Source of the DNA: Methanosarcina barkeri MS
GTDB lineage: Archaea; Halobacteriota; Methanosarcinia; Methanosarcinales; Methanosarcinaceae
Reading direction: 5' to 3'
NCBI RefSeq assembly: GCF_000970025.1
Contig: NZ_CP009528.1
Location: forward strand, 558,001 to 622,000
Length of the DNA stretch: 64,000 nucleotides
Shown: positions 1-64,000 of the stretch, one piece after another
How positions within the stretch are numbered: the first letter of the stretch is position 1
How the letters are laid out: each line of letters starts with the position of its first letter
The notes under the pieces: model-generated
What the model was told of the DNA's origin: nothing
What the model saw: only the letters and a program-made list of their open reading frames with translations
The model's database searches: none
Made by a program: the position numbers and the translations under genes

Positions 1-196
1 GACAAAACCTCTCTCAAAAAAATTATTACTGAGTTTATCCAGGCTTCCTGAGGAAAAAAAGTCTGTGGTGATCCTTATTTTTGGAATAAACGTTATTAGG
101 CGTCCTACCAAGCCAGAATTGTAATCTTTATGGCTCATAACTGTATTATAAAACTCAGTGATGATTATAAATAAGTTGAATCCCTAAGTATGATTT

Positions 197-454
197 ATGG
201 TAGTTGGAATTATAGAAGTTTTAGTACTGATTCTGGCAATCTTAGCGGCCTATATCTTGTATAAAGTCCTGCAGACCGCAACCAGTCTTGCAATAAATGC
301 AGTACTTGGAATCTTAGTCCTTATGGCGGCAAAACTTTTGCTTGGACTTGAAATCGCAATTACCTGGGTAGCAGTTCTTATCTGCGCAATCGGGGGTATT
401 TTCGGAGCGCTTGTTATAATTGTGCTGAGTTATTTGAAAATAGCTTTCGTATAA
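197..454 (+). CDS. BofA-family small membrane protein
   Basis: 85-residue, almost wholly hydrophobic protein with three predicted membrane segments (about residues 4-24, 32-50, 55-80). Length and layout fit the pro-sigmaK processing inhibitor BofA family, which has many archaeal members of unknown role; there is no sigmaK in archaea, so only the family name transfers. A TATA-like stretch at about 163-175 lies about 25 bp before the ATG and no Shine-Dalgarno is visible, so the mRNA may be leaderless. An upstream ATG at 190 is in another frame. Confidence 0.75.
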   Translation: MVVGIIEVLVLILAILAAYILYKVLQTATSLAINAVLGILVLMAAKLLLGLEIAITWVAVLICAIGGIFGALVIIVLSYLKIAFV

Positions 455-529
455 ACCGCTAGACAAAAAACTGTACGGAAGACTGAAAGCTACATGGAGA
501 ATTTTTGATAAAATTTAAAGGGAAGGCAT

Positions 530-1210
530 TCAAGTTTTCCTAAAGATTCCTTTTATCAGATGCCTTCTATAAACTTTCCCTTTGAAATTTTTTTCTTTTA
601 TTACATCTTCCAGCTCCATAATTTCAAATCCCTTGAAAAGTGTTCTGACTTCTTCTTTAGTAAAGTAGTGGTAGATTATCCCGTTTTGTCGGGAAAAAGT
701 CCTTTCTTCACAATGGATTGAAGGTTCTCCTCCACAACGCATATCTTTATAGCCGAATGCCTCGAAGAAGAAAAAACCGCCTTTTCGGAGTATAGAACTG
801 AACTCTTCAACAGCGGATTCCCTTTCTTTTTTAAAGAGATGCTGAAGTACTCCGTAACAGAGAATTCCATCAAAAGTATGGGTTTTGAAGGGCAGGTCCA
901 AGATACTTGCACCAAGGTGTTCAGCAAACCTGCCGCTCCTTGAAAGCCGAGCTCTGGAACCATTAAGAGCCGTTATAGAAATATCAATTCCTACTGCGTT
1001 GTAATGCCTTGCAAGTTCCCCAAGATATCTCCCATTTCCTGAACCTGCATCAAGAACCGTGGATCCGAGCAGAAGATAAGCCTGGATATCCCGGATAGGG
1101 GCAGGACCGCCCCATTTCAAGTGGGTATATTCTTTGTCCCAGGCCAGAAAATGATTTTTCGTGGAGCTTGCCTGTGAATCTTCTAAGTTAAATGTATCCA
1201 ATTTATTCAT
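530..1210 (-). CDS. Class I SAM-dependent methyltransferase
   Basis: 226 residues with a Rossmann methyltransferase core. Motif I LDAGSGNGRYLGELA is near residues 53-67, an acidic motif II (VGIDIS) follows, then the post-motif DLPFKTHTFDGILCYGVLQHL. It resembles the small-molecule/tRNA methyltransferase superfamily (Methyltransf_11/25); the substrate is unknown. It lies downstream of lysK on the same strand, and its start codon overlaps the first copy of a 17-bp tandem repeat. The repeat therefore occupies the place of a normal ribosome binding site, and no clear Shine-Dalgarno is seen. A downstream start is possible but would remove little of the fold. Confidence 0.85.
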   Translation of the reverse strand: MNKLDTFNLEDSQASSTKNHFLAWDKEYTHLKWGGPAPIRDIQAYLLLGSTVLDAGSGNGRYLGELARHYNAVGIDISITALNGSRARLSRSGRFAEHLGASILDLPFKTHTFDGILCYGVLQHLFKKERESAVEEFSSILRKGGFFFFEAFGYKDMRCGGEPSIHCEERTFSRQNGIIYHYFTKEEVRTLFKGFEIMELEDVIKEKNFKGKVYRRHLIKGIFRKT

Positions 1211-1412
1211 TTTTGCGATTTATCCATTTTTGCGATTTATCCATTTTTGCGATTTATCCATTTTTGCAATTCATCTATTTTTGCGATTTATCCATTTTTG
1301 CAATTCATCTATTTTTGCAATGCATCCATTTTTGCAATGCATCCATTTTTGCAATGCATCCATTTTTGCAATGCATCCATTTTTGCAATTCATCCATTTT
1401 TGCAATTTATCG
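1209..1412. repeat. 17-bp minisatellite, 12 copies
   Basis: Twelve head-to-tail copies of a 17-bp unit (plus strand: ATTTTTGCRATTYATCC, with TGC/TTC variants) start at 1209, 1226, 1243 and so on to 1396, with no indel. The array exactly fills the gap between the lysK stop (1416) and the methyltransferase start (1210). Because 17 is not a multiple of 3, each reading frame samples the same 51-nt cycle, which is why long spurious plus-strand frames appear here. Confidence 0.97.
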
Positions 1413-1415
1413 TGT

Positions 1416-3029
1416 TTATACGTTTATTTCAGGACTGTAATTTGAAGCTTCTTCAAACCTTTCTACCAGAAATTCCTTCTCAAACGAAGATAAGAACCAA
1501 CCGGCTTTGGGGCCTGAACTCTGCCCAAGTAATGAAATATAGATAGCCTTGAAAAGCTCCCTGGGATCAACCTGAGGAGCATGAGCATTCAGCTTTTCTG
1601 CAATCCGTCTGTTCAATTCGGAACCTTCGTCCTTTGCAGAATAGACCAACATATGGTATTCTTCTCCACTAATTTCGTCTCTGGATTCAATAAGGGCTGC
1701 AAAGGCTGAAAGAAAAGCTCTCTGAAGCTCGGACAGTGTTGCTGCCTGTACAGGTACTTTTTCTTTCACTTTAAACTTGGCAAAGGGTGGAGCATAGAGT
1801 TTTAGCCATTTCGATACGTTATCTGCCAGTTCTTTTATACACTTTTTATCTTCAGTTGAAAAACCTGAACGTTTTACGATTTTCAGTACCTGGTCAAAAT
1901 CTCCCCTTGCTACCTGATATATAGTCACCATCTGCTTGAAGGGAATTTCAGACTGGCAGACCCCGGTTGCCCTGGAAAGTTCATACACTCTTCCCTGAAA
2001 AGTTCCAAGTGAAGGATCATTTTCCCTGAACTGCGTCCTGAGTCGTTCGTATTCGTCCACAAGGGAGAGGAGAGGCTGTCCAGGATCAAACTGAATGTGT
2101 TTTTCAGGTTTTGTGCGAATGATCAGGTAGCGAAGAACTTCAGGTGGTACGATTTTCAGCATGTCCGAAATCGAGACAACGACCCCTGTAGAAGAAGACA
2201 TCGCCCCCTGTTTACCAAGCATTATCCACTCATAGACAATTGGGTACGGAGGTTCGTGCCCGAAAATTTCTTTTACTATTCTCTTTCCGGTATCATAAGA
2301 ACCGCCTCTCGAAGCATGGTCTTTTCCGAAAGGCTCGACAGTAACTCCTAAAACTGACCAGCGGGCAGGCCAGTCTACGCGCCAAGTAAGTTTTCCTCCC
2401 CCCGCCATGGGTACGGTTCCGGAGTGCTCGCATGCACAGACATAGTCCACGGTTTCAGCTTCCAGATCAAAACCCGTTACCTTCGTTGTTGTGATCCTTC
2501 CGCATTGATCGCATCTGGGATTAAAAGGGCTCCAATCCGAAGCTACGGTTTTCCCCGATACCTCTTCCAGGATTTTTGCAATGGCATCTCTTTTAACAAG
2601 GGCAGTTTTTATTGCTTCGGTGTATTTACCTGTCTTATACATCTCGTCTGCCCTGTAAACCTTAGGATTAATGCCCAGTCGCCTGAGGGCTTCCAGGAAA
2701 GGTTTCAAGAAATGCTCGGCATAGTTTGCGCAGTTTCCACAGGGGCAGGGAATTTCGGAGATGGGCTTCCCCACATGTTCTACGTAACTCTCGGGAAGGA
2801 ATGGGTAAACCTTGCGTAGGGGATCATAATTGTCAGCAATATAGATAAAGTCCGCATTCGCTCCCTTATCAACCAGAGCCCGGTAAACAGCATCGGCAGT
2901 CACGACTTCTCTCATGTTGCCTATATGGATGTTCCCCGACGGAGTAATGCCTGTGGCAACAAGATGTTTGCCATTCTTTTTTAACACGTCTTCGGCTATG
3001 ACGTCTGCCCAGTGAATTGTGTCAGCCAT
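1416..3029 (-). CDS. lysK: Class I lysyl-tRNA synthetase
   Basis: Charges tRNA-Lys with lysine; the archaeal class I form (LysRS1). Class I signatures are visible: a HIGH-like [14 protein letters not shown] near residue 30-43 and a KMSKS-like [13 protein letters not shown] near 280. A cysteine pair CxxC (NPRCDQCG) and another Cys cluster (PCPCGNC) suggest structural zinc. The start is set at the ATG preceded by GGTGAG with 4-nt spacing; an upstream TTG in frame at 3047 is less likely. The product is 537 residues, usual for the family. Methanosarcina species are known to carry both class I and class II LysRS besides PylRS; only the class I gene is in this window. Confidence 0.95.
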
Positions 3030-3047
3030 ATTTCTCACCAGAATCAA

Positions 3048-3205
3048 GCCTTTTTTGAAAAGGCTTGAGCGAAAACCCCTCTAAGAAGCATGGTACAACC
3101 ATTTTCAAAAAGGTTTGTCGAAAACCTCTAGAATACTATTGAATCCCTAGGTAGTTATTGCAAGCCTTTTTCAAAAAAGGTTTGAACGAAAAACTTTGAA
3201 TTCCC
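3048..3205. repeat. Three tandem degenerate hairpin repeats
   Basis: Upstream of lysK lie three related segments near 3053-3080, 3099-3132 and 3161-3202. Each has an AAGCCTTTTT-type arm, its complement AAAAAGGYTTG, and a tail like (A/T)CGAAAAMC. The first, at about 3048-3069, is an almost perfect palindrome (AAGCCTTTT TTG AAAAGGCTT). A single degenerate half-copy appears near 58862-58880. This looks like a dispersed intergenic hairpin repeat; it could also act on lysK mRNA, since it lies in the probable 5' untranslated region. Confidence 0.7.
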
Positions 3206-3604
3206 TGCATAATTATCGTTTCAACTAATAAACCTTGGGCTAGAAGGCAAGGAACCGGAGCCTGTTTATATTTTGCGTTTTTTGGCAATAAAAGATATAA
3301 ATGGAATCAAAAAGAAATCTCAGGTGCAAAAAATAAAAAAGGAGAAAAATTAATGGAGGTTCAAAGGCAAATTAATTCAGGAGTCTGCAGATTTACGGAG
3401 ATTTAATATGGCACGTTAGTAAACAAATCAAGTAAACTTTATTTGCCAATAAATAAAAGCATGTAAAAATATATAAATATTTCGAAATGGGTCGAATATG
3501 GAAATAAATGGTGAGTAGAGAAAGACAAGCTATGTGAAAACAATATAAAGTTATAGGACCATAAAAAAACATTAAGAAAGAAAAGAATGGATGTGAAACT
3601 CTGG

Positions 3605-3762
3605 AAAATTGGATAGCTCTGGTTAACAATATTCTTGCCTGTATCATCGGTGTCAAGTTTTGCTTTAACAAAAGTAACCTCGGCTTTTGTAAGTCCATCA
3701 TGAGTAAACGCAATTTCCTTTGCTTGGTCTACAGTAACGTCATCCTTTCCGGTGGCAGTTTC
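3605..3762 (-). pseudogene. PepSY-domain gene remnant
   Basis: Reading the minus strand gives about 45 residues ending at upstream stops with no start: DDVTVDQAKEIAFTHDGLTK, then AEVTFVKAKLDTDD. This matches the PepSY pattern (A-K-E-I-A ... H-A-G-L ... V-x-F-x-K-x-K-L-D-x-D-D). It degenerates after a few more residues. No promoter, start codon or complete domain remains, so it is a gene fragment. Identification is by motif memory, not by search. Confidence 0.6.
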
Positions 3763-4211
3763 ATTTCAATGTAAAAACTGACAAAATTCTAGAAATTGCA
3801 GGGATACTGCTTCATTGGTATTACTGGGGGACTCATCCTCTGCAGACATACAACCCCTCTGCAGACATACAACCAGCAATTCTGATTGCTAATAAACAGG
3901 TTATTAAGATTGTAAATACTAAGTTTTCTCCAGGTGCAAATACCTTGCCAGATACAGCAATAGCTACAAGGAAGAGCAGGTTACAGTTGAAGATTCGATG
4001 GATGTATCAGGATAATAAGTAAACTCTCAAAAAAATAGAAAATGACAGCAGGAAAGGTGGTCGCTATTTTATAAGGAAGAACTTTTCGGACCTGCCTGAA
4101 GAGTTTATAGTTATTTTACTGCTGTTTTTTGGCAGGTCCAAGTTTGTTCAATCTTGATCTTGTTTATCCCTGCTGTCGAGGAACATTCAGGCTTCTACCT
4201 GAATTATTTCC
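3763..4211. other. Intergenic region, unrecognised coding debris
   Basis: No intact gene. There is a short 19-bp direct duplication containing CTCTGCAGACATACAA near 3836-3873. A plus-strand open stretch runs from about 3820 to 4021 without a start codon (contains YWGTHPLQTYNPSADIQ and ILIANKQVIKIVNTKF), probably another decayed gene that I cannot name. The end of the region is the 3' flank of mtbB. Confidence 0.5.
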
Positions 4212-5615
4212 TTAAGCTATCTGCTTTCTGAAGAGATTGCAGGAATTAATCTTAATATCAAGCAACTTTTCGATGTTCATCTTTGCAGCAATACCTTTTG
4301 CAGCGCCTGGTACTGACGTTATAATACCAATATCGAGTTCTTCACGCAGTTCGCGCATAACGTGCTCGTCTACGAGGTCCATCTTGTCGACCCCGAGTTT
4401 CTTTGCTACGTATTCTTTTGCCTCGCCTATGCGCATATTCTTTGAGAACTCCATTCTTGCAACAAGGTCTCCTGCAGCTCTCATTCCTGTCATACCTGAA
4501 GCCATTATGTGTGCGATCGGCATACCCAGAGGGTCGCCGACCCCGATCTATATGCCGTCTACGCCTGCAATTTCTACCATTGCTTTGCTCGCCCTTGTAA
4601 CTGCATCAATTGGAGGCGTTTCAAGCATCGGTATTCCGCCCACACCCATTCCCATGTCAACGTGACATGGTATTGGAGATGCTTCGACAGCTGCCTTCAT
4701 GAAAGTAACTGCACGGGCAAGGTTCCAGGCTGAGGTCTTGCTGGTATTGGTGTTGCATACTGGTCCGAAAACATTTGCTCCAGCCTTTGCAACAAGAGGA
4801 GCCTGCTGGTGAGGCCAGAGACCTGCAAGGGTTACTCCGTCGTACTGAAGGTTTCCATGCATACCAAGTACGCATTCTCCAGCCATGCCTGCTTCAATGT
4901 ACATATCAGGGAACTCTTTTCTGAGGGCTTCAATCGCATGGAGTGTACCATACATGTCACCGTCGCCTGCTGCACCGGTTGTGTCGAAGTTGACCCCATC
5001 GGCACCGGAGGCAAAGAGTTTCTGCATAACCCAGACAGTGTCTCTTGTCAGGTGTTCTGCAGCATGTTCCATTGATTCCCAGGCTTCCTGAATCTTGAAA
5101 GCCTTCATGAGGTCGCCAGGGTTCTCGAAAGGTCCATCAGGAGTATAATACAATCCCATGTTTGGCATTGCGCCGTAAAACAACGGAATAACCATGTTCT
5201 GCTGGCAGACTTCCATTGCCTGGCACTCGTTTGATACAACAGGTTTGACAGGCTTGAAGCTGTAATCAATGTGCCCGAGTTCCATTGTGTCAGCACCAAA
5301 AGCACGCTCGTGCGTCATGCAGCCAACTAAACGGCTGGAAGGAATACCAACACCGCTGTTGCCCTGGTCACCGTCAAGCCTGATGGTACCGATGTCGTGT
5401 GTTACAGGAATTTCCATACCCTGTTCGACACTAACAGTCTTGCCGGGCATCATGAGGATCTCTGCAAGCTTGTCCATTTCATTGGCGCTCAGGGCCGGAA
5501 TTTCACCGAGATCGGCAGCATCTGCAGTCCCGGCTTCAATTTCAGACACAATTTTTTCTTTGGTAAGGTAGACACGTTTACCGTCTCCCATACGCAAAGC
5601 GTATTCAGTTGCCAT
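4212..5615 (-). CDS. mtbB: Dimethylamine methyltransferase MtbB (pyrrolysine protein)
   Basis: Transfers a methyl group from dimethylamine to the Co(I) corrinoid of MtbC, releasing monomethylamine. Translation runs 355 codons to an in-frame TAG (complement of 4548-4550), then resumes in the same frame with [19 protein letters not shown] and continues to a true stop: 467 residues with pyrrolysine at 356, the length and UAG position known for MtbB. Both halves fit one TIM-barrel methyltransferase, so this is not a frameshift or two genes. GGAGACTAAAA precedes the ATG. It is the last gene of the mtt/mtb cluster. Expression needs pylT/pylS and the Pyl biosynthesis genes, which are not in this window. 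Confidence 0.96.
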
Positions 5616-5671
5616 TTTTAGTCTCCTTTCTTTTTATTTTAATTCAGATTTAGAAAACTGTATTCTGGGGT

Positions 5672-5821
5672 TCAGAATTGGGATACAAAGGTTCTGGCTT
5701 GCCAGAGAGCTATTATCGCCAGAATAAGGATCAAAACCATCCACAGAATCTTTGCTTCCGGTATGAAGGAATTTGCCCAATATGCATTGTAAGCTGCTAA
5801 AGCCGCTGCTGTTTGCGTCAT
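5672..5821 (-). CDS. 49-residue single-span membrane protein in methylamine operon
   Basis: The start MTQTAAALAAYNAYW is chosen because GGAGGATAAAAAT directly precedes it; a longer in-frame start at 5863 would overlap the upstream gene and lacks this site. One transmembrane helix (about residues 22-40, ILWMVLILILAIIALW) and a short C-terminal tail. It lies between a small winged-helix gene and mtbB, all on the minus strand, with strong translation signals. It could be a partner subunit of the permease MttP or a membrane anchor. Function unknown. Confidence 0.75.
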   Translation of the reverse strand: MTQTAAALAAYNAYWANSFIPEAKILWMVLILILAIIALWQARTFVSQF

Positions 5822-5840
5822 ATTTTTATCCTCCATTGAA

Positions 5841-6137
5841 TCAAACATATCTGAAGCAGGCATCAGAGCCTCGAACTCTGCCGAAATCTGTTATCATATA
5901 CTTGTGCAGTAGAAAGCCTTTTTTGTAGATTCCGTTTTCGTCAACTTTCTGCTCCACATCCTTCAGCATTCCTCCAGACGCCAGTTCAATGATGTCAAAG
6001 TTAATGCTGTCTCTCTGGAAATTGCTCCTCATGTCGTACTCTTCCTGGATCTTCGAAACGATTTCATAGTTCCAGTGTTCGTTTCCGTCCAGGAAAAGTT
6101 CCAGGATTCTGAACTTGATAGGACGATTTTTGCTCAC
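5841..6137 (-). CDS. Small winged-helix-like protein in methylamine operon
   Basis: 98 residues starting at a GTG (MSKNRPIKFRILELFLDG). The start is preferred because GAGGTGA lies 5-6 nt upstream; the GTG three codons earlier overlaps that site. The stop of mttP (TAA, 6139-6141) is one base before this start, so the two are translationally coupled. The pattern KFRILELFLDGNEHWNYEIV ... FDIIELASGGML resembles a winged-helix transcription factor with a predicted recognition helix around 30-55. It may regulate the operon or sense the substrate; that is inference. No cysteine cluster or membrane segment. Confidence 0.75.
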   Translation of the reverse strand: MSKNRPIKFRILELFLDGNEHWNYEIVSKIQEEYDMRSNFQRDSINFDIIELASGGMLKDVEQKVDENGIYKKGFLLHKYMITDFGRVRGSDACFRYV

Positions 6138-6138
6138 T

Positions 6139-7185
6139 TTACTCACCTCTCAGAGTTTCAAGTTCACTTGCGTCTTCAGTAAACATAATGAAACTTCCAG
6201 CGATACAGAGAGCACCGCCTATAATAATAGTCCAATCCGGAACATCTCCAAAGAAGAGGAATAAGAAGATGATAGCACAGAGTCCATAGAGGTTTCCAAT
6301 TCCCTGGCCTCTCCCAACTCCTATAAGTGGAAAAGATTTGTACCATGTAACGTAGCAGAAACCAAAGGTGATACCTGCAAAGACCAAGATCAGTATGGTC
6401 AAAGGATCAAATGCCTGCAGTGCAAACGAGTACATCGGAAAGCCCACAAGTGCAAGAACTGGCACAATGATGATCCACCAAATTATGTTCTCACCAAGGA
6501 AGCGAAGAGTCAACCCGGCATCCGGTTCTGCAATATCAAGACCTTTGCCTGCAATTGCACCTTCAATGCCCCAGCCGGCAGCCGCCATCAAACCTCCGAG
6601 ATATCCTATCCAGGGGACGTTACCTGAAGAAAGTTCAGTAAAAAGTCCACCACCGTAAATAGAAATACCTCCCAGAACGATGACTGCAATACCGATTGCC
6701 GCCCTCTTGGAAATCTTTTCTCCATACCAGTAGTAAGCAAGAATTGAACCCACTACAGGGTAAAGAAGGCCTGCAACAGCTGCAAATGATCCCCCGATAA
6801 AGCCCATAGCAATGAAAGAACCTAGAATTGCCATAGGACCACCGAAGATAGAAGCAAGGAAGAACCACTTGGAGCAGGGATGGAATTCCTTAAGAGTCCT
6901 TACGAGTTCTCCGTATTTTCCAAGTACTCCGTTCCAGACCATAAGTGCCAGCATGACAGCCAATGCATTAAAGGCAGTAATCAGTACGGCAGTCACAACA
7001 AGAGATATGCCGTCTCCACTTGTTTTAGCGATAGCACTACTCATTTCATCAAAAGGGTTAAGAACCCAAACAACGGTTCCTGGCAAATACCAGATTCCCC
7101 AGAATATAGCACAGAAAAAGGCCCACATGTACCCTTTACTGATTTTTCTTTTACTTTCCTGTTTTTTTAAAGCTTTCAAATCCAC
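6139..7185 (-). CDS. mttP: Methylamine permease MttP
   Basis: About 348 residues with roughly ten transmembrane helices, resembling the EamA/drug-metabolite transporter fold. It sits between mtbC and mtbB, the position of mttP in Methanosarcina, where it is thought to import tri-/dimethylamine. The start GTG is favoured because GGAGGGAG lies eight bases upstream; the ATG at 7200 overlaps that site and has none of its own. Charged N-terminus KALKKQESKRKISKGYMW precedes the first helix. About 311 bp with a strong hairpin separates it from mtbC, so it may also have its own promoter or processing site. Confidence 0.88.
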   Translation of the reverse strand: MDLKALKKQESKRKISKGYMWAFFCAIFWGIWYLPGTVVWVLNPFDEMSSAIAKTSGDGISLVVTAVLITAFNALAVMLALMVWNGVLGKYGELVRTLKEFHPCSKWFFLASIFGGPMAILGSFIAMGFIGGSFAAVAGLLYPVVGSILAYYWYGEKISKRAAIGIAVIVLGGISIYGGGLFTELSSGNVPWIGYLGGLMAAAGWGIEGAIAGKGLDIAEPDAGLTLRFLGENIIWWIIIVPVLALVGFPMYSFALQAFDPLTILILVFAGITFGFCYVTWYKSFPLIGVGRGQGIGNLYGLCAIIFLFLFFGDVPDWTIIIGGALCIAGSFIMFTEDASELETLRGE

Positions 7186-7449
7186 GAAAACTCCCTCCAT
7201 TTTTCAGAACGCTGTGGAGTTCCCTCAGGACATAATCTCCAGTCCATCTCCACAACCTGAAAGTGCAGCCCAAAAGCTCCTTTTGCGGGTCTCATATCTC
7301 AGGAATATTTTTCAACTTAGGTTCAAACTTCTATTCAACTGTTGTTTTTTAGCAGTTTTTGTAATATTCCCTTGGGCAATACGATTTGCAAGAACTGTTC
7401 TATCTATATACTGAGCTACAGTCTCACAAAAATGCACAGAATAGAGTGT

Positions 7450-7483
7450 TGCAGAAAATGTATGCTTGAATACATTTTCTGCA
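7450..7483 (-). terminator. Perfect 14-bp stem hairpin between mtbC and mttP
   Basis: TGCAGAAAATGTAT (7450-7463), six-base loop, then the exact complement ATACATTTTCTGCA (7470-7483). It lies 29 bp after the mtbC stop on the transcribed strand. No long U-tract follows on the minus strand, so RNA processing or transcript stabilisation is as likely as termination. It could set unequal expression of mttC-mttB-mtbC versus mttP and mtbB. Confidence 0.75.
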
Positions 7484-7511
7484 GTTAAAACCGTTTTTTA
7501 AGGCTGCTTTA

Positions 7512-8165
7512 TCAGACATTCAGGGCTGCTTTTACCTTGGCGACTGCGTCATTAGCGCTTTCACCATAGATATCTGCGCCGATCTTGTCTGCCCAGTCCT
7601 GGGTAACAGGAGCGCCACCGACCATGGTCTTTACCTGGTCGCGAACACCTGCTTCTTTCAGCTGTTCCTCAATCTGGATCTGGTTGACCATCGTGGTTGT
7701 CATAAGTGCGGAGGATGCAACAACCTGGGGTTTGAGTTCTTTTACTTTTTCTACAAAAGTGTTAATTGGGACATCTCTTCCGAGGTCCACTACTTTGAAA
7801 CCTGCAATGTTAAGCATGGAAGCTACAATATCCTTTCCGATGGAGTGGATGTCGCCTTCGATGGTTCCGATAGCAACGGTTCCGAGGCTTTTGGTTTGAG
7901 ACTTGCGCTTTTCCATTTCAGGGGTGATAACTTTTATACCGGAATTCATTGCCTCAGCAGCTGCAAGTACATGTGGCAGGAAAAGTTCGCCCTGGCCGAA
8001 TTTTTCTCCTACTTCTTCCATGCCTGCGGTAAAGCCTTTCTCAATAAGCTCTACGGGGTCAATTCCTGCAGCAAGGGCTTCATTTGCTACTTCTTCTGCA
8101 AGTTCATCGTCAAAATCGGTGATTGCTTCTTTTGCTTTTGCAATGATTTCTTCTTTGTTTGCCAT
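7512..8165 (-). CDS. mtbC: Dimethylamine corrinoid protein MtbC
   Basis: Accepts the methyl group from MtbB on its cobamide and passes it to the methylcobamide:CoM methyltransferase MtbA (not in window). 217 residues: N-terminal helical cap (about 1-90) and B12-binding Rossmann domain with EGDIHSIGKDIV (the D-x-H-x-x-G base-off ligand loop, near residue 105), the SALMTTTM segment and [28 protein letters not shown] precedes the ATG. Only 30 bp separate it from mttB. Assigned to dimethylamine rather than trimethylamine by gene order (mttC-mttB-mtbC) and sequence; it is paralogous to MttC. Confidence 0.93.
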   Translation of the reverse strand: MANKEEIIAKAKEAITDFDDELAEEVANEALAAGIDPVELIEKGFTAGMEEVGEKFGQGELFLPHVLAAAEAMNSGIKVITPEMEKRKSQTKSLGTVAIGTIEGDIHSIGKDIVASMLNIAGFKVVDLGRDVPINTFVEKVKELKPQVVASSALMTTTMVNQIQIEEQLKEAGVRDQVKTMVGGAPVTQDWADKIGADIYGESANDAVAKVKAALNV

Positions 8166-8195
8166 TTTTAGATCTCCTGAATATCTGAATATTAA

Positions 8196-9683
8196 TTACA
8201 TGCCTCTGAAGGCTTTGTCAGCCTTGTCCACAATTGCTTGCATGTCCTTGAAAATGTCTGCATCGATTGGGGTTACCTGGTGGTTTTTAAGAACGTCCTC
8301 TACTTTTTCGTGTGCAACTGTTGCAAGGTCTTTTGAGCCTGCTGCAGCCCAGTCTCCAAACATGTGTCTGTCAAGGAGCATTGGGTTGGACGGGTAATCC
8401 ACAAGCTGCCTGGTCTGTTTAAGGGCCAGGAAATTGTTTCCGATGCCTACTTTCTGGATAGATTCGACTGCAAGAGTTTCTTCCGAGACAGGAATTCCCT
8501 GCATGGCTTTCTTAACCATACTGAAGATATCATTGTCAATAACAAGCTGTTCCATTGAGAATGTCATTCCGAGCTCAAGCATTCCAGCTCCGTAGATGGT
8601 GTTGGCACCGGCAAGAGCAGGCAGAAGAGTGGTCATAGTTTTTTCGTGGCCTGCCTGGTCGTCCGGAACCTTGGCATCAGACTAGGAACCTGCCACATAG
8701 GAGGGAAGGCCGTAGAACTGGGCAAGCTTTGCAACTGCAGCACTGATAAGACCGAGTTCAGGAGATCCAACAGGTGCTGTACCTTTCTTGAGGTCGAAGG
8801 TAGTTGTGGAACTTCCATACCAGACTTTAGCTCCAGGTACTGTCAGCTGGGCAAGTACTATTCCTGAAAGAACTTCGGCATTGTGGGTTACAAGAGTGCC
8901 TGCAAGATATACAGGAGAAGAACCACCTGACATTGCCATACTCAGGACATTTACAGGAATTCCAAAGCGGGCACCCTTGATGATGACCTGACAGGCATTT
9001 ACACTGAGCTCAAGTGGGCTGGTAGGGCAGAGCAGCATGGAGAAAATAGGTTTCTTTCTTGCTTCTTCCTCGTCCCCACCGTAATAGGCCTTTACAATGT
9101 CCCGATAGTACTCAACGTTTTCGCCAACAGGGTCAATGTGGTGGAAGTGTTTTGCGGTGTTTGCAAGAGGGGTAAGTGTTTCGTGGACATCCTGTGCACC
9201 CTGACCTGCAATGTCCCTTGCAGAGACTGGCAGTGAGAAATAGTCAATGTTTTCTGCCCAGTCACAGAGTTTTGCGATGTCTGCAATATCTTTTTCGACG
9301 GAGTCGACTGTCACATACTTGCCATCCTGGTATTTGCAGACCTTAACACCGGTACCGAAACAGGTCCAGTGTACTTTACCACCACATTCCTGTACAGTGT
9401 TGAATTTTTTATCACGGCCCCAGAGTACAAATCTGGAGGGAGCGAGCTGAAGAGCTTTTCTTACAAGATATTCAGGGATCTTTACAACGTTTGTCTTTTC
9501 ATTAACTTCGCAGCCATTTTCCTTGAAGATCTGCCTTGCCTCTGGGTCAGAAACCTGAATTCCTGGGTCCATCAGAACTTCCATGGTTGCATAGTGAATT
9601 GCCTTAAGTTCGTCAGTGGTAAAAAGGTTTAATTCTACGCCATTAAGTGCATTAAATCCAGCAACTGCATTATTTTTTGCCAT
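8196..9683 (-). CDS. mttB: Trimethylamine methyltransferase MttB (pyrrolysine protein)
   Basis: Demethylates trimethylamine and methylates the MttC corrinoid. Translation gives 333 residues ending GLPSYVAGS, then an in-frame TAG (complement of 8682-8684). It resumes with [18 protein letters not shown]-like sequence to a TAA: 495 residues with pyrrolysine at 334, exactly as for known MttB. A strong site GGAGGTTATAAAA precedes the ATG. It is 26 bp downstream of mttC and 30 bp upstream of mtbC. A stop at this TAG would remove the last third of the barrel, so readthrough or Pyl insertion is required for function. Confidence 0.96.
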
Positions 9684-9709
9684 TTTTATAACCTCCGAAT
9701 AAGAATGAT

Positions 9710-10351
9710 TTAAGCCAGCAGCTCTTTTGCTTTTGCAACAGCTTCGGTTGCATTCTCAGCATAGCAGTCTGCACCGATTTTGTCAGCCCAGGCCTGGGTT
9801 GCAGGTGCACCGCCTACCATGACTTTTACTTTATCTCTGAGTCCTTCTTCTTTGAGGAGCTCAATTACACTTTTCTGTCCCTGGAGAGTTGTGGTCATAA
9901 GAGCGGAAATTCCAATCATATCAGCATTGACTTCCTTTGCCTTCTCAATAAAATTCCTGATTGGAACATCACGGCCAATGTCATGTACTTCAAAGCCGGC
10001 AGATTGAAGCATTGTGGATACGATTGCCTTTCCAATATCATGAACATCACCTTCTACGGTACCGTTCACAATAACACCGAGCTTTGAGCCGGAAGCCCCT
10101 TCAGGCATAAGATCCTTAAGAGCTGCAACTCCTGCAGTCATCGCATCGGCAGCCATCATCACATGTGGCAGAAACAATTTTCCTCTCTCGAAACGGACAC
10201 CAACCTCATTCATGCCTGCTGCAAGTCCTTTTTCTATTATTTCGGAAGGTTCCAGTTCTCCTTTAGCTTTTTCAACTACAGCGAGTACTGTATCCTTCTT
10301 GCAGGAAATTATAGCATCTGCAAGTTCCTGAAGCAATTCTTCTTTGCTAAT
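9710..10351 (-). CDS. mttC: Trimethylamine corrinoid protein MttC
   Basis: Cobamide-carrying partner of MttB. Corrinoid loop [20 protein letters not shown] and [16 protein letters not shown] are present. The in-frame sequence begins with an AUU codon followed by [13 protein letters not shown]; the strong GGAGG is seven bases upstream of that AUU. The only ATG nearby is in another frame and hits a stop after three codons, and the next in-frame possible start (TTG, 10336) lacks a site. AUU initiation giving 213 residues is therefore the best reading. First gene of the operon. Confidence 0.88.
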
Positions 10352-10695
10352 GTTGCATCCTCCGTTTTAGTTTTTGAACTATAGAGACTTCTCTCCTGTA
10401 ATTATCACGATTATTCTGTCACGATTATTCGTGAACATTCAGGCTGTAAGCTCATGCTTCTGGGTGAAGCGATGAATATACAGGAAGAAACTCACGATCA
10501 CCATGGGTGGGAAGCCATGATCACCTCAAGCGAGACAATAAAATCATGAGGAATTCATGATTACGCTGATTGGGGTTCATGAGTGTTTTAGCAGAGGGAG
10601 TGTTTTTCGTGCCATTTTAATCCCGTCTGATAACTCATTTCTCAGATGTCTCTAATACTTTGTTGGTCATTCGAATATATATATTTTTCTAAAAA
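10352..10695 (-). promoter_or_regulatory. Probable mttC operon promoter and long leader
   Basis: The minus strand has an A/T-rich TATA candidate AAAAATATATATATT near 10672-10690. If used, the mRNA leader would be about 300 nt. The leader contains a direct duplication of AATAATCGTGA (about 10408-10434), ATGATT/CATGA repeats with palindromic parts near 10540-10590, and GAGGTGATC followed at once by a six-codon mini-ORF (MASHPW, stop). Long leaders fit substrate-regulated methyltransferase operons. The transcription start is inferred, not seen. Confidence 0.45.
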
Positions 10696-10756
10696 TTCTG
10701 TAATGAATTTGGGGGTAATATTTATAGTTTTTGGTTTTTCCGGTTTTATTTGTATA

Positions 10757-11897
10757 TAGGACTTACGCAGTTAAAATGCCGAAAACTTGATATCTTTATA
10801 AATATACTTATGGCTTAGTGTTTCTCTAAAAACGTACGGAGTTATGGACATAAATCCACCTAAGTGTACCGACATTGACTACATTAATTTTCTCATTGCG
10901 GCTTCTAACGTTTTTAGCTGTACTGAAGCTGCTAGATGTTATCCAGACATAGCTAATGCTCCTTCTCATGATGCTTTTACTCGTTGCCTTCAAAGGCAAC
11001 CTCCAGACACGGAAGCACTATGGGAGGAAGTAAAAAGTTATGTCAAGCTTAAGGGAGGATACCTAATTGTTGATGATTCAACATTAGATAAACCATACGC
11101 AGAAGAAATTGCTTTTGTTCGTCGTATGTGGAGTGGAAAACATCATCGTACTGTAAAGGGAATAGGCCTGGTTACCTTAGTTTGGACTGACGGTACAACC
11201 GTTATACCTATCGATTTTCGAATTTATAACATCGATGTAGACGACAAAACAAAGAATGACCATTTCCGTGATATGCTTGACAAGGCCGAAGAACGTGGTT
11301 TTAATCCCAAATTCGTTTTATTTGATACATGGTATGCAAGTGTGAAAAACCTTAAAGCCATTAGACAGAAAGAGTGGCATTTCCTTACAAGATTGAAAAA
11401 TAATCGTTTGGTAAATCCTGACAACAAGGGAAATGTGCCACTTGAAACAGTAGATATTCCTCCAAAAGGACGTGTGGTTCACCTCAAAGCATATGGATTT
11501 GTAAAGGTGTTTAGGATAGTTTCAAAAAATGGAGACACGCAACACTGGGTTACAGATGTGCAAGAGATGGATGAAGCAAAACGTGAAGATTTGGCAAAGA
11601 AGTCATGGAAAATTGAGGAATATCATAGGGGAATAAAACAGTTCTGTGGTGTCGAAAAATGTCAGGCAAGAAAGGAAGAATCACAAAGAGCACATATAAT
11701 GTTCTCATTAAGAGCTTTTCTTAGACTGGAATTACAAAGAATCAAAAGTGGAATATCCTGGTTTGAAAGTGCTATGAAAATTAGAAGAGTGGCAGTGACA
11801 GAATACTTAAGGAATCCCCAATACACGTTAAATTAATTCAAATATTTGAAAGTTTGGAAAAAACAATATGCTAGGAGCCAACTGCGTAACTCCTAGT
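10757..11897 (+). mobile_element. Intact insertion sequence (IS4/IS701-like)
   Basis: Ends are inverted repeats: left TAGGACTTACGCAGTT (10757-10772) against right TAGGAGTTACGCAGTT on the complement (11880-11895), 15 of 16 identical. One transposase gene fills the element (about 1.14 kb). TATA-like bases flank both sides, so a short target duplication cannot be separated from the ends with certainty. It sits about 70 bp upstream of the putative mttC promoter and beside a broken nifH-like fragment. Confidence 0.88.
10844..11836 (+). CDS. DDE transposase
   Basis: 330 residues. RNase H-like catalytic core with candidate acidic residues Asp77 (GGYLIVDDSTLDKP), Asp161 (FVLFDTWYAS) and Glu259 in WKIEEYHRGIKQFCGVE, the last resembling the Y-(2)-R-(3)-E-(6)-K-like signature of IS4-superfamily/IS701-type enzymes. 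The reading frame is uninterrupted and both terminal repeats remain, so the element may still be active. Family-level assignment is from motifs only. Confidence 0.88.
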   Translation: MDINPPKCTDIDYINFLIAASNVFSCTEAARCYPDIANAPSHDAFTRCLQRQPPDTEALWEEVKSYVKLKGGYLIVDDSTLDKPYAEEIAFVRRMWSGKHHRTVKGIGLVTLVWTDGTTVIPIDFRIYNIDVDDKTKNDHFRDMLDKAEERGFNPKFVLFDTWYASVKNLKAIRQKEWHFLTRLKNNRLVNPDNKGNVPLETVDIPPKGRVVHLKAYGFVKVFRIVSKNGDTQHWVTDVQEMDEAKREDLAKKSWKIEEYHRGIKQFCGVEKCQARKEESQRAHIMFSLRAFLRLELQRIKSGISWFESAMKIRRVAVTEYLRNPQYTLN

Positions 11898-11979
11898 ATA
11901 TTAAGGAAGAAAATAAAATAGAATTATCAAAAAATATAAATATTAAATATCGAAAGTGTACTTTTATAAAGTTTATTCC

Positions 11980-12134
11980 GGTTCAGATCACCAGTAGCAT
12001 TCTGGTGAAATCTGCTCTCAAGTCCACCCTACAAGCAAAATTTTGTTGCCTATGGTCGAAAAATCCGTAGTCAGATTTTGCATTGCAGTGGACATTCCAG
12101 TAATTCCTTTTCCGTAGACTGCTATTTGTCTCAC
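11980..12134 (-). pseudogene. Broken nifH-like (nitrogenase iron protein) fragment
   Basis: Minus-strand reading from GTG at 12134: VRQIAVYGKGITGMSTAM then QNLTTDFSTIGNKILLVGWT and stop. It then continues one frame over as ADFTRMLLV. This aligns by eye with the N-terminus of NifH-type ATPases ([21 protein letters not shown] ... LVGCDPKADSTRMLLG). The P-loop Lys and Gly are altered, there is a stop and a frameshift, and nothing recognisable follows before the IS end at 11897. It is a decayed 5' gene fragment. Confidence 0.72.
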
Positions 12135-12460
12135 CCTTTTACCTTTATCTCTATTTGCGTCCTTTCAAATCAGATAGCCGGCAATCATTGTACTATGTGA
12201 CAATATATATATCTTTTTATTCGTTAAAAAAAAGGTATGTCATCTATAGTTACCTTAATTTGGAAGCTTCCGGAACAGATTCGTAAAGGGAAAGGATTAG
12301 TAAATAGTTCCTTAATCGCAAAGCTGAAATAAGCTACAGAAAGAGCCTTTCATGAGTCACGAGACTTTTTATCATGTAATCACAGTGGGTACAGATCTTG
12401 CCAGCTTTACATCTGTCCTGTATGTTGCAAATGACAGGTTTCTTTTGACAAAAAGGTAAT

Positions 12461-12613
12461 GAAATCAAAAAGATAGTGAAATCAAAAAGATAGTGAAATC
12501 AAAAAAATAATGAAATCAAAAAGATAGTGAAATCAAAAAAATAATGAAATCAAAAAGATAGTGAAATCAAAAAGATAGTGAAATCAAAAAAGTAATGAAA
12601 TCAAAAAGGATAT
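12461..12613. repeat. 17-bp minisatellite, 9 copies
   Basis: Nine copies of a 17-bp unit (GAAATCAAAAAGATAGT, with AATAAT and AGTAAT variants) begin at 12461, 12478, 12495 and so on to 12597, with no indel. It lies just beyond the stop codon of the HdrD-like gene (12631, minus strand). The unit is unrelated in sequence to the array at 1209 but has the same length. Confidence 0.96.
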
Positions 12614-12630
12614 GGGGAGTAAAAGGTAGA

Positions 12631-13779
12631 TTATAAGCCTTCTGAGCCTCCATATCCAGAAATACAGAGTTTATAAGCCCTGTTGACGAGTTTCAGCATT
12701 TTAGGATCTTCCCTCTCGATTTTTATTCCGCAGGCGAGGGAAAGGTATTCGGCAAGGTCAAAAACTCTTATTTTTTCGTTCTGTCCGGCTTCAATAAGAT
12801 TCTGCATGCAGCCCCCGCAATTCGTGATAATTATATCACATCCCATTTTTTCGGCAGCTCTGTAGCGGTCAGATGCCACATCCAGGGACTCAGATGGATA
12901 ATTGACCCTTACTCCACCTCCATAGCCGCAACATGCCGAATTTTCAGGGGTTTTGTTGGCAAGTTCGGTGCCAGGAATTTGCTCAAGCACATCTCTTGCT
13001 TCTTGATATACTCCCATTGCCCTGGTCAGATGACATGGATCATGATAAAAGACTTTATGCTTGAGCACAGTTTCAGGTGTGAGTTTTCCTTCCTTTATAA
13101 GAAGCTCAAGGTACTGGGAAACGTGCAGCACCTGAAAATCAAGTTTCCCAAAAATTCGAGGGTAGATATCTTTAAATGCCTTAAAACAGCCAGGACATGC
13201 TGTAATGAGAGTTTTAGCTCCCCTTTTCCGGATTTCTTCAATGTTCCGCTGTCCGTTCCTGTGAATAGGACCTGGATCTCCGGCTCCCGCAGATACGGCT
13301 CCGCAGCAGTATTCGACCCCACTCAGAACAGTATAATCGACTGCGGCCTTATCCAGCAGCGCAATCGCAGCCTGTGCCATAATTTTGTTAATATACGTAC
13401 CTGCACAGCCAGGAAAATAGACTACTGAACCTGAACTTTCTTTATACGCAGGAGTTTCGTCCAGCTCGGCAATCTTCTTAAAGAGGTTGTTCTCAGCTCC
13501 AGGGTCTAGCATTGTCTGCCTGTCGGTAAGTCCATGTTCACTGACCCACTTCTTCCTAGCAGGAGAAATTAGCGTTTTTATTCCCAATCCCACTGGGCAG
13601 GCATTTATACAGAGCCCGCAGGTAAGGCAGCGCAGCAGATAGTCTGCATCAATTTCCGATTTTCCTTCCAGATATCCATACAACCGGTTAAACAAACCCG
13701 GGTCATTGTAGCGAGGGCAAACCTTAAAGCATTGTCCACATTCTTTACACTCTGACCTGTGTTTTTCTACGATGTCCAT
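12631..13779 (-). CDS. HdrD-like Fe-S oxidoreductase with two CCG domains
   Basis: 382 residues. N-terminal pair of [4Fe-4S] ferredoxin motifs, CKECGQCFKVCP and CLTCGLCINACP (about residues 11-60), then two cysteine-rich CCG domains (GVEYCCGAVSAG ... CPGC and NSACCGYGGG ... CGGC). This is the architecture of heterodisulfide reductase subunit D and related electron carriers, and of GlpC/LutA-type proteins. It lacks the extra length of true HdrD, so I call it HdrD-like. The ATG at 13779 is preceded by GGAGTTAAAA. Monocistronic; the electron donor and acceptor are not indicated by neighbours. Confidence 0.87.
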   Translation of the reverse strand: MDIVEKHRSECKECGQCFKVCPRYNDPGLFNRLYGYLEGKSEIDADYLLRCLTCGLCINACPVGLGIKTLISPARKKWVSEHGLTDRQTMLDPGAENNLFKKIAELDETPAYKESSGSVVYFPGCAGTYINKIMAQAAIALLDKAAVDYTVLSGVEYCCGAVSAGAGDPGPIHRNGQRNIEEIRKRGAKTLITACPGCFKAFKDIYPRIFGKLDFQVLHVSQYLELLIKEGKLTPETVLKHKVFYHDPCHLTRAMGVYQEARDVLEQIPGTELANKTPENSACCGYGGGVRVNYPSESLDVASDRYRAAEKMGCDIIITNCGGCMQNLIEAGQNEKIRVFDLAEYLSLACGIKIEREDPKMLKLVNRAYKLCISGYGGSEGL

Positions 13780-13825
13780 TTTTAACTCCATATCATTTTA
13801 AATTCATGCGACTTATTGTCTCTTT

Positions 13826-13917
13826 ATAATGTCCATTTTTAACAGGTATTTTTAACAGCTATTTTTACAGGTACTTTTAGCAGGTATTTTTAACAGATAT
13901 CTTTAATAGGGGATCAT
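13826..13917. repeat. Degenerate 13-bp tandem repeat
   Basis: About six copies of AGGTATTTTTAAC (period 12-13 bp, with AGCTATTTTTAC and AGGTACTTTTAGC variants) upstream of the HdrD-like gene. The rest of 13792-14324 is AT-rich with loosely repeated AAACCACTNA... segments around 13990-14070. I see no gene there. Confidence 0.75.
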
Positions 13918-14324
13918 TAAAACTTCCTTTTTGACAGGAAATTCTTAAAGCTTCCTCCTTGATATGAATTTTATAAGTTATTTCTTGAAAGAAACCCTAG
14001 AAACCACTTAAAGGTTCACGAGAATCACTCACAAACCGCTTAGAGATCATAAAAACCACTCAGAAACTACTGCGAAGTCAGTAAGTAACTGAAAAAATCC
14101 TTTAAAATTGCCAGAAAATCTTTAAACATTCTCTTTTTGACAGAAATTCTTTTATTCCCCCTGTCTACATTCTGTCCGGATAACTGTTCATGAACTTCAG
14201 GAAAACCTTAATAACAGATTAGAAGTGCGGACAGGTTTATTCCCAAAAAAGATAAGCTAATATTCAACCATACTATCATCTATATGTAGCTATATACGCA
14301 GCCAGTAAAAGGAAGGGGTTAAAT

Positions 14325-14918
14325 ATCTTCAACGAACTCAAAAACAGCGCAAGAAAGCTGATAATTCCTATTGCCCGCCTGATTCCCTTATCTCCGAATA
14401 CCCTCACGTTGCTGGGTTTTGCCGTAAGCATCGCTGCAGGGGCAGCATTTGCGCTGGGCAAACCTTTTGCAGGTGGTCTTCTTATTCTTTTTAGCGGGAT
14501 TTTTGATGTCCTTGACGGAGGAGTTGCAAGGGCAAAAGGCCGAATTACGCCTTTTGGAGGCGTGCTCGATTCGGTTTGTGACCGGTACTCCGATGGTCTA
14601 ATGTTCTTAGGAATAATAGCAGGCGCGGTTAACGGCAGGCTTGTCCTTCCCCCGATTGTGCAAATAGAAGGCTGGCTCTGGGCAGGCTTTGCCCTGATAG
14701 GCTCTTTCCTGGTAAGTTACACTCGTGCCCGTGCGGAATCCGCAGGCTGCCGGAAACTGTCAGTAGGAATTGCCGAACGTACGGAAAGAATGATTCTCCT
14801 GGCCCTGGGCGGAATTTCAGGTTTTCTAAGCTGGGCTCTGGTACTTGTAGCTGTGTTTTCCCACATTACCATTATCCAGAGAGTCCTTAGGGCAAAAAGC
14901 ATATTGGGTAAGCCTTAA
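14325..14918 (+). CDS. CDP-alcohol phosphatidyltransferase (archaeal phospholipid synthesis)
   Basis: Integral membrane enzyme joining a polar head group to a CDP-activated lipid, or its archaetidylinositol-phosphate relative. The family motif D-G-x2-A-R-x8-G-x3-D-x3-D is intact as DGGVARAKGRITPFGGVLDS then VCDRYSD. The conserved N-terminal segment (NELKNSARKLIIPIARLIPL, then SPNTLTLLGF) is in frame upstream of the first usual start (TTG 14409). No ATG, GTG or TTG precedes it; GGAAGGGG (14311-14318) points to initiation near the AUC at 14325. The start is therefore uncertain and possibly non-canonical. Several membrane spans; about 197 residues. Confidence 0.8.
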   Translation: MFNELKNSARKLIIPIARLIPLSPNTLTLLGFAVSIAAGAAFALGKPFAGGLLILFSGIFDVLDGGVARAKGRITPFGGVLDSVCDRYSDGLMFLGIIAGAVNGRLVLPPIVQIEGWLWAGFALIGSFLVSYTRARAESAGCRKLSVGIAERTERMILLALGGISGFLSWALVLVAVFSHITIIQRVLRAKSILGKP

Positions 14919-15131
14919 GAAGCTGATTTCCAAAAACCGTAATAGAGTAGATTCTACTAAGAAATTCAGATAAGGATGACGTCTATGAGTTATGGACTAT
15001 TGTAAAAAATATAGTGAAAAGAATTTCTCTACGCTCTTCCACCGATACTCATTTATACTACATATTTGATTACAATAGTTAACGATGGTGAACAAAGAGG
15101 TTTGCCATTGAGGAAGTACAACCTGCTCTGC

Positions 15132-15209
15132 GGGGCCGTAGGGTAGCCTGGTCCATCCTGCAAGACTGGGGGTCTTGCGACCTGAGTCCAAATCTCAGCG
15201 GCCCCACCA
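15132..15209 (+). tRNA. tRNA-Pro (GGG anticodon), CCA encoded
   Basis: Acceptor GGGGCCG pairs with CGGCCCC, discriminator A, then genome-encoded CCA. The D-arm GTAGGGTAGCCTGGTCCATCC is typical. The anticodon stem GCAAGA/TCTTGC encloses a loop with GGG anticodon (reads CCC/CCU). The T-arm GAGTCCAAATCTC has CC in place of the usual TTC-type loop start, a slight oddity. A TATA-like stretch lies near 15050-15065. Confidence 0.93.
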
Positions 15210-16149
15210 AATTTTTATTTCAAACTTTTATTTATACGTTAATTTTGATAGACTTTACTCGTTGTTGCATTTATCCATGGGGCTTTATTTGTTTTTGTTT
15301 TCTTGTTCAATTTAGCTCTTCTTGTTCAATTCTCAGATTCTTTCGTTGTTTTCATTGTATTAGAACAGAAGTAACCTGCTGTATTTTTTATGTTTGGTTT
15401 ATACTTTTTATGTTTAATATTAAACTATCAGACTAAACGCATATGATATTCTTCTAATAACAAGCACAAAGAAATGAAAGTACTTTTCAATTCACCCTTT
15501 TTTGATTATTGATCTCGTCATTACCTTGGGTAGTAAAGTTGTCCTAATTATGGTTTTTCAAACTATTGCTAAACTGATCAGTGAATTACCATACAAAGCT
15601 TAAATTTGATAAGAAGCAGAGAATCAATAGGAGTAGTGGGTGCCAATTCAATTTTGTATTTTCATGTTATGTTAAAAATAACAGTTAATTATTATATTTA
15701 AAAAATTGGGGCGATAAAAAGTTATATATGATTATACTTCCAATATACTATTATACGACTCACACATACTTAAAATTAAAATTCATAAAGTATTTCTGGG
15801 TCGTTGATAGAGGAAACTGTGTCAGATAAAATTATGATACCCAGAATCTTTCGCTGGGTACCTGAATATTTTTACTAGTGATATATCAAAGTCAGGTTCC
15901 TTGAGTTCTTAATATTGTCGTGTGAGCTTCACACACAAACATTACCATTTATGCATGTCACATTAGACTTACCTCAAATGGAAAAGGTAGCTTATGACAC
16001 AATTCATAGTACAGCTTCTTATTGCACTTGCGGAAAGATAGATACAATCAAGCTGTTTCATAATATTTAATTACTTTTTAATAACTTTATAGTGCTGTAT
16101 ATTGCATACTTTCCTAGATTTTTTTAAAAAATACAAAAATATTTTATAA
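15210..16149. other. AT-rich intergenic region
   Basis: No supported gene in about 940 bp. Short T-rich frames after tRNA-Pro (15245-15436) lack translation signals. A stretch near 15790-15885 reads open on the plus strand (IPRIFRWVPEYFY) without a start and may be debris. The 3' part (from about 16080) begins the duplicated leader of the beta-helix genes. Confidence 0.5.
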
Positions 16150-16440
16150 TATAACCTGTATAAACCCTGGATGTCAACTTAGCTAAAGAACAGAGAGGAA
16201 AAAACCTTTCAGAAGAGTTGACATGGCTAAAGGCCGTATTAGTAAAAAAGTAATTATTGCCCAGAGGGAATCACATCCTATGGCCAGTAACAGGTTTTGA
16301 ATGATAGAAGCCAAAAATTCTAATATCCGGCCCCACTTCCAATGACTGATCACTATAATGTGATTGGAGAGTGAGACTCTGTGTGCAACGTGTCTGCCCC
16401 ACATAAATCGCAGAGAACTGAATGGATAGATTCAAAAATA
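16150..16440 (+). promoter_or_regulatory. Duplicated leader of beta-helix gene, copy 1
   Basis: Closely related to 18485-18765. Shared blocks: ATGTCAACTTAG, an AGTTGAC complement about 40 bp later, then CACTTCCAATGACTG, TATAATGTGATTGGAGAG, GAGACTCTGTGTGCAA and CACATAAATCGCAGAGAAC. Small hairpins are possible (ATCAC/GTGAT around TATAAT; AGAGT/ACTCT). The block lies upstream of secreted-protein genes in both copies, so it is probably a conserved promoter and 5' leader. Beyond it, near 16440-16560, are palindromes TTACGCAGACGTAA and TTACGAGTACGTAA found only in this copy. Confidence 0.6.
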
Positions 16441-16643
16441 TTACGCAGACGTAATAAGAATCTTTGAATTACCGTATAGACCCGGCGTAATTAGATATTT
16501 GATATGAACTCGGTCTAATTAGATAGTTCGGAAAAACATTACGAGTACGTAATATGGAATTTTGAGAAATATCTGGGAAAGAGTATGCGATTATCCTGGA
16601 TTTTTGAGTTTACTCAAATAAGTCCAACCTTATAGGCGATACA

Positions 16644-16724
16644 ATGCTAAAAAGACAGACAGGAACCCTATTCCTTATAGCAGGTCTTATTTTAACAATC
16701 GTATCAACTGTTGGAGAAATATAA
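16644..16724 (+). CDS. Signal-peptide-only mini-ORF 1
   Basis: 26 codons, MLKRQTGTLFLIAGLILTIV then STVGEI and stop. It is nearly identical to the signal peptide of the beta-helix gene starting at 16923 and is preceded by the same motif (CCAACC...AGGCGATACA). It ends where the mature protein would begin. Either a truncated 5' duplicate or a translated leader/signal peptide; expression is not demonstrable from the sequence. Confidence 0.5.
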   Translation: MLKRQTGTLFLIAGLILTIVSTVGEI

Positions 16725-16781
16725 CTATTTTATAGTTTTTTGAGTTTACGCAGATTCCAAATCCAACCCAAAGGTGATACG

Positions 16782-16868
16782 ATGCTAAAAATAAATCAGG
16801 AACCCCTATTCCTGACAGCATACCTTAGTTTAACGACCGTATGTGCTTTGGGAAAAAATAGGCTCTAA
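16782..16868 (+). CDS. Signal-peptide-only mini-ORF 2
   Basis: 28 codons, MLKINQEPLFLTAYLSLTTV then CALGKNRL and stop. Second truncated copy of the same start, with the same CAAATCCAACCCAAAGGTGATACG upstream context (Shine-Dalgarno GGTGAT) as the full-length gene 141 bp later. It is more diverged than mini-ORF 1, but start, Shine-Dalgarno and a terminating stop are all retained. Confidence 0.5.
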   Translation: MLKINQEPLFLTAYLSLTTVCALGKNRL

Positions 16869-16922
16869 CCCTATGGTTTTTTGAGTCCACTCAAATTCCA
16901 AACCCAACCCAAAGGTGATACG

Positions 16923-17891
16923 ATGCTAAAAAGACAGATAGGAACCCTATTCCTGGTAACATGCCTTATTTTAACAACCGTACCCGCTGTGTTAGGCGCA
17001 CAGAACACAATAACTGTAAAACCGACGTCTGGATCAGGTGCCCAGACTGCAATTAATAATGCAATAAATTCCGTAGCATCAGGAGCGACATCAAGTAACC
17101 CTGGATATGTTCTCCTTAGTGCTGGCACTTATAAGATAAGTGCACCTATAGTTATGAAATCTAATGTGGTACTGAAAGGTGCAGGCGACGATACAATAAT
17201 CTTTGCTACCGGTTCAGTTTGTAACTCTGGAGGAGCACCTGCATATATATTCGGGCCAGGTGTCTCCAACGTTGAAGTATGCGACCTTCAGTTCAAAAGT
17301 ACGGCGACCGGACCTGGTGATGGAGGTCACGGAGATTATAGAAACTGCATAAAATTCACGTCTTCGAGTGATAGTAAAGTACATGATATTTTATTCACTC
17401 GCTATCTGTACGGTGATGGTGTCAGAATCAGTAAAAGTTCTGGAATAGAAATATACAACTGCAGGATGCATTCCGTAGGACACGACGGTGTATCATTCTT
17501 ATCAGGTACTAAGAATTCCAGAATGTATAACTGTGATGTTGAGGTTCAAACCAATACAGGTGTCAGGATAGACAATTGCGTGAATGTTGAAGTGGATCAC
17601 AATACCTTTTCAGGTAGTACCGGTTCTGGCTGGTGCTGCGTTGAGCTGGAAAATTCACTGACAAATGCAAATGTCCATCATAATATAATGCATGACTTTA
17701 AAGGCTCAAGCAGCAGTGCAGGCATTGGAAATATTCATGCAAGCGGATCAATTAGCGTTCATGATAATGTTATGTGGAATGTGTCGCCGTACGTTGCGGT
17801 AGGATCAGGCTCAAATATACTAGGACCATCTGACCACAGCGTTAAGAATTGGGTCGCAAAAGGTTATGGATACGGCTCTCTTAACAACTAA
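16923..17891 (+). CDS. Secreted right-handed beta-helix protein, copy 1
   Basis: 322 residues starting MLKRQIGTLFLVTCLILTTV, a signal peptide cleaved near AVLGA. The start is fixed by AAAGGTGATACG; the in-frame ATG at 16881 lacks a site. The mature part is a pectate-lyase-like parallel beta-helix: N-terminal cap GTYKISAPIVMKSNVVLKGA, then coils with NVEVCDLQFKS, SKVHDILF, GIEIYNCRMHS, NSRMYNCDVEV, NVEVDHNTFSG and NVHHNIM. It resembles the carbohydrate-active beta-helix fold seen in Methanosarcina disaggregatase-type enzymes, but no catalytic residues can be assigned. About 80% identical by eye to the gene at 18786. Confidence 0.85.
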   Translation: MLKRQIGTLFLVTCLILTTVPAVLGAQNTITVKPTSGSGAQTAINNAINSVASGATSSNPGYVLLSAGTYKISAPIVMKSNVVLKGAGDDTIIFATGSVCNSGGAPAYIFGPGVSNVEVCDLQFKSTATGPGDGGHGDYRNCIKFTSSSDSKVHDILFTRYLYGDGVRISKSSGIEIYNCRMHSVGHDGVSFLSGTKNSRMYNCDVEVQTNTGVRIDNCVNVEVDHNTFSGSTGSGWCCVELENSLTNANVHHNIMHDFKGSSSSAGIGNIHASGSISVHDNVMWNVSPYVAVGSGSNILGPSDHSVKNWVAKGYGYGSLNN

Positions 17892-18484
17892 TTCAACAAA
17901 CACGACACATATTCAATAGATAATATATTCCGCGTTAAGAGTCCTGCACATACGTACTACAGTACATGATCTTACAGTTTGAACTCGTATAGTTCGTTCG
18001 GAATTTGCAGGATCAATGAAGAAGAGGAAGACAAAGTTGTGGCATACTTTGCCCACAATTTATTTTCTGATAAAAGGAGAATATGAAACTGTTCTCTTTC
18101 TTTTATCTACTTTCCGTTAACTTTTTTGCTTATTCCAATAATGAGAAAGTTGTGTACTATGGAGAAAATTAATCTTTCTACCTGAAATTTTTTATATAAT
18201 GACTCTTGAGATTTGTGATTTTACAGAAAAATTGGCACGTTGCCATTAACACATTTCAGGGGTTTTACGTTTCGTCATATAAATTTTCAGTTACTATAAG
18301 GAAAACAAAAGTATTTTATTGCCCAGTTTCTTAAAAATTATATAGCTTTATTCCGAATTTTTGAGGTTAATGGCAGAAGTATTCAAGTAAGTTCAGTTAC
18401 TCTTTAATAACTTTTATGATTTTTTAAGATATTGCAGTATTTATTTTTTAAATTTTTTTAAAAAAATACAAACTATTTTATAAT
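17892..18484. other. Intergenic spacer between beta-helix duplicates
   Basis: The first 220 bp parallel the 3' flank of copy 2 (TTCAACAAACACGA, CACATACGTAC, TTTGCAGGATC, TACTTTGCCCACAA, GAAACTGTTCTCT), so the duplication unit includes the 3' untranslated region. The remainder is AT-rich with no gene. The 5' flank of copy 2, similar to that of copy 1 (TTAATAACTTT...TTTTTTAAAAAA), begins near 18410. Confidence 0.65.
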
Positions 18485-18765
18485 ATAACATTTCTAATTC
18501 TGGAATGTCAACTTAGTAATTAAACAAGAGGAATAGAAAAACTTTTTAATCAAGTTGACTTTGCTAGAGGTCGTAGTTAGTGAAACAGGATGTATTGACC
18601 AGAAGAATAACATCTTTGGTCAGTAACAAGTTTTGAATGATAAAAGCAAAAACTTCTAATGTCCAATCTCACTTCCAATGACTGACCCCTATAATGTGAT
18701 TGGAGAGCGAGACTCTGTGTGCAATATGTCTGACCCACATAAATCGCAGAGAACCAAATTCCAAA
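18485..18765 (+). promoter_or_regulatory. Duplicated leader of beta-helix gene, copy 2
   Basis: Counterpart of 16150-16440 with the same ordered blocks (ATGTCAACTTAG, CACTTCCAATGACTG, TATAATGTGATTGGAGAG, GAGACTCTGTGTGCAA, CACATAAATCGCAGAGAAC). Here the block runs directly into CCAAATCCAACCCAAAGGTGATACG and the gene start; the two extra mini-ORFs of copy 1 are absent. Confidence 0.6.
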
Positions 18766-18785
18766 TCCAACCCAAAGGTGATACG

Positions 18786-19754
18786 ATGCTAAAAAGGCAG
18801 GTAGGAACCCTATTCCTGATAATATGTCTTATTTTAACAACCGTGCCCGCTGCTTTAGGCGGACAGAAAACAATAACTATAAATCCGACGTCTGGATCCG
18901 ATGCCCAGAATGAAATTAATAATGCAATAAATACCGTAGCATCAGGAGCGACATCAAGTAACTCTGGATATGTTTTCCTTGGTGCTGGCACTTATCAGAT
19001 AAGTGCACCCATAGTTTTGAAATCTAATGTGGTACTGAAAGGTGCAGGCGACGATACAATAATATTTGCTACCGGTTCAGTTTGTAACTCTGGAGGAGCA
19101 CCTGCATATATATTCGGGTCAGGTGTCTCCAACGTTGAAGTATGCGATCTTCAGTTCAAAAGTACGGCGACCGGGCCTGGTGATGGAGGTCACGGAGGCT
19201 ATCGAAACTGCATACAATTCCGGTCTTCGAAGGATAGTAAAATACATGATATTTTATTCACCCGCTATTTGTATAGTGATGGTGTAAGAATCACTAAAAG
19301 CTCTGGAATAGAAGTATATAACTGCAGAATGCATTCGACCGGGCATGATGGTGTAGGATTCTTATCAGGTACTAAGGATTCCAGAATGTATAACTGTGAT
19401 GTTGAGGTTCAAACCAATACAGGTGTCAGAATAAACGATTGCACAAACATCGAAGTGGATCACAATACGTTTTCAGGTAGTGCCGAGTCTGGATGGTGTT
19501 GCGTTGAGATGGTAAATTCACTGACGAACGTGAATGTCCATCATAATATCATGCACGATTTCAAAGGATCAAGCAGCAGTGCAGGCATTGGGAGTTTTAA
19601 TGCAAACGGATCAATTAATGTTTATGATAACGTTATGTGGGCTGTATCGCCTTACGTTATGGTAGGATCCGGCTCAAACATATTAGAACCATTTGATCAC
19701 AGTCTTGAGAATTGGGTAGCAAAAGGATATGGATACGGCTATGTTGCCAACTGA
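18786..19754 (+). CDS. Secreted right-handed beta-helix protein, copy 2
   Basis: 322 residues, MLKRQVGTLFLIICLILTTV signal peptide and the same beta-helix coils as its upstream paralog. The start is set by AAAGGTGATACG; the frame is open back to 18678 but that part is leader sequence shared with copy 1. Conserved Cys and His positions (SGWCCVE, NVNVHHNIMHDF) are kept in both. Most substitutions are conservative, suggesting both copies are functional. Probably surface or matrix polysaccharide-interacting; no activity can be proven. Confidence 0.85.
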   Translation: MLKRQVGTLFLIICLILTTVPAALGGQKTITINPTSGSDAQNEINNAINTVASGATSSNSGYVFLGAGTYQISAPIVLKSNVVLKGAGDDTIIFATGSVCNSGGAPAYIFGSGVSNVEVCDLQFKSTATGPGDGGHGGYRNCIQFRSSKDSKIHDILFTRYLYSDGVRITKSSGIEVYNCRMHSTGHDGVGFLSGTKDSRMYNCDVEVQTNTGVRINDCTNIEVDHNTFSGSAESGWCCVEMVNSLTNVNVHHNIMHDFKGSSSSAGIGSFNANGSINVYDNVMWAVSPYVMVGSGSNILEPFDHSLENWVAKGYGYGYVAN

Positions 19755-19775
19755 TTCAACAAACACGATCGAAGA

Positions 19776-19845
19776 TATTCAACAAGTGGAACATATTCAA
19801 CAGATGGAATGTATTCAACAGATAGAACGTATTCAACATTAAGCG
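19776..19845. repeat. 18-bp tandem repeat in 3' flank
   Basis: About four copies of a roughly 18-bp unit (TATTCAACAGATRGAACG-like) just after the second beta-helix gene. The corresponding flank of copy 1 has only one such unit (ATATTCAATAGATAATAT), so the array expanded after duplication. Confidence 0.8.
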
Positions 19846-20011
19846 TTTGCACATACGTACAGAACAGAATCACACAGTTCGAGTTAGTTTTTGCAGGATC
19901 GAAGCGGTAGAAATAGACAAATGTGTGGCGTACTTTGCCCACAAATAATTGCCTGGAAGAATGTGGACAGGAAACTGTTCTCTCTTTATTGATTTTTAAT
20001 GTTTTTTCTTT

Positions 20012-20096
20012 CTGTTCTTTTTATCATTTCATTCTTTTCTTTTTATCATTTTATTCTTTTCTTTTTATCATTTTATTCTTTTCTTTTTATCATGTT
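20012..20096. repeat. 22-bp pyrimidine-rich tandem repeat
   Basis: About four copies of TTTTTATCATTTTATTCTTTTC upstream of the PKD protein gene. It creates spurious plus-strand frames. The remaining sequence to 20287 is AT-rich and presumably holds the promoter. Confidence 0.9.
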
Positions 20097-20287
20097 TTCT
20101 CTTTTTCCGTTTTTTAGCATTGTATCTTCCCATATATTTAAAAGATTTGAGCCTATAAAATTAGATTTTTTTATAAATAAGCAAATAAAACTTACTTTTA
20201 TAAATATATACTAAAAAATGAAAAAATTTAAGTATAGTTTCTAGAAGTTTAACAATTGAATTAAATTTTTCTAACTGAATACTATAT

Positions 20288-22207
20288 GTGAGTTTAATGA
20301 AGAAAAAAGAGGCCATTTATGAAATAATCTTATTTTCAATATCCTTAGTTTTGCTTTTATTTTCTTCCGCAGCATCAGCAGCTACAGCTGAAAGCGGTTC
20401 GCCCACGGTCACCGAAACTCAGATCACCACTAATACATCATATCAATGGGATCCTGCAATCTATGGGAATAGGATAGTGTGGACGGATAAGCGCAATGGA
20501 AGCTGTAATATCTACATGTATGATCTCTCCACTAAAAAGGAAACTCAAATCTCTAATTATGAATCTGGGTATGAAGATACGGGGAACTCTGCAGTCTACG
20601 GCGACAAGATAGTGTGGACACATGGTTACGAGGAATACTGGCAGATCTACATGTATGACCTTTCCACTTCCAGGGAAACTCAAATCACCACCAATGGACG
20701 AGCATACAATCCTGCTATTTATGGTAATAAAATAGTTTGGCTGGATGACCGAGATAATGATTATAAATATGATATTTACATGTACGATCTCTACACTAAA
20801 AAGGAAACTCAGATAACCAGCAGCGGACCAGCAGACAACCCTGCTATTTACGGTAACAGGATAGTATATGCCGACGACCGCGAAGGAAACTATGATATCT
20901 ATATGTATGATATTTCTACTAAAAAGGAAACTCAGATAACCAGCAGTCCAGATAACCAGGTGTCTCCTGCTATCTATGGTAACAGGATATTGTGGAAGGA
21001 TGATGGTGGGGAGGACGATGGTGGGGAATATCATGGTATATACATGTGCGATCTTTCCACTAATCAGAAGTTTAAAATTACCAGCTATGGTTGGGATGAT
21101 CCTGCTATCTATGGTAACAGAGTAGTATATACCGATAATCGTAATGGAAACTACGATATTTACATGAGCACTATTTCAAGTGAAGAACCAGAACCAAACC
21201 TCCCTGTTGCTGCATTTTCTGCTTCTCTAACTTATGGGAAAGCACCACTGAAGGTTAAATTTACTGACACAAGCACAGGAACACCCACAAAGTGGATATG
21301 GAACTTTGGAGATGGATCAAAGTCATTCCACCAGAATCCGACTCACAAGTATTCAAAAGCAGGAGTATATACTGTTAGCTTAACAGTAAAGAATGCTGTA
21401 GGTAGTAACACGGTAACAAAAACAGAATATATAAAAGTGATAACAAAACCAGTTGCTGCTTTTTCTGCAAAACCGACTTCAGGAAAAGCCCCAATGAAAG
21501 TGCAGTTTACTGACAAAAGTACCGGATCACCCACGAAATGGAAATGGGATTTTGGAGACGGAACAAAGTCATTCCACCAGAATCCGACTCACAAGTATTC
21601 AAAAGCCGGCAAATACACAGTAACTCTCAAAGTAACCAATGCGGTAGGCATCAACACAGCAACAAAATCAAAGTATATAACCGTGACATCAAAACCCGTT
21701 GCTGCCTTCTCTGCATCTCCAACATCAGGAAAATCTCCATTAAACGTTAAATTTACGGACAAAAGTACCGGATCACCCATGAAATGGAAATGGGATTTTG
21801 GAGACGGAACAAAGTCATTCCACCAGAATCCAACTCATAAGTATTCAAAAGCAGGAAAGTACACAGTAACCCTTAAAGTAACCAATGCTGTAGGCATCAA
21901 CACAGCAACAAAATCAAAGTATATCATAGTGAAAACTTCACAAGCTCCAACTGCAGATGTTCCAACTGCAGATTTCTGGGGCTGGCCGCTATCAGGAAAC
22001 GCTCCACTAAAGGTAACATTTACGGAGACGAGCAAAGGATCGCCAACTTCATGGAAGTGGGATTTTGGAGATGGGAAATATTCAACAGAAAAGAGTCCAA
22101 CACACACATATTCAGCAGCAGGAACTTACACGGTTAAACTCACAGCAACAAATGCAGCAGGAAGTAGTACAAAATTAAAATGGAAATATATAAAAGTGGC
22201 AAAGTGA
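20288..22207 (+). CDS. Surface protein with beta-propeller and four PKD domains
   Basis: About 639 residues (GTG start at 20288, or ATG at 20297; neither has a clear ribosome site). Signal peptide to about residue 35 (LFSSAASAATA). Residues 40-295 hold TolB-like propeller repeats with the recurring pattern NPAIYGNRIVW.DDR..NYDIYMYDLSTKKETQIT. Residues 300-639 contain four PKD domains (each WxWDFGDGxxS...PTHxYSxAGxYTVxLxVxNAxG). PKD 2 and 3 are nearly identical, showing recent internal duplication. Typical Methanosarcina cell-surface adhesin/S-layer-associated protein. Confidence 0.9.
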   Translation: MSLMKKKEAIYEIILFSISLVLLLFSSAASAATAESGSPTVTETQITTNTSYQWDPAIYGNRIVWTDKRNGSCNIYMYDLSTKKETQISNYESGYEDTGNSAVYGDKIVWTHGYEEYWQIYMYDLSTSRETQITTNGRAYNPAIYGNKIVWLDDRDNDYKYDIYMYDLYTKKETQITSSGPADNPAIYGNRIVYADDREGNYDIYMYDISTKKETQITSSPDNQVSPAIYGNRILWKDDGGEDDGGEYHGIYMCDLSTNQKFKITSYGWDDPAIYGNRVVYTDNRNGNYDIYMSTISSEEPEPNLPVAAFSASLTYGKAPLKVKFTDTSTGTPTKWIWNFGDGSKSFHQNPTHKYSKAGVYTVSLTVKNAVGSNTVTKTEYIKVITKPVAAFSAKPTSGKAPMKVQFTDKSTGSPTKWKWDFGDGTKSFHQNPTHKYSKAGKYTVTLKVTNAVGINTATKSKYITVTSKPVAAFSASPTSGKSPLNVKFTDKSTGSPMKWKWDFGDGTKSFHQNPTHKYSKAGKYTVTLKVTNAVGINTATKSKYIIVKTSQAPTADVPTADFWGWPLSGNAPLKVTFTETSKGSPTSWKWDFGDGKYSTEKSPTHTYSAAGTYTVKLTATNAAGSSTKLKWKYIKVAK

Positions 22208-22940
22208 CTGCTACTTTGAAAACGGTTGTAAACCTCCTGGGATTCTATAGGATTACATTTACAGGAAGTAATGCAGCAGGAGTAGTACTTAACGAAGACA
22301 AACTTCATAAAGGTGCCAACAAACACAAGACCGGAAATATACTCTGAAAACAAATAAACTCTTAAACTGAAACACGAAAAAATAAAGGCTAAACGTGATG
22401 AACTCAAAGGTCTGTTCTGGTCACAATGGAAGAATCGTAGTGGGCGGCTGAAACAGACCTTACTTCTGTTTTCTCTTATTCTGTTTTCAGAATTAGCATC
22501 AGTTTTTCTTAGTTCCCTGTGCCTTTATCTTTTTCTGAGTGAAGAAACTTCAATCTTCTGTATCAGGTTGAAATTCAAAAACTGACTGTGTATAACTTTT
22601 ATCTAATGTCTAAAAGTTTGTCTAAATCTAAGAGTTTACCTTAAATTTACATTTGATTTACAATTTGAATGGGCTGAATACTGAGTTTTTTGTAAATTCA
22701 GCTTGAATTTGGATTTCATAGTATAAAGCCGCATCAAGTAATACATAAAACAGAGACCGTAACCAAAAAAGAGGCCCTTGGACAAGAACTAAAAACGTTT
22801 TAATATAAAAAATCTAAATATAGGGTAAATCAGTAATCGTGGAATAAATATAGTTAATCTATTATCGTGAAGGATCTAACATATAATCAATATAACAAAG
22901 TTCCTATAATGGTTCTTATAGATAATGTGGAAACGATATT
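22208..22940. other. Intergenic, with short PKD-like debris
   Basis: Just after the stop, GGAAGTAATGCAGCAGGA (22264-22281) repeats the NAAGS end of a PKD domain, suggesting a lost fifth domain. The remainder is AT-rich and I see no gene. Confidence 0.45.
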
Positions 22941-23058
22941 ATGACTTACGCAGTTGAAGTGAAAAATCAACAGTGTTAGATCATTAACTGTCTAATATGT
23001 GACTTTAATCCACAGTATTTGCCGTAATTGATTTCGATTCTCAAGTGTGTAAGTCCTA
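22941..23058. mobile_element. Short MITE-like element with IS-related ends
   Basis: About 118 bp bounded by GACTTACGCAGTTGA (left) and, on the complement, TAGGACTTACACACTTGA (right). The core GGACTTACGCAGTT matches the terminal repeat of the complete IS at 10757. No coding capacity. Probably a non-autonomous derivative or an internally deleted copy. Confidence 0.6.
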
Positions 23059-23385
23059 GATATAATTACCAACGGTGGATGAGTTCAAGATGGAATGACG
23101 TAAAAGTTGAACTACATGGATCAGGTACTTAGTAAATTTTTTATTACACCTGCAAATTATCTATAGCTACATCCCAATTTTCATGATTTTATAAACTTCG
23201 GTTCAATCTGTTAATTAAAAAACGTGGTTATGTAGAAATTCTCTGAAATCAAGAACTTCCAATTGTTTAAACTGAACTACTTAAAACACTATTAACTATT
23301 TATTCAAGAGCCTATTGAATATGATTTAGATAGGTTTTCTACAAATCCAAAAACGAAAAAAATACCTGGATTTTGGAACTGAGTT

Positions 23386-23664
23386 TTAGAAAAAAACCTG
23401 TATTTGGCAGATCGACATTAAAATTTGGATATTTTTCAGGATAAGTATCCTCTTCAAACTGTACGGAAAAAAGTGGGTTTCATATATTTGCTGAAAGTTG
23501 AAAAGTTTACTAAAGTCTAAAAAACACATTAAGATACCAATAACTTTCAAAACGTGTAATAAAATTATTCCAGGTTTTTTGGTTAGAATATTTTCCCTTG
23601 AAATGAAGAGGATATCAGGATAGCGCTTTTCAAATGCCCTATTAATTTGATCTGTATTTAACAT
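23386..23664 (-). CDS. Hypothetical 92-residue protein, doubtful
   Basis: ATG start, MLNTDQINRAFEKRYPDILF, then a hydrophobic stretch around residues 34-50. No Shine-Dalgarno and no family I recognise. It sits alone in a 1.6-kb AT-rich region. The N-terminal 25 residues look protein-like; the rest is rich in I, L, F and could be frame-shifted debris. Confidence 0.3.
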   Translation of the reverse strand: MLNTDQINRAFEKRYPDILFISRENILTKKPGIILLHVLKVIGILMCFLDFSKLFNFQQIYETHFFPYSLKRILILKNIQILMSICQIQVFF

Positions 23665-23827
23665 ATGTTAACATGGCCCAACTATCATCATAAAAAAAAC
23701 GACAGGTCATTTTTGTGGTCGTTTTGTATGGGATGGAATGCAAGTTCCCACAAAAAAGCTATCAGTGAAAATATTTGAAATAACAATTTACCTGCTGGAT
23801 GTAGGACGAAATATTAGGAGTGAGACA

Positions 23828-24829
23828 ATGAAAGTGAACAAAAAACTGTGTTCAGTAGCGTTAGCTTCAACAGCTATTGTTTTATTTTTAATTTTGACAT
23901 TATCTACTGCATCGGCAACTACTGCACAAAGTACTTCAAGCACGGCTAAATACGCCTACATTACGAATAGCGGTAGCACCACTGTTACTGTAATTGATAT
24001 CACAACAAACAAGGTTACAGCCAAGGTACTTGTAGGAAAATATCCTTATGGAGTTGCAGTCAACCCCGCTGGAACTAAGGTGTATGTATCGAAAGAAGCA
24101 AGCAGCGTTGTCTCCGTAATTGACACCGCAACAAACAAAGTTACAGCCACGGTGAAGGTAGGAAAAAAGCCCTGGGGAGTTGCAATTAACCCTGAGGGAA
24201 CAAGAGTATATGTGGCAAACGAAGGCAGTAAGACAGTCTCTGTAATTAACACTGAAACAAATAAGGTTACAGCTACAGTAAAAGTAGGAAATTATCCTTG
24301 TGGAGTTGCAGTAAACCCGGCTGGAACAAAGGTATATGTGACGAATACTCTTGATAACACTGTCTCTGTTATTGACACTGCAACAAACAAGGTCACAGCC
24401 ACAGTGAAGGTAGGAAATCTCCCTACCGGAGTTGCAGTTAATCCAGCGGGAACAAAAGTGTATGTGACAAATGAGTACGATGTTTCTGTAATTGACGCGA
24501 CAAAAAATAAGGTTATTGCCACGGTGACTGTAGGAAAATACCCATGGGGAGTTGCAGTAAACCCGGCTGGAACAAAGGTATATGTGACGAACTATGGAGA
24601 TGGTACTATTTCTGTGATTAACACAGCCACAGACACTGTTAAAGCCACAGTGAAGGTAGGCAGTTATCCTTTAGGGGTTGCTTTCAGTCCGGACGGGACT
24701 AAAGCATATGTGGCGAAAGAAACAAGCGGTGCTGTCTCTGTAATTAACACAGCAACAAATAAGGTTATAGCCATAGTGGGAGTAGGAAAAGAGCCTGTTG
24801 CATTCGGGAAGTTTATTGCCACAACATAA
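23828..24829 (+). CDS. Secreted YVTN-repeat beta-propeller protein
   Basis: 333 residues; start [20 protein letters not shown] with AGGAGTGAGACA upstream. Signal peptide to about residue 30 (LSTASA). Seven blades of about 42 residues, each with the pattern GTKVYVTN...[26 protein letters not shown]: the YVTN/NHL-like propeller fold common on Methanosarcina surfaces. Near-identity of successive blades suggests recent expansion. The downstream sequence contains decayed PKD coding, so the ancestor was probably a YVTN-PKD fusion now truncated. Confidence 0.92.
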
Positions 24830-24837
24830 CACTTAAT

Positions 24838-25075
24838 ATTTCTTGTTGCAAACTTCAAAGGCTCGCCACTCTCAGGAAAAGCACCATTAATTGTGTTGTC
24901 TTTACTGAAAAAAGCACAGGAACACCGTTATTAAATTGAAATAGAGTTTCAGAAACTAGATCTCCTTAGCCCACAGAATCTAACGCATAAACTGCCGATT
25001 TAGGTTTAGTTTACTGACAAAAACACCAGATCAAAGTCAAGGATAGCGGGAAAAAGATAAAGCTAAAGGGTCTAT
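24838..25075 (+). pseudogene. Frameshifted PKD-domain remnant
   Basis: Reads ANFKGSPLSGKAPLIV in one frame, then VFTEKSTGTP in another, then stops; a second weak copy (FTDKNTRSKSR) follows near 25013-25048. Together these match the N-terminal half of a PKD domain (ANFxGxPxSGxAPLxVxFTxxSTGxP). It lies immediately 3' of the YVTN gene. Confidence 0.7.
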
Positions 25076-25189
25076 GATTACTGATCAAATCTTGAAAATA
25101 ATGGACCTGTTATCCTTATTTATATGAGTTTGAGACGGCCATTTTCTTTACATTTTATAGTTGCTGACCCGTAAAACCTGCTACCCTTT

Positions 25190-25345
25190 TCGTGATTATA
25201 TTTTCAACTTTCTCTCAATTTTTTCTCAACTTGTTTTCGGCTTTCCCTTAACTATTCTCTCTTTCTTCTAAATTTTTCTCTACTTGTTCTTAACTTTGTC
25301 TCCGTTTCTTTCACTATTCTCATTTTTTCATATTTTTTCTAATCT
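25190..25345. repeat. Pyrimidine-rich imperfect repeat tract
   Basis: Alternating TTTTCTCAACTT/TTCTCTCAATTT-type segments at roughly 14-16-bp spacing, 3' of the NosD-like gene (on its strand a purine-rich tract). No gene. Confidence 0.55.
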
Positions 25346-25366
25346 TAAATTAATTATTTCTTTTCT

Positions 25367-26524
25367 TTACCTGTCCCGCCTCAGGAAATAAGCTGCTCCT
25401 ACAGCCAGCCCCACAATTCCAGGTCCAGGGCCAGGCGATTCTTTTTCTCCTGAACCCTCTTCATTGGTAGCATTTTTGTCAGTAGTATTTTCATTGGTAG
25501 CGTTTTCATTGGTAATATTTTCGTCAGTAGCATTTTCGGCTGCGGGGCCTGTCGCTTCTTCGGTTTTGTTTACAGTGGTTTCGGAACTGGTTGCTTTTTC
25601 CATATCAGCCAGACCCTGCTCGTAAGCACTGGCATTCAGATTGCTTTCAAGGGCTTTTACGGCATTTGGGACCTTTGGGAAGAGAGGGTAATTATCGGTT
25701 CCTCCGCCTGTGATGTTATATGAGGTATCACAAATTCCGTTGCTGTTTTCGTCCACACCGGTTTCGCTGTAACCTTTGCCTTCAAGGTCGGCCCAGAAAT
25801 TCCCTCCTATGTAAGGTCCACTGACAATATTCTTTTTTGTTTTGAGGGGACTTTGCCAGAGATTTTCTGCGTTTGCGGCTTTTTCATCCACGTTTTCGGC
25901 GTTTTTGAAGTAATTATTATAGATCAGATTCTTACTGCTTGCTTCAAGTGAAATTCCAGGACCGTAATTATAGGCAATTGTATTGCCAATGATATCATTT
26001 GAGTTTGAGTTTTCGAGCCGTATTCCTTTTTCGTCAAGGGTAATGAGATTGTTGCTTATGGTATTGCTGTCAGAACCTTTGAGAAGAATGCCATATTCGG
26101 CTCCCTGAACTCTATTGTTGTTAATGTAGCAACTGTTAACTCCTGTAAGCAAAATTCCTGCTTTTTCCGAGCCCTCAATGGCAAACCCGCTAAAAGATGC
26201 CCTATCCACGCTGATTTCAACAGCGCTTTTCGTGGGCTCGGCTGCTCTTATCACAGTATCTTCCGGATTTCCGGATTCCGACCAGATCTGGACTTGCTTA
26301 TTTATTTTGAGATTTTCAACATAGGTTCCAGGGCTTACAATAATCGTGTCTCCAGCTTCGGCTTCATCGATTGCGGCTTGTAGAGAGATATAGTCTCCGT
26401 CGGTTGCCGAGCTTACCCTTAAATTCGAGGCAGAGGAGGCAGAGCAGGTGCATAGAACTGCCAGAGTAATCGCAAGTGCTGTCAGTTTAAAAGCTCTGAA
26501 ATTATGTCCTTTTATTCTTCTCAT
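25367..26524 (-). CDS. NosD-like beta-helix surface protein with C-terminal anchor
   Basis: 385 residues. Signal peptide (about 1-32, ending CTCSASSASN), then right-handed beta-helix repeats of the NosD/PbH1 type (GDYISLQAAIDEAEAGDTII start; NSNDIIGNTIAYNYGPGISL-like coils). An Asn/Thr/Glu-rich stalk follows (NATNENTTDKNATNEE), then a C-terminal PGPGPGIVGLAVGAAYFLRR, which resembles the PGF-CTERM archaeosortase sorting tail. Likely exported and lipid-anchored. Many N-glycosylation sequons in the stalk. Confidence 0.88.
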   Translation of the reverse strand: MRRIKGHNFRAFKLTALAITLAVLCTCSASSASNLRVSSATDGDYISLQAAIDEAEAGDTIIVSPGTYVENLKINKQVQIWSESGNPEDTVIRAAEPTKSAVEISVDRASFSGFAIEGSEKAGILLTGVNSCYINNNRVQGAEYGILLKGSDSNTISNNLITLDEKGIRLENSNSNDIIGNTIAYNYGPGISLEASSKNLIYNNYFKNAENVDEKAANAENLWQSPLKTKKNIVSGPYIGGNFWADLEGKGYSETGVDENSNGICDTSYNITGGGTDNYPLFPKVPNAVKALESNLNASAYEQGLADMEKATSSETTVNKTEEATGPAAENATDENITNENATNENTTDKNATNEEGSGEKESPGPGPGIVGLAVGAAYFLRRDR

Positions 26525-26841
26525 ATTAGCTCTTCCTTTAAATTTTGAAGCGTCCGTTTGTTTAGTCAGGCTTCAACTCTTTAGACAAAAGAAAGCTTTC
26601 CTTTTCCAGGTTTTTTAGCGTTTTTAGTAAAAACTCTCTCAATACTTTGTCAAGTAAGTAATTTTATCCCGAAATTAATATACCTTTGGAAATAAAAAAT
26701 TCTAAACAGCTATCCTTAAATAATAGTTCAATATCCTCTGATAAAAGAAATTAATCTTCAATTAAAGTCTTAAATACTGTAAAATCTGATATTACACTGA
26801 AATTTTATTGTTTTATTATTGTCTCGAATGGAGGCCTAAAA
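26525..26841. promoter_or_regulatory. Divergent promoter region nosD-like / rpa
   Basis: 317 bp between the divergent NosD-like and RPA genes, AT-rich with several TATA-like runs (e.g. near 26685-26700 and 26745-26765). No gene. GGAGGCC precedes the RPA start. Confidence 0.4.
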
Positions 26842-28212
26842 ATGGATGAGAAGATTGCGCCCCACCTTGAAGAGTTAACCAGGGCGCTTGGAGATCTTGA
26901 AAAGACTGGCATCCGAGCAGAGTTTGAGAAACTCATTGCTTTTCGTGTCCCGCCTGATGTCGCAAAAGAGAGCATCCTCCGCAAGTATGGAGGAAAAAGG
27001 AAAGTTTTGAAAGTAAAAGATCTGTCTGCCAATCTTAAAAATTTTGAGCTTACAGGCAGGATTCTGGACATTGGGGAAAAGTCAATCCGTCCACAGGCAG
27101 GAGCTCAGGAAAAACCTTCCAGGCTTTATACAGGAGTTCTTGCGGACGAAACCGGAGCAGTTCTGTTTTCTTCCTGGAGGAAGCTGCCAGGTTCGATTGG
27201 GGATGTGATTAATATCAAAAATGCCTATACCCGGATCTGGCAGAACCGAATCAGGCTTTCTATAGGAGAACAATCTCCTGTGTCGAAAATTTCGGATTCT
27301 TCGCTCCCATCCTTGTCCGAACTTTCAGCAAGCCAGAAAAAAAAGTTAATTGACATAGGAGCTGTGGATTTTTCCGTAGATACAGTAGCCTGCGTGCTTC
27401 AGCTTTCATACAGGGAAATTCTTGTAAAGGGACGCCAGTCCAGAGTAATCTCGGGCGTACTTGCGGACGAAACCGGGAGGCTTCCTTTTACGGCCTGGAT
27501 TGAACTGCCTGGCATTGATATCGGGAACATTATTCTAATTGAGGGAGCTCAGGTGCGGATGTTCAGGGGAGTGCCATCAGTAAATATTCTGAGCAGCACA
27601 AAAGTTTCTTCTATCGGGCTCGATGAGGCCGAAAAACTTGCGTTTACCTTTGAATCTGCAGCAAAAGATCCTACCCCTATCAAAATTCAGGAGATAAATT
27701 CAAGATACAGCATGTTTGATGTGTGCATAGCAGGCAACCTTGTTTCAGTCAGACCCGGTTCAGGCATTATCTCCCGCTGCCCTGAATGCAGTCGTGTAAT
27801 CCAGAAAGGAAACTGTAGGGTTCACGGTAAGGTCGAAGGTATATGGGACATGCGAATCAAAGCCATACTGGATGACGGAACAGGTTCCGTGCTAGTTATG
27901 TTTCCAAGGGAACTTGCGGAAATTATCTATGGAAAAACTCTTGAGGAAGCCGAACAGCTGATGTTCTCTGATGTCTCAAAAGATGCAGTTTATGAAGATT
28001 TAAGGCGTTTTCTTACGGGTCGTTATCTTGCAGTACGAGGAAACTCTTCTAAAAATGAATTTGGGGTTTCTTTTGTGGCTGAAAATGCCTGGGTACCTGA
28101 AGATGATCTTGCGGTAAGGGTAGTTGAGCTCCTTCGCAGGCTCGGGCCGGATGAAGAAGAGGGACAGGAGAAAAATTCACAGGTTTCCAGGGGAGGAATT
28201 GAGCTTGCTTAA
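26842..28212 (+). CDS. rpa: Replication protein A (single-stranded DNA-binding)
   Basis: 456 residues. Two tandem OB-folds near 60-160 and 170-265 (each with LADETG...F..W), then a third OB-fold containing a zinc-finger-like C-P-E-C ... C-R-V-H motif (residues about 313-330). This matches the euryarchaeal RPA family, of which Methanosarcina has several forms; I cannot say which paralog. Binds ssDNA in replication and repair. Its end overlaps the downstream RPA-associated gene by 62 bases, implying co-translation. Confidence 0.88.
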   Translation: MDEKIAPHLEELTRALGDLEKTGIRAEFEKLIAFRVPPDVAKESILRKYGGKRKVLKVKDLSANLKNFELTGRILDIGEKSIRPQAGAQEKPSRLYTGVLADETGAVLFSSWRKLPGSIGDVINIKNAYTRIWQNRIRLSIGEQSPVSKISDSSLPSLSELSASQKKKLIDIGAVDFSVDTVACVLQLSYREILVKGRQSRVISGVLADETGRLPFTAWIELPGIDIGNIILIEGAQVRMFRGVPSVNILSSTKVSSIGLDEAEKLAFTFESAAKDPTPIKIQEINSRYSMFDVCIAGNLVSVRPGSGIISRCPECSRVIQKGNCRVHGKVEGIWDMRIKAILDDGTGSVLVMFPRELAEIIYGKTLEEAEQLMFSDVSKDAVYEDLRRFLTGRYLAVRGNSSKNEFGVSFVAENAWVPEDDLAVRVVELLRRLGPDEEEGQEKNSQVSRGGIELA

Positions 28213-29074
28213 ACGAGAGGTTGCAAAAAGAGTTTTTGCAAGAGAATTCGAAGCCTGCAGAGAACTTGAAAAATCCGAGCGGGCTGACTCGGAAGCTGCG
28301 GATTCAAAAACTCCAAACCTGCTTATTAGCCCTATGGGGCTGATTCTCAATCGTGTTTTTGTGGTTGGAGTAATCACAGAACTTGACAATATCGGAACAC
28401 AGAGTGAGATGTGGAAAGCGAGAATAGTTGATCCCACAGGGGCTTTTACGGCATACGCAGGGCAGTACCAGCCTGAAGCTTCTATATTCTTTTCAACGGT
28501 ACAGGTTCCTGCTTTCATAGCCCTTACAGGAAAAGCCAGGACATATGAACCCGAGCCCGGATCGGTTTTTGTTTCTATTCGAGCTGAAGAAGTAAATGTA
28601 GTGGATGAGGAAATCCGCAACAGATGGGTTGTGGATACCGCCGAACAGACCGTTGAGAGGCTTGAAGCCTTCTCGGATGCTCTGGCCAGTGGGTACCGTG
28701 GAGAGAAACTTAGGGAATACCTCCTGGGGAAAGGTATTTCTTCAGAGTTTACGGAAGGTATCATGATTGCGCTTGAACGGGGACGCTCTCCTGATGAATT
28801 TGCAAAACTCCTTCGGTCTTCCATTAGGGAGGGTCTCAAAACCCTGGATCTGGATTCTGAAAATAGTACAGATGCTAAAGCTGACCAGAAGGAGTTCGTG
28901 CTTGAATTGCTCAAGGAAATGGGTGGAAGCAAAGGAGTTGATTATGCAGCTTTTATGGATGCTGCTGCTTCTCGAGGCATTTCTGAGCAGGTTGTAGAAG
29001 AGGTTATCCGTTTCCTGCTTGCAGGCGGGCAGTGTTACGAACCGAAGATAGGGATAATAAGGCTTGTAGGGTAA
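28151..29074 (+). CDS. RPA-associated protein (COG3390 type)
   Basis: 307 residues, start MKKRDRRKIHRFPGEELSLL overlapping the rpa 3' end. N-terminal basic region, an OB-like segment (ILNRVFVVGVITELDNIG ... MWKARIVDPTGAFTAYAG), and a C-terminal helical/winged domain (FVLELLKEMGGSKGVDYAAF). It matches the archaeal RPA-associated proteins encoded next to rpa in euryarchaea, thought to join RPA in ssDNA binding. The 62-base overlap is long; a shorter start within the overlap is possible. Confidence 0.82.
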   Translation: MKKRDRRKIHRFPGEELSLLKREVAKRVFAREFEACRELEKSERADSEAADSKTPNLLISPMGLILNRVFVVGVITELDNIGTQSEMWKARIVDPTGAFTAYAGQYQPEASIFFSTVQVPAFIALTGKARTYEPEPGSVFVSIRAEEVNVVDEEIRNRWVVDTAEQTVERLEAFSDALASGYRGEKLREYLLGKGISSEFTEGIMIALERGRSPDEFAKLLRSSIREGLKTLDLDSENSTDAKADQKEFVLELLKEMGGSKGVDYAAFMDAAASRGISEQVVEEVIRFLLAGGQCYEPKIGIIRLVG

Positions 29075-29288
29075 CCATAGATAAGATTTACAAAGCTTGT
29101 GGAAACCATAGGTAGGCTTATGAGGCTTTCAGGAAAATCATGCAGGGAAGAAAACCTGCGGTAAAAATAAAATTTGAAGGGATTAGCTCTTATATATGTG
29201 TGATAATGCTTAAGTGTGATTAGGTTAATTGGTATTCTCTGTTAAAATTTAATATTTCATCTTTATTGTATTAATTGGAGAAATTGAC

Positions 29289-30860
29289 ATGAAAGTATTA
29301 GTCAGCGACTCACTCTCCAATGAAGGTTTGGAGATTCTAAAAGAACACTTTACGGTTGATGTTTCCACCGGGCTTTCCGAAGATGAGCTGGTGAAAAAAA
29401 TTAAGGATTACGATGCTCTTGTAATACGCAGCGGCACCCATGTTACTCCGAAGATAATCGAAGCTGCCGACAACCTGAAAATTATCGGGAGAGCCGGGGT
29501 CGGAATTGACAATGTTGATGTGGATGCAGCTACAAAGAAAGGCATTATTGTGGCTAACTCTCCCGAAGGAAATATGATTTCGGCAGCAGAGCACACAATT
29601 GCTATGATGATGGCAATGTCCAGGAACATTCCACAGGCAAATGCTTCCCTTAAAGGCAAGGAATGGAAACGTAGTAAATTCACAGGTGTCGAGGTCAAAG
29701 GCAAGACTCTGGGAATTATAGGTCTCGGAAGGATCGGTTCCGAAGTCGCAAAAAGGGCTTCAGGGCTTGAAATGAACCTTCTGGGGTATGATCCTTTTGT
29801 TTCTGAAAAGCGGGCTCTTGAACTTGGTGTCAAGCTAGCTACAGTTAACGAAATCGCAAAAGAAGCCGATTACATCACAGTGCACACTCCTCTTATTAAA
29901 GAAACCAGAAACATTCTTGATGAAGAACAGTTTGCTCTGATGAAGCCTACAACCAGGGTTCTCAACTGTGCTCGCGGTGGCATTATCAACGAAGAAGCTC
30001 TGGCAAAAGCTCTTGAAAGCGGAAAAATAGCCGGTGCAGCAATAGACGTTTTCGTTGATGAGCCTCCTTTTGACAGCCCTCTCCTGAAATTTGACAATGT
30101 TGTAGTAACTCCTCACCTTGGTGCCTCTACAAAGGAAGCTCAGGTCAATGTGGCAGTAGATATTGCAAAGGAAGTAACATCTGTCCTCACAGGTGGACCT
30201 GCAAAGAACGCAATCAATATCCCGTCAGTAAAGCCGGAAGCTATGGCAGTTCTTGCCCCTTACATCAGGCTCTCCGAAATTATGGGTAAGATTGCAGGGC
30301 AACTTGTAGACGGAAACTACGAAAAAGTCGAAATTGGATATAATGGAGAGATTTCCGGAAAAGATACAAGGCCTCTTACAGTTTCGGCTCTCAAAGGGCT
30401 GCTTGAAATGGCTCTCGGTTCCGGAGTTAACTATGTCAATGCCCCCACTCTTGCAAAGTCCAGAATGATTGCAGTCGTGGAAAGTAAATCCGAATCTTCT
30501 GAGGAATACTCTTCAACTATCAGTATCAAACTTAGCAGCAACGGCAAGGCAAAACTGGTTGCAGGTACCGTTGTCGGAGACGATCCTAAGATCGTAGCAG
30601 TCGATGATGATAGAGTAGATATCTTCCCTGCAGGCCGTATGATTTTTGCCAAGCACATCAACAGGCCCAACGTTATCGGACCCTGCTGCATGTTACTCGG
30701 TAAAAACAATATCAATATCTCAGGCATGCAGGTTGGCAGATCAGAAATCGGAGGCGTGACCATGATGGTTCTTAACGTAGATTCCGAAGTTTCTGACCCA
30801 ATCCTTGAGGAAGTCCGGAAAGTCGATGGAATTCTCGACGCCAAACTTGTGACACTCTAA
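29289..30860 (+). CDS. serA: D-3-phosphoglycerate dehydrogenase
   Basis: First step of serine synthesis. 523 residues: N-terminal substrate/NAD domain with GLGRIGSEVAKRA (residues about 145-158), catalytic Arg (NCARGGIINEEAL), Glu (VDEPPF) and His (TPHLGASTKEAQ). Then the ASB domain (about 320-445) and a C-terminal ACT domain (NVIGPCCMLLGKNNINISGM) typical of long, serine-regulated forms. Start MKVLVSDSLSNEG, preceded by TTGGAGAAATTGAC. Confidence 0.96.
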   Translation: MKVLVSDSLSNEGLEILKEHFTVDVSTGLSEDELVKKIKDYDALVIRSGTHVTPKIIEAADNLKIIGRAGVGIDNVDVDAATKKGIIVANSPEGNMISAAEHTIAMMMAMSRNIPQANASLKGKEWKRSKFTGVEVKGKTLGIIGLGRIGSEVAKRASGLEMNLLGYDPFVSEKRALELGVKLATVNEIAKEADYITVHTPLIKETRNILDEEQFALMKPTTRVLNCARGGIINEEALAKALESGKIAGAAIDVFVDEPPFDSPLLKFDNVVVTPHLGASTKEAQVNVAVDIAKEVTSVLTGGPAKNAINIPSVKPEAMAVLAPYIRLSEIMGKIAGQLVDGNYEKVEIGYNGEISGKDTRPLTVSALKGLLEMALGSGVNYVNAPTLAKSRMIAVVESKSESSEEYSSTISIKLSSNGKAKLVAGTVVGDDPKIVAVDDDRVDIFPAGRMIFAKHINRPNVIGPCCMLLGKNNINISGMQVGRSEIGGVTMMVLNVDSEVSDPILEEVRKVDGILDAKLVTL

Positions 30861-30993
30861 ACTTTCCTTTTCAGGAATACTTTACTCCGGCAGAATTTCA
30901 GGGTAGAAAATCCTAAGCCGGAGACTTTAAATTTTTGAGTCTTTCTCTTAAATTTCTTGGTTTTAAACTTCTTTATCTTAAATGTTCATATTA

Positions 30994-31250
30994 CATTATT
31001 AATAATATTACACTATTAATAATATTACACTATTAATAATATTACACTATTAATAATATTACACTATTAATAATATTACACTATTAATAATATTACACTA
31101 TTAATAATATTATACTTTTCAATAATATTATACACTTAAAATGTCATACTTTCAACAATATTATACTCTTATCAATATTATTCTTTCAATAGTAGTATAC
31201 TTTCAACAATATTATACATTTTAAATATTATACTTTCAATATCAAATTAA
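30994..31250. repeat. 17-bp minisatellite, about 7 clean and 7-8 decayed copies
   Basis: Exact copies of CACTATTAATAATATTA begin at 30994 (one substitution), 31011, 31028, 31045, 31062, 31079 and 31096. Then come diverged copies still spaced mostly 17 bp (TATACTCTTATCAATAT, TATTCTTTCAATAGTAG, TATACTTTCAACAATAT) to about 31250. It fills the gap between serA and the DUF2240-like gene. One edge is homogenised and the other decayed, suggesting growth from one side. Confidence 0.95.
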
Positions 31251-31286
31251 ACTCTCTGTGTCAGATCAATTTTATGGGTGCAGTTA

Positions 31287-31790
31287 ATGGAAGAACTTAA
31301 ACGCGTAGTCTCTGTTCCTTTTAAAAAAACTCTTGCAACTTCTCTCTCGGAAAAGGATTTTGAGTATTCCCTGGCTTTTGACCTGAAATGGTTTTCCCCG
31401 AAAATTGCCTCAAAAGTAAAGGAAAAAGCCCTTGAAGCAGGGTTTCTAATACTTAAAGCCGGGGTTCTTGTGCCCGGTTTTGATGTGGAAAGTATCCGGG
31501 TTCCACATGCTTTCAAGCCGTCAGAGAATTTTCTTGAAAATTCAGACCGTTCTGGAGAAAAAGTGCAGGTAAAAGAAAAAATTTCCTTTGAGCAGGTTCT
31601 GGAATTTATCTCCGCAGACATTGGGATAAGCCGGCAAAAATTGGTTTCCGAGATTAATTTCATGCAGGACCGGCTTTCCTATCTTGTGGATATCCGGATC
31701 GTGGCACTTATTGTAGCAAAAAAGTTCGGATGCGATATTTCTGGAATTTATGACAGGGTTTCGAGGTCGGTACTTGGCATATCTTATTAA
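31287..31790 (+). CDS. DUF2240-family protein
   Basis: 167 residues, start MEELKRVVSVPFKKTLATSL (GGGTG upstream; an in-frame GTG at 31278 overlaps that site). The pattern FDLKWFSPKIASKVKEKALEAGFL...PGF then FEQVLEFISADIGISRQKLVSEIN fits the archaeal DUF2240 family: N-terminal winged-helix-like part, acidic/charged linker and C-terminal helical part. Function unknown. Its promoter region is largely the 17-bp repeat array. Confidence 0.75.
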   Translation: MEELKRVVSVPFKKTLATSLSEKDFEYSLAFDLKWFSPKIASKVKEKALEAGFLILKAGVLVPGFDVESIRVPHAFKPSENFLENSDRSGEKVQVKEKISFEQVLEFISADIGISRQKLVSEINFMQDRLSYLVDIRIVALIVAKKFGCDISGIYDRVSRSVLGISY

Positions 31791-32006
31791 TAGATTTTCT
31801 GCAACTACTCAACAGAAGATAACAGTACCTGTAACTACTTAAATAGAAGAGAAGTTGCAGCTGTCTAAGGCAAATTTTGGCTCTTCGTCATTCCTTCTGG
31901 ACAAGATTTTTCAATTCAAGACCACATTTTTATTCAAACATATCGGAGAAAAGTCGCCTGAGAGAACAACTTCCCTTAACTCCTTAATAGACTTAAATTG
32001 TACTTT

Positions 32007-33635
32007 TTACAAGTTTTTGTGAATTGTTTCCATAAGCGAGGGAGCCGATAATTTCGGTGTAACTATTTCGATGTATGCGCCCGTTTTAGCATTATCTAGC
32101 TCTCTCATGACCTTATCAAGGTCCCTGCAGGTAGTAACCTTTCTCGTAATCCAATCATTGCAGCCGAGAACATCCGGTAACTTATAGTATTGCCACTCTG
32201 CAAGGTCATTATAGCAGTAATCTACTTTTTTAGACAGCATTCTTTCTATCAGGTAGCCTTGGTTATTCAGCACGAAAATAATAGGCTTTAGACCATGGCG
32301 GTAAAATTGGCTGATTTCCTGAGCAGTCATCTGGTGTGACCCTTCTCCAGTAATAAGAATTACTCGCCTGTCAGGTGCAGCCAGTGCAGTGCCAAAGGAA
32401 GCGGGAGTAGCCCAGCCAATCGCTGCCCAAAGCATCTGGTTCTCGAACTTAGTTCCTTTTGGTAAAAGTAGGGGTAGTAACCCATAAAAGGATGAGCTTG
32501 AGTCAGCTATAATTATGTCATCGGGCTTAAAGAACTCCGCGTACTTCGCGTATAAATAGTCGGCCATTATCGGATCTTCAGCATTTATCTCTGGAACAGC
32601 TGGACGTCTGGCAAAAGGGCCGTTGATGTCGGTACGCTTGTTAAGCCTTTTGGTGAGTTCCTCCAGTACATCAAGCATCTTTACATTGATATAATCGGTA
32701 TACCCTATATGGGCACTTGAAGGCATGATATTGATGATTCGGGACTTATCCAGCTTAGCCGTGAACTTGCCTGTGTTAACATCAGATAAGATAGTGCCTA
32801 TAACAAGGATACAGTCGCAGGATTCCACGAATTCTCGGATTTCAGGATTGATAAGTTTTCCCATGTATAATCCCAGGTAGGAGGGATTAGTCTCGTCAAG
32901 CACTGACTTATCCAGAGCCATAGTAACATAAGGCAAGCCCGAAGCATTAATAACAGCCATAGACAGGTCCTTGAGTCCAAACCTGTCAACAAGAAAACCT
33001 GGCATAACACAGGCTTGCTTTGCATTCGAGATTTTACCTGCAATAATCGAGACCACTTTTTCAAGAGTTGCAGGGTCGCTTTTTACAGGTTTTCTTACAG
33101 GCGCATTAAAGGATGAAATATCTGCATTCACATAGTTGTGAGGTATTGCAATGTAGACAGGACGGTGGTTCTCCAGGGCTGTTTCGATAACACGCTCGAC
33201 TTCTTGAATACAGTTTTCTGGAGTGAGCATCGTACTTGCACATACTACTGGCGTAGCCATTTCCATAAATATGCTGGATTCTCCGGCTCCCAGCGAGTGA
33301 TGAACTATAGCATGAGTCTTCTGTACCTGTATTTTTGGCATTCCGACAATATGGAATACCAGATTATACTCTGCATAAGAGCCTGCTATACCACATAGTG
33401 TGGAAAGTTCACCTACGCCAAAAGTAGTAGACAGTGCAGACATGCCTTTAACACGAGCATAACCGTCAGCAGCATAAGCAGCATTCAGTTCATTGCAGCA
33501 GCCTATCCAGCGAAGCTCTTTATCATCACAGATGGCGTTGTTGATTGGAAATGCAAAGTCTCCTGGCACACCGAAAACATCCCTTATTCCCAGTTGCTTT
33601 AATCTATCCAGAAGGTATTGAATAACTGTCAGCAT
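32007..33635 (-). CDS. Thiamine-diphosphate 2-keto-acid decarboxylase (IPDC/PDC type)
   Basis: 542 residues, start MLTVIQYLLDRLKQLGIRDV with GGGTGGT upstream. ThDP-enzyme fold: N-terminal PYR domain with catalytic Glu in the GCCNELNAAYAADGYAR segment (about 47-63), middle domain, and C-terminal PP domain with GEGSHQMTAQEISQF then NNQGYLIE (the G-D/E-G-x(n)-N-N ThDP/Mg motif). Tandem HH (AIVHHSLG near 110) matches the pyruvate/indolepyruvate decarboxylase active site. This non-oxidative type is rare in methanogens, so acquisition from bacteria is plausible. It likely makes an aldehyde from pyruvate, indolepyruvate or a branched 2-keto acid. No partner dehydrogenase is adjacent. Confidence 0.85.
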   Translation of the reverse strand: MLTVIQYLLDRLKQLGIRDVFGVPGDFAFPINNAICDDKELRWIGCCNELNAAYAADGYARVKGMSALSTTFGVGELSTLCGIAGSYAEYNLVFHIVGMPKIQVQKTHAIVHHSLGAGESSIFMEMATPVVCASTMLTPENCIQEVERVIETALENHRPVYIAIPHNYVNADISSFNAPVRKPVKSDPATLEKVVSIIAGKISNAKQACVMPGFLVDRFGLKDLSMAVINASGLPYVTMALDKSVLDETNPSYLGLYMGKLINPEIREFVESCDCILVIGTILSDVNTGKFTAKLDKSRIINIMPSSAHIGYTDYINVKMLDVLEELTKRLNKRTDINGPFARRPAVPEINAEDPIMADYLYAKYAEFFKPDDIIIADSSSSFYGLLPLLLPKGTKFENQMLWAAIGWATPASFGTALAAPDRRVILITGEGSHQMTAQEISQFYRHGLKPIIFVLNNQGYLIERMLSKKVDYCYNDLAEWQYYKLPDVLGCNDWITRKVTTCRDLDKVMRELDNAKTGAYIEIVTPKLSAPSLMETIHKNL

Positions 33636-34629
<994 letters not shown>

Positions 34630-34639
34630 GGTGTCGAAG

Positions 34640-35062
34640 ATGACGGTTATCGATGCAAATGGGCTTATTCTAGGACGTCTTGCAAGTACAGTTGCAAAAC
34701 AGTTGCTTTCAGGAGACGAAGAAATATATATTGTAAACGCTGAAAAAGCCGTAATTTCTGGCTCAAGGGCGACCACCCTCAAAGAATACCGGCAAACCCG
34801 GGAAAGAGGTGCTACGGAATTCGGGCCTTACTTCCCGAAGCGTCCGGACCGCATCCTTAAGAGGACTGTCCGTGGCATGCTACCTTATAAGAGAGCAAGA
34901 GGCAGAGACGCAATGTCCAGGCTTAAGGTCTATGTAGGTGTTCCCGCCGAACTCAAGGACACTGAAACAATCACAATTGCAGATGCCGATATGAGGCTTT
35001 TAAGCTCAAGTAAATATATTGAACTTGGTGAAGTGAGCCAAAAAATGGGTTCAAAATTTTAA
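34640..35062 (+). CDS. rpl13: Ribosomal protein uL13
   Basis: 140 residues, start [26 protein letters not shown] (34628-34633), overlapping the rpl18e stop, serves the ATG; the GTG at 34631 lies within it. Contains the conserved [20 protein letters not shown] and [18 protein letters not shown] segments. Translationally coupled to its neighbours. Confidence 0.96.
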
Positions 35063-35069
35063 AGGGTGA

Positions 35070-35480
<411 letters not shown>

Positions 35481-35484
35481 GACT

Positions 35485-35673
35485 ATGATCCCAGTCCGAT
35501 GTTTCTCATGTGGAAAAGTAATCTCAAACTATTGGGATGAGTACAAAAGACGTGTCAGTGATGGCGAAAACGCTGCTGCAGTGCTGGATGATCTTGGGAT
35601 CACCCGCTACTGCTGTCGCAGAATGCTGTTAAGCCATGTTGAACTCGTTGATGTGCTTTCGCCGTACCAGTAA
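35485..35673 (+). CDS. rpoN: RNA polymerase subunit Rpo10 (N)
   Basis: 62 residues, start [13 protein letters not shown]. Zinc-binding CFSCG and the paired CC of [14 protein letters not shown] form the atypical CX2CXnCC motif of Rpb10/RpoN. The longer in-frame extension upstream belongs to the rps9 region. The TAA stop is directly followed by the first base of tRNA-Pro(CGG), leaving no spacer. Confidence 0.97.
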
Positions 35674-35748
35674 GGGACCGTAGGGTAGCTTGGTCCATCC
35701 TTCGGCGTTCGGGACGCCGGAACCTGAGTTCGAATCTCAGCGGTCCCA
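35674..35748 (+). tRNA. tRNA-Pro (CGG anticodon)
   Basis: Acceptor GGGACCG/CGGTCCC, discriminator A. Anticodon stem CGGCG/CGCCG with loop TTCGGGA (anticodon CGG, reads CCG). D-arm GTAGGGTAGCTTGGTCCATCC and T-arm GAGTTCGAATCTC. CCA is not encoded. It begins at the base after the rpoN stop codon, so it must be excised from the rpoN-rpoK transcript or made from an internal promoter. Confidence 0.96.
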
Positions 35749-35861
35749 TTTCCCTATTTTCTGGGTGCTGGTTTTAAGGCATGTACTGTAAAATATCAAA
35801 CTTATCATGATTCTAAATTATCGGAATTCATCGGAGCGTTTTTAAATTTCAGGGTGATCAG

Positions 35862-36044
35862 TTGGTCAAGGAAAAGTATACCCGGTTTGAGCGTGCACGG
35901 ATCATAGGCGCAAGAGCATTGCAAATTGCAATGGGAGCTCCTGTCCTTGTTGAAGATGACGGGCGACTGGACCCTCTTAATCTTGCTATTAAAGAGTTGA
36001 AGGCCGGAGTTATTCCTATAACGGTCAAACGTAAAACCAATTAA
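35862..36044 (+). CDS. rpoK: RNA polymerase subunit Rpo6 (K)
   Basis: 60 residues from TTG ([20 protein letters not shown]), with AGGGTGATC just upstream. The segment [20 protein letters not shown] is diagnostic of RpoK/Rpb6. The enolase gene that often lies between rpoK and rps2 in other euryarchaea is absent here. Confidence 0.95.
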
Positions 36045-36105
36045 AAACGCAGTGGGATACATTTTCAGATATTGAATGTGTTTTATTGTTGATTCTATAT
36101 TATGA

Positions 36106-36858
<753 letters not shown>

Positions 36859-36928
36859 TTCCGAAAGGCAGCCCTGCAGACTGCAAGGATATATAAAAAT
36901 AGCCCGTATTTTATATGGGTGATCATAA

Positions 36929-37726
36929 ATGAGACAGCCAGCAGTTGCAGGGCAGTTCTATCCCCTGCGTCCTGAAAATCTGGAGAAAGAACTTAAGCAA
37001 TGTTTTGAAGGTCTGGATATCCGGGAAAGAAATATCCTGGGAGCGGTTTGCCCGCATGCAGGATATGTATATTCAGGAAGAGTTGCTGCACACGTTTATG
37101 CAGCTCTTCCCAAAGCCGATACATATGTCCTTTTTGGTCCTAGTCATACGGGATATGGTTCACCGGTGTCAGTATCCACGGATACCTGGAAAACTCCCCT
37201 GGGAACTCTCGAAGTTGATCGAGAACTTGCCGAAGGACTAGCGGGAAGTATTGTTGATGTGGATGAGCTTGGACACCGATACGAGCATTCGATCGAAGTT
37301 CAGCTTCCTTTTCTTCAATACCGCTTTGATCAGAATTTCAGGATTCTTCCTATTTGCCTGGGTATGCAGGATGAAGAGACCGCAATTGAGGTGGGGACCC
37401 TTATTGCCAACCTTGTTTCAAAAAGTGGGAAAAAAGTCGCCTTCATCGCATCCAGCGATTTTACTCATTACCAGCCTGCAAACCTTGCAAGGGAAACGGA
37501 TAACGAAATTATAGAAGCTATCCTTAATCTGGATGTTCCAGGAATCTATGAAAGGCTTTATAGAAGAAATGCATCCGTATGTGGATATGGACCTATTTCT
37601 GCGATGCTAACAGCCTCAAAGAAGCTTGGTGCAACTCGGGCTGAACTGCTTAAATATTCAAATAGTGGTGAGGTTTCCGGAGATATGAACGCAGTTGTAG
37701 GATATGCCGCAATTATTGTGGAGTAA
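36929..37726 (+). CDS. MEMO1-family protein
   Basis: 265 residues, MRQPAVAGQFYP start typical of MEMO1 (GGGTGATC upstream). Conserved metal-site-like residues occur in CPHAGYVYSG, GPSHTGYG, HRYEHSIEVQLPFLQ and NASVCGYGPI. The fold is related to class III extradiol dioxygenases; the archaeal role is unknown. Strongly conserved neighbour of rps2 and mevalonate kinase in euryarchaea. Confidence 0.93.
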   Translation: MRQPAVAGQFYPLRPENLEKELKQCFEGLDIRERNILGAVCPHAGYVYSGRVAAHVYAALPKADTYVLFGPSHTGYGSPVSVSTDTWKTPLGTLEVDRELAEGLAGSIVDVDELGHRYEHSIEVQLPFLQYRFDQNFRILPICLGMQDEETAIEVGTLIANLVSKSGKKVAFIASSDFTHYQPANLARETDNEIIEAILNLDVPGIYERLYRRNASVCGYGPISAMLTASKKLGATRAELLKYSNSGEVSGDMNAVVGYAAIIVE

Positions 37727-37979
37727 TTCCGTAGAAAAACGGAGTACATCTGTTTTTAATTAAAGATACAGAAACACTTACCTGTTCCAAGTAAATTTTT
37801 TACGGATTTCAGACTTTATTAACCTAATCTAGGTCTGTAAAAAATAAAACAATAAAAAATAAATTGAATAATCCATTAAATTAATTTATTACTGAGTTAG
37901 AAGTCAATATGCTTTCATTTCGAATGTAAATTCATTACTTTATATCTTAAATCGAATTTATGAATTTCAGAGGAGTAAT

Positions 37980-38885
37980 ATGATTTCGTGTTCTGCCCCC
38001 GGGAAAATTTATCTTTTCGGAGAACATGCGGTTGTCTACGGAGAAACCGCAATAGGATGTGCAATTGAATTAAGGACCCGTGTGCGGGTGGAATTATGTG
38101 ACTCTATAATAATTCAGTCGGAAATTGGCCGAACAGGGATTGATTTTGAAAAACATCCTTATATCTCCGCAGCCATTGAGAAAATGAGAGAACTCGTACC
38201 AATAGATGGTGTTCATCTGAAAGTTGATTCTGAGATTCCTGTGGGCTCGGGACTCAGTTCATCTGCCGCTGTTACGATTGCAAGTATAGGTGCGCTCAAT
38301 AAAATGTTTGGCTGTGGCCTCTCTCTCGAAGAAATCGCTAAAATGGGGCATGAAATCGAAATTCAGGTACAAGGAGCCGCAAGTCCTACTGACACTTATG
38401 TTTCTACATTCGGAGGGGTTGTGACCATTCCCGATAGGAGAAAGCTGAAGACGCCCGATTGCGGAATTGTTATCGGGGATACAGGAGTTTTCGCTTCTAC
38501 AAAAGAGCTTGTAACAAATGTGAGAAAACTCCGTGAAAGTTATCCACATCTTATAGAGCCTCTGATGGTTGTCATTGGAAGAATTTCCAAGACCGCAGAA
38601 CCCTTTTTCCAGGCAGGAGATTACTCTTCAATTGGCAAACTTATGAATGTGAACCAGGGTATTCTGGACGCACTTGGCGTAAATACTTTTGAGCTCTCCA
38701 AATTAATATACTCCTCTCGGGGAGCTGGAGCTTTCGGAGCAAAGAGTACAGGAGGTGGAGGTGGGGGATGTATGGTTGCCCTTACAGCACCTGACAAATG
38801 TACACAGGTTGCTGAAGCCATTACAGGTGCAGGGGGCAAAGCAATCATAACAAAACCCACGGAACAGGGCTTAAGGTTAGAATGA
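37980..38885 (+). CDS. mvk: Mevalonate kinase
   Basis: 301 residues, GHMP kinase: N-terminal APGKIYLFGEHAVVYGETAI, ATP loop PVGSGLSSSAAVTIAS and C-terminal GAGAFGAKSTGGGGGGC. Phosphorylates mevalonate for isoprenoid (ether lipid) synthesis. GAGGAGTAAT precedes the ATG. It begins a run with ipk and fni. Confidence 0.96.
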   Translation: MISCSAPGKIYLFGEHAVVYGETAIGCAIELRTRVRVELCDSIIIQSEIGRTGIDFEKHPYISAAIEKMRELVPIDGVHLKVDSEIPVGSGLSSSAAVTIASIGALNKMFGCGLSLEEIAKMGHEIEIQVQGAASPTDTYVSTFGGVVTIPDRRKLKTPDCGIVIGDTGVFASTKELVTNVRKLRESYPHLIEPLMVVIGRISKTAEPFFQAGDYSSIGKLMNVNQGILDALGVNTFELSKLIYSSRGAGAFGAKSTGGGGGGCMVALTAPDKCTQVAEAITGAGGKAIITKPTEQGLRLE

Positions 38886-38981
38886 ATAACTCAAACTTTG
38901 AGCTCTTGGAGTCTTATTTCATAATTTCGCGTTATTCATAAAGGAAGCTGAAAATTTTAAAAAGGTATTAAGTGATATTGC

Positions 38982-39764
38982 ATGAATGTCTCAACCGAAC
39001 CTGTTATCCTGAAACTTGGGGGCAGTGTCATTACTGACAAAGCTGCAGATCAAGGGGTTGTAAGAGAGGATGCCCTCCTGAGAATTGCAAAAGAAGTTTC
39101 CGAATACAGGGGAAAAATGATTATTGTACACGGTGCAGGTTCTTTTGGGCACACCTATGCTAAAAAATATGGGCTTGGCAGGGTTTTTGATCCTGAAGGA
39201 GCAATTGTAACACATGAGTCTGTCAAGAAACTTGCATCCAGAGTGGTAGATGCTTTAAATGATTACGGAGTCCGGGCTATAGCCGTACATCCTATGTGCT
39301 GTACGGTTTGCAGAAACGGGCGAATTGAGAGTATGTACCTTGATAACATAAGGCTCATGCTCGAAAATGGGCTTGTCCCGGTGCTGCACGGAGATGTTGT
39401 TATGGATCTTGAGCTCAAAGCGTGTGTGCTCTCAGGAGACCAGATAGTCCCTTATCTTGCAAAAGAACTCAAGATTACTCGGCTCGGGTTAGGCTCGGCA
39501 GAGGATGGAGTGCTTGATAACAACGGAAAAACCGTACCTGAGATCACCCCAAAAACTTTTGAATATTTCAAGCGTTATATAAAGGGGTCGGGAAGTACCG
39601 ATGTTACGGGCGGGATGCTCGGGAAGGTGCAGGAACTTCTGGAACTTAGCAAAACGTCTTGTATTACATCATATATATTCAATGCCAGGAAAGAGGATAA
39701 TATATATCGGTTCTTAAACGGAGAATCTATGGGAACCACAATCAGTCCGGACAAAAGGGTATGA
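38982..39764 (+). CDS. ipk: Isopentenyl phosphate kinase
   Basis: 260 residues of the amino-acid-kinase fold: VILKLGGSVITDKAA at the start and MIIVHGAGSFGHTYAKKYGL, whose His is the conserved IPK catalytic position. Makes IPP from isopentenyl phosphate in the archaeal mevalonate route. Its stop is 3 bp before the fni start. Confidence 0.95.
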   Translation: MNVSTEPVILKLGGSVITDKAADQGVVREDALLRIAKEVSEYRGKMIIVHGAGSFGHTYAKKYGLGRVFDPEGAIVTHESVKKLASRVVDALNDYGVRAIAVHPMCCTVCRNGRIESMYLDNIRLMLENGLVPVLHGDVVMDLELKACVLSGDQIVPYLAKELKITRLGLGSAEDGVLDNNGKTVPEITPKTFEYFKRYIKGSGSTDVTGGMLGKVQELLELSKTSCITSYIFNARKEDNIYRFLNGESMGTTISPDKRV

Positions 39765-39767
39765 AGT

Positions 39768-40865
39768 ATGATTAGCACGACCTCACAGCGAAAGATCGAA
39801 CATCTGAAATTGTGTGCTGAAAGCCCGGTTGAATCCCGAAAAGTCAGTGCGGGCTTTGAGGATGTGACCTTGATCCACAGGGCGCTTCCGGAACTCGATA
39901 TGGATAAATTGAACCTGTCTATAGACTTTCTTGGAAAACGCCTGCAAGCTCCTTTTCTGATCGCTTCGATTACTGGAGGTCACCCTGGCACTACTTCTGT
40001 AAATGCTGCACTTGCCGCTGCGGCTGAAGAGCTGGGTGTAGGAATGGGAGTTGGAAGCCAGAGAGCTGCAATTGATGACCCTTCCCAGGAAGAGTCTTTC
40101 AGGGTCATCAGGGAAGAAGCTCCGAATGCTTTTATATACGGAAATGTGGGCGCTGCTCAGATTCGCCAGTATGGAATTGATGGACTTGAAAAACTCATAG
40201 AAATGATCGACGCCGACGCCCTTGCCATTCACCTTAATTTCTTACAGGAAGCCATCCAGCCAGAAGGGGATAGGGATGCCACTGGCTGTCTTGACATGAT
40301 AAAAGAAATCTGCTCCGTACTGAGCAAGCCAGTAATTATTAAAGAAACAGGAGCCGGGATCTCAAGGGAAGATGCAATTCTCCTCCAGAAAGCAGGCGTG
40401 TCTGCAATTGATGTAGGAGGTGTGGGAGGCACAAGTTGGGCAGGCGTTGAGGTATACCGAGCCAGAAAAAGTGAAGATTATGCCTCCGAACACCTTGGGG
40501 AACTTTTCTGGGACTTTGGAATTCCCACGGTTGCCAGCATTATAGAGTCTAGGGTTTCCCTTCCAATTATCGCAACCGGTGGAATCAGGACAGGGGTTGA
40601 TATCGCAAAATCCATTGCTCTTGGAGCCAGTGCGGCAAGTGCAGCCCTGCCTTTTGTAGGTCCTGCTCTTGAAGGGAAAGAAGCGGTTGTCAGAGTCCTT
40701 TCTCGCATGCTGGATGAATTCAGGATTGCGATGTTTCTCTGCGGTTGTGCAAACATACAGGACATGCGTAACGCACCTGTGGTTGTTACTGGCTGGACTC
40801 TTGAATATTTGGGGCAGCGTGGCTTTAACGTAAAAGACTATGCCGTAGCGGGAGACTCGTTCTGA
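39768..40865 (+). CDS. fni: Type 2 isopentenyl-diphosphate isomerase
   Basis: 365 residues; FMN- and NAD(P)H-dependent TIM barrel interconverting IPP and DMAPP. Signatures: FLIASITGGHPGTTSVNAAL, HLNFLQEAIQPEGDRD, ETGAGISREDAILL, VGGVGGTSWAGVE and ATGGIRTGVDIAKSIALGAS. Directly downstream of ipk, so likely co-transcribed. Confidence 0.96.
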   Translation: MISTTSQRKIEHLKLCAESPVESRKVSAGFEDVTLIHRALPELDMDKLNLSIDFLGKRLQAPFLIASITGGHPGTTSVNAALAAAAEELGVGMGVGSQRAAIDDPSQEESFRVIREEAPNAFIYGNVGAAQIRQYGIDGLEKLIEMIDADALAIHLNFLQEAIQPEGDRDATGCLDMIKEICSVLSKPVIIKETGAGISREDAILLQKAGVSAIDVGGVGGTSWAGVEVYRARKSEDYASEHLGELFWDFGIPTVASIIESRVSLPIIATGGIRTGVDIAKSIALGASAASAALPFVGPALEGKEAVVRVLSRMLDEFRIAMFLCGCANIQDMRNAPVVVTGWTLEYLGQRGFNVKDYAVAGDSF

Positions 40866-42196
40866 ACCCTGGCGCAGAATTTGGTTTACTTGTATTGTAA
40901 ATATTAAAACCCGATCTGTATTAATATTCGGATTATATCGGTAAAATATAATAGCCGTTATGTTAATTAGAAGGGTCGTTCTACAACAATATTTATACAT
41001 AATATGAAAGTAATGTTCGGGAATAGATCGTTAATATGAATAAGTGGTCTGCATTCCGAATCCTGGAAAACTGACTTGGACTATACGGACAGGCATAGGA
41101 TTCATCTGAATTATCTGGAGTTAATAGCAATACATTAGATCTGCTTCAGGTTCATAAATTGCCAGAATATTATTGCTGTAAAATCGATGAAGTTCAGAAG
41201 TCCGTTTCATAAAAATACCTTAAAGGCGATGAAACTAAGAGTTAGTTTCATAGAATTATTGTAAAATCAATTACACTAAAGAGTTCTTTCACAGTTATTC
41301 AGGCTGAAATTACTTAGTATGAAGGAATTTCGTTACAGAAATAGAATTATTATGATAATTGTAAACTCAGGGATTTTCTGGTGAAGGTTAGAATCACCTG
41401 ATAAGGTTATCATGATATAATTATCCAGATGAGAATGGTTTGATGAGAAACAGCTGGGATAGAATTAAAATAAATTAAAAGAAGCTAAAATATATTATAG
41501 TAAATTATAATAAGTCAGAATAAATCAGTATAAGCCAGAATAAATTCAGAGTGGATTGAATAAAACCAGGAATTTATTAGAGAAACCAGAATAAACCAGA
41601 AAACCAGATATAAAAACGCCCCAATAATAAAACCAGGAATAAAAAAGCCCTAATTATAACAAAGCAGGTTGCTGAATAAGCTCTAGAAAAATCAGCTAGA
41701 ATAGAAAGGCGGATGTTTTCAAAGCATTTTAAAGGCGGAAATTTAACTTTACAGGATTGATTGAAAATCAGGTTCTAAAAAATACTGGCCAGTAAAAGAA
41801 GAGCACGTAAAGGCTCCTGGTAATTGAAATAATAGCAGATTTTGTTTGATCTGGAAAGGTAGAATCCTTTAAAAAAATGTGTATATAAAGAGAAGAGTAT
41901 CTAAAGGCAGTTCTGGGGCAATTCTGGAGCGTGCTTGGCAAACATTTGAGTATCTGTATATAAACAGATATATTAAAGTAGAATTCTTCTGCAAGAGATG
42001 TAGCCTGATTCGTCTCATCGGGAGTGGAGTTATTCCTGCAACAGGGCTGGGTATGGTTGCTCTAAGGCTAATTCTGTGTTAGGCTCTAACTATGCTGTAC
42101 CATTCACATCGCAGCTATCATTTTAAGGTTATCACCTGATCCGTTTTTTAAGGATTGGGGTTCACAAGGATAAAAAAATAAATAAGAGGTAAAAAT
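40866..42196. other. 1.3-kb intergenic region with degenerate repeats
   Basis: No supported gene. Around 41500-41620 there are loose repeats of CCAGAATAAA/AAACCAGAAT. Short plus-strand frames (e.g. 41879-42082) lack translation signals. The end holds the promoter of the RNase J gene, with GAGGTAAAAAT before its start. A leader RNA or small RNA could be hidden here but I cannot show one. Confidence 0.45.
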
Positions 42197-43540
42197 ATGA
42201 CTGAAATAGGAATTGTTGCAGTTGGCGGTTACAATGAGATGGGCCGTAACATGACTGCAGTTATTGTAGGTGAAGATATAATCATTCTGGATATGGGGCT
42301 TCGTCTTGATAGGGTTCAGATCCATGAGGATGTTGAAATTGATAAAATGCATTCTCTCGAACTTATTGAGATGGGAGCAATTCCTGATGATACTATTATG
42401 AAAGAAATCAATGGAACTGTCCGGGCAATTGTCTGTACTCACGGGCACCTTGACCATATAGGTGCAATTCCGAAACTTGCTCATAGGTATAATGCCCCAA
42501 TTATCTCTACGCCCTATACAACGGCTCTTATCAAGCAGCAGATCGAGGCCGAACGCAAGTTTGAGGTTTGCAACAGGGTTATTCCATTGAATGCGGGCGG
42601 AACTTACCAGGTTACGGAAGATATTTCCATTGAGTTCATCAACGTCCAGCATAGTATTATTGATTGTGTGCTTGCAGCAGTTCACACTCCAATTGGAGCG
42701 GTCCTTTATGCCTGCGACTTTAAGCTGGACCGCACTCCTACAATGGGTAAAGCTCCTGACTTCGAGCGCCTTAAAAGCCTCGGGAAAGAAGGAGTTGTTG
42801 CAATGATTGTAGAGAGCACGAATGCCGGACGTTCAGGTAAAACTCCGTCGGAACAGATCGCAAAGGATATGGTTAGGGATGTACTGCTTGGAACAGAAGA
42901 GTCAGATGTAGGAATGATTATTACTACCTTTGCCTCCCATATTCCCAGACTAAAAGCAATTATTGAAGCTGCTGGGGAAATGGGCAGGATTCCTGTGCTT
43001 CTGGGGCGTTCAATGGAACGCTATGTTGGGGCTGCTAAAGATCTTGGCTATCTGGAACTGCCTTCCAATGTCGAGATGCACGGCCAGAGGAAGGATGTAG
43101 ATAGAGCTCTCAAACGCATTATCCAGGATGGAAAGAACAAGTACCTCCCAATTGTTACCGGGCACCAGGGAGAGCCAGGATCTATCCTTGTACGCATTGC
43201 AAACGGGGAAACCCCATATGTAATTGAGCCAGGAGATAAGGTTATCTTCTCTGCAAATGTGATTCCGAGTCCTATGACTCAGGCTAACCGCTATGCCCTT
43301 GAGACCAAGCTCAAGATGCGGGGCGCTAGGATTTATGACAATGTACATGTATCAGGGCATGCATATAGAGAAGACCACTGGGAACTCCTGCGTATGGTGA
43401 ATCCTGAACATGTAATCCCTGCCCATGGAGACATGGAGATGCACGGACACTACATCGAGATGGCGGAAGATGCCGGGTATGTACTTGGAGACACAGTACA
43501 CCTTCTCAGAAACGGTGAAGTGTTATATATAGAAGAATAA
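42197..43540 (+). CDS. Archaeal RNase J (beta-CASP exoribonuclease)
   Basis: 447 residues. Metallo-beta-lactamase motif CTHGHLDHIGAIP (HxHxDH) near residue 78, further ligand region ACDFKLDRTP, and beta-CASP motifs including VTGHQGEPGSIL and the C-terminal HVSGHAYREDHWELLRMVNP then HVIPAHGDMEMH. Euryarchaeal 5'-3' exoribonuclease in RNA turnover. Conserved neighbour of the GGPP synthase gene, 35 bp downstream. Confidence 0.95.
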   Translation: MTEIGIVAVGGYNEMGRNMTAVIVGEDIIILDMGLRLDRVQIHEDVEIDKMHSLELIEMGAIPDDTIMKEINGTVRAIVCTHGHLDHIGAIPKLAHRYNAPIISTPYTTALIKQQIEAERKFEVCNRVIPLNAGGTYQVTEDISIEFINVQHSIIDCVLAAVHTPIGAVLYACDFKLDRTPTMGKAPDFERLKSLGKEGVVAMIVESTNAGRSGKTPSEQIAKDMVRDVLLGTEESDVGMIITTFASHIPRLKAIIEAAGEMGRIPVLLGRSMERYVGAAKDLGYLELPSNVEMHGQRKDVDRALKRIIQDGKNKYLPIVTGHQGEPGSILVRIANGETPYVIEPGDKVIFSANVIPSPMTQANRYALETKLKMRGARIYDNVHVSGHAYREDHWELLRMVNPEHVIPAHGDMEMHGHYIEMAEDAGYVLGDTVHLLRNGEVLYIEE

Positions 43541-43575
43541 CTGTATAAGAAATCATTCCGTACCTCGTGATATTT

Positions 43576-44541
43576 ATGACGTTAGTTGATGAGATCAAAA
43601 AAAGAAGTGTCCACGTTGACGCCGCAATTGACGAACTGCTTCCGGTAGTCCGTCCAGAGGAGCTATATAAAGCCTCTCGCTACCTGGTAGATTCAGGAGG
43701 AAAACGCCTCCGCCCCGCAGTTCTTATTCTGGCAGCCGAAGCTACAGGCTCGGAACTCAAGTCTGTCTTACCTGCAGCGGTGGCCGTGGAACTTGTACAT
43801 AATTTCACTCTGATCCATGACGACATAATGGATAAGGATGAGTTACGCAGAGGGAAGCCTGCAGTTCACATGATATGGGGTGAAGCCGGAGCAATCCTTG
43901 CAGGTGACACTCTTTATTCTAAAGCTTTCGAGATCCTGTCTAAAGTTGAAAACGAGCCTGCAAGGATTTTGAAATGTATGGATGTTCTTTCAAAAACCTG
44001 TACAGAAATCTGCGAGGGCCAGTGGCTTGATATGGATTTTGAAAAGAGGGAAAAGGTTAGTAAAGCTGAATATATTGAGATGGTGGAAAAAAAGACCTCT
44101 GTCCTTTATGCAGCTGCAGCCAAGATCGGGGCTCTTCTTGGAGGAGCTTCTGATGAGATTGCTGAAGCCTTATCTGAATATGGGCGCTTTATAGGGATTG
44201 GGTTCCAGATGTATGACGATGTTCTGGATATGGTCACCCCAGAGGAAGTGCTCGGTAAGGTAAGAGGTAGCGACCTTATGGAAGGGAAACATACTCTTAT
44301 TGTAATCGATGCTTTCGAAAAAGGTGTGAAACTGGACATTTTCGGAAAAGGGGAAGCAACTCAGGAAGAAACTGACGAAGCCGTCCGGATTTTAACCGAA
44401 TGCGGATCAATTGATTATGTAAAGGACCTTGCAATTTCATATATCAATGAAGGCAAAGCAAAACTGGACGCTCTGTGTGACTGTCCGGAAAAGGAGCTTC
44501 TCCTTCAGATTGCCGATTATATGATCTCAAGGAACTACTGA
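43576..44541 (+). CDS. idsA: Geranylgeranyl diphosphate synthase (prenyltransferase)
   Basis: 321 residues, start MTLVDEIKKRSVHVDAAIDE. First aspartate-rich motif in LIHDDIMDKDELRRGKP and second in QMYDDVLDMV. Builds C15/C20 diphosphates for archaeol. The start is chosen at the ATG (43576) with GTGAT upstream; an in-frame GTG three codons earlier overlaps it. Ends the isoprenoid cluster. Confidence 0.94.
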   Translation: MTLVDEIKKRSVHVDAAIDELLPVVRPEELYKASRYLVDSGGKRLRPAVLILAAEATGSELKSVLPAAVAVELVHNFTLIHDDIMDKDELRRGKPAVHMIWGEAGAILAGDTLYSKAFEILSKVENEPARILKCMDVLSKTCTEICEGQWLDMDFEKREKVSKAEYIEMVEKKTSVLYAAAAKIGALLGGASDEIAEALSEYGRFIGIGFQMYDDVLDMVTPEEVLGKVRGSDLMEGKHTLIVIDAFEKGVKLDIFGKGEATQEETDEAVRILTECGSIDYVKDLAISYINEGKAKLDALCDCPEKELLLQIADYMISRNY

Positions 44542-45385
44542 AAGTCGCTCAAACGACAGGAGACGCAGGAAAGGTTGTGGCTAATTGAGGCCGCAATAAC
44601 CTGTATTTTTCATAAATTTTTTATTGACAACCTCATTCCAGAACTAATTTCACGTTTAAAATCGTAAAGTTTAAAACTATTTTTTATAATCTGAAATGAT
44701 CAACTATTCGAAATGCAGAATTATTTAGAGAAGCAACATTGAGCTTTAGGACTAGTTATTATAAACGTGAAACATTAAAGCCAAATTTTAGACATATAAC
44801 GACTTAATGTTACTGTTTTTCAGTTCAAGTACCTAAGTCCTACTGAGAAACTATCTCATTTTAGTATGTAAGTTCTACTTAGAAAAGGCTATGCTGGACT
44901 TGAAATCTTTTACGTCAAACAATTTTTTGCTTGAATGCAATTTTTGATATGATTTATTTAATATAATTTATGCTATTATTATGTGATGGAGTTGGGGAGT
45001 ATAACTGGGAGATCATCAAAATGAAAAGAATTTCCTGGAGGTTGCTGATTCTTCTTCGAATCAATGGTGCTTGGGGGAGCATAAATTCGGAGAAACTGTA
45101 TTGGGGGATACAGTAGATACAGCGCCTCTGGGCTTCTTCTTGCATCACATATTTAATAGATTCTTGATCAAATTTAGGAGAGTTTTTATCAAAAAATTTC
45201 TTATTTTATAGAGCCTGTGTATATCCATTTTTTAGAGCCTCTAAAATTAATTTTAATATCTTATATGTTTTTTAATCTATTTTTATCTCAAAAGCGTAAG
45301 TTATTTATATAATAAAGAGGAAATAGGATTCCGTATTCCTTTACAGGAAAAAGGGAATAAAACTAGAATAAAGGAGAACCAGTCA
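44542..45385. other. AT-rich intergenic region
   Basis: No supported gene. Near 44801-44880 are repeated CTAAGTCCTACT / GTAAGTTCTACT motifs resembling the ends of the small IS-related element at 22941; possibly a decayed copy. The remainder is AT-rich, with a promoter likely just before 45386. Confidence 0.4.
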
Positions 45386-45550
45386 ATGAATAAAATAACA
45401 GAGAAGAAGCTTTCAAAGCAAATTTCACAAGGATCTTTGTTTGGGAATGGGATGCTTTTAACCTCTGAAGAACTTTATGAAAGATGTTGGGGCCATTCAT
45501 ACAATATTCATCTAAAATTAAAAACAAATTGGAAAAAAGGAACATGTTAA
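45386..45550 (+). CDS. Hypothetical 54-residue protein
   Basis: MNKITEKKLSKQISQGSLFG ... ends NWKKGTC. It has a good ribosome site (AAAGGAGAACC, 8 bp before the ATG) and a TATA-like run near 45305-45315 (TATATAATAAA). No family recognised; contains SEELYERCWG and no membrane segment. Short, but signals are better than for most spurious frames here. Confidence 0.45.
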   Translation: MNKITEKKLSKQISQGSLFGNGMLLTSEELYERCWGHSYNIHLKLKTNWKKGTC

Positions 45551-45638
45551 AAATTTATAACTAAATAAACTTTAGACAACCTCTCGAAAGTTATCCACAT
45601 ATGAATAAAAATCAACTTGAAAATAGCGAAAACACAAA

Positions 45639-45719
45639 ATGGGGTATAAAATGGAATACGAACTCGAAGAAGTAGAAAGAGATTACATCATGTTTAGAAA
45701 AGAAATGGGAGAAGAATAA
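45639..45719 (+). CDS. Possible 26-residue peptide
   Basis: MGYKMEYELEEVERDYIMFR then KEMGEE; highly charged, helix-forming. An internal Met (45651) is an alternative start. Only a weak ribosome site. Included as a candidate because it follows the 54-residue ORF in the same direction. Confidence 0.2.
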   Translation: MGYKMEYELEEVERDYIMFRKEMGEE

Positions 45720-45763
45720 ACATAGAAGGAGTAAACTAGCCTTTCAATAGTCTACAAATATAT

Positions 45764-45899
45764 CAGACCACCTCCGATAAACAATATCAGATAACCTCCA
45801 ACAAACATATCAGATAACCTTCCAACAAACATATCAGACTACCTCCGATAAACAATATCAGATAACCTCCAACAAACATATCAGACCACCTCCATAAAT
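45764..45899. repeat. 23/24-bp tandem repeat, 5-6 copies
   Basis: Copies start at 45764, 45788, 45811, 45835, 45859 and 45882. Two unit types alternate: CAGACYACCTCCGATAAACA... (24 bp) and CAGATAACCTCCAACAAACA... (23-24 bp), a higher-order pattern of type A-B-B-A-B-A'. No spacers, so not CRISPR. Confidence 0.9.
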
Positions 45900-45925
45900 A
45901 TCTAAAAAATTAAACAAATGCGTAA

Positions 45926-45996
45926 ACTCATCACAAAACTTGAAAATCATTCAAAATTCAAGACTTAAAGAACCAATTTTGAGTTTTGTGATGAAC
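45926..45996. repeat. Inverted-repeat (MITE-like) element
   Basis: TCATCACAAAACT (45928-45940) is perfectly inverted at AGTTTTGTGATGA (45982-45994). The inner part (ATTCAAAATTCAAGACTTAA and CCAATTTTGAGTTTTG) resembles 53313-53367, a second degenerate copy downstream of the pilin gene. It can fold into one long hairpin. Confidence 0.65.
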
Positions 45997-46029
45997 TAAA
46001 CTAAAATAAAAATTCAAGAGGTATTATTC

Positions 46030-46170
46030 ATGAAACATTTAAAAATATGTCCAAAATGCCATGCTAAACTGAAACTACGTTCCGATGGCGAGATCCAATA
46101 CTGTAGTGTTTGTAAGTACTGGACAAAAGTAGGTACTGCAAGGCTCGATTCAATAATGATTTTTGGATGA
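46030..46170 (+). CDS. 46-residue double zinc-knuckle protein
   Basis: MKHLKICPKCHAKLKLRSDG then EIQYCSVCKYWTKVGTARLD. Two CxxC knuckles (CPKC and CSVC) 17 residues apart form a complete zinc ribbon. GAGGT lies 8-9 bp before the ATG. Monocistronic, downstream of the inverted-repeat element and convergent with ppdK. A DNA/RNA- or protein-binding mini-protein is likely; function unknown. Confidence 0.7.
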   Translation: MKHLKICPKCHAKLKLRSDGEIQYCSVCKYWTKVGTARLDSIMIFG

Positions 46171-46417
46171 GGAGTCTGCATGAAGCTCGATGTAAAATAA
46201 CAGCATTAACCCTCAAAAAAGGGTTACATTATTATATTTTTAAGGAAATGCCTTTAAGAATCAGGATTTTCATACAAGATTTCAGACATAATAGACTCTT
46301 TAGAATAAATAAACATAGTTAAAGTTTTCAAACTAATTTACAAAAAAGTTTACAAAAAAAGAATATAAGCAGGATAAATCCTGCCTCTTTTTAATGAAGT
46401 TTTTAACTTCAAAAACT

Positions 46418-49066
46418 TTACTTTCTTGAATCAATTGTGCTCTGGGCAGCTACGAGCCTTGCAATTGGAACTCTGTAAGGAGAGCAGCTTACATAGTTAA
46501 GACCTATATCATAGGCGAAGTGAATGGATCTTGGCTCTCCACCGTGTTCTCCGCAGATTCCCATTTTGAGGTCAGGTTTGACAGAGCGGCCTTTTGATAT
46601 GCCGATTTTCATGATCTCGCCAACGCCTTCCTGGTCCAGGACTGCAAATGGATCGTGCTCAATAATTCCTGCTTTCTGGTAGATAGGCACAAATTTGGAC
46701 ACATCGTCACGGCTGAACCCGAAGGTTGTCTGGGTCAGGTCGTTTGTCCCGAAGGAGAAGAAATCGGCTTCCTGAGCAATCTGGTCTGCGACAATTGCGG
46801 CTCTGGGCAGTTCGATCATTGTTCCTACTTTGTAATCGATCTTTACGCCTTTCTCAGCCATGACTTTCTCTGCCATCTTGCAGACTTCTTCCCTTGTAAT
46901 GGCAAGCTCTTTTACAAGACCCACGAGTGGAATCATAATTTCAGGAGTAATCTTCATTCCCTCGTTTGTAAGTTCACAGGCTGCTTCCATGATTGCGCGT
47001 ACCTGCATATCATAGATTTCCGGATAGGTGATTCCAAGCCTGCATCCCCTGTGACCAAGCATAGGGTTTATTTCTTTGAGGGAAACTACACGCTGAATGA
47101 CCTTCTTTACCTCGTTGATCTTTCCGGAAGAATCTCCTGAGGCTTCGAGTTCCCTGAGCTTTGCGTCAAGCTCTTCCTTGTCAGGAAGGAACTCATGGAG
47201 TGGTGGGTCAAGCAGCCTGATAGTAACAGGCAGGCCTTCCATGCTGCGGAAGATTCCAAGGAAGTCTTCTTTCTGCATAGGAAGTAACTTTTTAAGGGCT
47301 TTCCTTCTGGACTTCTCATCTTCGGCCATGATCATTTCCCTTACTGCGGGAATCCTTTCTTCTCCGAAGAACATATGTTCAGTTCTGCAAAGTCCTATAC
47401 CTTCAGCCCCTAGTTCACGGGCTAGGCCTGCATCTGCCGGATTATCTGCATTTGTTCTTACTCCGAGAGTCCTGATCTCGTCGGCCCACTGAAGAATCTT
47501 CTTTAGATCCTCATTAATTTCAGCATCAATCAGCTCTACTTTCCCGATAATTACACTGCCTGTGCTTCCATCAATGGTAACATAATCGTGCTCCTTGACA
47601 GTGTGACCATTTACCATAAAGAGGCCGCTCTTTGTATCGATGGATATGTCTCCACAACCCACAACACAAGGCTTTCCCATACCTCTTCCAACGACTGCGG
47701 CATGAGAGGTCATTCCTCCACGTACAGTGATGACACCCTGGGCAGCTGCCATTCCTCCGATATCTTCAGGGGAAGTTTCGGTCCTGACAAGAATTGTCTT
47801 TTCTCCCTTCTCAGCCATTTCCTCGGCTGCTTCGGCAGTAAATACAACTTTTCCGACAGCAGCTCCGGGTGATGCAGGAAGTCCCTTTGCGACTACTTCC
47901 AGTTTTGCATTGGGGTCAATTCTGGGGTGCAGGAGCAGGTCGATGTGTTCGGCTTTAACCCTTGTGACTGCGGTTTCTTTATCAATCAGCCCTTCTGCTA
48001 CCATATCAGTTGCTAACTTTACGGCTGCGGCAGCTGTACGTTTTCCAGTCCTGGTCTGCAGCATGTAGAGTTTTCCTTCCTGGATAGTAAACTCTATATC
48101 CTGCATGTCTTTGAAGTGGGCTTCGAGCTTCTTACAGATATCAACAAGCTGATTGTAAGCTTCAGGAATCTTATTTCCAAGAGTATCAATAAAGTCCGGA
48201 GTTCGGATGCCTGCAACAACATCTTCACCCTGTGCGTTGATAAGGTACTCTCCGAAGAATTTCCTTTCTCCTGTAGACGGGTTTCTTGTAAAAGCAACAC
48301 CTGTACCTGAGGTATTTCCTCTGTTCCCGTAAACCATGGTCTGTACATTGACAGCTGTGCCCCAACTGTCATCAATTTCGTTAAGCTTTCTGTATGTGAT
48401 GGCTCTTGGATTGTTCCAGGAATCAAAAACAGCATCAATTGCCATCTGAAGCTGGACTTTCGGGTCCTGGGGGAACTCAAACCCTTTTTCGAGTTTGATT
48501 ACCCCTTTGAACCTTTCAGCCAGATCTTTCAGCGCTTTTGCATCGAGATCGGTGTCAGATTCGACTTTAAGTTCTTTTTTCTTGTCCTCAATAAGGGACT
48601 CGAACTTTTCGAAGTCGATTCCCAGAACTACATCTCCAAACATAGAGATAAATCTGCGGTAACAGTCGTAAGCGAACCTTTCGTCATTGACCTTATTTGC
48701 GAGTCCGAGAACAGATTTGTCCGTGAGCCCAAGGTTAAGAACGGTATCCATCATCCCCGGCATGGACACCCTGGCACCGGACCTTACAGAAACAAGCAGT
48801 GGATCTTCTGGGTCTCCCAGCTTTTTGTTGTTTAAGGTCTCGAGCTTATCGATCGCTTCTTCAACCTGTTTGAGTACTTCTTCAGAATACTTCTTACCTT
48901 CCAGATAAAGTACGCAAACTTCGGTTGTTATCGTAAAACCTGGTGGTACGGGAATTCCGAGGTTTGCCATTTCGGCTAGGCCTGCGCCCTTACCTCCAAG
49001 TAAGTCTCTCATGCTAGCTTTGCCATCAGTTACATCCTTTCCAAAAAAATATACGAACTTGGACAA
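46418..49066 (-). CDS. ppdK: Pyruvate, phosphate dikinase
   Basis: 882 residues. Interconverts pyruvate + ATP + Pi and PEP + AMP + PPi. N-terminal ATP-grasp domain (LLGGKGAGLAEMANLGIPVP; SVRSGARVSMPGMMDTVLNL), central phosphohistidine domain with GGMTSHAAVVGRGMGKPCVV (His455), and C-terminal PEP-binding barrel with GTNDLTQTTFGFSRDD and the catalytic Cys in GICGEHGG. Full length; GGAGGAGAC precedes the start. Supplies PEP for gluconeogenesis in methanogens. Confidence 0.97.
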   Translation of the reverse strand: MSKFVYFFGKDVTDGKASMRDLLGGKGAGLAEMANLGIPVPPGFTITTEVCVLYLEGKKYSEEVLKQVEEAIDKLETLNNKKLGDPEDPLLVSVRSGARVSMPGMMDTVLNLGLTDKSVLGLANKVNDERFAYDCYRRFISMFGDVVLGIDFEKFESLIEDKKKELKVESDTDLDAKALKDLAERFKGVIKLEKGFEFPQDPKVQLQMAIDAVFDSWNNPRAITYRKLNEIDDSWGTAVNVQTMVYGNRGNTSGTGVAFTRNPSTGERKFFGEYLINAQGEDVVAGIRTPDFIDTLGNKIPEAYNQLVDICKKLEAHFKDMQDIEFTIQEGKLYMLQTRTGKRTAAAAVKLATDMVAEGLIDKETAVTRVKAEHIDLLLHPRIDPNAKLEVVAKGLPASPGAAVGKVVFTAEAAEEMAEKGEKTILVRTETSPEDIGGMAAAQGVITVRGGMTSHAAVVGRGMGKPCVVGCGDISIDTKSGLFMVNGHTVKEHDYVTIDGSTGSVIIGKVELIDAEINEDLKKILQWADEIRTLGVRTNADNPADAGLARELGAEGIGLCRTEHMFFGEERIPAVREMIMAEDEKSRRKALKKLLPMQKEDFLGIFRSMEGLPVTIRLLDPPLHEFLPDKEELDAKLRELEASGDSSGKINEVKKVIQRVVSLKEINPMLGHRGCRLGITYPEIYDMQVRAIMEAACELTNEGMKITPEIMIPLVGLVKELAITREEVCKMAEKVMAEKGVKIDYKVGTMIELPRAAIVADQIAQEADFFSFGTNDLTQTTFGFSRDDVSKFVPIYQKAGIIEHDPFAVLDQEGVGEIMKIGISKGRSVKPDLKMGICGEHGGEPRSIHFAYDIGLNYVSCSPYRVPIARLVAAQSTIDSRK

Positions 49067-49396
49067 TGAGTCTCCTCCTTAGAATGAGATCATTAATCGG
49101 AGTTAGTGACCGTAATAATAACCAGAATTATGGTCTGATTGCTGCCAACAATGTCCATTTAATATATAAGCTTGTGGTTTCCTTCTTCTCGTTCTTATAT
49201 TCTACTATATTAAATTAGTTAAAACTAACATATAATATAGTTCTTGCGATATCTTTATATATAATGAACGTAGACTACATATGCTTTTCAGTTTACAATA
49301 TATAGCCGTATTTATGGCTTACAGAAAAACATGCTCAAAGCCAGGAGATTTCTACCCTGCGCTGGAGAAAATAGCTATTAACTATTCGTGGCTGAT
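49067..49396. promoter_or_regulatory. Divergent promoter region ppdK / gar1
   Basis: 330 bp between divergent genes. TATA-like sequences for the plus strand (TTTATATATAATG near 49253-49265) and for the minus strand (around 49155-49170 and 49225-49235). No gene. Confidence 0.45.
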
Positions 49397-49657
49397 ATGA
49401 AACGACTCGGTAAAGTGCTGCACAGAACAGGTGTTAAAAACCTGATAATTAGAGGGGATGAGGTAAAACCCGAGAATGTCTCAGATGGTTTTCCTAAATT
49501 GAATTCGGTCGTTGTAGATAAAGCCCTGAATCGGATTGGTACGGTCATAAGTGTTTTCGGACCTGTAGGTCATCCATATTTTTTAGTGAAGGGTTTTAAA
49601 CGAACTACGGATTCAGAATTTCGAGCTCTTATTAATGAAAGAGTCTATATTCGGTGA
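49397..49657 (+). CDS. gar1: H/ACA RNP protein Gar1
   Basis: 86 residues, MKRLGKVLHRTGVKNLIIRG. Beta-barrel Gar1/Naf1-type protein with DKALNRIGTVISVFGPVGHP then YFLVKG. Part of the Cbf5-Nop10-L7Ae-Gar1 pseudouridylation complex. An in-frame GTG at 49388 is possible. It sits upstream of tfb, the common archaeal arrangement. Confidence 0.92.
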   Translation: MKRLGKVLHRTGVKNLIIRGDEVKPENVSDGFPKLNSVVVDKALNRIGTVISVFGPVGHPYFLVKGFKRTTDSEFRALINERVYIR

Positions 49658-49847
49658 AAGCTCTGGCATGAATATGCACTTGAATTCTATATTATGGTTA
49701 AACATTAACTAGGTTATATATTTTTTGCTAGTTACAGCCGTGATTTTTCTTATCCTGCCTTTTAGATATCTTGTAATTTCAGTGGTGCAGCCAAAAAATA
49801 CCGGAAATATACACATATGATTGTTTTAGTTTGTAAGGTGATATGAT

Positions 49848-50861
49848 ATGGTAGAAGTCGAAAGAGTTCGCTATTCGGACACTCTTGAAAGAGAAAAAAT
49901 ACGTGCCATGATCAAAGCTCGCAAAGAGAAGCAAAAGGAGCAAAGTTTTGAGAAAGAAAAGGCCGTGTGTCCAGAATGCGGCAGCAGAAACCTTGTTCAC
50001 GACTATGAGCGAGCCGAACTCGTGTGCGGGGACTGCGGACTTGTCATTGATGCCGATTTTGTGGATGAAGGCCCAGAATGGCGAGCTTTCGATCATGATC
50101 AACGTATGAAGCGTTCCCGTGTGGGTGCGCCCATGACATACACAATCCACGACAAAGGGCTTTCCACAATGATTGACTGGAGGAACCGCGACTCCTATGG
50201 AAAGTCAATCTCTTCCAAAAATCGTGCTCAACTCTATCGTTTAAGAAAATGGCAGCGTAGAATCCGTGTAAGTAACGCAACTGAAAGAAACCTTGCATTT
50301 GCACTATCTGAACTGGATAGAATGGCTTCTGCTCTCGGTCTTCCGAGAACTGTGCGGGAAACCGCAGCTGTCGTCTACAGAAAAGCTGTGGACAAGAATC
50401 TTATCCGTGGAAGAAGTATTGAAGGTGTTGCCGCAGCCGCTCTTTATGCTGCTTGCCGCCAGTGCAGCGTCCCAAGAACTCTTGATGAAATTGAAGAGGT
50501 ATCCAGAGTAAGCCGGAAAGAAATCGGAAGAACCTACCGCTTTATTTCCAGAGAACTCGCACTGAAGCTCATGCCTACGTCTCCTATCGACTATGTCCCA
50601 AGGTTCTGTTCAGGCCTTAACCTTAAAGGAGAAGTCCAGTCAAAGAGCGTTGAGATCCTTAGGCAGGCTTCCGAAAAGGAACTCACAAGCGGAAGAGGTC
50701 CAACAGGAGTTGCTGCCGCTGCAATTTATATTGCGTCCATTCTCTGTGGTGAGCGGAGAACTCAGCGGGAAGTTGCGGATGTAGCCGGAGTTACTGAAGT
50801 TACTATCCGAAACAGATACAAAGAGCTTGCAGAAGAACTGGATATAGAGATTATTCTCTAA
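49848..50861 (+). CDS. tfb: Transcription initiation factor TFB
   Basis: 337 residues: N-terminal zinc ribbon [20 protein letters not shown] then GDCG, B-finger/linker ([20 protein letters not shown]), and two cyclin-like repeats (about 140-235 and 240-337). Bridges TBP-TATA/BRE and RNA polymerase. A short N-terminal extension of about 35 charged residues precedes the ribbon. AAGGTGAT precedes the start. Confidence 0.97.
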
Positions 50862-51022
50862 GATTTTCTTTATTTTTCTTTTGCCAGCAGGTTTTCTCTT
50901 TTACTTAGAGAAACGTCCTATTTTTTACTGGTTTTATTTACTCAAGTCATTTATCCGGTTTTTCCGCTTGTGGAGGTTTATTTCAAAACAGGATCTTAGA
51001 TACCTTTATTTTTTGATCCATA

Positions 51023-51679
51023 ATGCTAATAATTGAAGTTTTTGAAGCTCTTCTATTAGGTTTCTCTGTAGGGCTTACAGGCGCACTTGTTCCGGGCCCA
51101 ATGCTTTTTGCAACTATAGAGATATCACTGAAGAAAGGCTGGCTTGCAGGCCCACAGGTGGTATTCGGGCATATTCTCGTGGAGGCTGTGCTCTACGTGC
51201 TGATTCTCTTAGGAGCTGCTTCGTTTGTCGATAGTGGTATAATTTCCATAATTTTTTTTATAGGAGGGCTTTCACTTCTAGTATTTGGACTTCTTACCTT
51301 AAAGGAAGCACGAGCTACAGCTTCTTCTGCTCTGATTTCTCAGGATTCTTCAGGCTTGAAGCTGATTTCCAACCCTGCCCTGATAGGCCTGGTTACTTCA
51401 GTTTCTAACCCGTACTTCTGGATCTGGTGGCTGACCGCTGGCGGAGCTCTTGTACTTAAGGAATATGAACTGGGAATTCTAATTGCAATGGCTTATATGC
51501 TCGGGCACTGGACTGCAGATCTGGGATGGTTTACTGCCATATCCGGCTCGTTCGGGCGTGGCAAAACCCTTCTCTCCCAAAAAATGCATAGATATATTCT
51601 TTATACCTGCGGGGTATTCCTGGTAATTTTTGGGTTGTACTTCATGCTGAATTACAATCATTCGATTCATTTATCCTGA
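51023..51679 (+). CDS. LysE-family amino-acid exporter
   Basis: 218 residues with six predicted membrane helices. N-terminal FSVGLTGALVPGPMLFATIE contains the LysE/RhtB G-x(3)-PGP signature. Exports amino acids or related compounds; substrate unknown. 64 bp upstream of trm5. No clear ribosome site (short leader). Confidence 0.85.
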   Translation: MLIIEVFEALLLGFSVGLTGALVPGPMLFATIEISLKKGWLAGPQVVFGHILVEAVLYVLILLGAASFVDSGIISIIFFIGGLSLLVFGLLTLKEARATASSALISQDSSGLKLISNPALIGLVTSVSNPYFWIWWLTAGGALVLKEYELGILIAMAYMLGHWTADLGWFTAISGSFGRGKTLLSQKMHRYILYTCGVFLVIFGLYFMLNYNHSIHLS

Positions 51680-51742
51680 GCATGGGCTATGGATAGCTTA
51701 ATAACAAAAGGATAACTTTAGGCTTCCAAAAGGCGATTTCCC

Positions 51743-52753
51743 ATGAAACGGCAGTGCATAAAAGTTCCTAAAAAGAAAGGAGAGCCTGTAAGAAGAATAC
51801 TCCTTGAGCTTGAAATTCTGGATAACTCCGTAAAAATAGGCGCAGATGAGGCGTTTCTTTATCTTCCCCTGACCAGAGAACCTGCTTCTGACGAGCTGGA
51901 AAGTTTTCCCGAAGAAATTGAGCTTATAGAGTTCGATTTCAAGCCCCATAAAAAGAAACCCGTTCCGGAAGACCTGCTTGGTTTCAGCCCTGCTTATGAA
52001 GTTATAGGAGACATCGCCCTGCTGGAAGACCCTGAGCTTGACAAGGAAAAAGCCTCAAGAATTGCCGATGCCCTCCTTTTAACCCATTCGAATATAAAAA
52101 CAGTGCTCAAGCCTCTTACGCCTGTTATCGGGGAATTTCGGGTTAGAGAATTTGAGGTCGTTGCAGGTGAGCCGAGAACCGAAACTATTCACAGGGAATA
52201 CGGCTGTCGCTACAAAGTCGACCTTGCACGGGCTTATTTTACTCCCCGCCTTTCGACCGAGCGCTCAAGAATTCTTTCCCGGGTCAAGAAAGGGGATATC
52301 ATTGTTGATATGTTTGCAGGCGTCGGCCCTTATAGCATCCTTATCGCAAAGAGCAAAAAGCCCTCAAAAGTCCTGTCAATCGATAAAAACCCGGATGCTG
52401 TGCGTTATCTCAGGGAAAATATAATTCTTAACTCTGCGAAAAACATCGAAGCAATCGAAGGCGACGCCCGGGAAGAAGCAACAAAGTTTGCAGGTACTGC
52501 CGACCATGTGATTATGAATTTACCTCATAGTGCTTTTGAGTTCCTGGACTCCGCAGTTCTCCTGGCAAAGCCCGGCGGAATTATCCATTATTACGGAATT
52601 ACCCCTGAAGACGACCTCTTCGAAAGCTCTATAAAATTCATAAAGGAAGCTGCGGAAAAAGCAGGCAGGAAAATCGAGGTTCTTGAAAAAAGGGTAGTTC
52701 GTTCGTATGCTCCTCACCAGTATAATATCTGTATAGAGGCCAGAATTGTTTAA
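51743..52753 (+). CDS. trm5: tRNA (guanine37-N1)-methyltransferase Trm5
   Basis: 336 residues. D1-D2 N-terminal parts and a SAM Rossmann domain: DMFAGVGPYSILIAKSKKPS, DKNPDAVRYLRENIILN, and NLPHSAFEFLDSA (the N-x-P-motif of Trm5). R-x-Y-x-C-R-Y-K-V-D-like segment REYGCRYKVDLARAYFTPRL is typical of archaeal Trm5. Prevents frameshifting at G37-containing tRNAs such as the two tRNA-Pro genes of this window. Confidence 0.95.
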   Translation: MKRQCIKVPKKKGEPVRRILLELEILDNSVKIGADEAFLYLPLTREPASDELESFPEEIELIEFDFKPHKKKPVPEDLLGFSPAYEVIGDIALLEDPELDKEKASRIADALLLTHSNIKTVLKPLTPVIGEFRVREFEVVAGEPRTETIHREYGCRYKVDLARAYFTPRLSTERSRILSRVKKGDIIVDMFAGVGPYSILIAKSKKPSKVLSIDKNPDAVRYLRENIILNSAKNIEAIEGDAREEATKFAGTADHVIMNLPHSAFEFLDSAVLLAKPGGIIHYYGITPEDDLFESSIKFIKEAAEKAGRKIEVLEKRVVRSYAPHQYNICIEARIV

Positions 52754-52940
52754 TGGATGATAGGATCATTTGAAGGAATGACAAAATTATTTTAGGGAAG
52801 CTAAAACCTTAAAAAGGTGGCCGCATTATTTAAATAATGTCAGGGTTATCCAGACGTTGCAAAAGCAAATAGCTCCGCCCGAGCGAAATAATTAAATTCT
52901 TGATCTATATATTAGATCTGCTTATTCTTTCTATGCATTT

Positions 52941-53012
52941 GCCGTCGTGGCTTAGCGGTATAGCGGCTGATTCGTAATCAGCAGGTCGAGGGTTCAAGTC
53001 CCCCCGGCGGCT
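52941..53012 (+). tRNA. tRNA-Thr (CGU anticodon)
   Basis: Acceptor GCCGTCG/CGGCGGC (one G-U pair), discriminator U as usual for archaeal tRNA-Thr. D-arm GGCTTAGCGGTATAGCG; anticodon stem GCTGA/TCAGC with loop TTCGTAA. CCA not encoded; a T-run follows (TTTTTGTTTTTT), fitting termination. TATA-like sequence TATATATTAG near 52905-52914. Confidence 0.96.
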
Positions 53013-53375
53013 TTTTGTTTTTTGGTTAAAAAATACTGCCATATTCGCGGCAAATAAATTCTTGAATTTTCTTGTTCTTGATTTGAGAATACTATAGGAT
53101 CTCCAATTTTGATTCGGACGAGAAATATAAGCAAACTTTGATTTCACTCTTTGTTTTCCAATTACTCTAACTGAGAGTAATAAAAACCATGCGGAGAAAC
53201 GTCGAAGAAAAATAACAAATTCAATATAAATACAAGTTGATCCTATCCCAAAAGCCATTTAGTCCTTAATCATCAAGAATTTTCAGGATTGTTTTCATGG
53301 TCAGAAACTTGATTGATTATTCAAAATACAGGATTCAGAGAAGCAATTTTGAGTTTTGGGATTAGCTCGTTGAGT
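53013..53375. other. Intergenic region with dispersed-repeat copy
   Basis: No gene. 53313-53367 is a degenerate copy of the inverted-repeat element at 45926-45996 (TATTCAAAATACAGGATTCA; GCAATTTTGAGTTTTGGGAT). Confidence 0.5.
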
Positions 53376-53407
53376 AAAAAAGGAAAAAGCACCTGATTGA
53401 GGTGCTT
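53376..53407 (-). terminator. Rho-independent-like hairpin terminator of the pilin gene
   Basis: On the minus strand AAGCACCT, a 5-base loop and AGGTGCTT form a perfect 8-bp stem, followed by TTTCCTTTTTT. It lies 11 bp after the pilin stop. Confidence 0.8.
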
Positions 53408-53417
53408 AAATTCGTGT

Positions 53418-53906
53418 TTAGAACCTTAGATTCTTGTCACAAATAAGTTGGCTTGTTGCTATATCAATAACCTTGATATTGACACTGTCACCGGAATTAA
53501 CAGTTATTGCAGTACCTGTATTGTCAGTTCCTGAAGTAGGAGGCATTCTCAACTCAACGATCTGAACATCGCCAACTTCAAAATCAGCACTAGTAGTAAT
53601 GGCTCCAAAGTAAACCTCAGTAGAATTTCCAGTGCCAACCGTCGTCATAACTTTTGTTATACTGCGATCGAAATTGATGGGATCTCCGCCAAGATGTTCT
53701 ATTTTTACACACGCTGTATTATTTGTATCGAGTCTGGATGATTTAATCTCAAGATTCGCCTGCGGTGCGGATTCGACAGCTCCCTTACTGAATACAGAAG
53801 ATCCGATTGCGGCGGCGAGGATGACGGTTATTGCAACCATCAGGATAACACCGATAACCGGGGAAACTGCTTTGTCATCTTTTCTAAACAATTTCTTAAA
53901 ATCCAT
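53418..53906 (-). CDS. Archaeal type IV pilin
   Basis: 162 residues, start MDFKKLFRKDDKAVSPVIGV, preceded by GAGGGAGAACAT. Short basic class III signal peptide, then the hydrophobic assembly helix (AVSPVIGVILMVAITVILAA), as in the archaeal pilin family (DUF1628-like). The remainder is a beta-rich, sequon-containing ectodomain. Processed by a prepilin peptidase such as PibD/EppA. Faces away from the three genes at 54205-57996 across a 300-bp divergent promoter. Confidence 0.9.
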   Translation of the reverse strand: MDFKKLFRKDDKAVSPVIGVILMVAITVILAAAIGSSVFSKGAVESAPQANLEIKSSRLDTNNTACVKIEHLGGDPINFDRSITKVMTTVGTGNSTEVYFGAITTSADFEVGDVQIVELRMPPTSGTDNTGTAITVNSGDSVNIKVIDIATSQLICDKNLRF

Positions 53907-54204
53907 ATGTTCTCCCTCTTGGTTAAACGTATTCGGACAGGAAAGCCCGCCAGATACCTTTAACACCTGAAATATAATGTTAACAATAGTCATTTATTTT
54001 AACTGTATGTCATTTTACTTTTCATAAATATTTAAACTTTTGCTGAATGTAATAAAGAGTTATCTAGTTCCACTCCTATAATTAACTCAGTAAGATCTTT
54101 ATTAGCAGTTATACTTTAATAAATTTTCTCAGACAGTCAAGTTAATATTCTATTAAAAACACCTTAAAAAGTTGGTAATTAAATTTTTAGAAGGTGTTTT
54201 TATC
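53907..54204. promoter_or_regulatory. Divergent promoter, pilin and pilin-like operon
   Basis: About 300 bp, AT-rich. TATA-like ATAAATATTTAAAC near 54024-54037 and others near 54105-54125. The arrangement suggests shared regulation of both directions. Confidence 0.4.
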
Positions 54205-55242
54205 GTGGAGGGTAAAAAGTACAGGGCATTTTGCCATGACTGCCGGGGAGTTTCAGAAGTATATGGGCAAATACTCATGATGGGTATAGTCGTTTTAGCC
54301 TTTTCTACAATAGCAATAACTGTGTTTTCCGATGGGGGAGTTGTGAAACCGGAACATACTCCGCATACTGATCTGCAAGAAACCGTTAATGCAACTGCCG
54401 ATATCGTAGAAGTCGTCCATAGCGGTGGAGAAGACATAGACCTGTCAAATATCAAAATAATACTGATCGTCGAAAGCCCAGGAAAATCTGAACTCAAACA
54501 CTTAGAATTCAGTAGGTCCAAATTTGAGATTAGAAATCCAGATGGTACTGATTCTGATGACGATCTTTTCATGCTCGGGGATTGTATTTTTATTGATACA
54601 AGTAAAGCGGATGATCGGGGAGGGAAGTACAACATCACAAGCAGCGATACCATAGACATGTTCTTTGTGGACATGCCTTCCGAACAGGTGATCCAGAGAG
54701 TTGCACTCCAGCATGGAAATAAAGATATTTCTGGAGTTACGGACCTCGTTACTGGGCGTTACTGGATAACTCCTTATCCGAACGGAACTGCAACCGATAC
54801 TTCAGGCGGGTGGATATCCACAGAAGCTACTAATGAAATAGGAGACGGAATTTTCACTGTATATTATCCTCCAAGTAAAAACGATGATGACCCAAACTCT
54901 ACAGCCCAGGTATTTGATTTCAATATCAATTCAACTAAAGAAGGAGTCTCAGCTCCAATTCACAAAGTAACTTTAAAAATAGTGTATAGTGTGCACGACG
55001 GCAGTTACAAAGATCTCGCACTGGATATCAGCATTGGAGAACCTGAAAACTGGATAAGGGTTGATGAGGATATGCCTCAATACAAGCAAGATTTCGATGC
55101 TCACGAGATAGATCTCACACCCTATGTGAAGACGATTGACGACCTCGAGAAATTCAAAGCAAGGTTTGTAATCATTACTAATGCGAGCAAAAATGCCGAC
55201 AAGAAATCATGGATAGACTTCTTAGGAATCCATGTAGACTGA
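54205..55242 (+). CDS. Pilin-like secreted/anchored protein A
   Basis: 345 residues from GTG (VEGKKYRAFCHDCRGVSEVY), with AAGGTG eight bases upstream. An N-terminal basic part ending in CRGVSEVYG is followed by a single hydrophobic helix (GQILMMGIVVLAFSTIAITV), the layout of type IV pilin signal sequences. The ectodomain is acidic and beta-rich (HSGGEDIDLSNIKIILIV is typical of archaeal pilin/flagellin-like proteins). Only 2 bp separate its stop from the next ATG, so it is an operon with protein B. Confidence 0.8.
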   Translation: MEGKKYRAFCHDCRGVSEVYGQILMMGIVVLAFSTIAITVFSDGGVVKPEHTPHTDLQETVNATADIVEVVHSGGEDIDLSNIKIILIVESPGKSELKHLEFSRSKFEIRNPDGTDSDDDLFMLGDCIFIDTSKADDRGGKYNITSSDTIDMFFVDMPSEQVIQRVALQHGNKDISGVTDLVTGRYWITPYPNGTATDTSGGWISTEATNEIGDGIFTVYYPPSKNDDDPNSTAQVFDFNINSTKEGVSAPIHKVTLKIVYSVHDGSYKDLALDISIGEPENWIRVDEDMPQYKQDFDAHEIDLTPYVKTIDDLEKFKARFVIITNASKNADKKSWIDFLGIHVD

Positions 55243-55289
55243 AAATGAAAGCATGGAAAAAGGAGGATGAGCAAAAGGAGAGAGGGAAA

Positions 55290-56285
55290 ATGAAAGGGTT
55301 TATGAAGGGTGAATTCCAACCGGATCTGGATTCTTTTTTCTGTCTAGAATCTGCATCAACGACAGCTCTGACCACTGTTTTGCTTCTTGGGATAATATTT
55401 TCAGTTATTGCCGCGGTTCATCTGGGATATACACCTGAATGGAAAAACGATTACGAGCATTCTCACATGACTAGCGTATGGGAAGACATGACAGAACTTA
55501 AATCAAAAATAGACATGACTACAGTACTTCTTGCGTCAGACATTAATTCCTCCACCCCAAAAGTTACGACAACAACAACCCTCCACACTAGAAAACTGGA
55601 GACACCTTTTATTAGCTCTACAAAATCTACTGGAATTTTTTCATTAAACACTGACCGGTGTAAAATGATAATCACTCCGGCAAATAATAGCGAAATGGAA
55701 AACGCAATGGAAAACGCAATGGAGAACGCAACGGTCATCAACTGTGGCACAATTGCATATAATTCAAATAATAACTATTATACGGAACAGACCTTCAAGT
55801 ACGAAAACGGAGCTTTAATTCTAGAACAGAATAAAAAGGCAGTTATGAAACTTTACCCTTCAATTAGTGTCTCTGAAGTATCATTTAGGAATTACACCTT
55901 TCTTATTAACGCTGTAGAGATCCAGGGGGTGGCAAATACTATTTCATCAAACTTAGATGGTTCCATTCTTCTGAAAGGAATATCTTATGGAACCCTTTAT
56001 GACAGTGCTATTTCCGGAAATGAAAGTTCCTTACTGTTAACAGTATATACGGATCATCCTGCCGCCTGGAAGATTTATCTTAACGAAACAATGACCGAAG
56101 CAGGTCTAGAGGTAGATAAAGATTATGCTCTTGACCGTATTGGAAATAATTACGTGACATACGTATTTCCAGAAAAAGGAAGCGACATTAGCCTCAAAAG
56201 GCTTTACGTTGGAAAAGCCACAATTAACGCAGAGTTGGGGATTGGCTTAAGCGGGTTTGTGGAATCGAAATTAAATTCGAAATAA
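55290..56285 (+). CDS. Pilin-like membrane protein B
   Basis: 331 residues; start MKGFMKGEFQPDLDSFFCLE with GGAGAGAGG upstream (an earlier ATG at 55245 is possible). A membrane helix (TTALTTVLLLGIIFSVIAAV) is followed by a conserved HLGYTPEWKNDYEHSHMTSV segment shared with protein C. The ectodomain has a MENAMENAMEN repeat (about residues 135-147) and many N-glycosylation sequons. Paralogous to the gene at 56458. Confidence 0.78.
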   Translation: MKGFMKGEFQPDLDSFFCLESASTTALTTVLLLGIIFSVIAAVHLGYTPEWKNDYEHSHMTSVWEDMTELKSKIDMTTVLLASDINSSTPKVTTTTTLHTRKLETPFISSTKSTGIFSLNTDRCKMIITPANNSEMENAMENAMENATVINCGTIAYNSNNNYYTEQTFKYENGALILEQNKKAVMKLYPSISVSEVSFRNYTFLINAVEIQGVANTISSNLDGSILLKGISYGTLYDSAISGNESSLLLTVYTDHPAAWKIYLNETMTEAGLEVDKDYALDRIGNNYVTYVFPEKGSDISLKRLYVGKATINAELGIGLSGFVESKLNSK

Positions 56286-56457
56286 TAGAGTAAAATGTAC
56301 TTGCCCTTGTTCGAATAGACTTACTTTATTATTTTATAAAAAATGTACTTTCATACTTTTTACCCAACATACTTCTCAATAAAATTACTAAATTCAAACT
56401 GAAAAATAACATCACAACTGATAGAACATAAATTAAAAAATTACGCGATGTCCCGCT

Positions 56458-57996
56458 ATGAACACTAAAAAGAACAGAAGCAGAAAAAAGGATGGAAAGG
56501 GCCTCTTCAGCTCGGAATCAGGAACAGCCACAGTCATTGCGACAGTATTGCTTCTATGCATCATATTTACTGCACTTGCATTGATAAGGGTTGAATATGT
56601 TCCGGAATGGAAAATTGATGCCGAAAAATCACATATGAATGACGTCCAGAAAGACATGATAGAACTGAAATCAACGGCAGATATATTGTCTCTTCTCATG
56701 GCTTCAGACTCAAATTTCTCAGCCTCAGGACTTCCAATAACTATTCCTTTTATTATGGGTGGAGGGGAAATTCCTATTCTTGAGCCTTCAAAATCAAGCG
56801 GGATGCTTTCAGTAAGCATGGAACGCTGTAAAATGACCATAATTCCCAAAAGACTTTTGGTTTCAGATTCTCTCCAGGTAGAAGAAGATGCTAAAAAAAT
56901 AGAATGTGGAGGCATTACTTATCGTTCGAACAACAGAGAATACCTTGACCAGGTCTTAAGGTATGAAAATGGAGCTCTGATCCTTGCTCAGGGCGAAAAA
57001 TCAGTGATGAAGGAATTTCCCTCTTTTAACATAGAGAAAACCAGTGAAAAAAACTATACTGTTTCTATCCAGGCGATTAAAATAAGAGGAGAACCTGATG
57101 CTGTTTCCTCCAACGCCGATGTTTCGTTGAGACTGACAGGAATTAGCAACAACGTTACTTACAACAGCAACGATACAGGAGATATTGCTTCATTCTACGG
57201 TACTGTTATCACTGAATATCCAGATGCTTGGATATCTTATCTCAATGAAACTGCAAAAAATGCAGGACTTGAGTATGGCACGGACTATGACCTTGATAAA
57301 CCAAGTTCCAATTTCGTATATTTCAATTTCACGTCCACAAACAATAAAACACTTCAGAGCCTTAGCATAAGCGAATCTGTTATCCAAGCGGATCTGGGAA
57401 CTGGACTCAGCTCGAGCAGTGAGGATGTCAATTGGTCAGAATCTGGCGAAGATGAAAATACAGAACATGAAGATAAATCCATTATGGAACTGGGCGAATG
57501 GTACTATTTTGACATGTTTTCAGGAACTTATGAAGAAACTTTAATGTCTGTTAGTAGCATTGATCCAAATATGTTAACAGACCGTGATGAAGACTATTCA
57601 CTTCCAGTGGGAAGTTTCAAAAATTATGAGCTGAGTCCATACAGCGAGGTTAACGACTTCAACTATAGTATGAATAATAATGGTAAAACTCTCAACCTGA
57701 ATTTTGGATACAACAATTTCAGTTCATTTAACTCTACTTCGATTCCAACTAAAGCAACTATCTGCATGATCTATAGTTTCAGCGGTAGCAAGGAACCCAA
57801 TATAGTAATGACTCTCACAGGAACCGAAAGGGGAACCTTCAAGCCGAATAGTGGCTGGTGCCTGTACAATCAAACATTTTCTATATCTTCAAAAGATCCC
57901 GAAGAGATTACTCTCAATCTTAAAGTTATAACTGATAGTGGGAGTAATGCAGCAGGTACTTTCCGTATCGACTACCTCGCAGTCTACCTGAGCTAA
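56458..57996 (+). CDS. Pilin-like membrane protein C with added C-terminal domain
   Basis: 512 residues. N-terminus (KKDGKGLFSSESGTATVIAT then VLLLCIIFTALALI) and stem (YVPEWKIDAEKSHMNDVQKD) match protein B; the first 320 residues are paralogous. An acidic linker (EDENTEHEDKS) joins a roughly 170-residue C-terminal beta-sandwich-like domain absent from B (ELGEWYYFDMFSGTYEETLM to the end). This could be a tip or adhesin subunit. Confidence 0.78.
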   Translation: MNTKKNRSRKKDGKGLFSSESGTATVIATVLLLCIIFTALALIRVEYVPEWKIDAEKSHMNDVQKDMIELKSTADILSLLMASDSNFSASGLPITIPFIMGGGEIPILEPSKSSGMLSVSMERCKMTIIPKRLLVSDSLQVEEDAKKIECGGITYRSNNREYLDQVLRYENGALILAQGEKSVMKEFPSFNIEKTSEKNYTVSIQAIKIRGEPDAVSSNADVSLRLTGISNNVTYNSNDTGDIASFYGTVITEYPDAWISYLNETAKNAGLEYGTDYDLDKPSSNFVYFNFTSTNNKTLQSLSISESVIQADLGTGLSSSSEDVNWSESGEDENTEHEDKSIMELGEWYYFDMFSGTYEETLMSVSSIDPNMLTDRDEDYSLPVGSFKNYELSPYSEVNDFNYSMNNNGKTLNLNFGYNNFSSFNSTSIPTKATICMIYSFSGSKEPNIVMTLTGTERGTFKPNSGWCLYNQTFSISSKDPEEITLNLKVITDSGSNAAGTFRIDYLAVYLS

Positions 57997-58064
57997 CGGA
58001 AAAGAAAAAGGCATATGGGTACATATCTTCACCACACACTGAAAAAGCGAGAAACTCGATCCAT

Positions 58065-58838
58065 ATGCCCGAAAAATACGCCACTTCCTATCCTGCGAAA
58101 AGAATTCATTCTGACGGCAGAGCCGAAAACGTTAAAGTGCTGCTAGCAAAGGAATGCCCTGTTAAACTATTTCTCAACGGAAAACTCTTTACAACACTTT
58201 TTGCTTCCCCGCTCGCACTCAAAGAGCTTGCGATAGGCCACCTGATCACAGAAGGTGTTCTCAGTTTCAGCGAAATTGAAAACGTAGAAATAGAAGGCGG
58301 AATGGTTCATGTCCGTACCCAAAGCGAGAATAAGAAAATCCATAATGAAGATGCTGGAATAATCGGAAGAGCAGGAAAAGCAGGAAAATCTGAAAAAGAA
58401 TACAAAACCAGCAGAGAAATCTTTGTAGACTCAGAATCTGTTTTTGATCCGCAAGCCGTCTTTGCAGGCATGGAATACCTTGAATCTGATACATACAAGC
58501 TTACCAGAGGGACCCATCTGGCAGCTCTGATAGACCGAAGCGGGAAACTTGCTGTACAAATCGTAGACGTCGGCCGGCATAACGCTGTAGACAAAGCTGT
58601 AGGAGCTGCTTTTCTAAAAGGCCTCGACCTCTCACAACATTACATGCTCTCGACAGGCCGGCAGCCCGCTTATATGGTCACAAAAGCAGCTCGGGCAGGA
58701 ATCCCTCTTATCGCCACCAAATCCATGCCCTTCGACTCAGGTGTTGAAGCCGCAAAAAAAGCAAATGTATGCCTCATAGGCCAGCTCAGAAAAGAATCTA
58801 TGCTCGTCTTCGCCGGCGAATGGAGGGTAAAACTCTAA
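58065..58838 (+). CDS. fdhD: FdhD-family sulfurtransferase, Cys motif missing
   Basis: 257 residues; core LFLNGKLFTTLFASPLALKE, IGHLITEGVL, VDVGRHNAVDKAVGAAFLKG, LSTGRQPAYMVTKAARAGIP then LIATKSMPF, all FdhD hallmarks. FdhD passes sulfur from a cysteine desulfurase to the Mo/W cofactor of formate dehydrogenase. The CxxC loop usual in bacterial FdhD is absent; the corresponding stretch reads REIFVDSESVFDPQAVFAGM. It may use another Cys (only two remain) or have another role. No formate dehydrogenase gene is in the window. Confidence 0.9.
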   Translation: MPEKYATSYPAKRIHSDGRAENVKVLLAKECPVKLFLNGKLFTTLFASPLALKELAIGHLITEGVLSFSEIENVEIEGGMVHVRTQSENKKIHNEDAGIIGRAGKAGKSEKEYKTSREIFVDSESVFDPQAVFAGMEYLESDTYKLTRGTHLAALIDRSGKLAVQIVDVGRHNAVDKAVGAAFLKGLDLSQHYMLSTGRQPAYMVTKAARAGIPLIATKSMPFDSGVEAAKKANVCLIGQLRKESMLVFAGEWRVKL

Positions 58839-58924
58839 TCAGTTTCTAAAAACTGCTACCTTCAAGCCTTTTTCAAAAAAATCATGTAGTACTTAGATAG
58901 CTGGCTATAATTTATATCTATAAT

Positions 58925-59500
58925 TTACACATTTAGCTTCTTCAAAAGCCATGCCATGTTCTGGCCCAGAGTCTGCATGGTTTGAATGCCTTCTTCATCT
59001 TTTTCAACTTCCCCTTCGGCAAGTCCCATTCCCATATTCCAGTAACTTGATCCCGGGATTATCATCTGGGAAATTGTGAAGAAATGGTTGATTGAATCAA
59101 AAACGTGAATCGAGCCTGCTCGTCTAACTGCAACGACTGCTGCTCCTACTTTATGCCTGAACATTTCATTGTTGGCTTTAGCAACAAAACCTGCCCTATC
59201 AATAAGAGCTTTAAGTTCGGGAGTCAGGTCTGCAAAATAAGTAGGTGAAGCTAGAATTATTCCATCGGCTTCGAGCATCTTTTCAATACATTCGTTGACG
59301 ATATCCTTGTCAATTATACATTTCTTGTCCTTTTTTTCGTAGCATTTCCCGCAGGCCGTGCAGCCGTGGATTCTTTTTCCTCCTACCTGCACAACTTCGG
59401 TTTCTATTCCTTCTTTTTCAAGTTCCGCAAGGACATGCTTTATAAGAGCAGCCGTGTTTCCTTCCTTTCTCGGACTTCCGTTAAAAGCGACAACTTTCAT
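58925..59500 (-). CDS. Iron-sulfur flavoprotein (Isf-like)
   Basis: 191 residues: flavodoxin-like FMN fold ([20 protein letters not shown]) with a compact cluster motif [15 protein letters not shown] (CX2CX2CX7C), diagnostic of the methanogen Isf family that binds [4Fe-4S] and FMN. These reduce O2/H2O2 or act in electron transfer. ATG preceded by GGAGGAATTAAGAA. A paralog lies at 62982. Confidence 0.9.
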
Positions 59501-59880
59501 TTCTTAATTCCTCCAGTGAACTGTCTCTACTTTCTATTTTTTCCTTTCTGTTTTTTATCTCTATTTTCTCCTTTCTGTTTTTATCTCTATTCTCTATCTT
59601 TCTTCCTTACATCTTTTATTCTCTTCTTTCTATTCTCTACCTTTCTTCTCTGCTTTCTTCTTCTAATTGATTCTCTTTCAGGCTTTTCTCTATCTTCCTT
59701 GCAGCAATAAATATCTCCTATAAAATATATTTTAACAACTATTCGCTAGAATTACCTCAGTTTGTCAGAAAACACCGGTCTCATTGTCGGAGATTCAGGA
59801 TCGATAAACTCTCCGAAAACAATGTTTATATTTACCTTACTCCATAAACAGTATAATAAATTTCTAATGTGGGTGGTTAG
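59501..59880. other. Pyrimidine-rich intergenic tract
   Basis: 59520-59700 is almost pure T/C with repeats of TTTCTCCTTTCTGTTTTTTATC. The plus strand has no gene; a TATA candidate (GTTTATATTTACC at 59823-59835) precedes the next gene. Confidence 0.5.
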
Positions 59881-61062
59881 ATGAAAAAATCAAAAAATTT
59901 TCGGTGTCTAGTTTATCTTATAATTATGTTAATATTACTTAGCATAATTCCGGAAGTCTCCTTCGCTGCTAAAGGTTCTTCTGGACACGGAAAAGGTAAC
60001 CAAGATAAGTATATGCGCGAAGATGTCCGCAATTCATCTAATAATGAAACTGATAACATAGGTGACGCTGGTGATTCTGCGGTGGATAAGGAAAGGTTTC
60101 AGAACAATTCCAGCGTAAAAGACAGGAATAGGACCTTAGAACACAAACAAGAAAAAAATCAATTAAGAGAAGAGCTGCAGGTTAATAAGCAAGAATATAA
60201 CGAAGCAAAAGGAGATTTTCTCAAAATCAGGAATCTTGTTCGTGCAGGAAAACTTGGTCCTAATTCCGAAGAGGCTCTGAATGCCTCAAAGCTCTACCTT
60301 AACTCAAGTGTTAACTACATGATAGCTCACCTTTCAAGTGTAAAGAGCAACGTGGCTTATTCAAGCGGAAACGGGACCGACGAAAAAGCTATTGATGTCG
60401 ATGAAAAGATAAAATTACTCGAAGCTGAGAAGGCTGAAATTGCAAATGCATCAAGCCAGGAAGAGATTCTGGTTGTGATCGGGTCCGTTCGTGGAGTCTG
60501 GAATAATGCCGAGAAAACCAGCCTTGAGAGTGCAGGTCAAACTGTCAGTGGGAAAATAGGGGAGTTTATAGAAAAATCCGAAAACCTTTCTGAAAAACTT
60601 GGAACAACAGTAGATAATCTGAATGAAACAGGTGTTAACACAACCGACCTTGATACTAAACTTGCCAGTTACAATTTCTATGTAAACTCCGCGAAAGAGA
60701 ATAAAGAAGCTTTAGATGCTGTCTATAGTGGTGAGAATGTTACTAGGAAAGATATGGAGAAGGCAAACGGTTATCTTCGTCAATCTCTCCGTGATATCGA
60801 TACGGCAAACGATATAATTAGACAAATTCTCAACGAGCTTAAGGAATACGAGACTGAAAATGGTAACGAAATTGGAGTCGAAGACAACCAGAAAACTGCA
60901 CTTAATAACACTGAAAATACAACTGGTACAAATTTCTCTGGCGGAAATTATAGCATTAATACCGACAGCCCTGAAAGCGGAGATAATGTTTCTTATGGAA
61001 AAGAAAAAAGTCATAGCTCAGGGAATGATACTGGAAACTTAATTAATAAATTACAGAATTGA
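59881..61062 (+). CDS. Secreted coiled-coil, sequon-rich protein
   Basis: 393 residues with a signal peptide (MKKSKNFRCLVYLIIMLILL ... SFAAKG). The rest is hydrophilic: coiled-coil segments near 85-125 (KQEKNQLREELQVNKQEYNE) and 180-340, many Asn-x-Ser/Thr sequons, and a low-complexity C-terminus. GTGGGTGGTTAG gives a good ribosome site. 11 bp upstream of a lipoprotein gene, so the pair is likely an operon. Family not recognised. Confidence 0.78.
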   Translation: MKKSKNFRCLVYLIIMLILLSIIPEVSFAAKGSSGHGKGNQDKYMREDVRNSSNNETDNIGDAGDSAVDKERFQNNSSVKDRNRTLEHKQEKNQLREELQVNKQEYNEAKGDFLKIRNLVRAGKLGPNSEEALNASKLYLNSSVNYMIAHLSSVKSNVAYSSGNGTDEKAIDVDEKIKLLEAEKAEIANASSQEEILVVIGSVRGVWNNAEKTSLESAGQTVSGKIGEFIEKSENLSEKLGTTVDNLNETGVNTTDLDTKLASYNFYVNSAKENKEALDAVYSGENVTRKDMEKANGYLRQSLRDIDTANDIIRQILNELKEYETENGNEIGVEDNQKTALNNTENTTGTNFSGGNYSINTDSPESGDNVSYGKEKSHSSGNDTGNLINKLQN

Positions 61063-61073
61063 GGGGGCAGAAA

Positions 61074-61340
61074 ATGATCAAATTTGCTCACCTGCTCGTA
61101 CTGTCAGCTTTAATTGCCTGTCTTGCAGGATCCGGTTGTGTCGGGGACAGTACATCTGAAGTAAAAGAATCAAAAGCAAATCCAGACGTTGCTGAGATGC
61201 AGAATGTTGAACCAGCTGAAGATCTTGGAATGGAGCCTATGCAGGCCGAAATTCAGGAATTTGATTCTGAGATAAAAGATCTTGATGACTTGCTTGCGAA
61301 CGCAAGCCTTGAAGAAGAGATAGTAATTGAAGAGCTGTGA
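61074..61340 (+). CDS. Small acidic lipoprotein
   Basis: 88 residues, MIKFAHLLVLSALIACLAGS then GCVGDSTSE; a lipobox-like LAGSGC. Mature part is acidic, without Cys. GAGGGGG precedes the ATG. Likely membrane-anchored partner of the upstream coiled-coil protein; function unknown. Confidence 0.78.
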   Translation: MIKFAHLLVLSALIACLAGSGCVGDSTSEVKESKANPDVAEMQNVEPAEDLGMEPMQAEIQEFDSEIKDLDDLLANASLEEEIVIEEL

Positions 61341-61656
61341 AATGAAAAGGGGAGAAGTGAAAACTCTACTCTACAGTAGTAAACGTATCTTTTATTGATT
61401 TATATTATGAATCTGCTAATTTTGGGGGTAAAATCACTTTCAAGATATGTATCTTAAGATATATATCACAAGGTTTATCCCCTAAAGAGTTATTGGCATG
61501 GAATAGAAAAACATATTATTGATCTTGATTTTCTCTGCCATAACACTTTCCCACTTTCAATTTTATTCACTACTGCATCAAGTTTGATACTGACTTTCCA
61601 AAAAGTGTTTGAGAACAGAGTTTTAAGAATGAAATCGGTAAAAACACACCTGGATA
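61341..61656. other. Intergenic region
   Basis: Convergent region between the lipoprotein and the ABM protein; AT-rich, no gene or clear terminator seen. Confidence 0.4.
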
Positions 61657-61947
61657 TTACAACGTTTTTCTGTAGACATTAACCTCAGTTTCTTTCTCAA
61701 GGTATTCTGAAAGTAGTGGAAATATTTCTTTAAAATGACTGGAATTTAAATGTTGATCAAGGCTTTTTTCATCTTTCCACTCTTCTAAGAAAGTCAGGAC
61801 TCCTGAATTCTCCAGTTCCTGATACAGGCCATAATCTATGCAGCCTTCATCTTTTAATGATACTTCAACAAGGCTTTTGCACAAACCCAGAAAGTCCTGA
61901 ACCTTTTCAGGTTTGACGTAATTTTTTGCAACCACTCGTATTGTCAA
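61657..61947 (-). CDS. Antibiotic-biosynthesis-monooxygenase (ABM/YgiN) family protein
   Basis: 96 residues from TTG (MTIRVVAKNYVKPEKVQDFL), with GGTGAT upstream. ABM ferredoxin-like fold: GLCKSLVEVSLKDEGCIDYG, FLEEWKDEKSLDQHLNSSHF. Such proteins act as quinol monooxygenases or heme-degrading-like dimers; role here unknown. An internal GTG is an alternative start. Confidence 0.85.
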   Translation of the reverse strand: MTIRVVAKNYVKPEKVQDFLGLCKSLVEVSLKDEGCIDYGLYQELENSGVLTFLEEWKDEKSLDQHLNSSHFKEIFPLLSEYLEKETEVNVYRKTL

Positions 61948-62001
61948 TAAATCACCAGCTTCTTAGCAAAAATTATTTTTCCTAAATTTTCAACTTCTCA
62001 T

Positions 62002-62109
62002 GCTTTCCGTACTTTCCGTACTTCCCATACTTTCCGTACTTCCCATACTTTCCGTACTTCCCATACTTTCCGTACTTTCCGTAATTTCCATACTTTCCGT
62101 ACTTTCCTT
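62002..62109. repeat. 9-bp tandem repeat with 18-bp higher order
   Basis: About twelve copies of the 9-mers CTTTCCGTA and CTTCCCATA, partly alternating. It generates a spurious plus-strand frame of repeated LSVLPI. Intergenic. Confidence 0.9.
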
Positions 62110-62319
62110 AGTATCTCTCTGTTGGGAGCCTGGTTTGGGAAAGTCTCTTACATTTCCAGCATCCAATAGATCCGGAAACGCGATTTATTTTTCAAAAAGG
62201 TATTAACAGGCAAATTTAGCTCCTTTAAACGTTTTTTCGAAGATTCAAACCTTTAATAGCTCTATCTTGTTATTATTCATCTAATACAGTATGAATTTTA
62301 TTCTGTTTTCTTCACAGCT

Positions 62320-62844
62320 TCATTCTCTTCTCTGACCGTACTTATTGTGGTAGATTTTTGTTTTATTAAACCTGTCCTGGGGGCCTGGTTTCTGGTCAGG
62401 ATAACCTAACGGTACAAAAGCTAGAGGAATTACATGTTCAGGCAGTCCGAAGGCTTTCCTGAAACCTTCAACCCTGTCCTTCATCGGATAAATTCCGGTC
62501 CAGACTGCCCCAAGCCCGGCATCGTGAGCTGCAAGCAGGAGATTTTGGGTAGCTGCCGAACAGTCCTGAACCCAGAATCCTGGAGCCTTTTCAAGTGTTG
62601 TATCCCCACAGACAAGAATTGCAAGAGGAGCTTCCCTGCACATACCTGCATAGGGGCTGAAAGTGGGAATTTCGTCAAGGAGCTTCCTGTCATCGATAAC
62701 AATAAAGATCCAGGGCTGGGCATTGACCGCCGATGGAGCACTCATTGCGGCTCTGAGCAGTTCGGCAACAAGCTCCCTCGGAACGGGCCTGTTAGTGTAT
62801 TTTCGAATGCTTCGGCGAGTGTGGATTGCTTCAAGAGTTTCCAT
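62320..62844 (-). CDS. Nitroreductase-family flavoprotein
   Basis: 174 residues. FMN-binding RRSIRKYTNRPVPRELVAEL and SAPSAVNAQPWIFIVI, then ATQNLLLAAHDAGLGAVWTG and IPLAFVPLGYPDQ. NAD(P)H-dependent reductase of nitro/quinone or flavin-like substrates. Lies 137 bp after the flavoprotein at 62982 on the same strand; possible co-transcription. Confidence 0.92.
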   Translation of the reverse strand: METLEAIHTRRSIRKYTNRPVPRELVAELLRAAMSAPSAVNAQPWIFIVIDDRKLLDEIPTFSPYAGMCREAPLAILVCGDTTLEKAPGFWVQDCSAATQNLLLAAHDAGLGAVWTGIYPMKDRVEGFRKAFGLPEHVIPLAFVPLGYPDQKPGPQDRFNKTKIYHNKYGQRRE

Positions 62845-62981
62845 ATGAGACCCCTCCTATTCATTCCTGAAAGATCTGGGCGAGAAGATTTCAACCCAGT
62901 TTTTTCTCGCCCTATTTTACTTTCTTCCCGTTTTTTACTTTCCGGTTTTTTAGTTCCAGATGTTATTATAATTTATTTTCT

Positions 62982-63539
62982 TCATTTGAACAGGTTAAGA
63001 CCTGCGTTTTTCGCTTTTTCCATAAGCTCTATATTATCCTTTACCTCTCCAGGAGCGTGATAGCCAACTCCTACAAGAACATCCTTTACTTCTGCCTGCA
63101 TAAAGCCAGAAACTTGACCTTTGAATTCCTCGTAGACACCTTTGAAAGCTGCCGGGTCAGGAGCACCCTGAGTTCCTACAATCACGGCTTTTTTCCCGGC
63201 AGGGAGACGGGGAGAGAAGTCTGCATTTATAAGAGAGTAGCAACGGTCAAGGAAAAGCCGCATCTGGCCTGTAAACTGACCAAAGTAAATTGGAGAACCA
63301 AAAACGACTCCATCTGCTGATGTAAGCTCCTCGAATACTTCCGTAAGGTCATCTTCAAGTTTGCACTTGTCATGGCCCTTACAATAGTCGCAGCCCTGGC
63401 AACCTTTGTAGTTCATCTCGTTGAGAATAAATGTCCGGGTTTCAGCACCTGCTTCTGCCGCGCCTTCCAGGACCTGCTGGACAAGGATATTCGTATTTCC
63501 GTTCTTTCGTGGGCTTCCTACAATGCCTATAACTTTCAT
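62982..63539 (-). CDS. Iron-sulfur flavoprotein / NADPH-dependent FMN reductase-like
   Basis: 185 residues; start MKVIGIVGSPRKNGNTNILV chosen over the in-frame GTG at 63548. Flavodoxin-like fold and Cys motif CQGCDYCKGHDKC (CX2CX2CX5C), like Isf. SADGVVFGSPIYFGQFTGQM is the usual second FMN loop. Divergent from the HxlR regulator at 63825. Confidence 0.9.
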   Translation of the reverse strand: MKVIGIVGSPRKNGNTNILVQQVLEGAAEAGAETRTFILNEMNYKGCQGCDYCKGHDKCKLEDDLTEVFEELTSADGVVFGSPIYFGQFTGQMRLFLDRCYSLINADFSPRLPAGKKAVIVGTQGAPDPAAFKGVYEEFKGQVSGFMQAEVKDVLVGVGYHAPGEVKDNIELMEKAKNAGLNLFK

Positions 63540-63579
63540 TCTATTCACGCCTTTTAATTTTTTAAACTAAGCTTAACTT

Positions 63580-63665
63580 AGATATGACCTGAAATTAGGT
63601 CTAACCTGAATTGAGGTCTAACTCGAATTGAGGTCTAACTCGAATTGAGGTCTAATCTGAGTTTC
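63580..63665. repeat. 17-bp minisatellite, 4-5 copies
   Basis: AGGTCTAACTCGAATTG-type units start at 63597, 63614, 63631 and 63648, with a weaker one at 63580. Unrelated to the other three arrays in sequence but identical in period. Confidence 0.93.
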
Positions 63666-63739
63666 ATTTTCTTTGAATTTATACTGGATTAATTTTTCAA
63701 TTGATGCCAGATTTTTCTTTCTTTAAGAAAATGTATTTA

Positions 63740-63824
63740 TTGATATCTGATTTGCAATAACTATACTTATATACTATACATGCAATCCGGATACTAACTA
63801 ACAAAATGGATACTATGTGAGTAT
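63740..63824. promoter_or_regulatory. Divergent promoter/operator candidate
   Basis: CTATACTTATATACTATAC (63758-63780 region) contains repeated ACTATAC and TATA elements, near the start of the HxlR gene; a plausible site for the regulator and the flavoprotein promoter. Confidence 0.35.
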
Positions 63825-64000
63825 ATGGTAAGTCAAATCCGGAATAACAAACATTGCCAGTGTCCTGTGGAAGCAACTCTGGAGGTAATTGGAGGCAAAT
63901 GGAAGCCTATTATCCTCTGGCAGTTGAGGACAGAAAAACTGCGTTTTTCAGGGCTCCAGCAAAGTATGCAGGGTATTTCACCCAAGATGCTTACGAAACA
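63825..64000 (+). CDS. HxlR-family transcriptional regulator (partial)
   Basis: First 58 codons, cut by the window end: MVSQIRNNKHCQCPVEATLE then VIGGKWKPIILWQLRTEKLR. Winged-helix HxlR signature E-x(n)-GGKWK-P-I-L-x-L and F-x-x-L-x-x-x-x-x-G-I-S-x-x-x-L. An N-terminal C-x-C before the fold, one Cys at the position used in redox-sensing HxlR proteins. Likely controls the divergent flavoprotein/nitroreductase genes. Confidence 0.9.
   Translation, partial: MVSQIRNNKHCQCPVEATLEVIGGKWKPIILWQLRTEKLRFSGLQQSMQGISPKMLTK

Follow-up and report, generated by a model that had tools for sequence, protein, structure and literature searches.

The closest described counterpart of the locus considered here lies in Methanosarcina mazei, whose operon carries in the same place mttP (MM_1691), a gene called hypothetical (MM_1692) and a small protein, sORF_05 (MM_RS18880), which was found by Ribo-seq, is translated, was detected by means of a tag, is membrane-associated, slows growth when overexpressed and is a proposed trimethylamine permease subunit (PMC11456600). 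The accessible text of that report deals with the small protein only, gives its conservation within Methanosarcinaceae only, and describes no winged-helix subunit, no bacterial modules and no fusions (PMC11456600).

PadR-family regulators are the nearest solved folds to the winged-helix protein of the present locus (WH), which differs from them in being linked, and sometimes fused, to a permease. One-helix proteins bound to a large transporter are represented by KdpF and AcrZ: they provide a one-helix partner, as does the 49-aa membrane protein studied here (TM), yet the transporters are unrelated, and in our case a soluble winged-helix protein comes as a third partner. Ten-helix DMT proteins have both their N- and C-termini in the cytosol. 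TmoP of Methylocella is a reported TMAO permease. For the choline importer LicB we know of no winged-helix or mini-membrane partner. This LicB type of DMT/EamA importer (PDB 7b0k, 7paf) is the best fold match of an MttP-family model and imports a quaternary methylated amine; in the titles of the PDB entries it appears as a single protein, unlike MttP with its two putative partners. In M. mazei, AmtB1 is inhibited by GlnK1 with the help of the 61-aa protein sP36 (PMC10714827); GlnK1 is PII-like and sP36 shuttles between cytoplasm and membrane (PMC10714827). As would be the case for MttP, WH and TM, a small soluble protein and a protein of less than 70 aa act there on a small-amine transporter, a likeness of operation only, and no homology to WH or TM is claimed.

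The mtt locus of Methanosarcina barkeri MS

The window, i.e. the whole stretch of 64,000 nucleotides analysed (G000:C2:558001-622000), belongs to a genome of 4.57 Mb in two contigs. Reading of the open frames together with profile matches gives the operon order mtbC-mttB-mttC-mttP-WH-TM-mtbB, with all features on the minus strand:

9710..10336, minus strand: mtbC, corrinoid protein for dimethylamine, first of the operon genes listed (B12-binding domains, 3e-30 and 5.5e-23)
8196..9683, minus strand: mttB, trimethylamine methyltransferase, frame open across one amber codon (ORFs 9683-8682 and 8636-8196, sharing a frame)
7512..8165, minus strand: mttC, corrinoid protein, located upstream within this operon (TIGR02370, 4.7e-97)
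6139..7200, minus strand: mttP, DMT/EamA-family trimethylamine permease, 353 aa (Pfam EamA, 2.8e-16)
5841..6137, minus strand: WH, winged-helix protein, 98 aa, GTG start (AF2 model with PadR-like fold)
5830..5834, minus strand: GGAGG Shine-Dalgarno sequence of TM, read from the sequence, 8 nt ahead of the TM ATG
5672..5821, minus strand: TM, single-span membrane protein, 49 aa, counterpart of M. mazei sORF_05
4212..5615, minus strand: mtbB, dimethylamine methyltransferase carrying an amber (Pyl) codon in frame, closing the operon on its downstream side (Pfam Dimeth_Pyl, 1.6e-266; TIGR02368)

An earlier note on this DNA had placed the two small genes at 5672-6137, with WH beginning one base after the mttP stop and TM preceded by a very strong ribosome site, and the sequence agrees on all three points. 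The mttP stop codon TAA (6141-6139) is followed by a single base and then by the WH GTG at 6137, with a GAGGTGA motif at 6149-6143; translation might alternatively start from the in-frame GTG at 6146, but a relative (L119) has ATG at the position corresponding to 6137. From the WH stop codon (5843-5841) it is 19 nt to the TM start, TM itself runs from an ATG at 5821 to a stop at 5674-5672, and mtbB starts at 5615. The GGAGG of TM is located at 5834-5830, and a purine-rich, Shine-Dalgarno-like stretch was found ahead of TM in 28 out of 28 homologous copies examined. The genome has three copies of mtbB (G000:C2:562221, 1207222, 1247489), one mttP and one WH-TM set; the other mtbB copies are without WH. 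Elsewhere in the window, downstream of a gene resembling class I lysyl-tRNA synthetase, positions 1161-1445 hold a short tandem repeat that can be read in several frames as IHFCN.SIFA-like units.

Both genes are real. The TM reading frame is under purifying selection, because its dN/dS is about 0.095 (median of 328 pairs) and variation concentrates in the third codon position (entropies 0.29/0.16/0.96 for the three positions); dN/dS and codon periodicity likewise rule out a spurious ORF. The protein has the C-terminal motif ALWQARTFV, one Arg of which is invariant in all 29 aligned TM proteins, and the ends of paralogous TM proteins (for example, ALYIGRTF..KI or LYLSRTFM.KV) match the window's ALWQARTFVSQF. 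Neither TM nor WH has a family in Pfam or NCBIfam; matches to mCpol (E 0.033) and AtpZ (E 0.027) were dropped, being far below the cut-offs. By position, length and order, between an MM_1692-type gene and mtbB, TM matches the sORF_05 family. The idea of a permease accessory subunit is supported: the M. mazei counterpart is membrane-associated, and the same proposal was made for it (PMC11456600). The accompanying statement of the earlier note that neither gene had been described has to be abandoned for TM, which is M. mazei sORF_05 (PMC11456600), and appears to hold for WH, of which no description was found in the open-access literature searched; the M. mazei report labels MM_1692, the gene at the WH position, hypothetical.

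MttP scores 60.5 bits against Pfam EamA, compared with a cut-off of 28.2. AF2 modelled the permease part of a natural MttP-WH fusion well: its best structural match is the choline importer LicB (17-18% identity), other DMT-fold structures are matched as well, and the N-terminus of the modelled homologue starts with an arginine-rich stretch. The Pfam match and this model place MttP in the DMT/EamA (LicB-like) family, with a predicted ten-helix DMT fold.

The AF2 model of WH (pLDDT 92, pTM 0.84) comprises three helices, a two-stranded wing and a C-terminal helix. PadR-type regulators are the nearest folds according to Foldseek (top E 6e-4 to 1e-2, TM-score about 0.5-0.7), and Pfam PadR is weakly touched by three of 38 WH members (best E 8e-4) and gives no match in the remaining 35. 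The window's WH matches no Pfam family, a PDB sequence search with the 38-member profile returned nothing up to E 1, and no WH relative was detected in viral contigs. WH is mostly acidic, with a pI of 4.3-6.8 in 36/38 members, and its helix 3, the DNA-reading helix in regulators, has a mean net charge of -0.4 and about three aromatic residues, and it ranks with the better conserved parts of the protein when methanogens and actinobacteria are compared. As far as can be judged from sequence, this pattern fits protein-protein contact better than operator reading, although DNA binding is still compatible with it.

Genomic association of WH and TM with the permease

The earlier note had proposed a survey of conservation beside mttP, and in relatives the association was strongly upheld. 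Among 112 Methanosarcinaceae genomes, in which WH and TM were each sought and mttP was identified by profile, WH is present in 88 and TM in 88 as well (three matches with E>0.03 being left out); mttP and WH occur together in 88 genomes and WH alone in none. WH lies directly downstream of mttP in 118 of the 126 mttP matches, with a median gap between HMM edges of 14 nt, and the Methanosarcinaceae genomes that were searched contain no WH at a distance from mttP. The eight mttP without WH are accounted for by four second permeases, three orphan-type matches (in two genomes) and one contig-end fragment; the only genome with mttP alone is represented by a short mttP fragment at a contig end. The association of WH and TM with mttP is thus near-obligate and ordered.

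The four second permeases (L063-L066) follow directly after an mttP-WH-TM set. In these loci (L063-L066, in G100, G040, G063 and G068), two diverged mttP genes flank a WH-TM set, which suggests a paired permease with one common partner set; L065 adds a broken WH with its TM, and this broken copy, located between both permeases, is the single unpaired WH match. An orphan mttP on the Methanohalobium plasmid pMETEV01 (L206:4992-6077) adjoins an IS630 transposase; neither WH nor TM was recognised beside it, and the chromosome carries the full set. In one Methanosarcina genome (G081), a second copy of the mtt operon has a frameshifted WH (L119:4925-5217) next to intact mttP and TM, with another WH intact elsewhere in the genome, and one mttP (L071:4812-5882, G032) has an in-frame TAA near its N-terminus, which may reflect either an internal start or decay.

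WH identity is about 50-94% across Methanosarcinaceae and falls to 24-35% in paralogous clusters. Several genomes contain such diverged methylamine clusters, whose MttP and WH are 32-42% and 24-32% identical, respectively, to those of the window, and each of them keeps the order permease, WH and then a membrane protein of 38-40 aa. Pairwise distances correlate between MttP and WH (r=0.92; maximum 0.16 in 1000 permutations) and between MttP and TM (0.91), partly owing to shared phylogeny. Outside the family, a sample of 393 genomes of the phylum yielded a single holder (G129), which again shows the order mttP-WH-TM. Its mttP (L118:5605-7107) has an in-frame TGA at a position usually occupied by Trp and its WH an internal TAG, to be explained by a pseudogene, a sequencing error or recoding.

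The association extends far beyond methanogens. Scanning the MttP alignment against 84,980 species genomes gave 186 relatives, of which 80 loci were fetched and searched with WH and TM profiles built from Methanosarcinaceae. WH was found in 79/80 (best E per locus 5e-50 to 1.8e-7), and the sole locus without it, L180, ends about 120 bases past the permease match. Both small genes follow the permease in 75 of these 80 loci, whereas in three (L151, L153, L165) they are situated upstream of the fetched permease. Hosts include Pseudomonas, Marinobacter, Vreelandella, Ralstonia, Cupriavidus, Bacillus and Domibacillus, and further Pseudonocardia, Rhodobacteraceae, Thermincola and Desulfobacula. One Thermoplasmata genome (L128), probably of Methanomassiliicoccales type judging by its gene content, has two WH copies, the second located after mtbB-mttB-mttC-mttP and followed by a hydrophobic ORF of 53 aa. 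When 12 genomes from outside the family were searched, the WH profile matched only the mttP-side locus in 11, and in the twelfth it matched two places, each after an mttP. In RefSeq, permease and WH are annotated as 'DMT family transporter' and 'hypothetical protein', respectively. A sample of 289 genomes of the alphaproteobacterial class contained the family only in the starting genome, which shows that the module is rare in that sample.

The neighbouring genes differ in chemistry across these loci, so that the permease is kept while the enzyme varies, with WH and TM staying with the permease. In Pseudomonas and Marinobacter, a flavin monooxygenase of 456 aa ends where the permease starts, and its PDB relatives include trimethylamine monooxygenase 6kbw as well as 5ipy and 2vq7. 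In Paracoccus aminovorans, trimethylamine dehydrogenase (matching 1djn with E 4e-217), ETF and an aminomethyltransferase line up with the permease; the permease of the Thermincola and Thermoplasmata loci adjoins Dimeth_PyL methyltransferases. At some Ralstonia, Cupriavidus, Pseudonocardia and Bacillus loci no methylamine enzyme was found within 3 kb. The presence of neighbouring trimethylamine-degrading enzymes of several kinds points to methylated amines as the predicted substrate of MttP.

In four proteobacterial loci (L145, L150, L157, L162), WH is fused in frame to the C-terminus of MttP, with no stop between the permease and WH, which are joined by a linker of about 20-30 residues; in the L162 genome, 485 codons are open. 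The linkers differ among the four independent assemblies, so that the fusions are not copies of one assembly error, although all four assemblies are metagenomic. Since the termini of ten-helix DMT proteins are cytosolic, fusion to the MttP C-terminus would put WH in the cytosol. In the AF2 model of a natural fusion the WH part stays below pLDDT 50, which makes its placement unreliable. No fusion of TM to a permease was seen. TM has already been reported; the WH subunit, the cross-domain module and the fusions appear to be undescribed in the literature searched, that is, the open-access literature, which omits most subscription journals and in which no description of WH, bacterial modules or fusions was found.

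A proposed three-subunit importer and competing explanations

We consider it probable that mttP, WH and TM function together as one unit, namely a DMT-family importer of methylated amines with three subunits, for which linkage and fusion were computed and complex formation and gating are conjectured. MttP would be its ten-helix DMT-fold permease. WH would be a small soluble subunit at the cytosolic face, adjoining or attached to the MttP C-terminus and using its winged-helix fold for contact with protein rather than DNA. TM, predicted from the positive-inside rule to be oriented N-out/C-in, would add a one-helix subunit, the C-terminal A/G-R-T-F motif of which would face the cytosol and could touch both MttP and WH. 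The most likely role of WH and TM would be to stabilise the permease and to match its flux to cellular conditions, with trimethylamine, dimethylamine and their relatives as the likely cargo. A more specific proposition, which we regard as evenly balanced, is that a winged-helix fold has come to serve a DMT-family transporter as the subunit that gates or regulates it, and that a mini-membrane protein makes up the third subunit.

A winged-helix gene within an operon readily evokes a DNA-binding regulator that is free in the cell and specific to the mtt operon, in which case TM alone would be a permease subunit. Fold and position agree with such a role, which the earlier note had also put forward, yet WH goes with mttP and not with mttB or mtbB (the remaining mtbB copies in the M. 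barkeri genome come without it), and beside mttP it is also found next to FMO or TMA dehydrogenase genes. A regulator of this kind is less likely than a permease subunit, because WH tracks the permease, not the operon, across unrelated catabolic contexts and belongs to the permease polypeptide in four bacterial loci; we consider it very unlikely. Somewhat different is the possibility that WH is a transcription regulator tethered to the membrane or sequestered by the permease, residing on MttP without substrate (permanently where fused) and signalling the state of transport to the operon promoter, comparable to trigger transporters or to membrane regulators of the CadC/ToxR type. The PadR-like fold, the strict tie to a permease, which would suit a transport sensor, and the fusions, which look like membrane-bound one-component regulators, speak in its favour. 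However, WH is mostly acidic, its aromatic-rich helix 3 is about neutral and is one of the better conserved parts between bacteria and archaea, whose promoters are unlikely to have a common operator, and some bacterial loci contain separate regulators (NarL, histidine kinases, PAS proteins), so that this explanation, too, seems unlikely.

WH and TM could also be assembly or quality-control factors, which fold or insert MttP without being lasting subunits. Their small size and the location of their genes right after mttP would be in keeping with this, as would the slower growth of M. mazei upon TM overexpression (PMC11456600). The covalent fusion of WH and permease in some lineages, on the other hand, suggests a lasting association, and a role in assembly only is in our opinion extremely improbable.

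Implications for methylated-amine uptake

Much of the methane formed in marine and wetland sediments is fed by methylated amines, which ocean bacteria use as a nitrogen source, but little is known about how these compounds enter cells. If the permease-WH-TM module is conserved as a unit, it would account for two 'hypothetical' genes at these loci and offer a sequence signature for true methylamine importers within the huge EamA family. MttP expressed alone may fail, as two subunits would be missing, and the role of the small protein reported from M. mazei becomes directly testable. If the three-subunit importer proves true, it would to our knowledge be the first multi-subunit importer of EamA type, and it would represent an ancient cross-domain system for the controlled uptake of methylated amines, present in methanogens as well as in aerobic TMA-oxidising bacteria.
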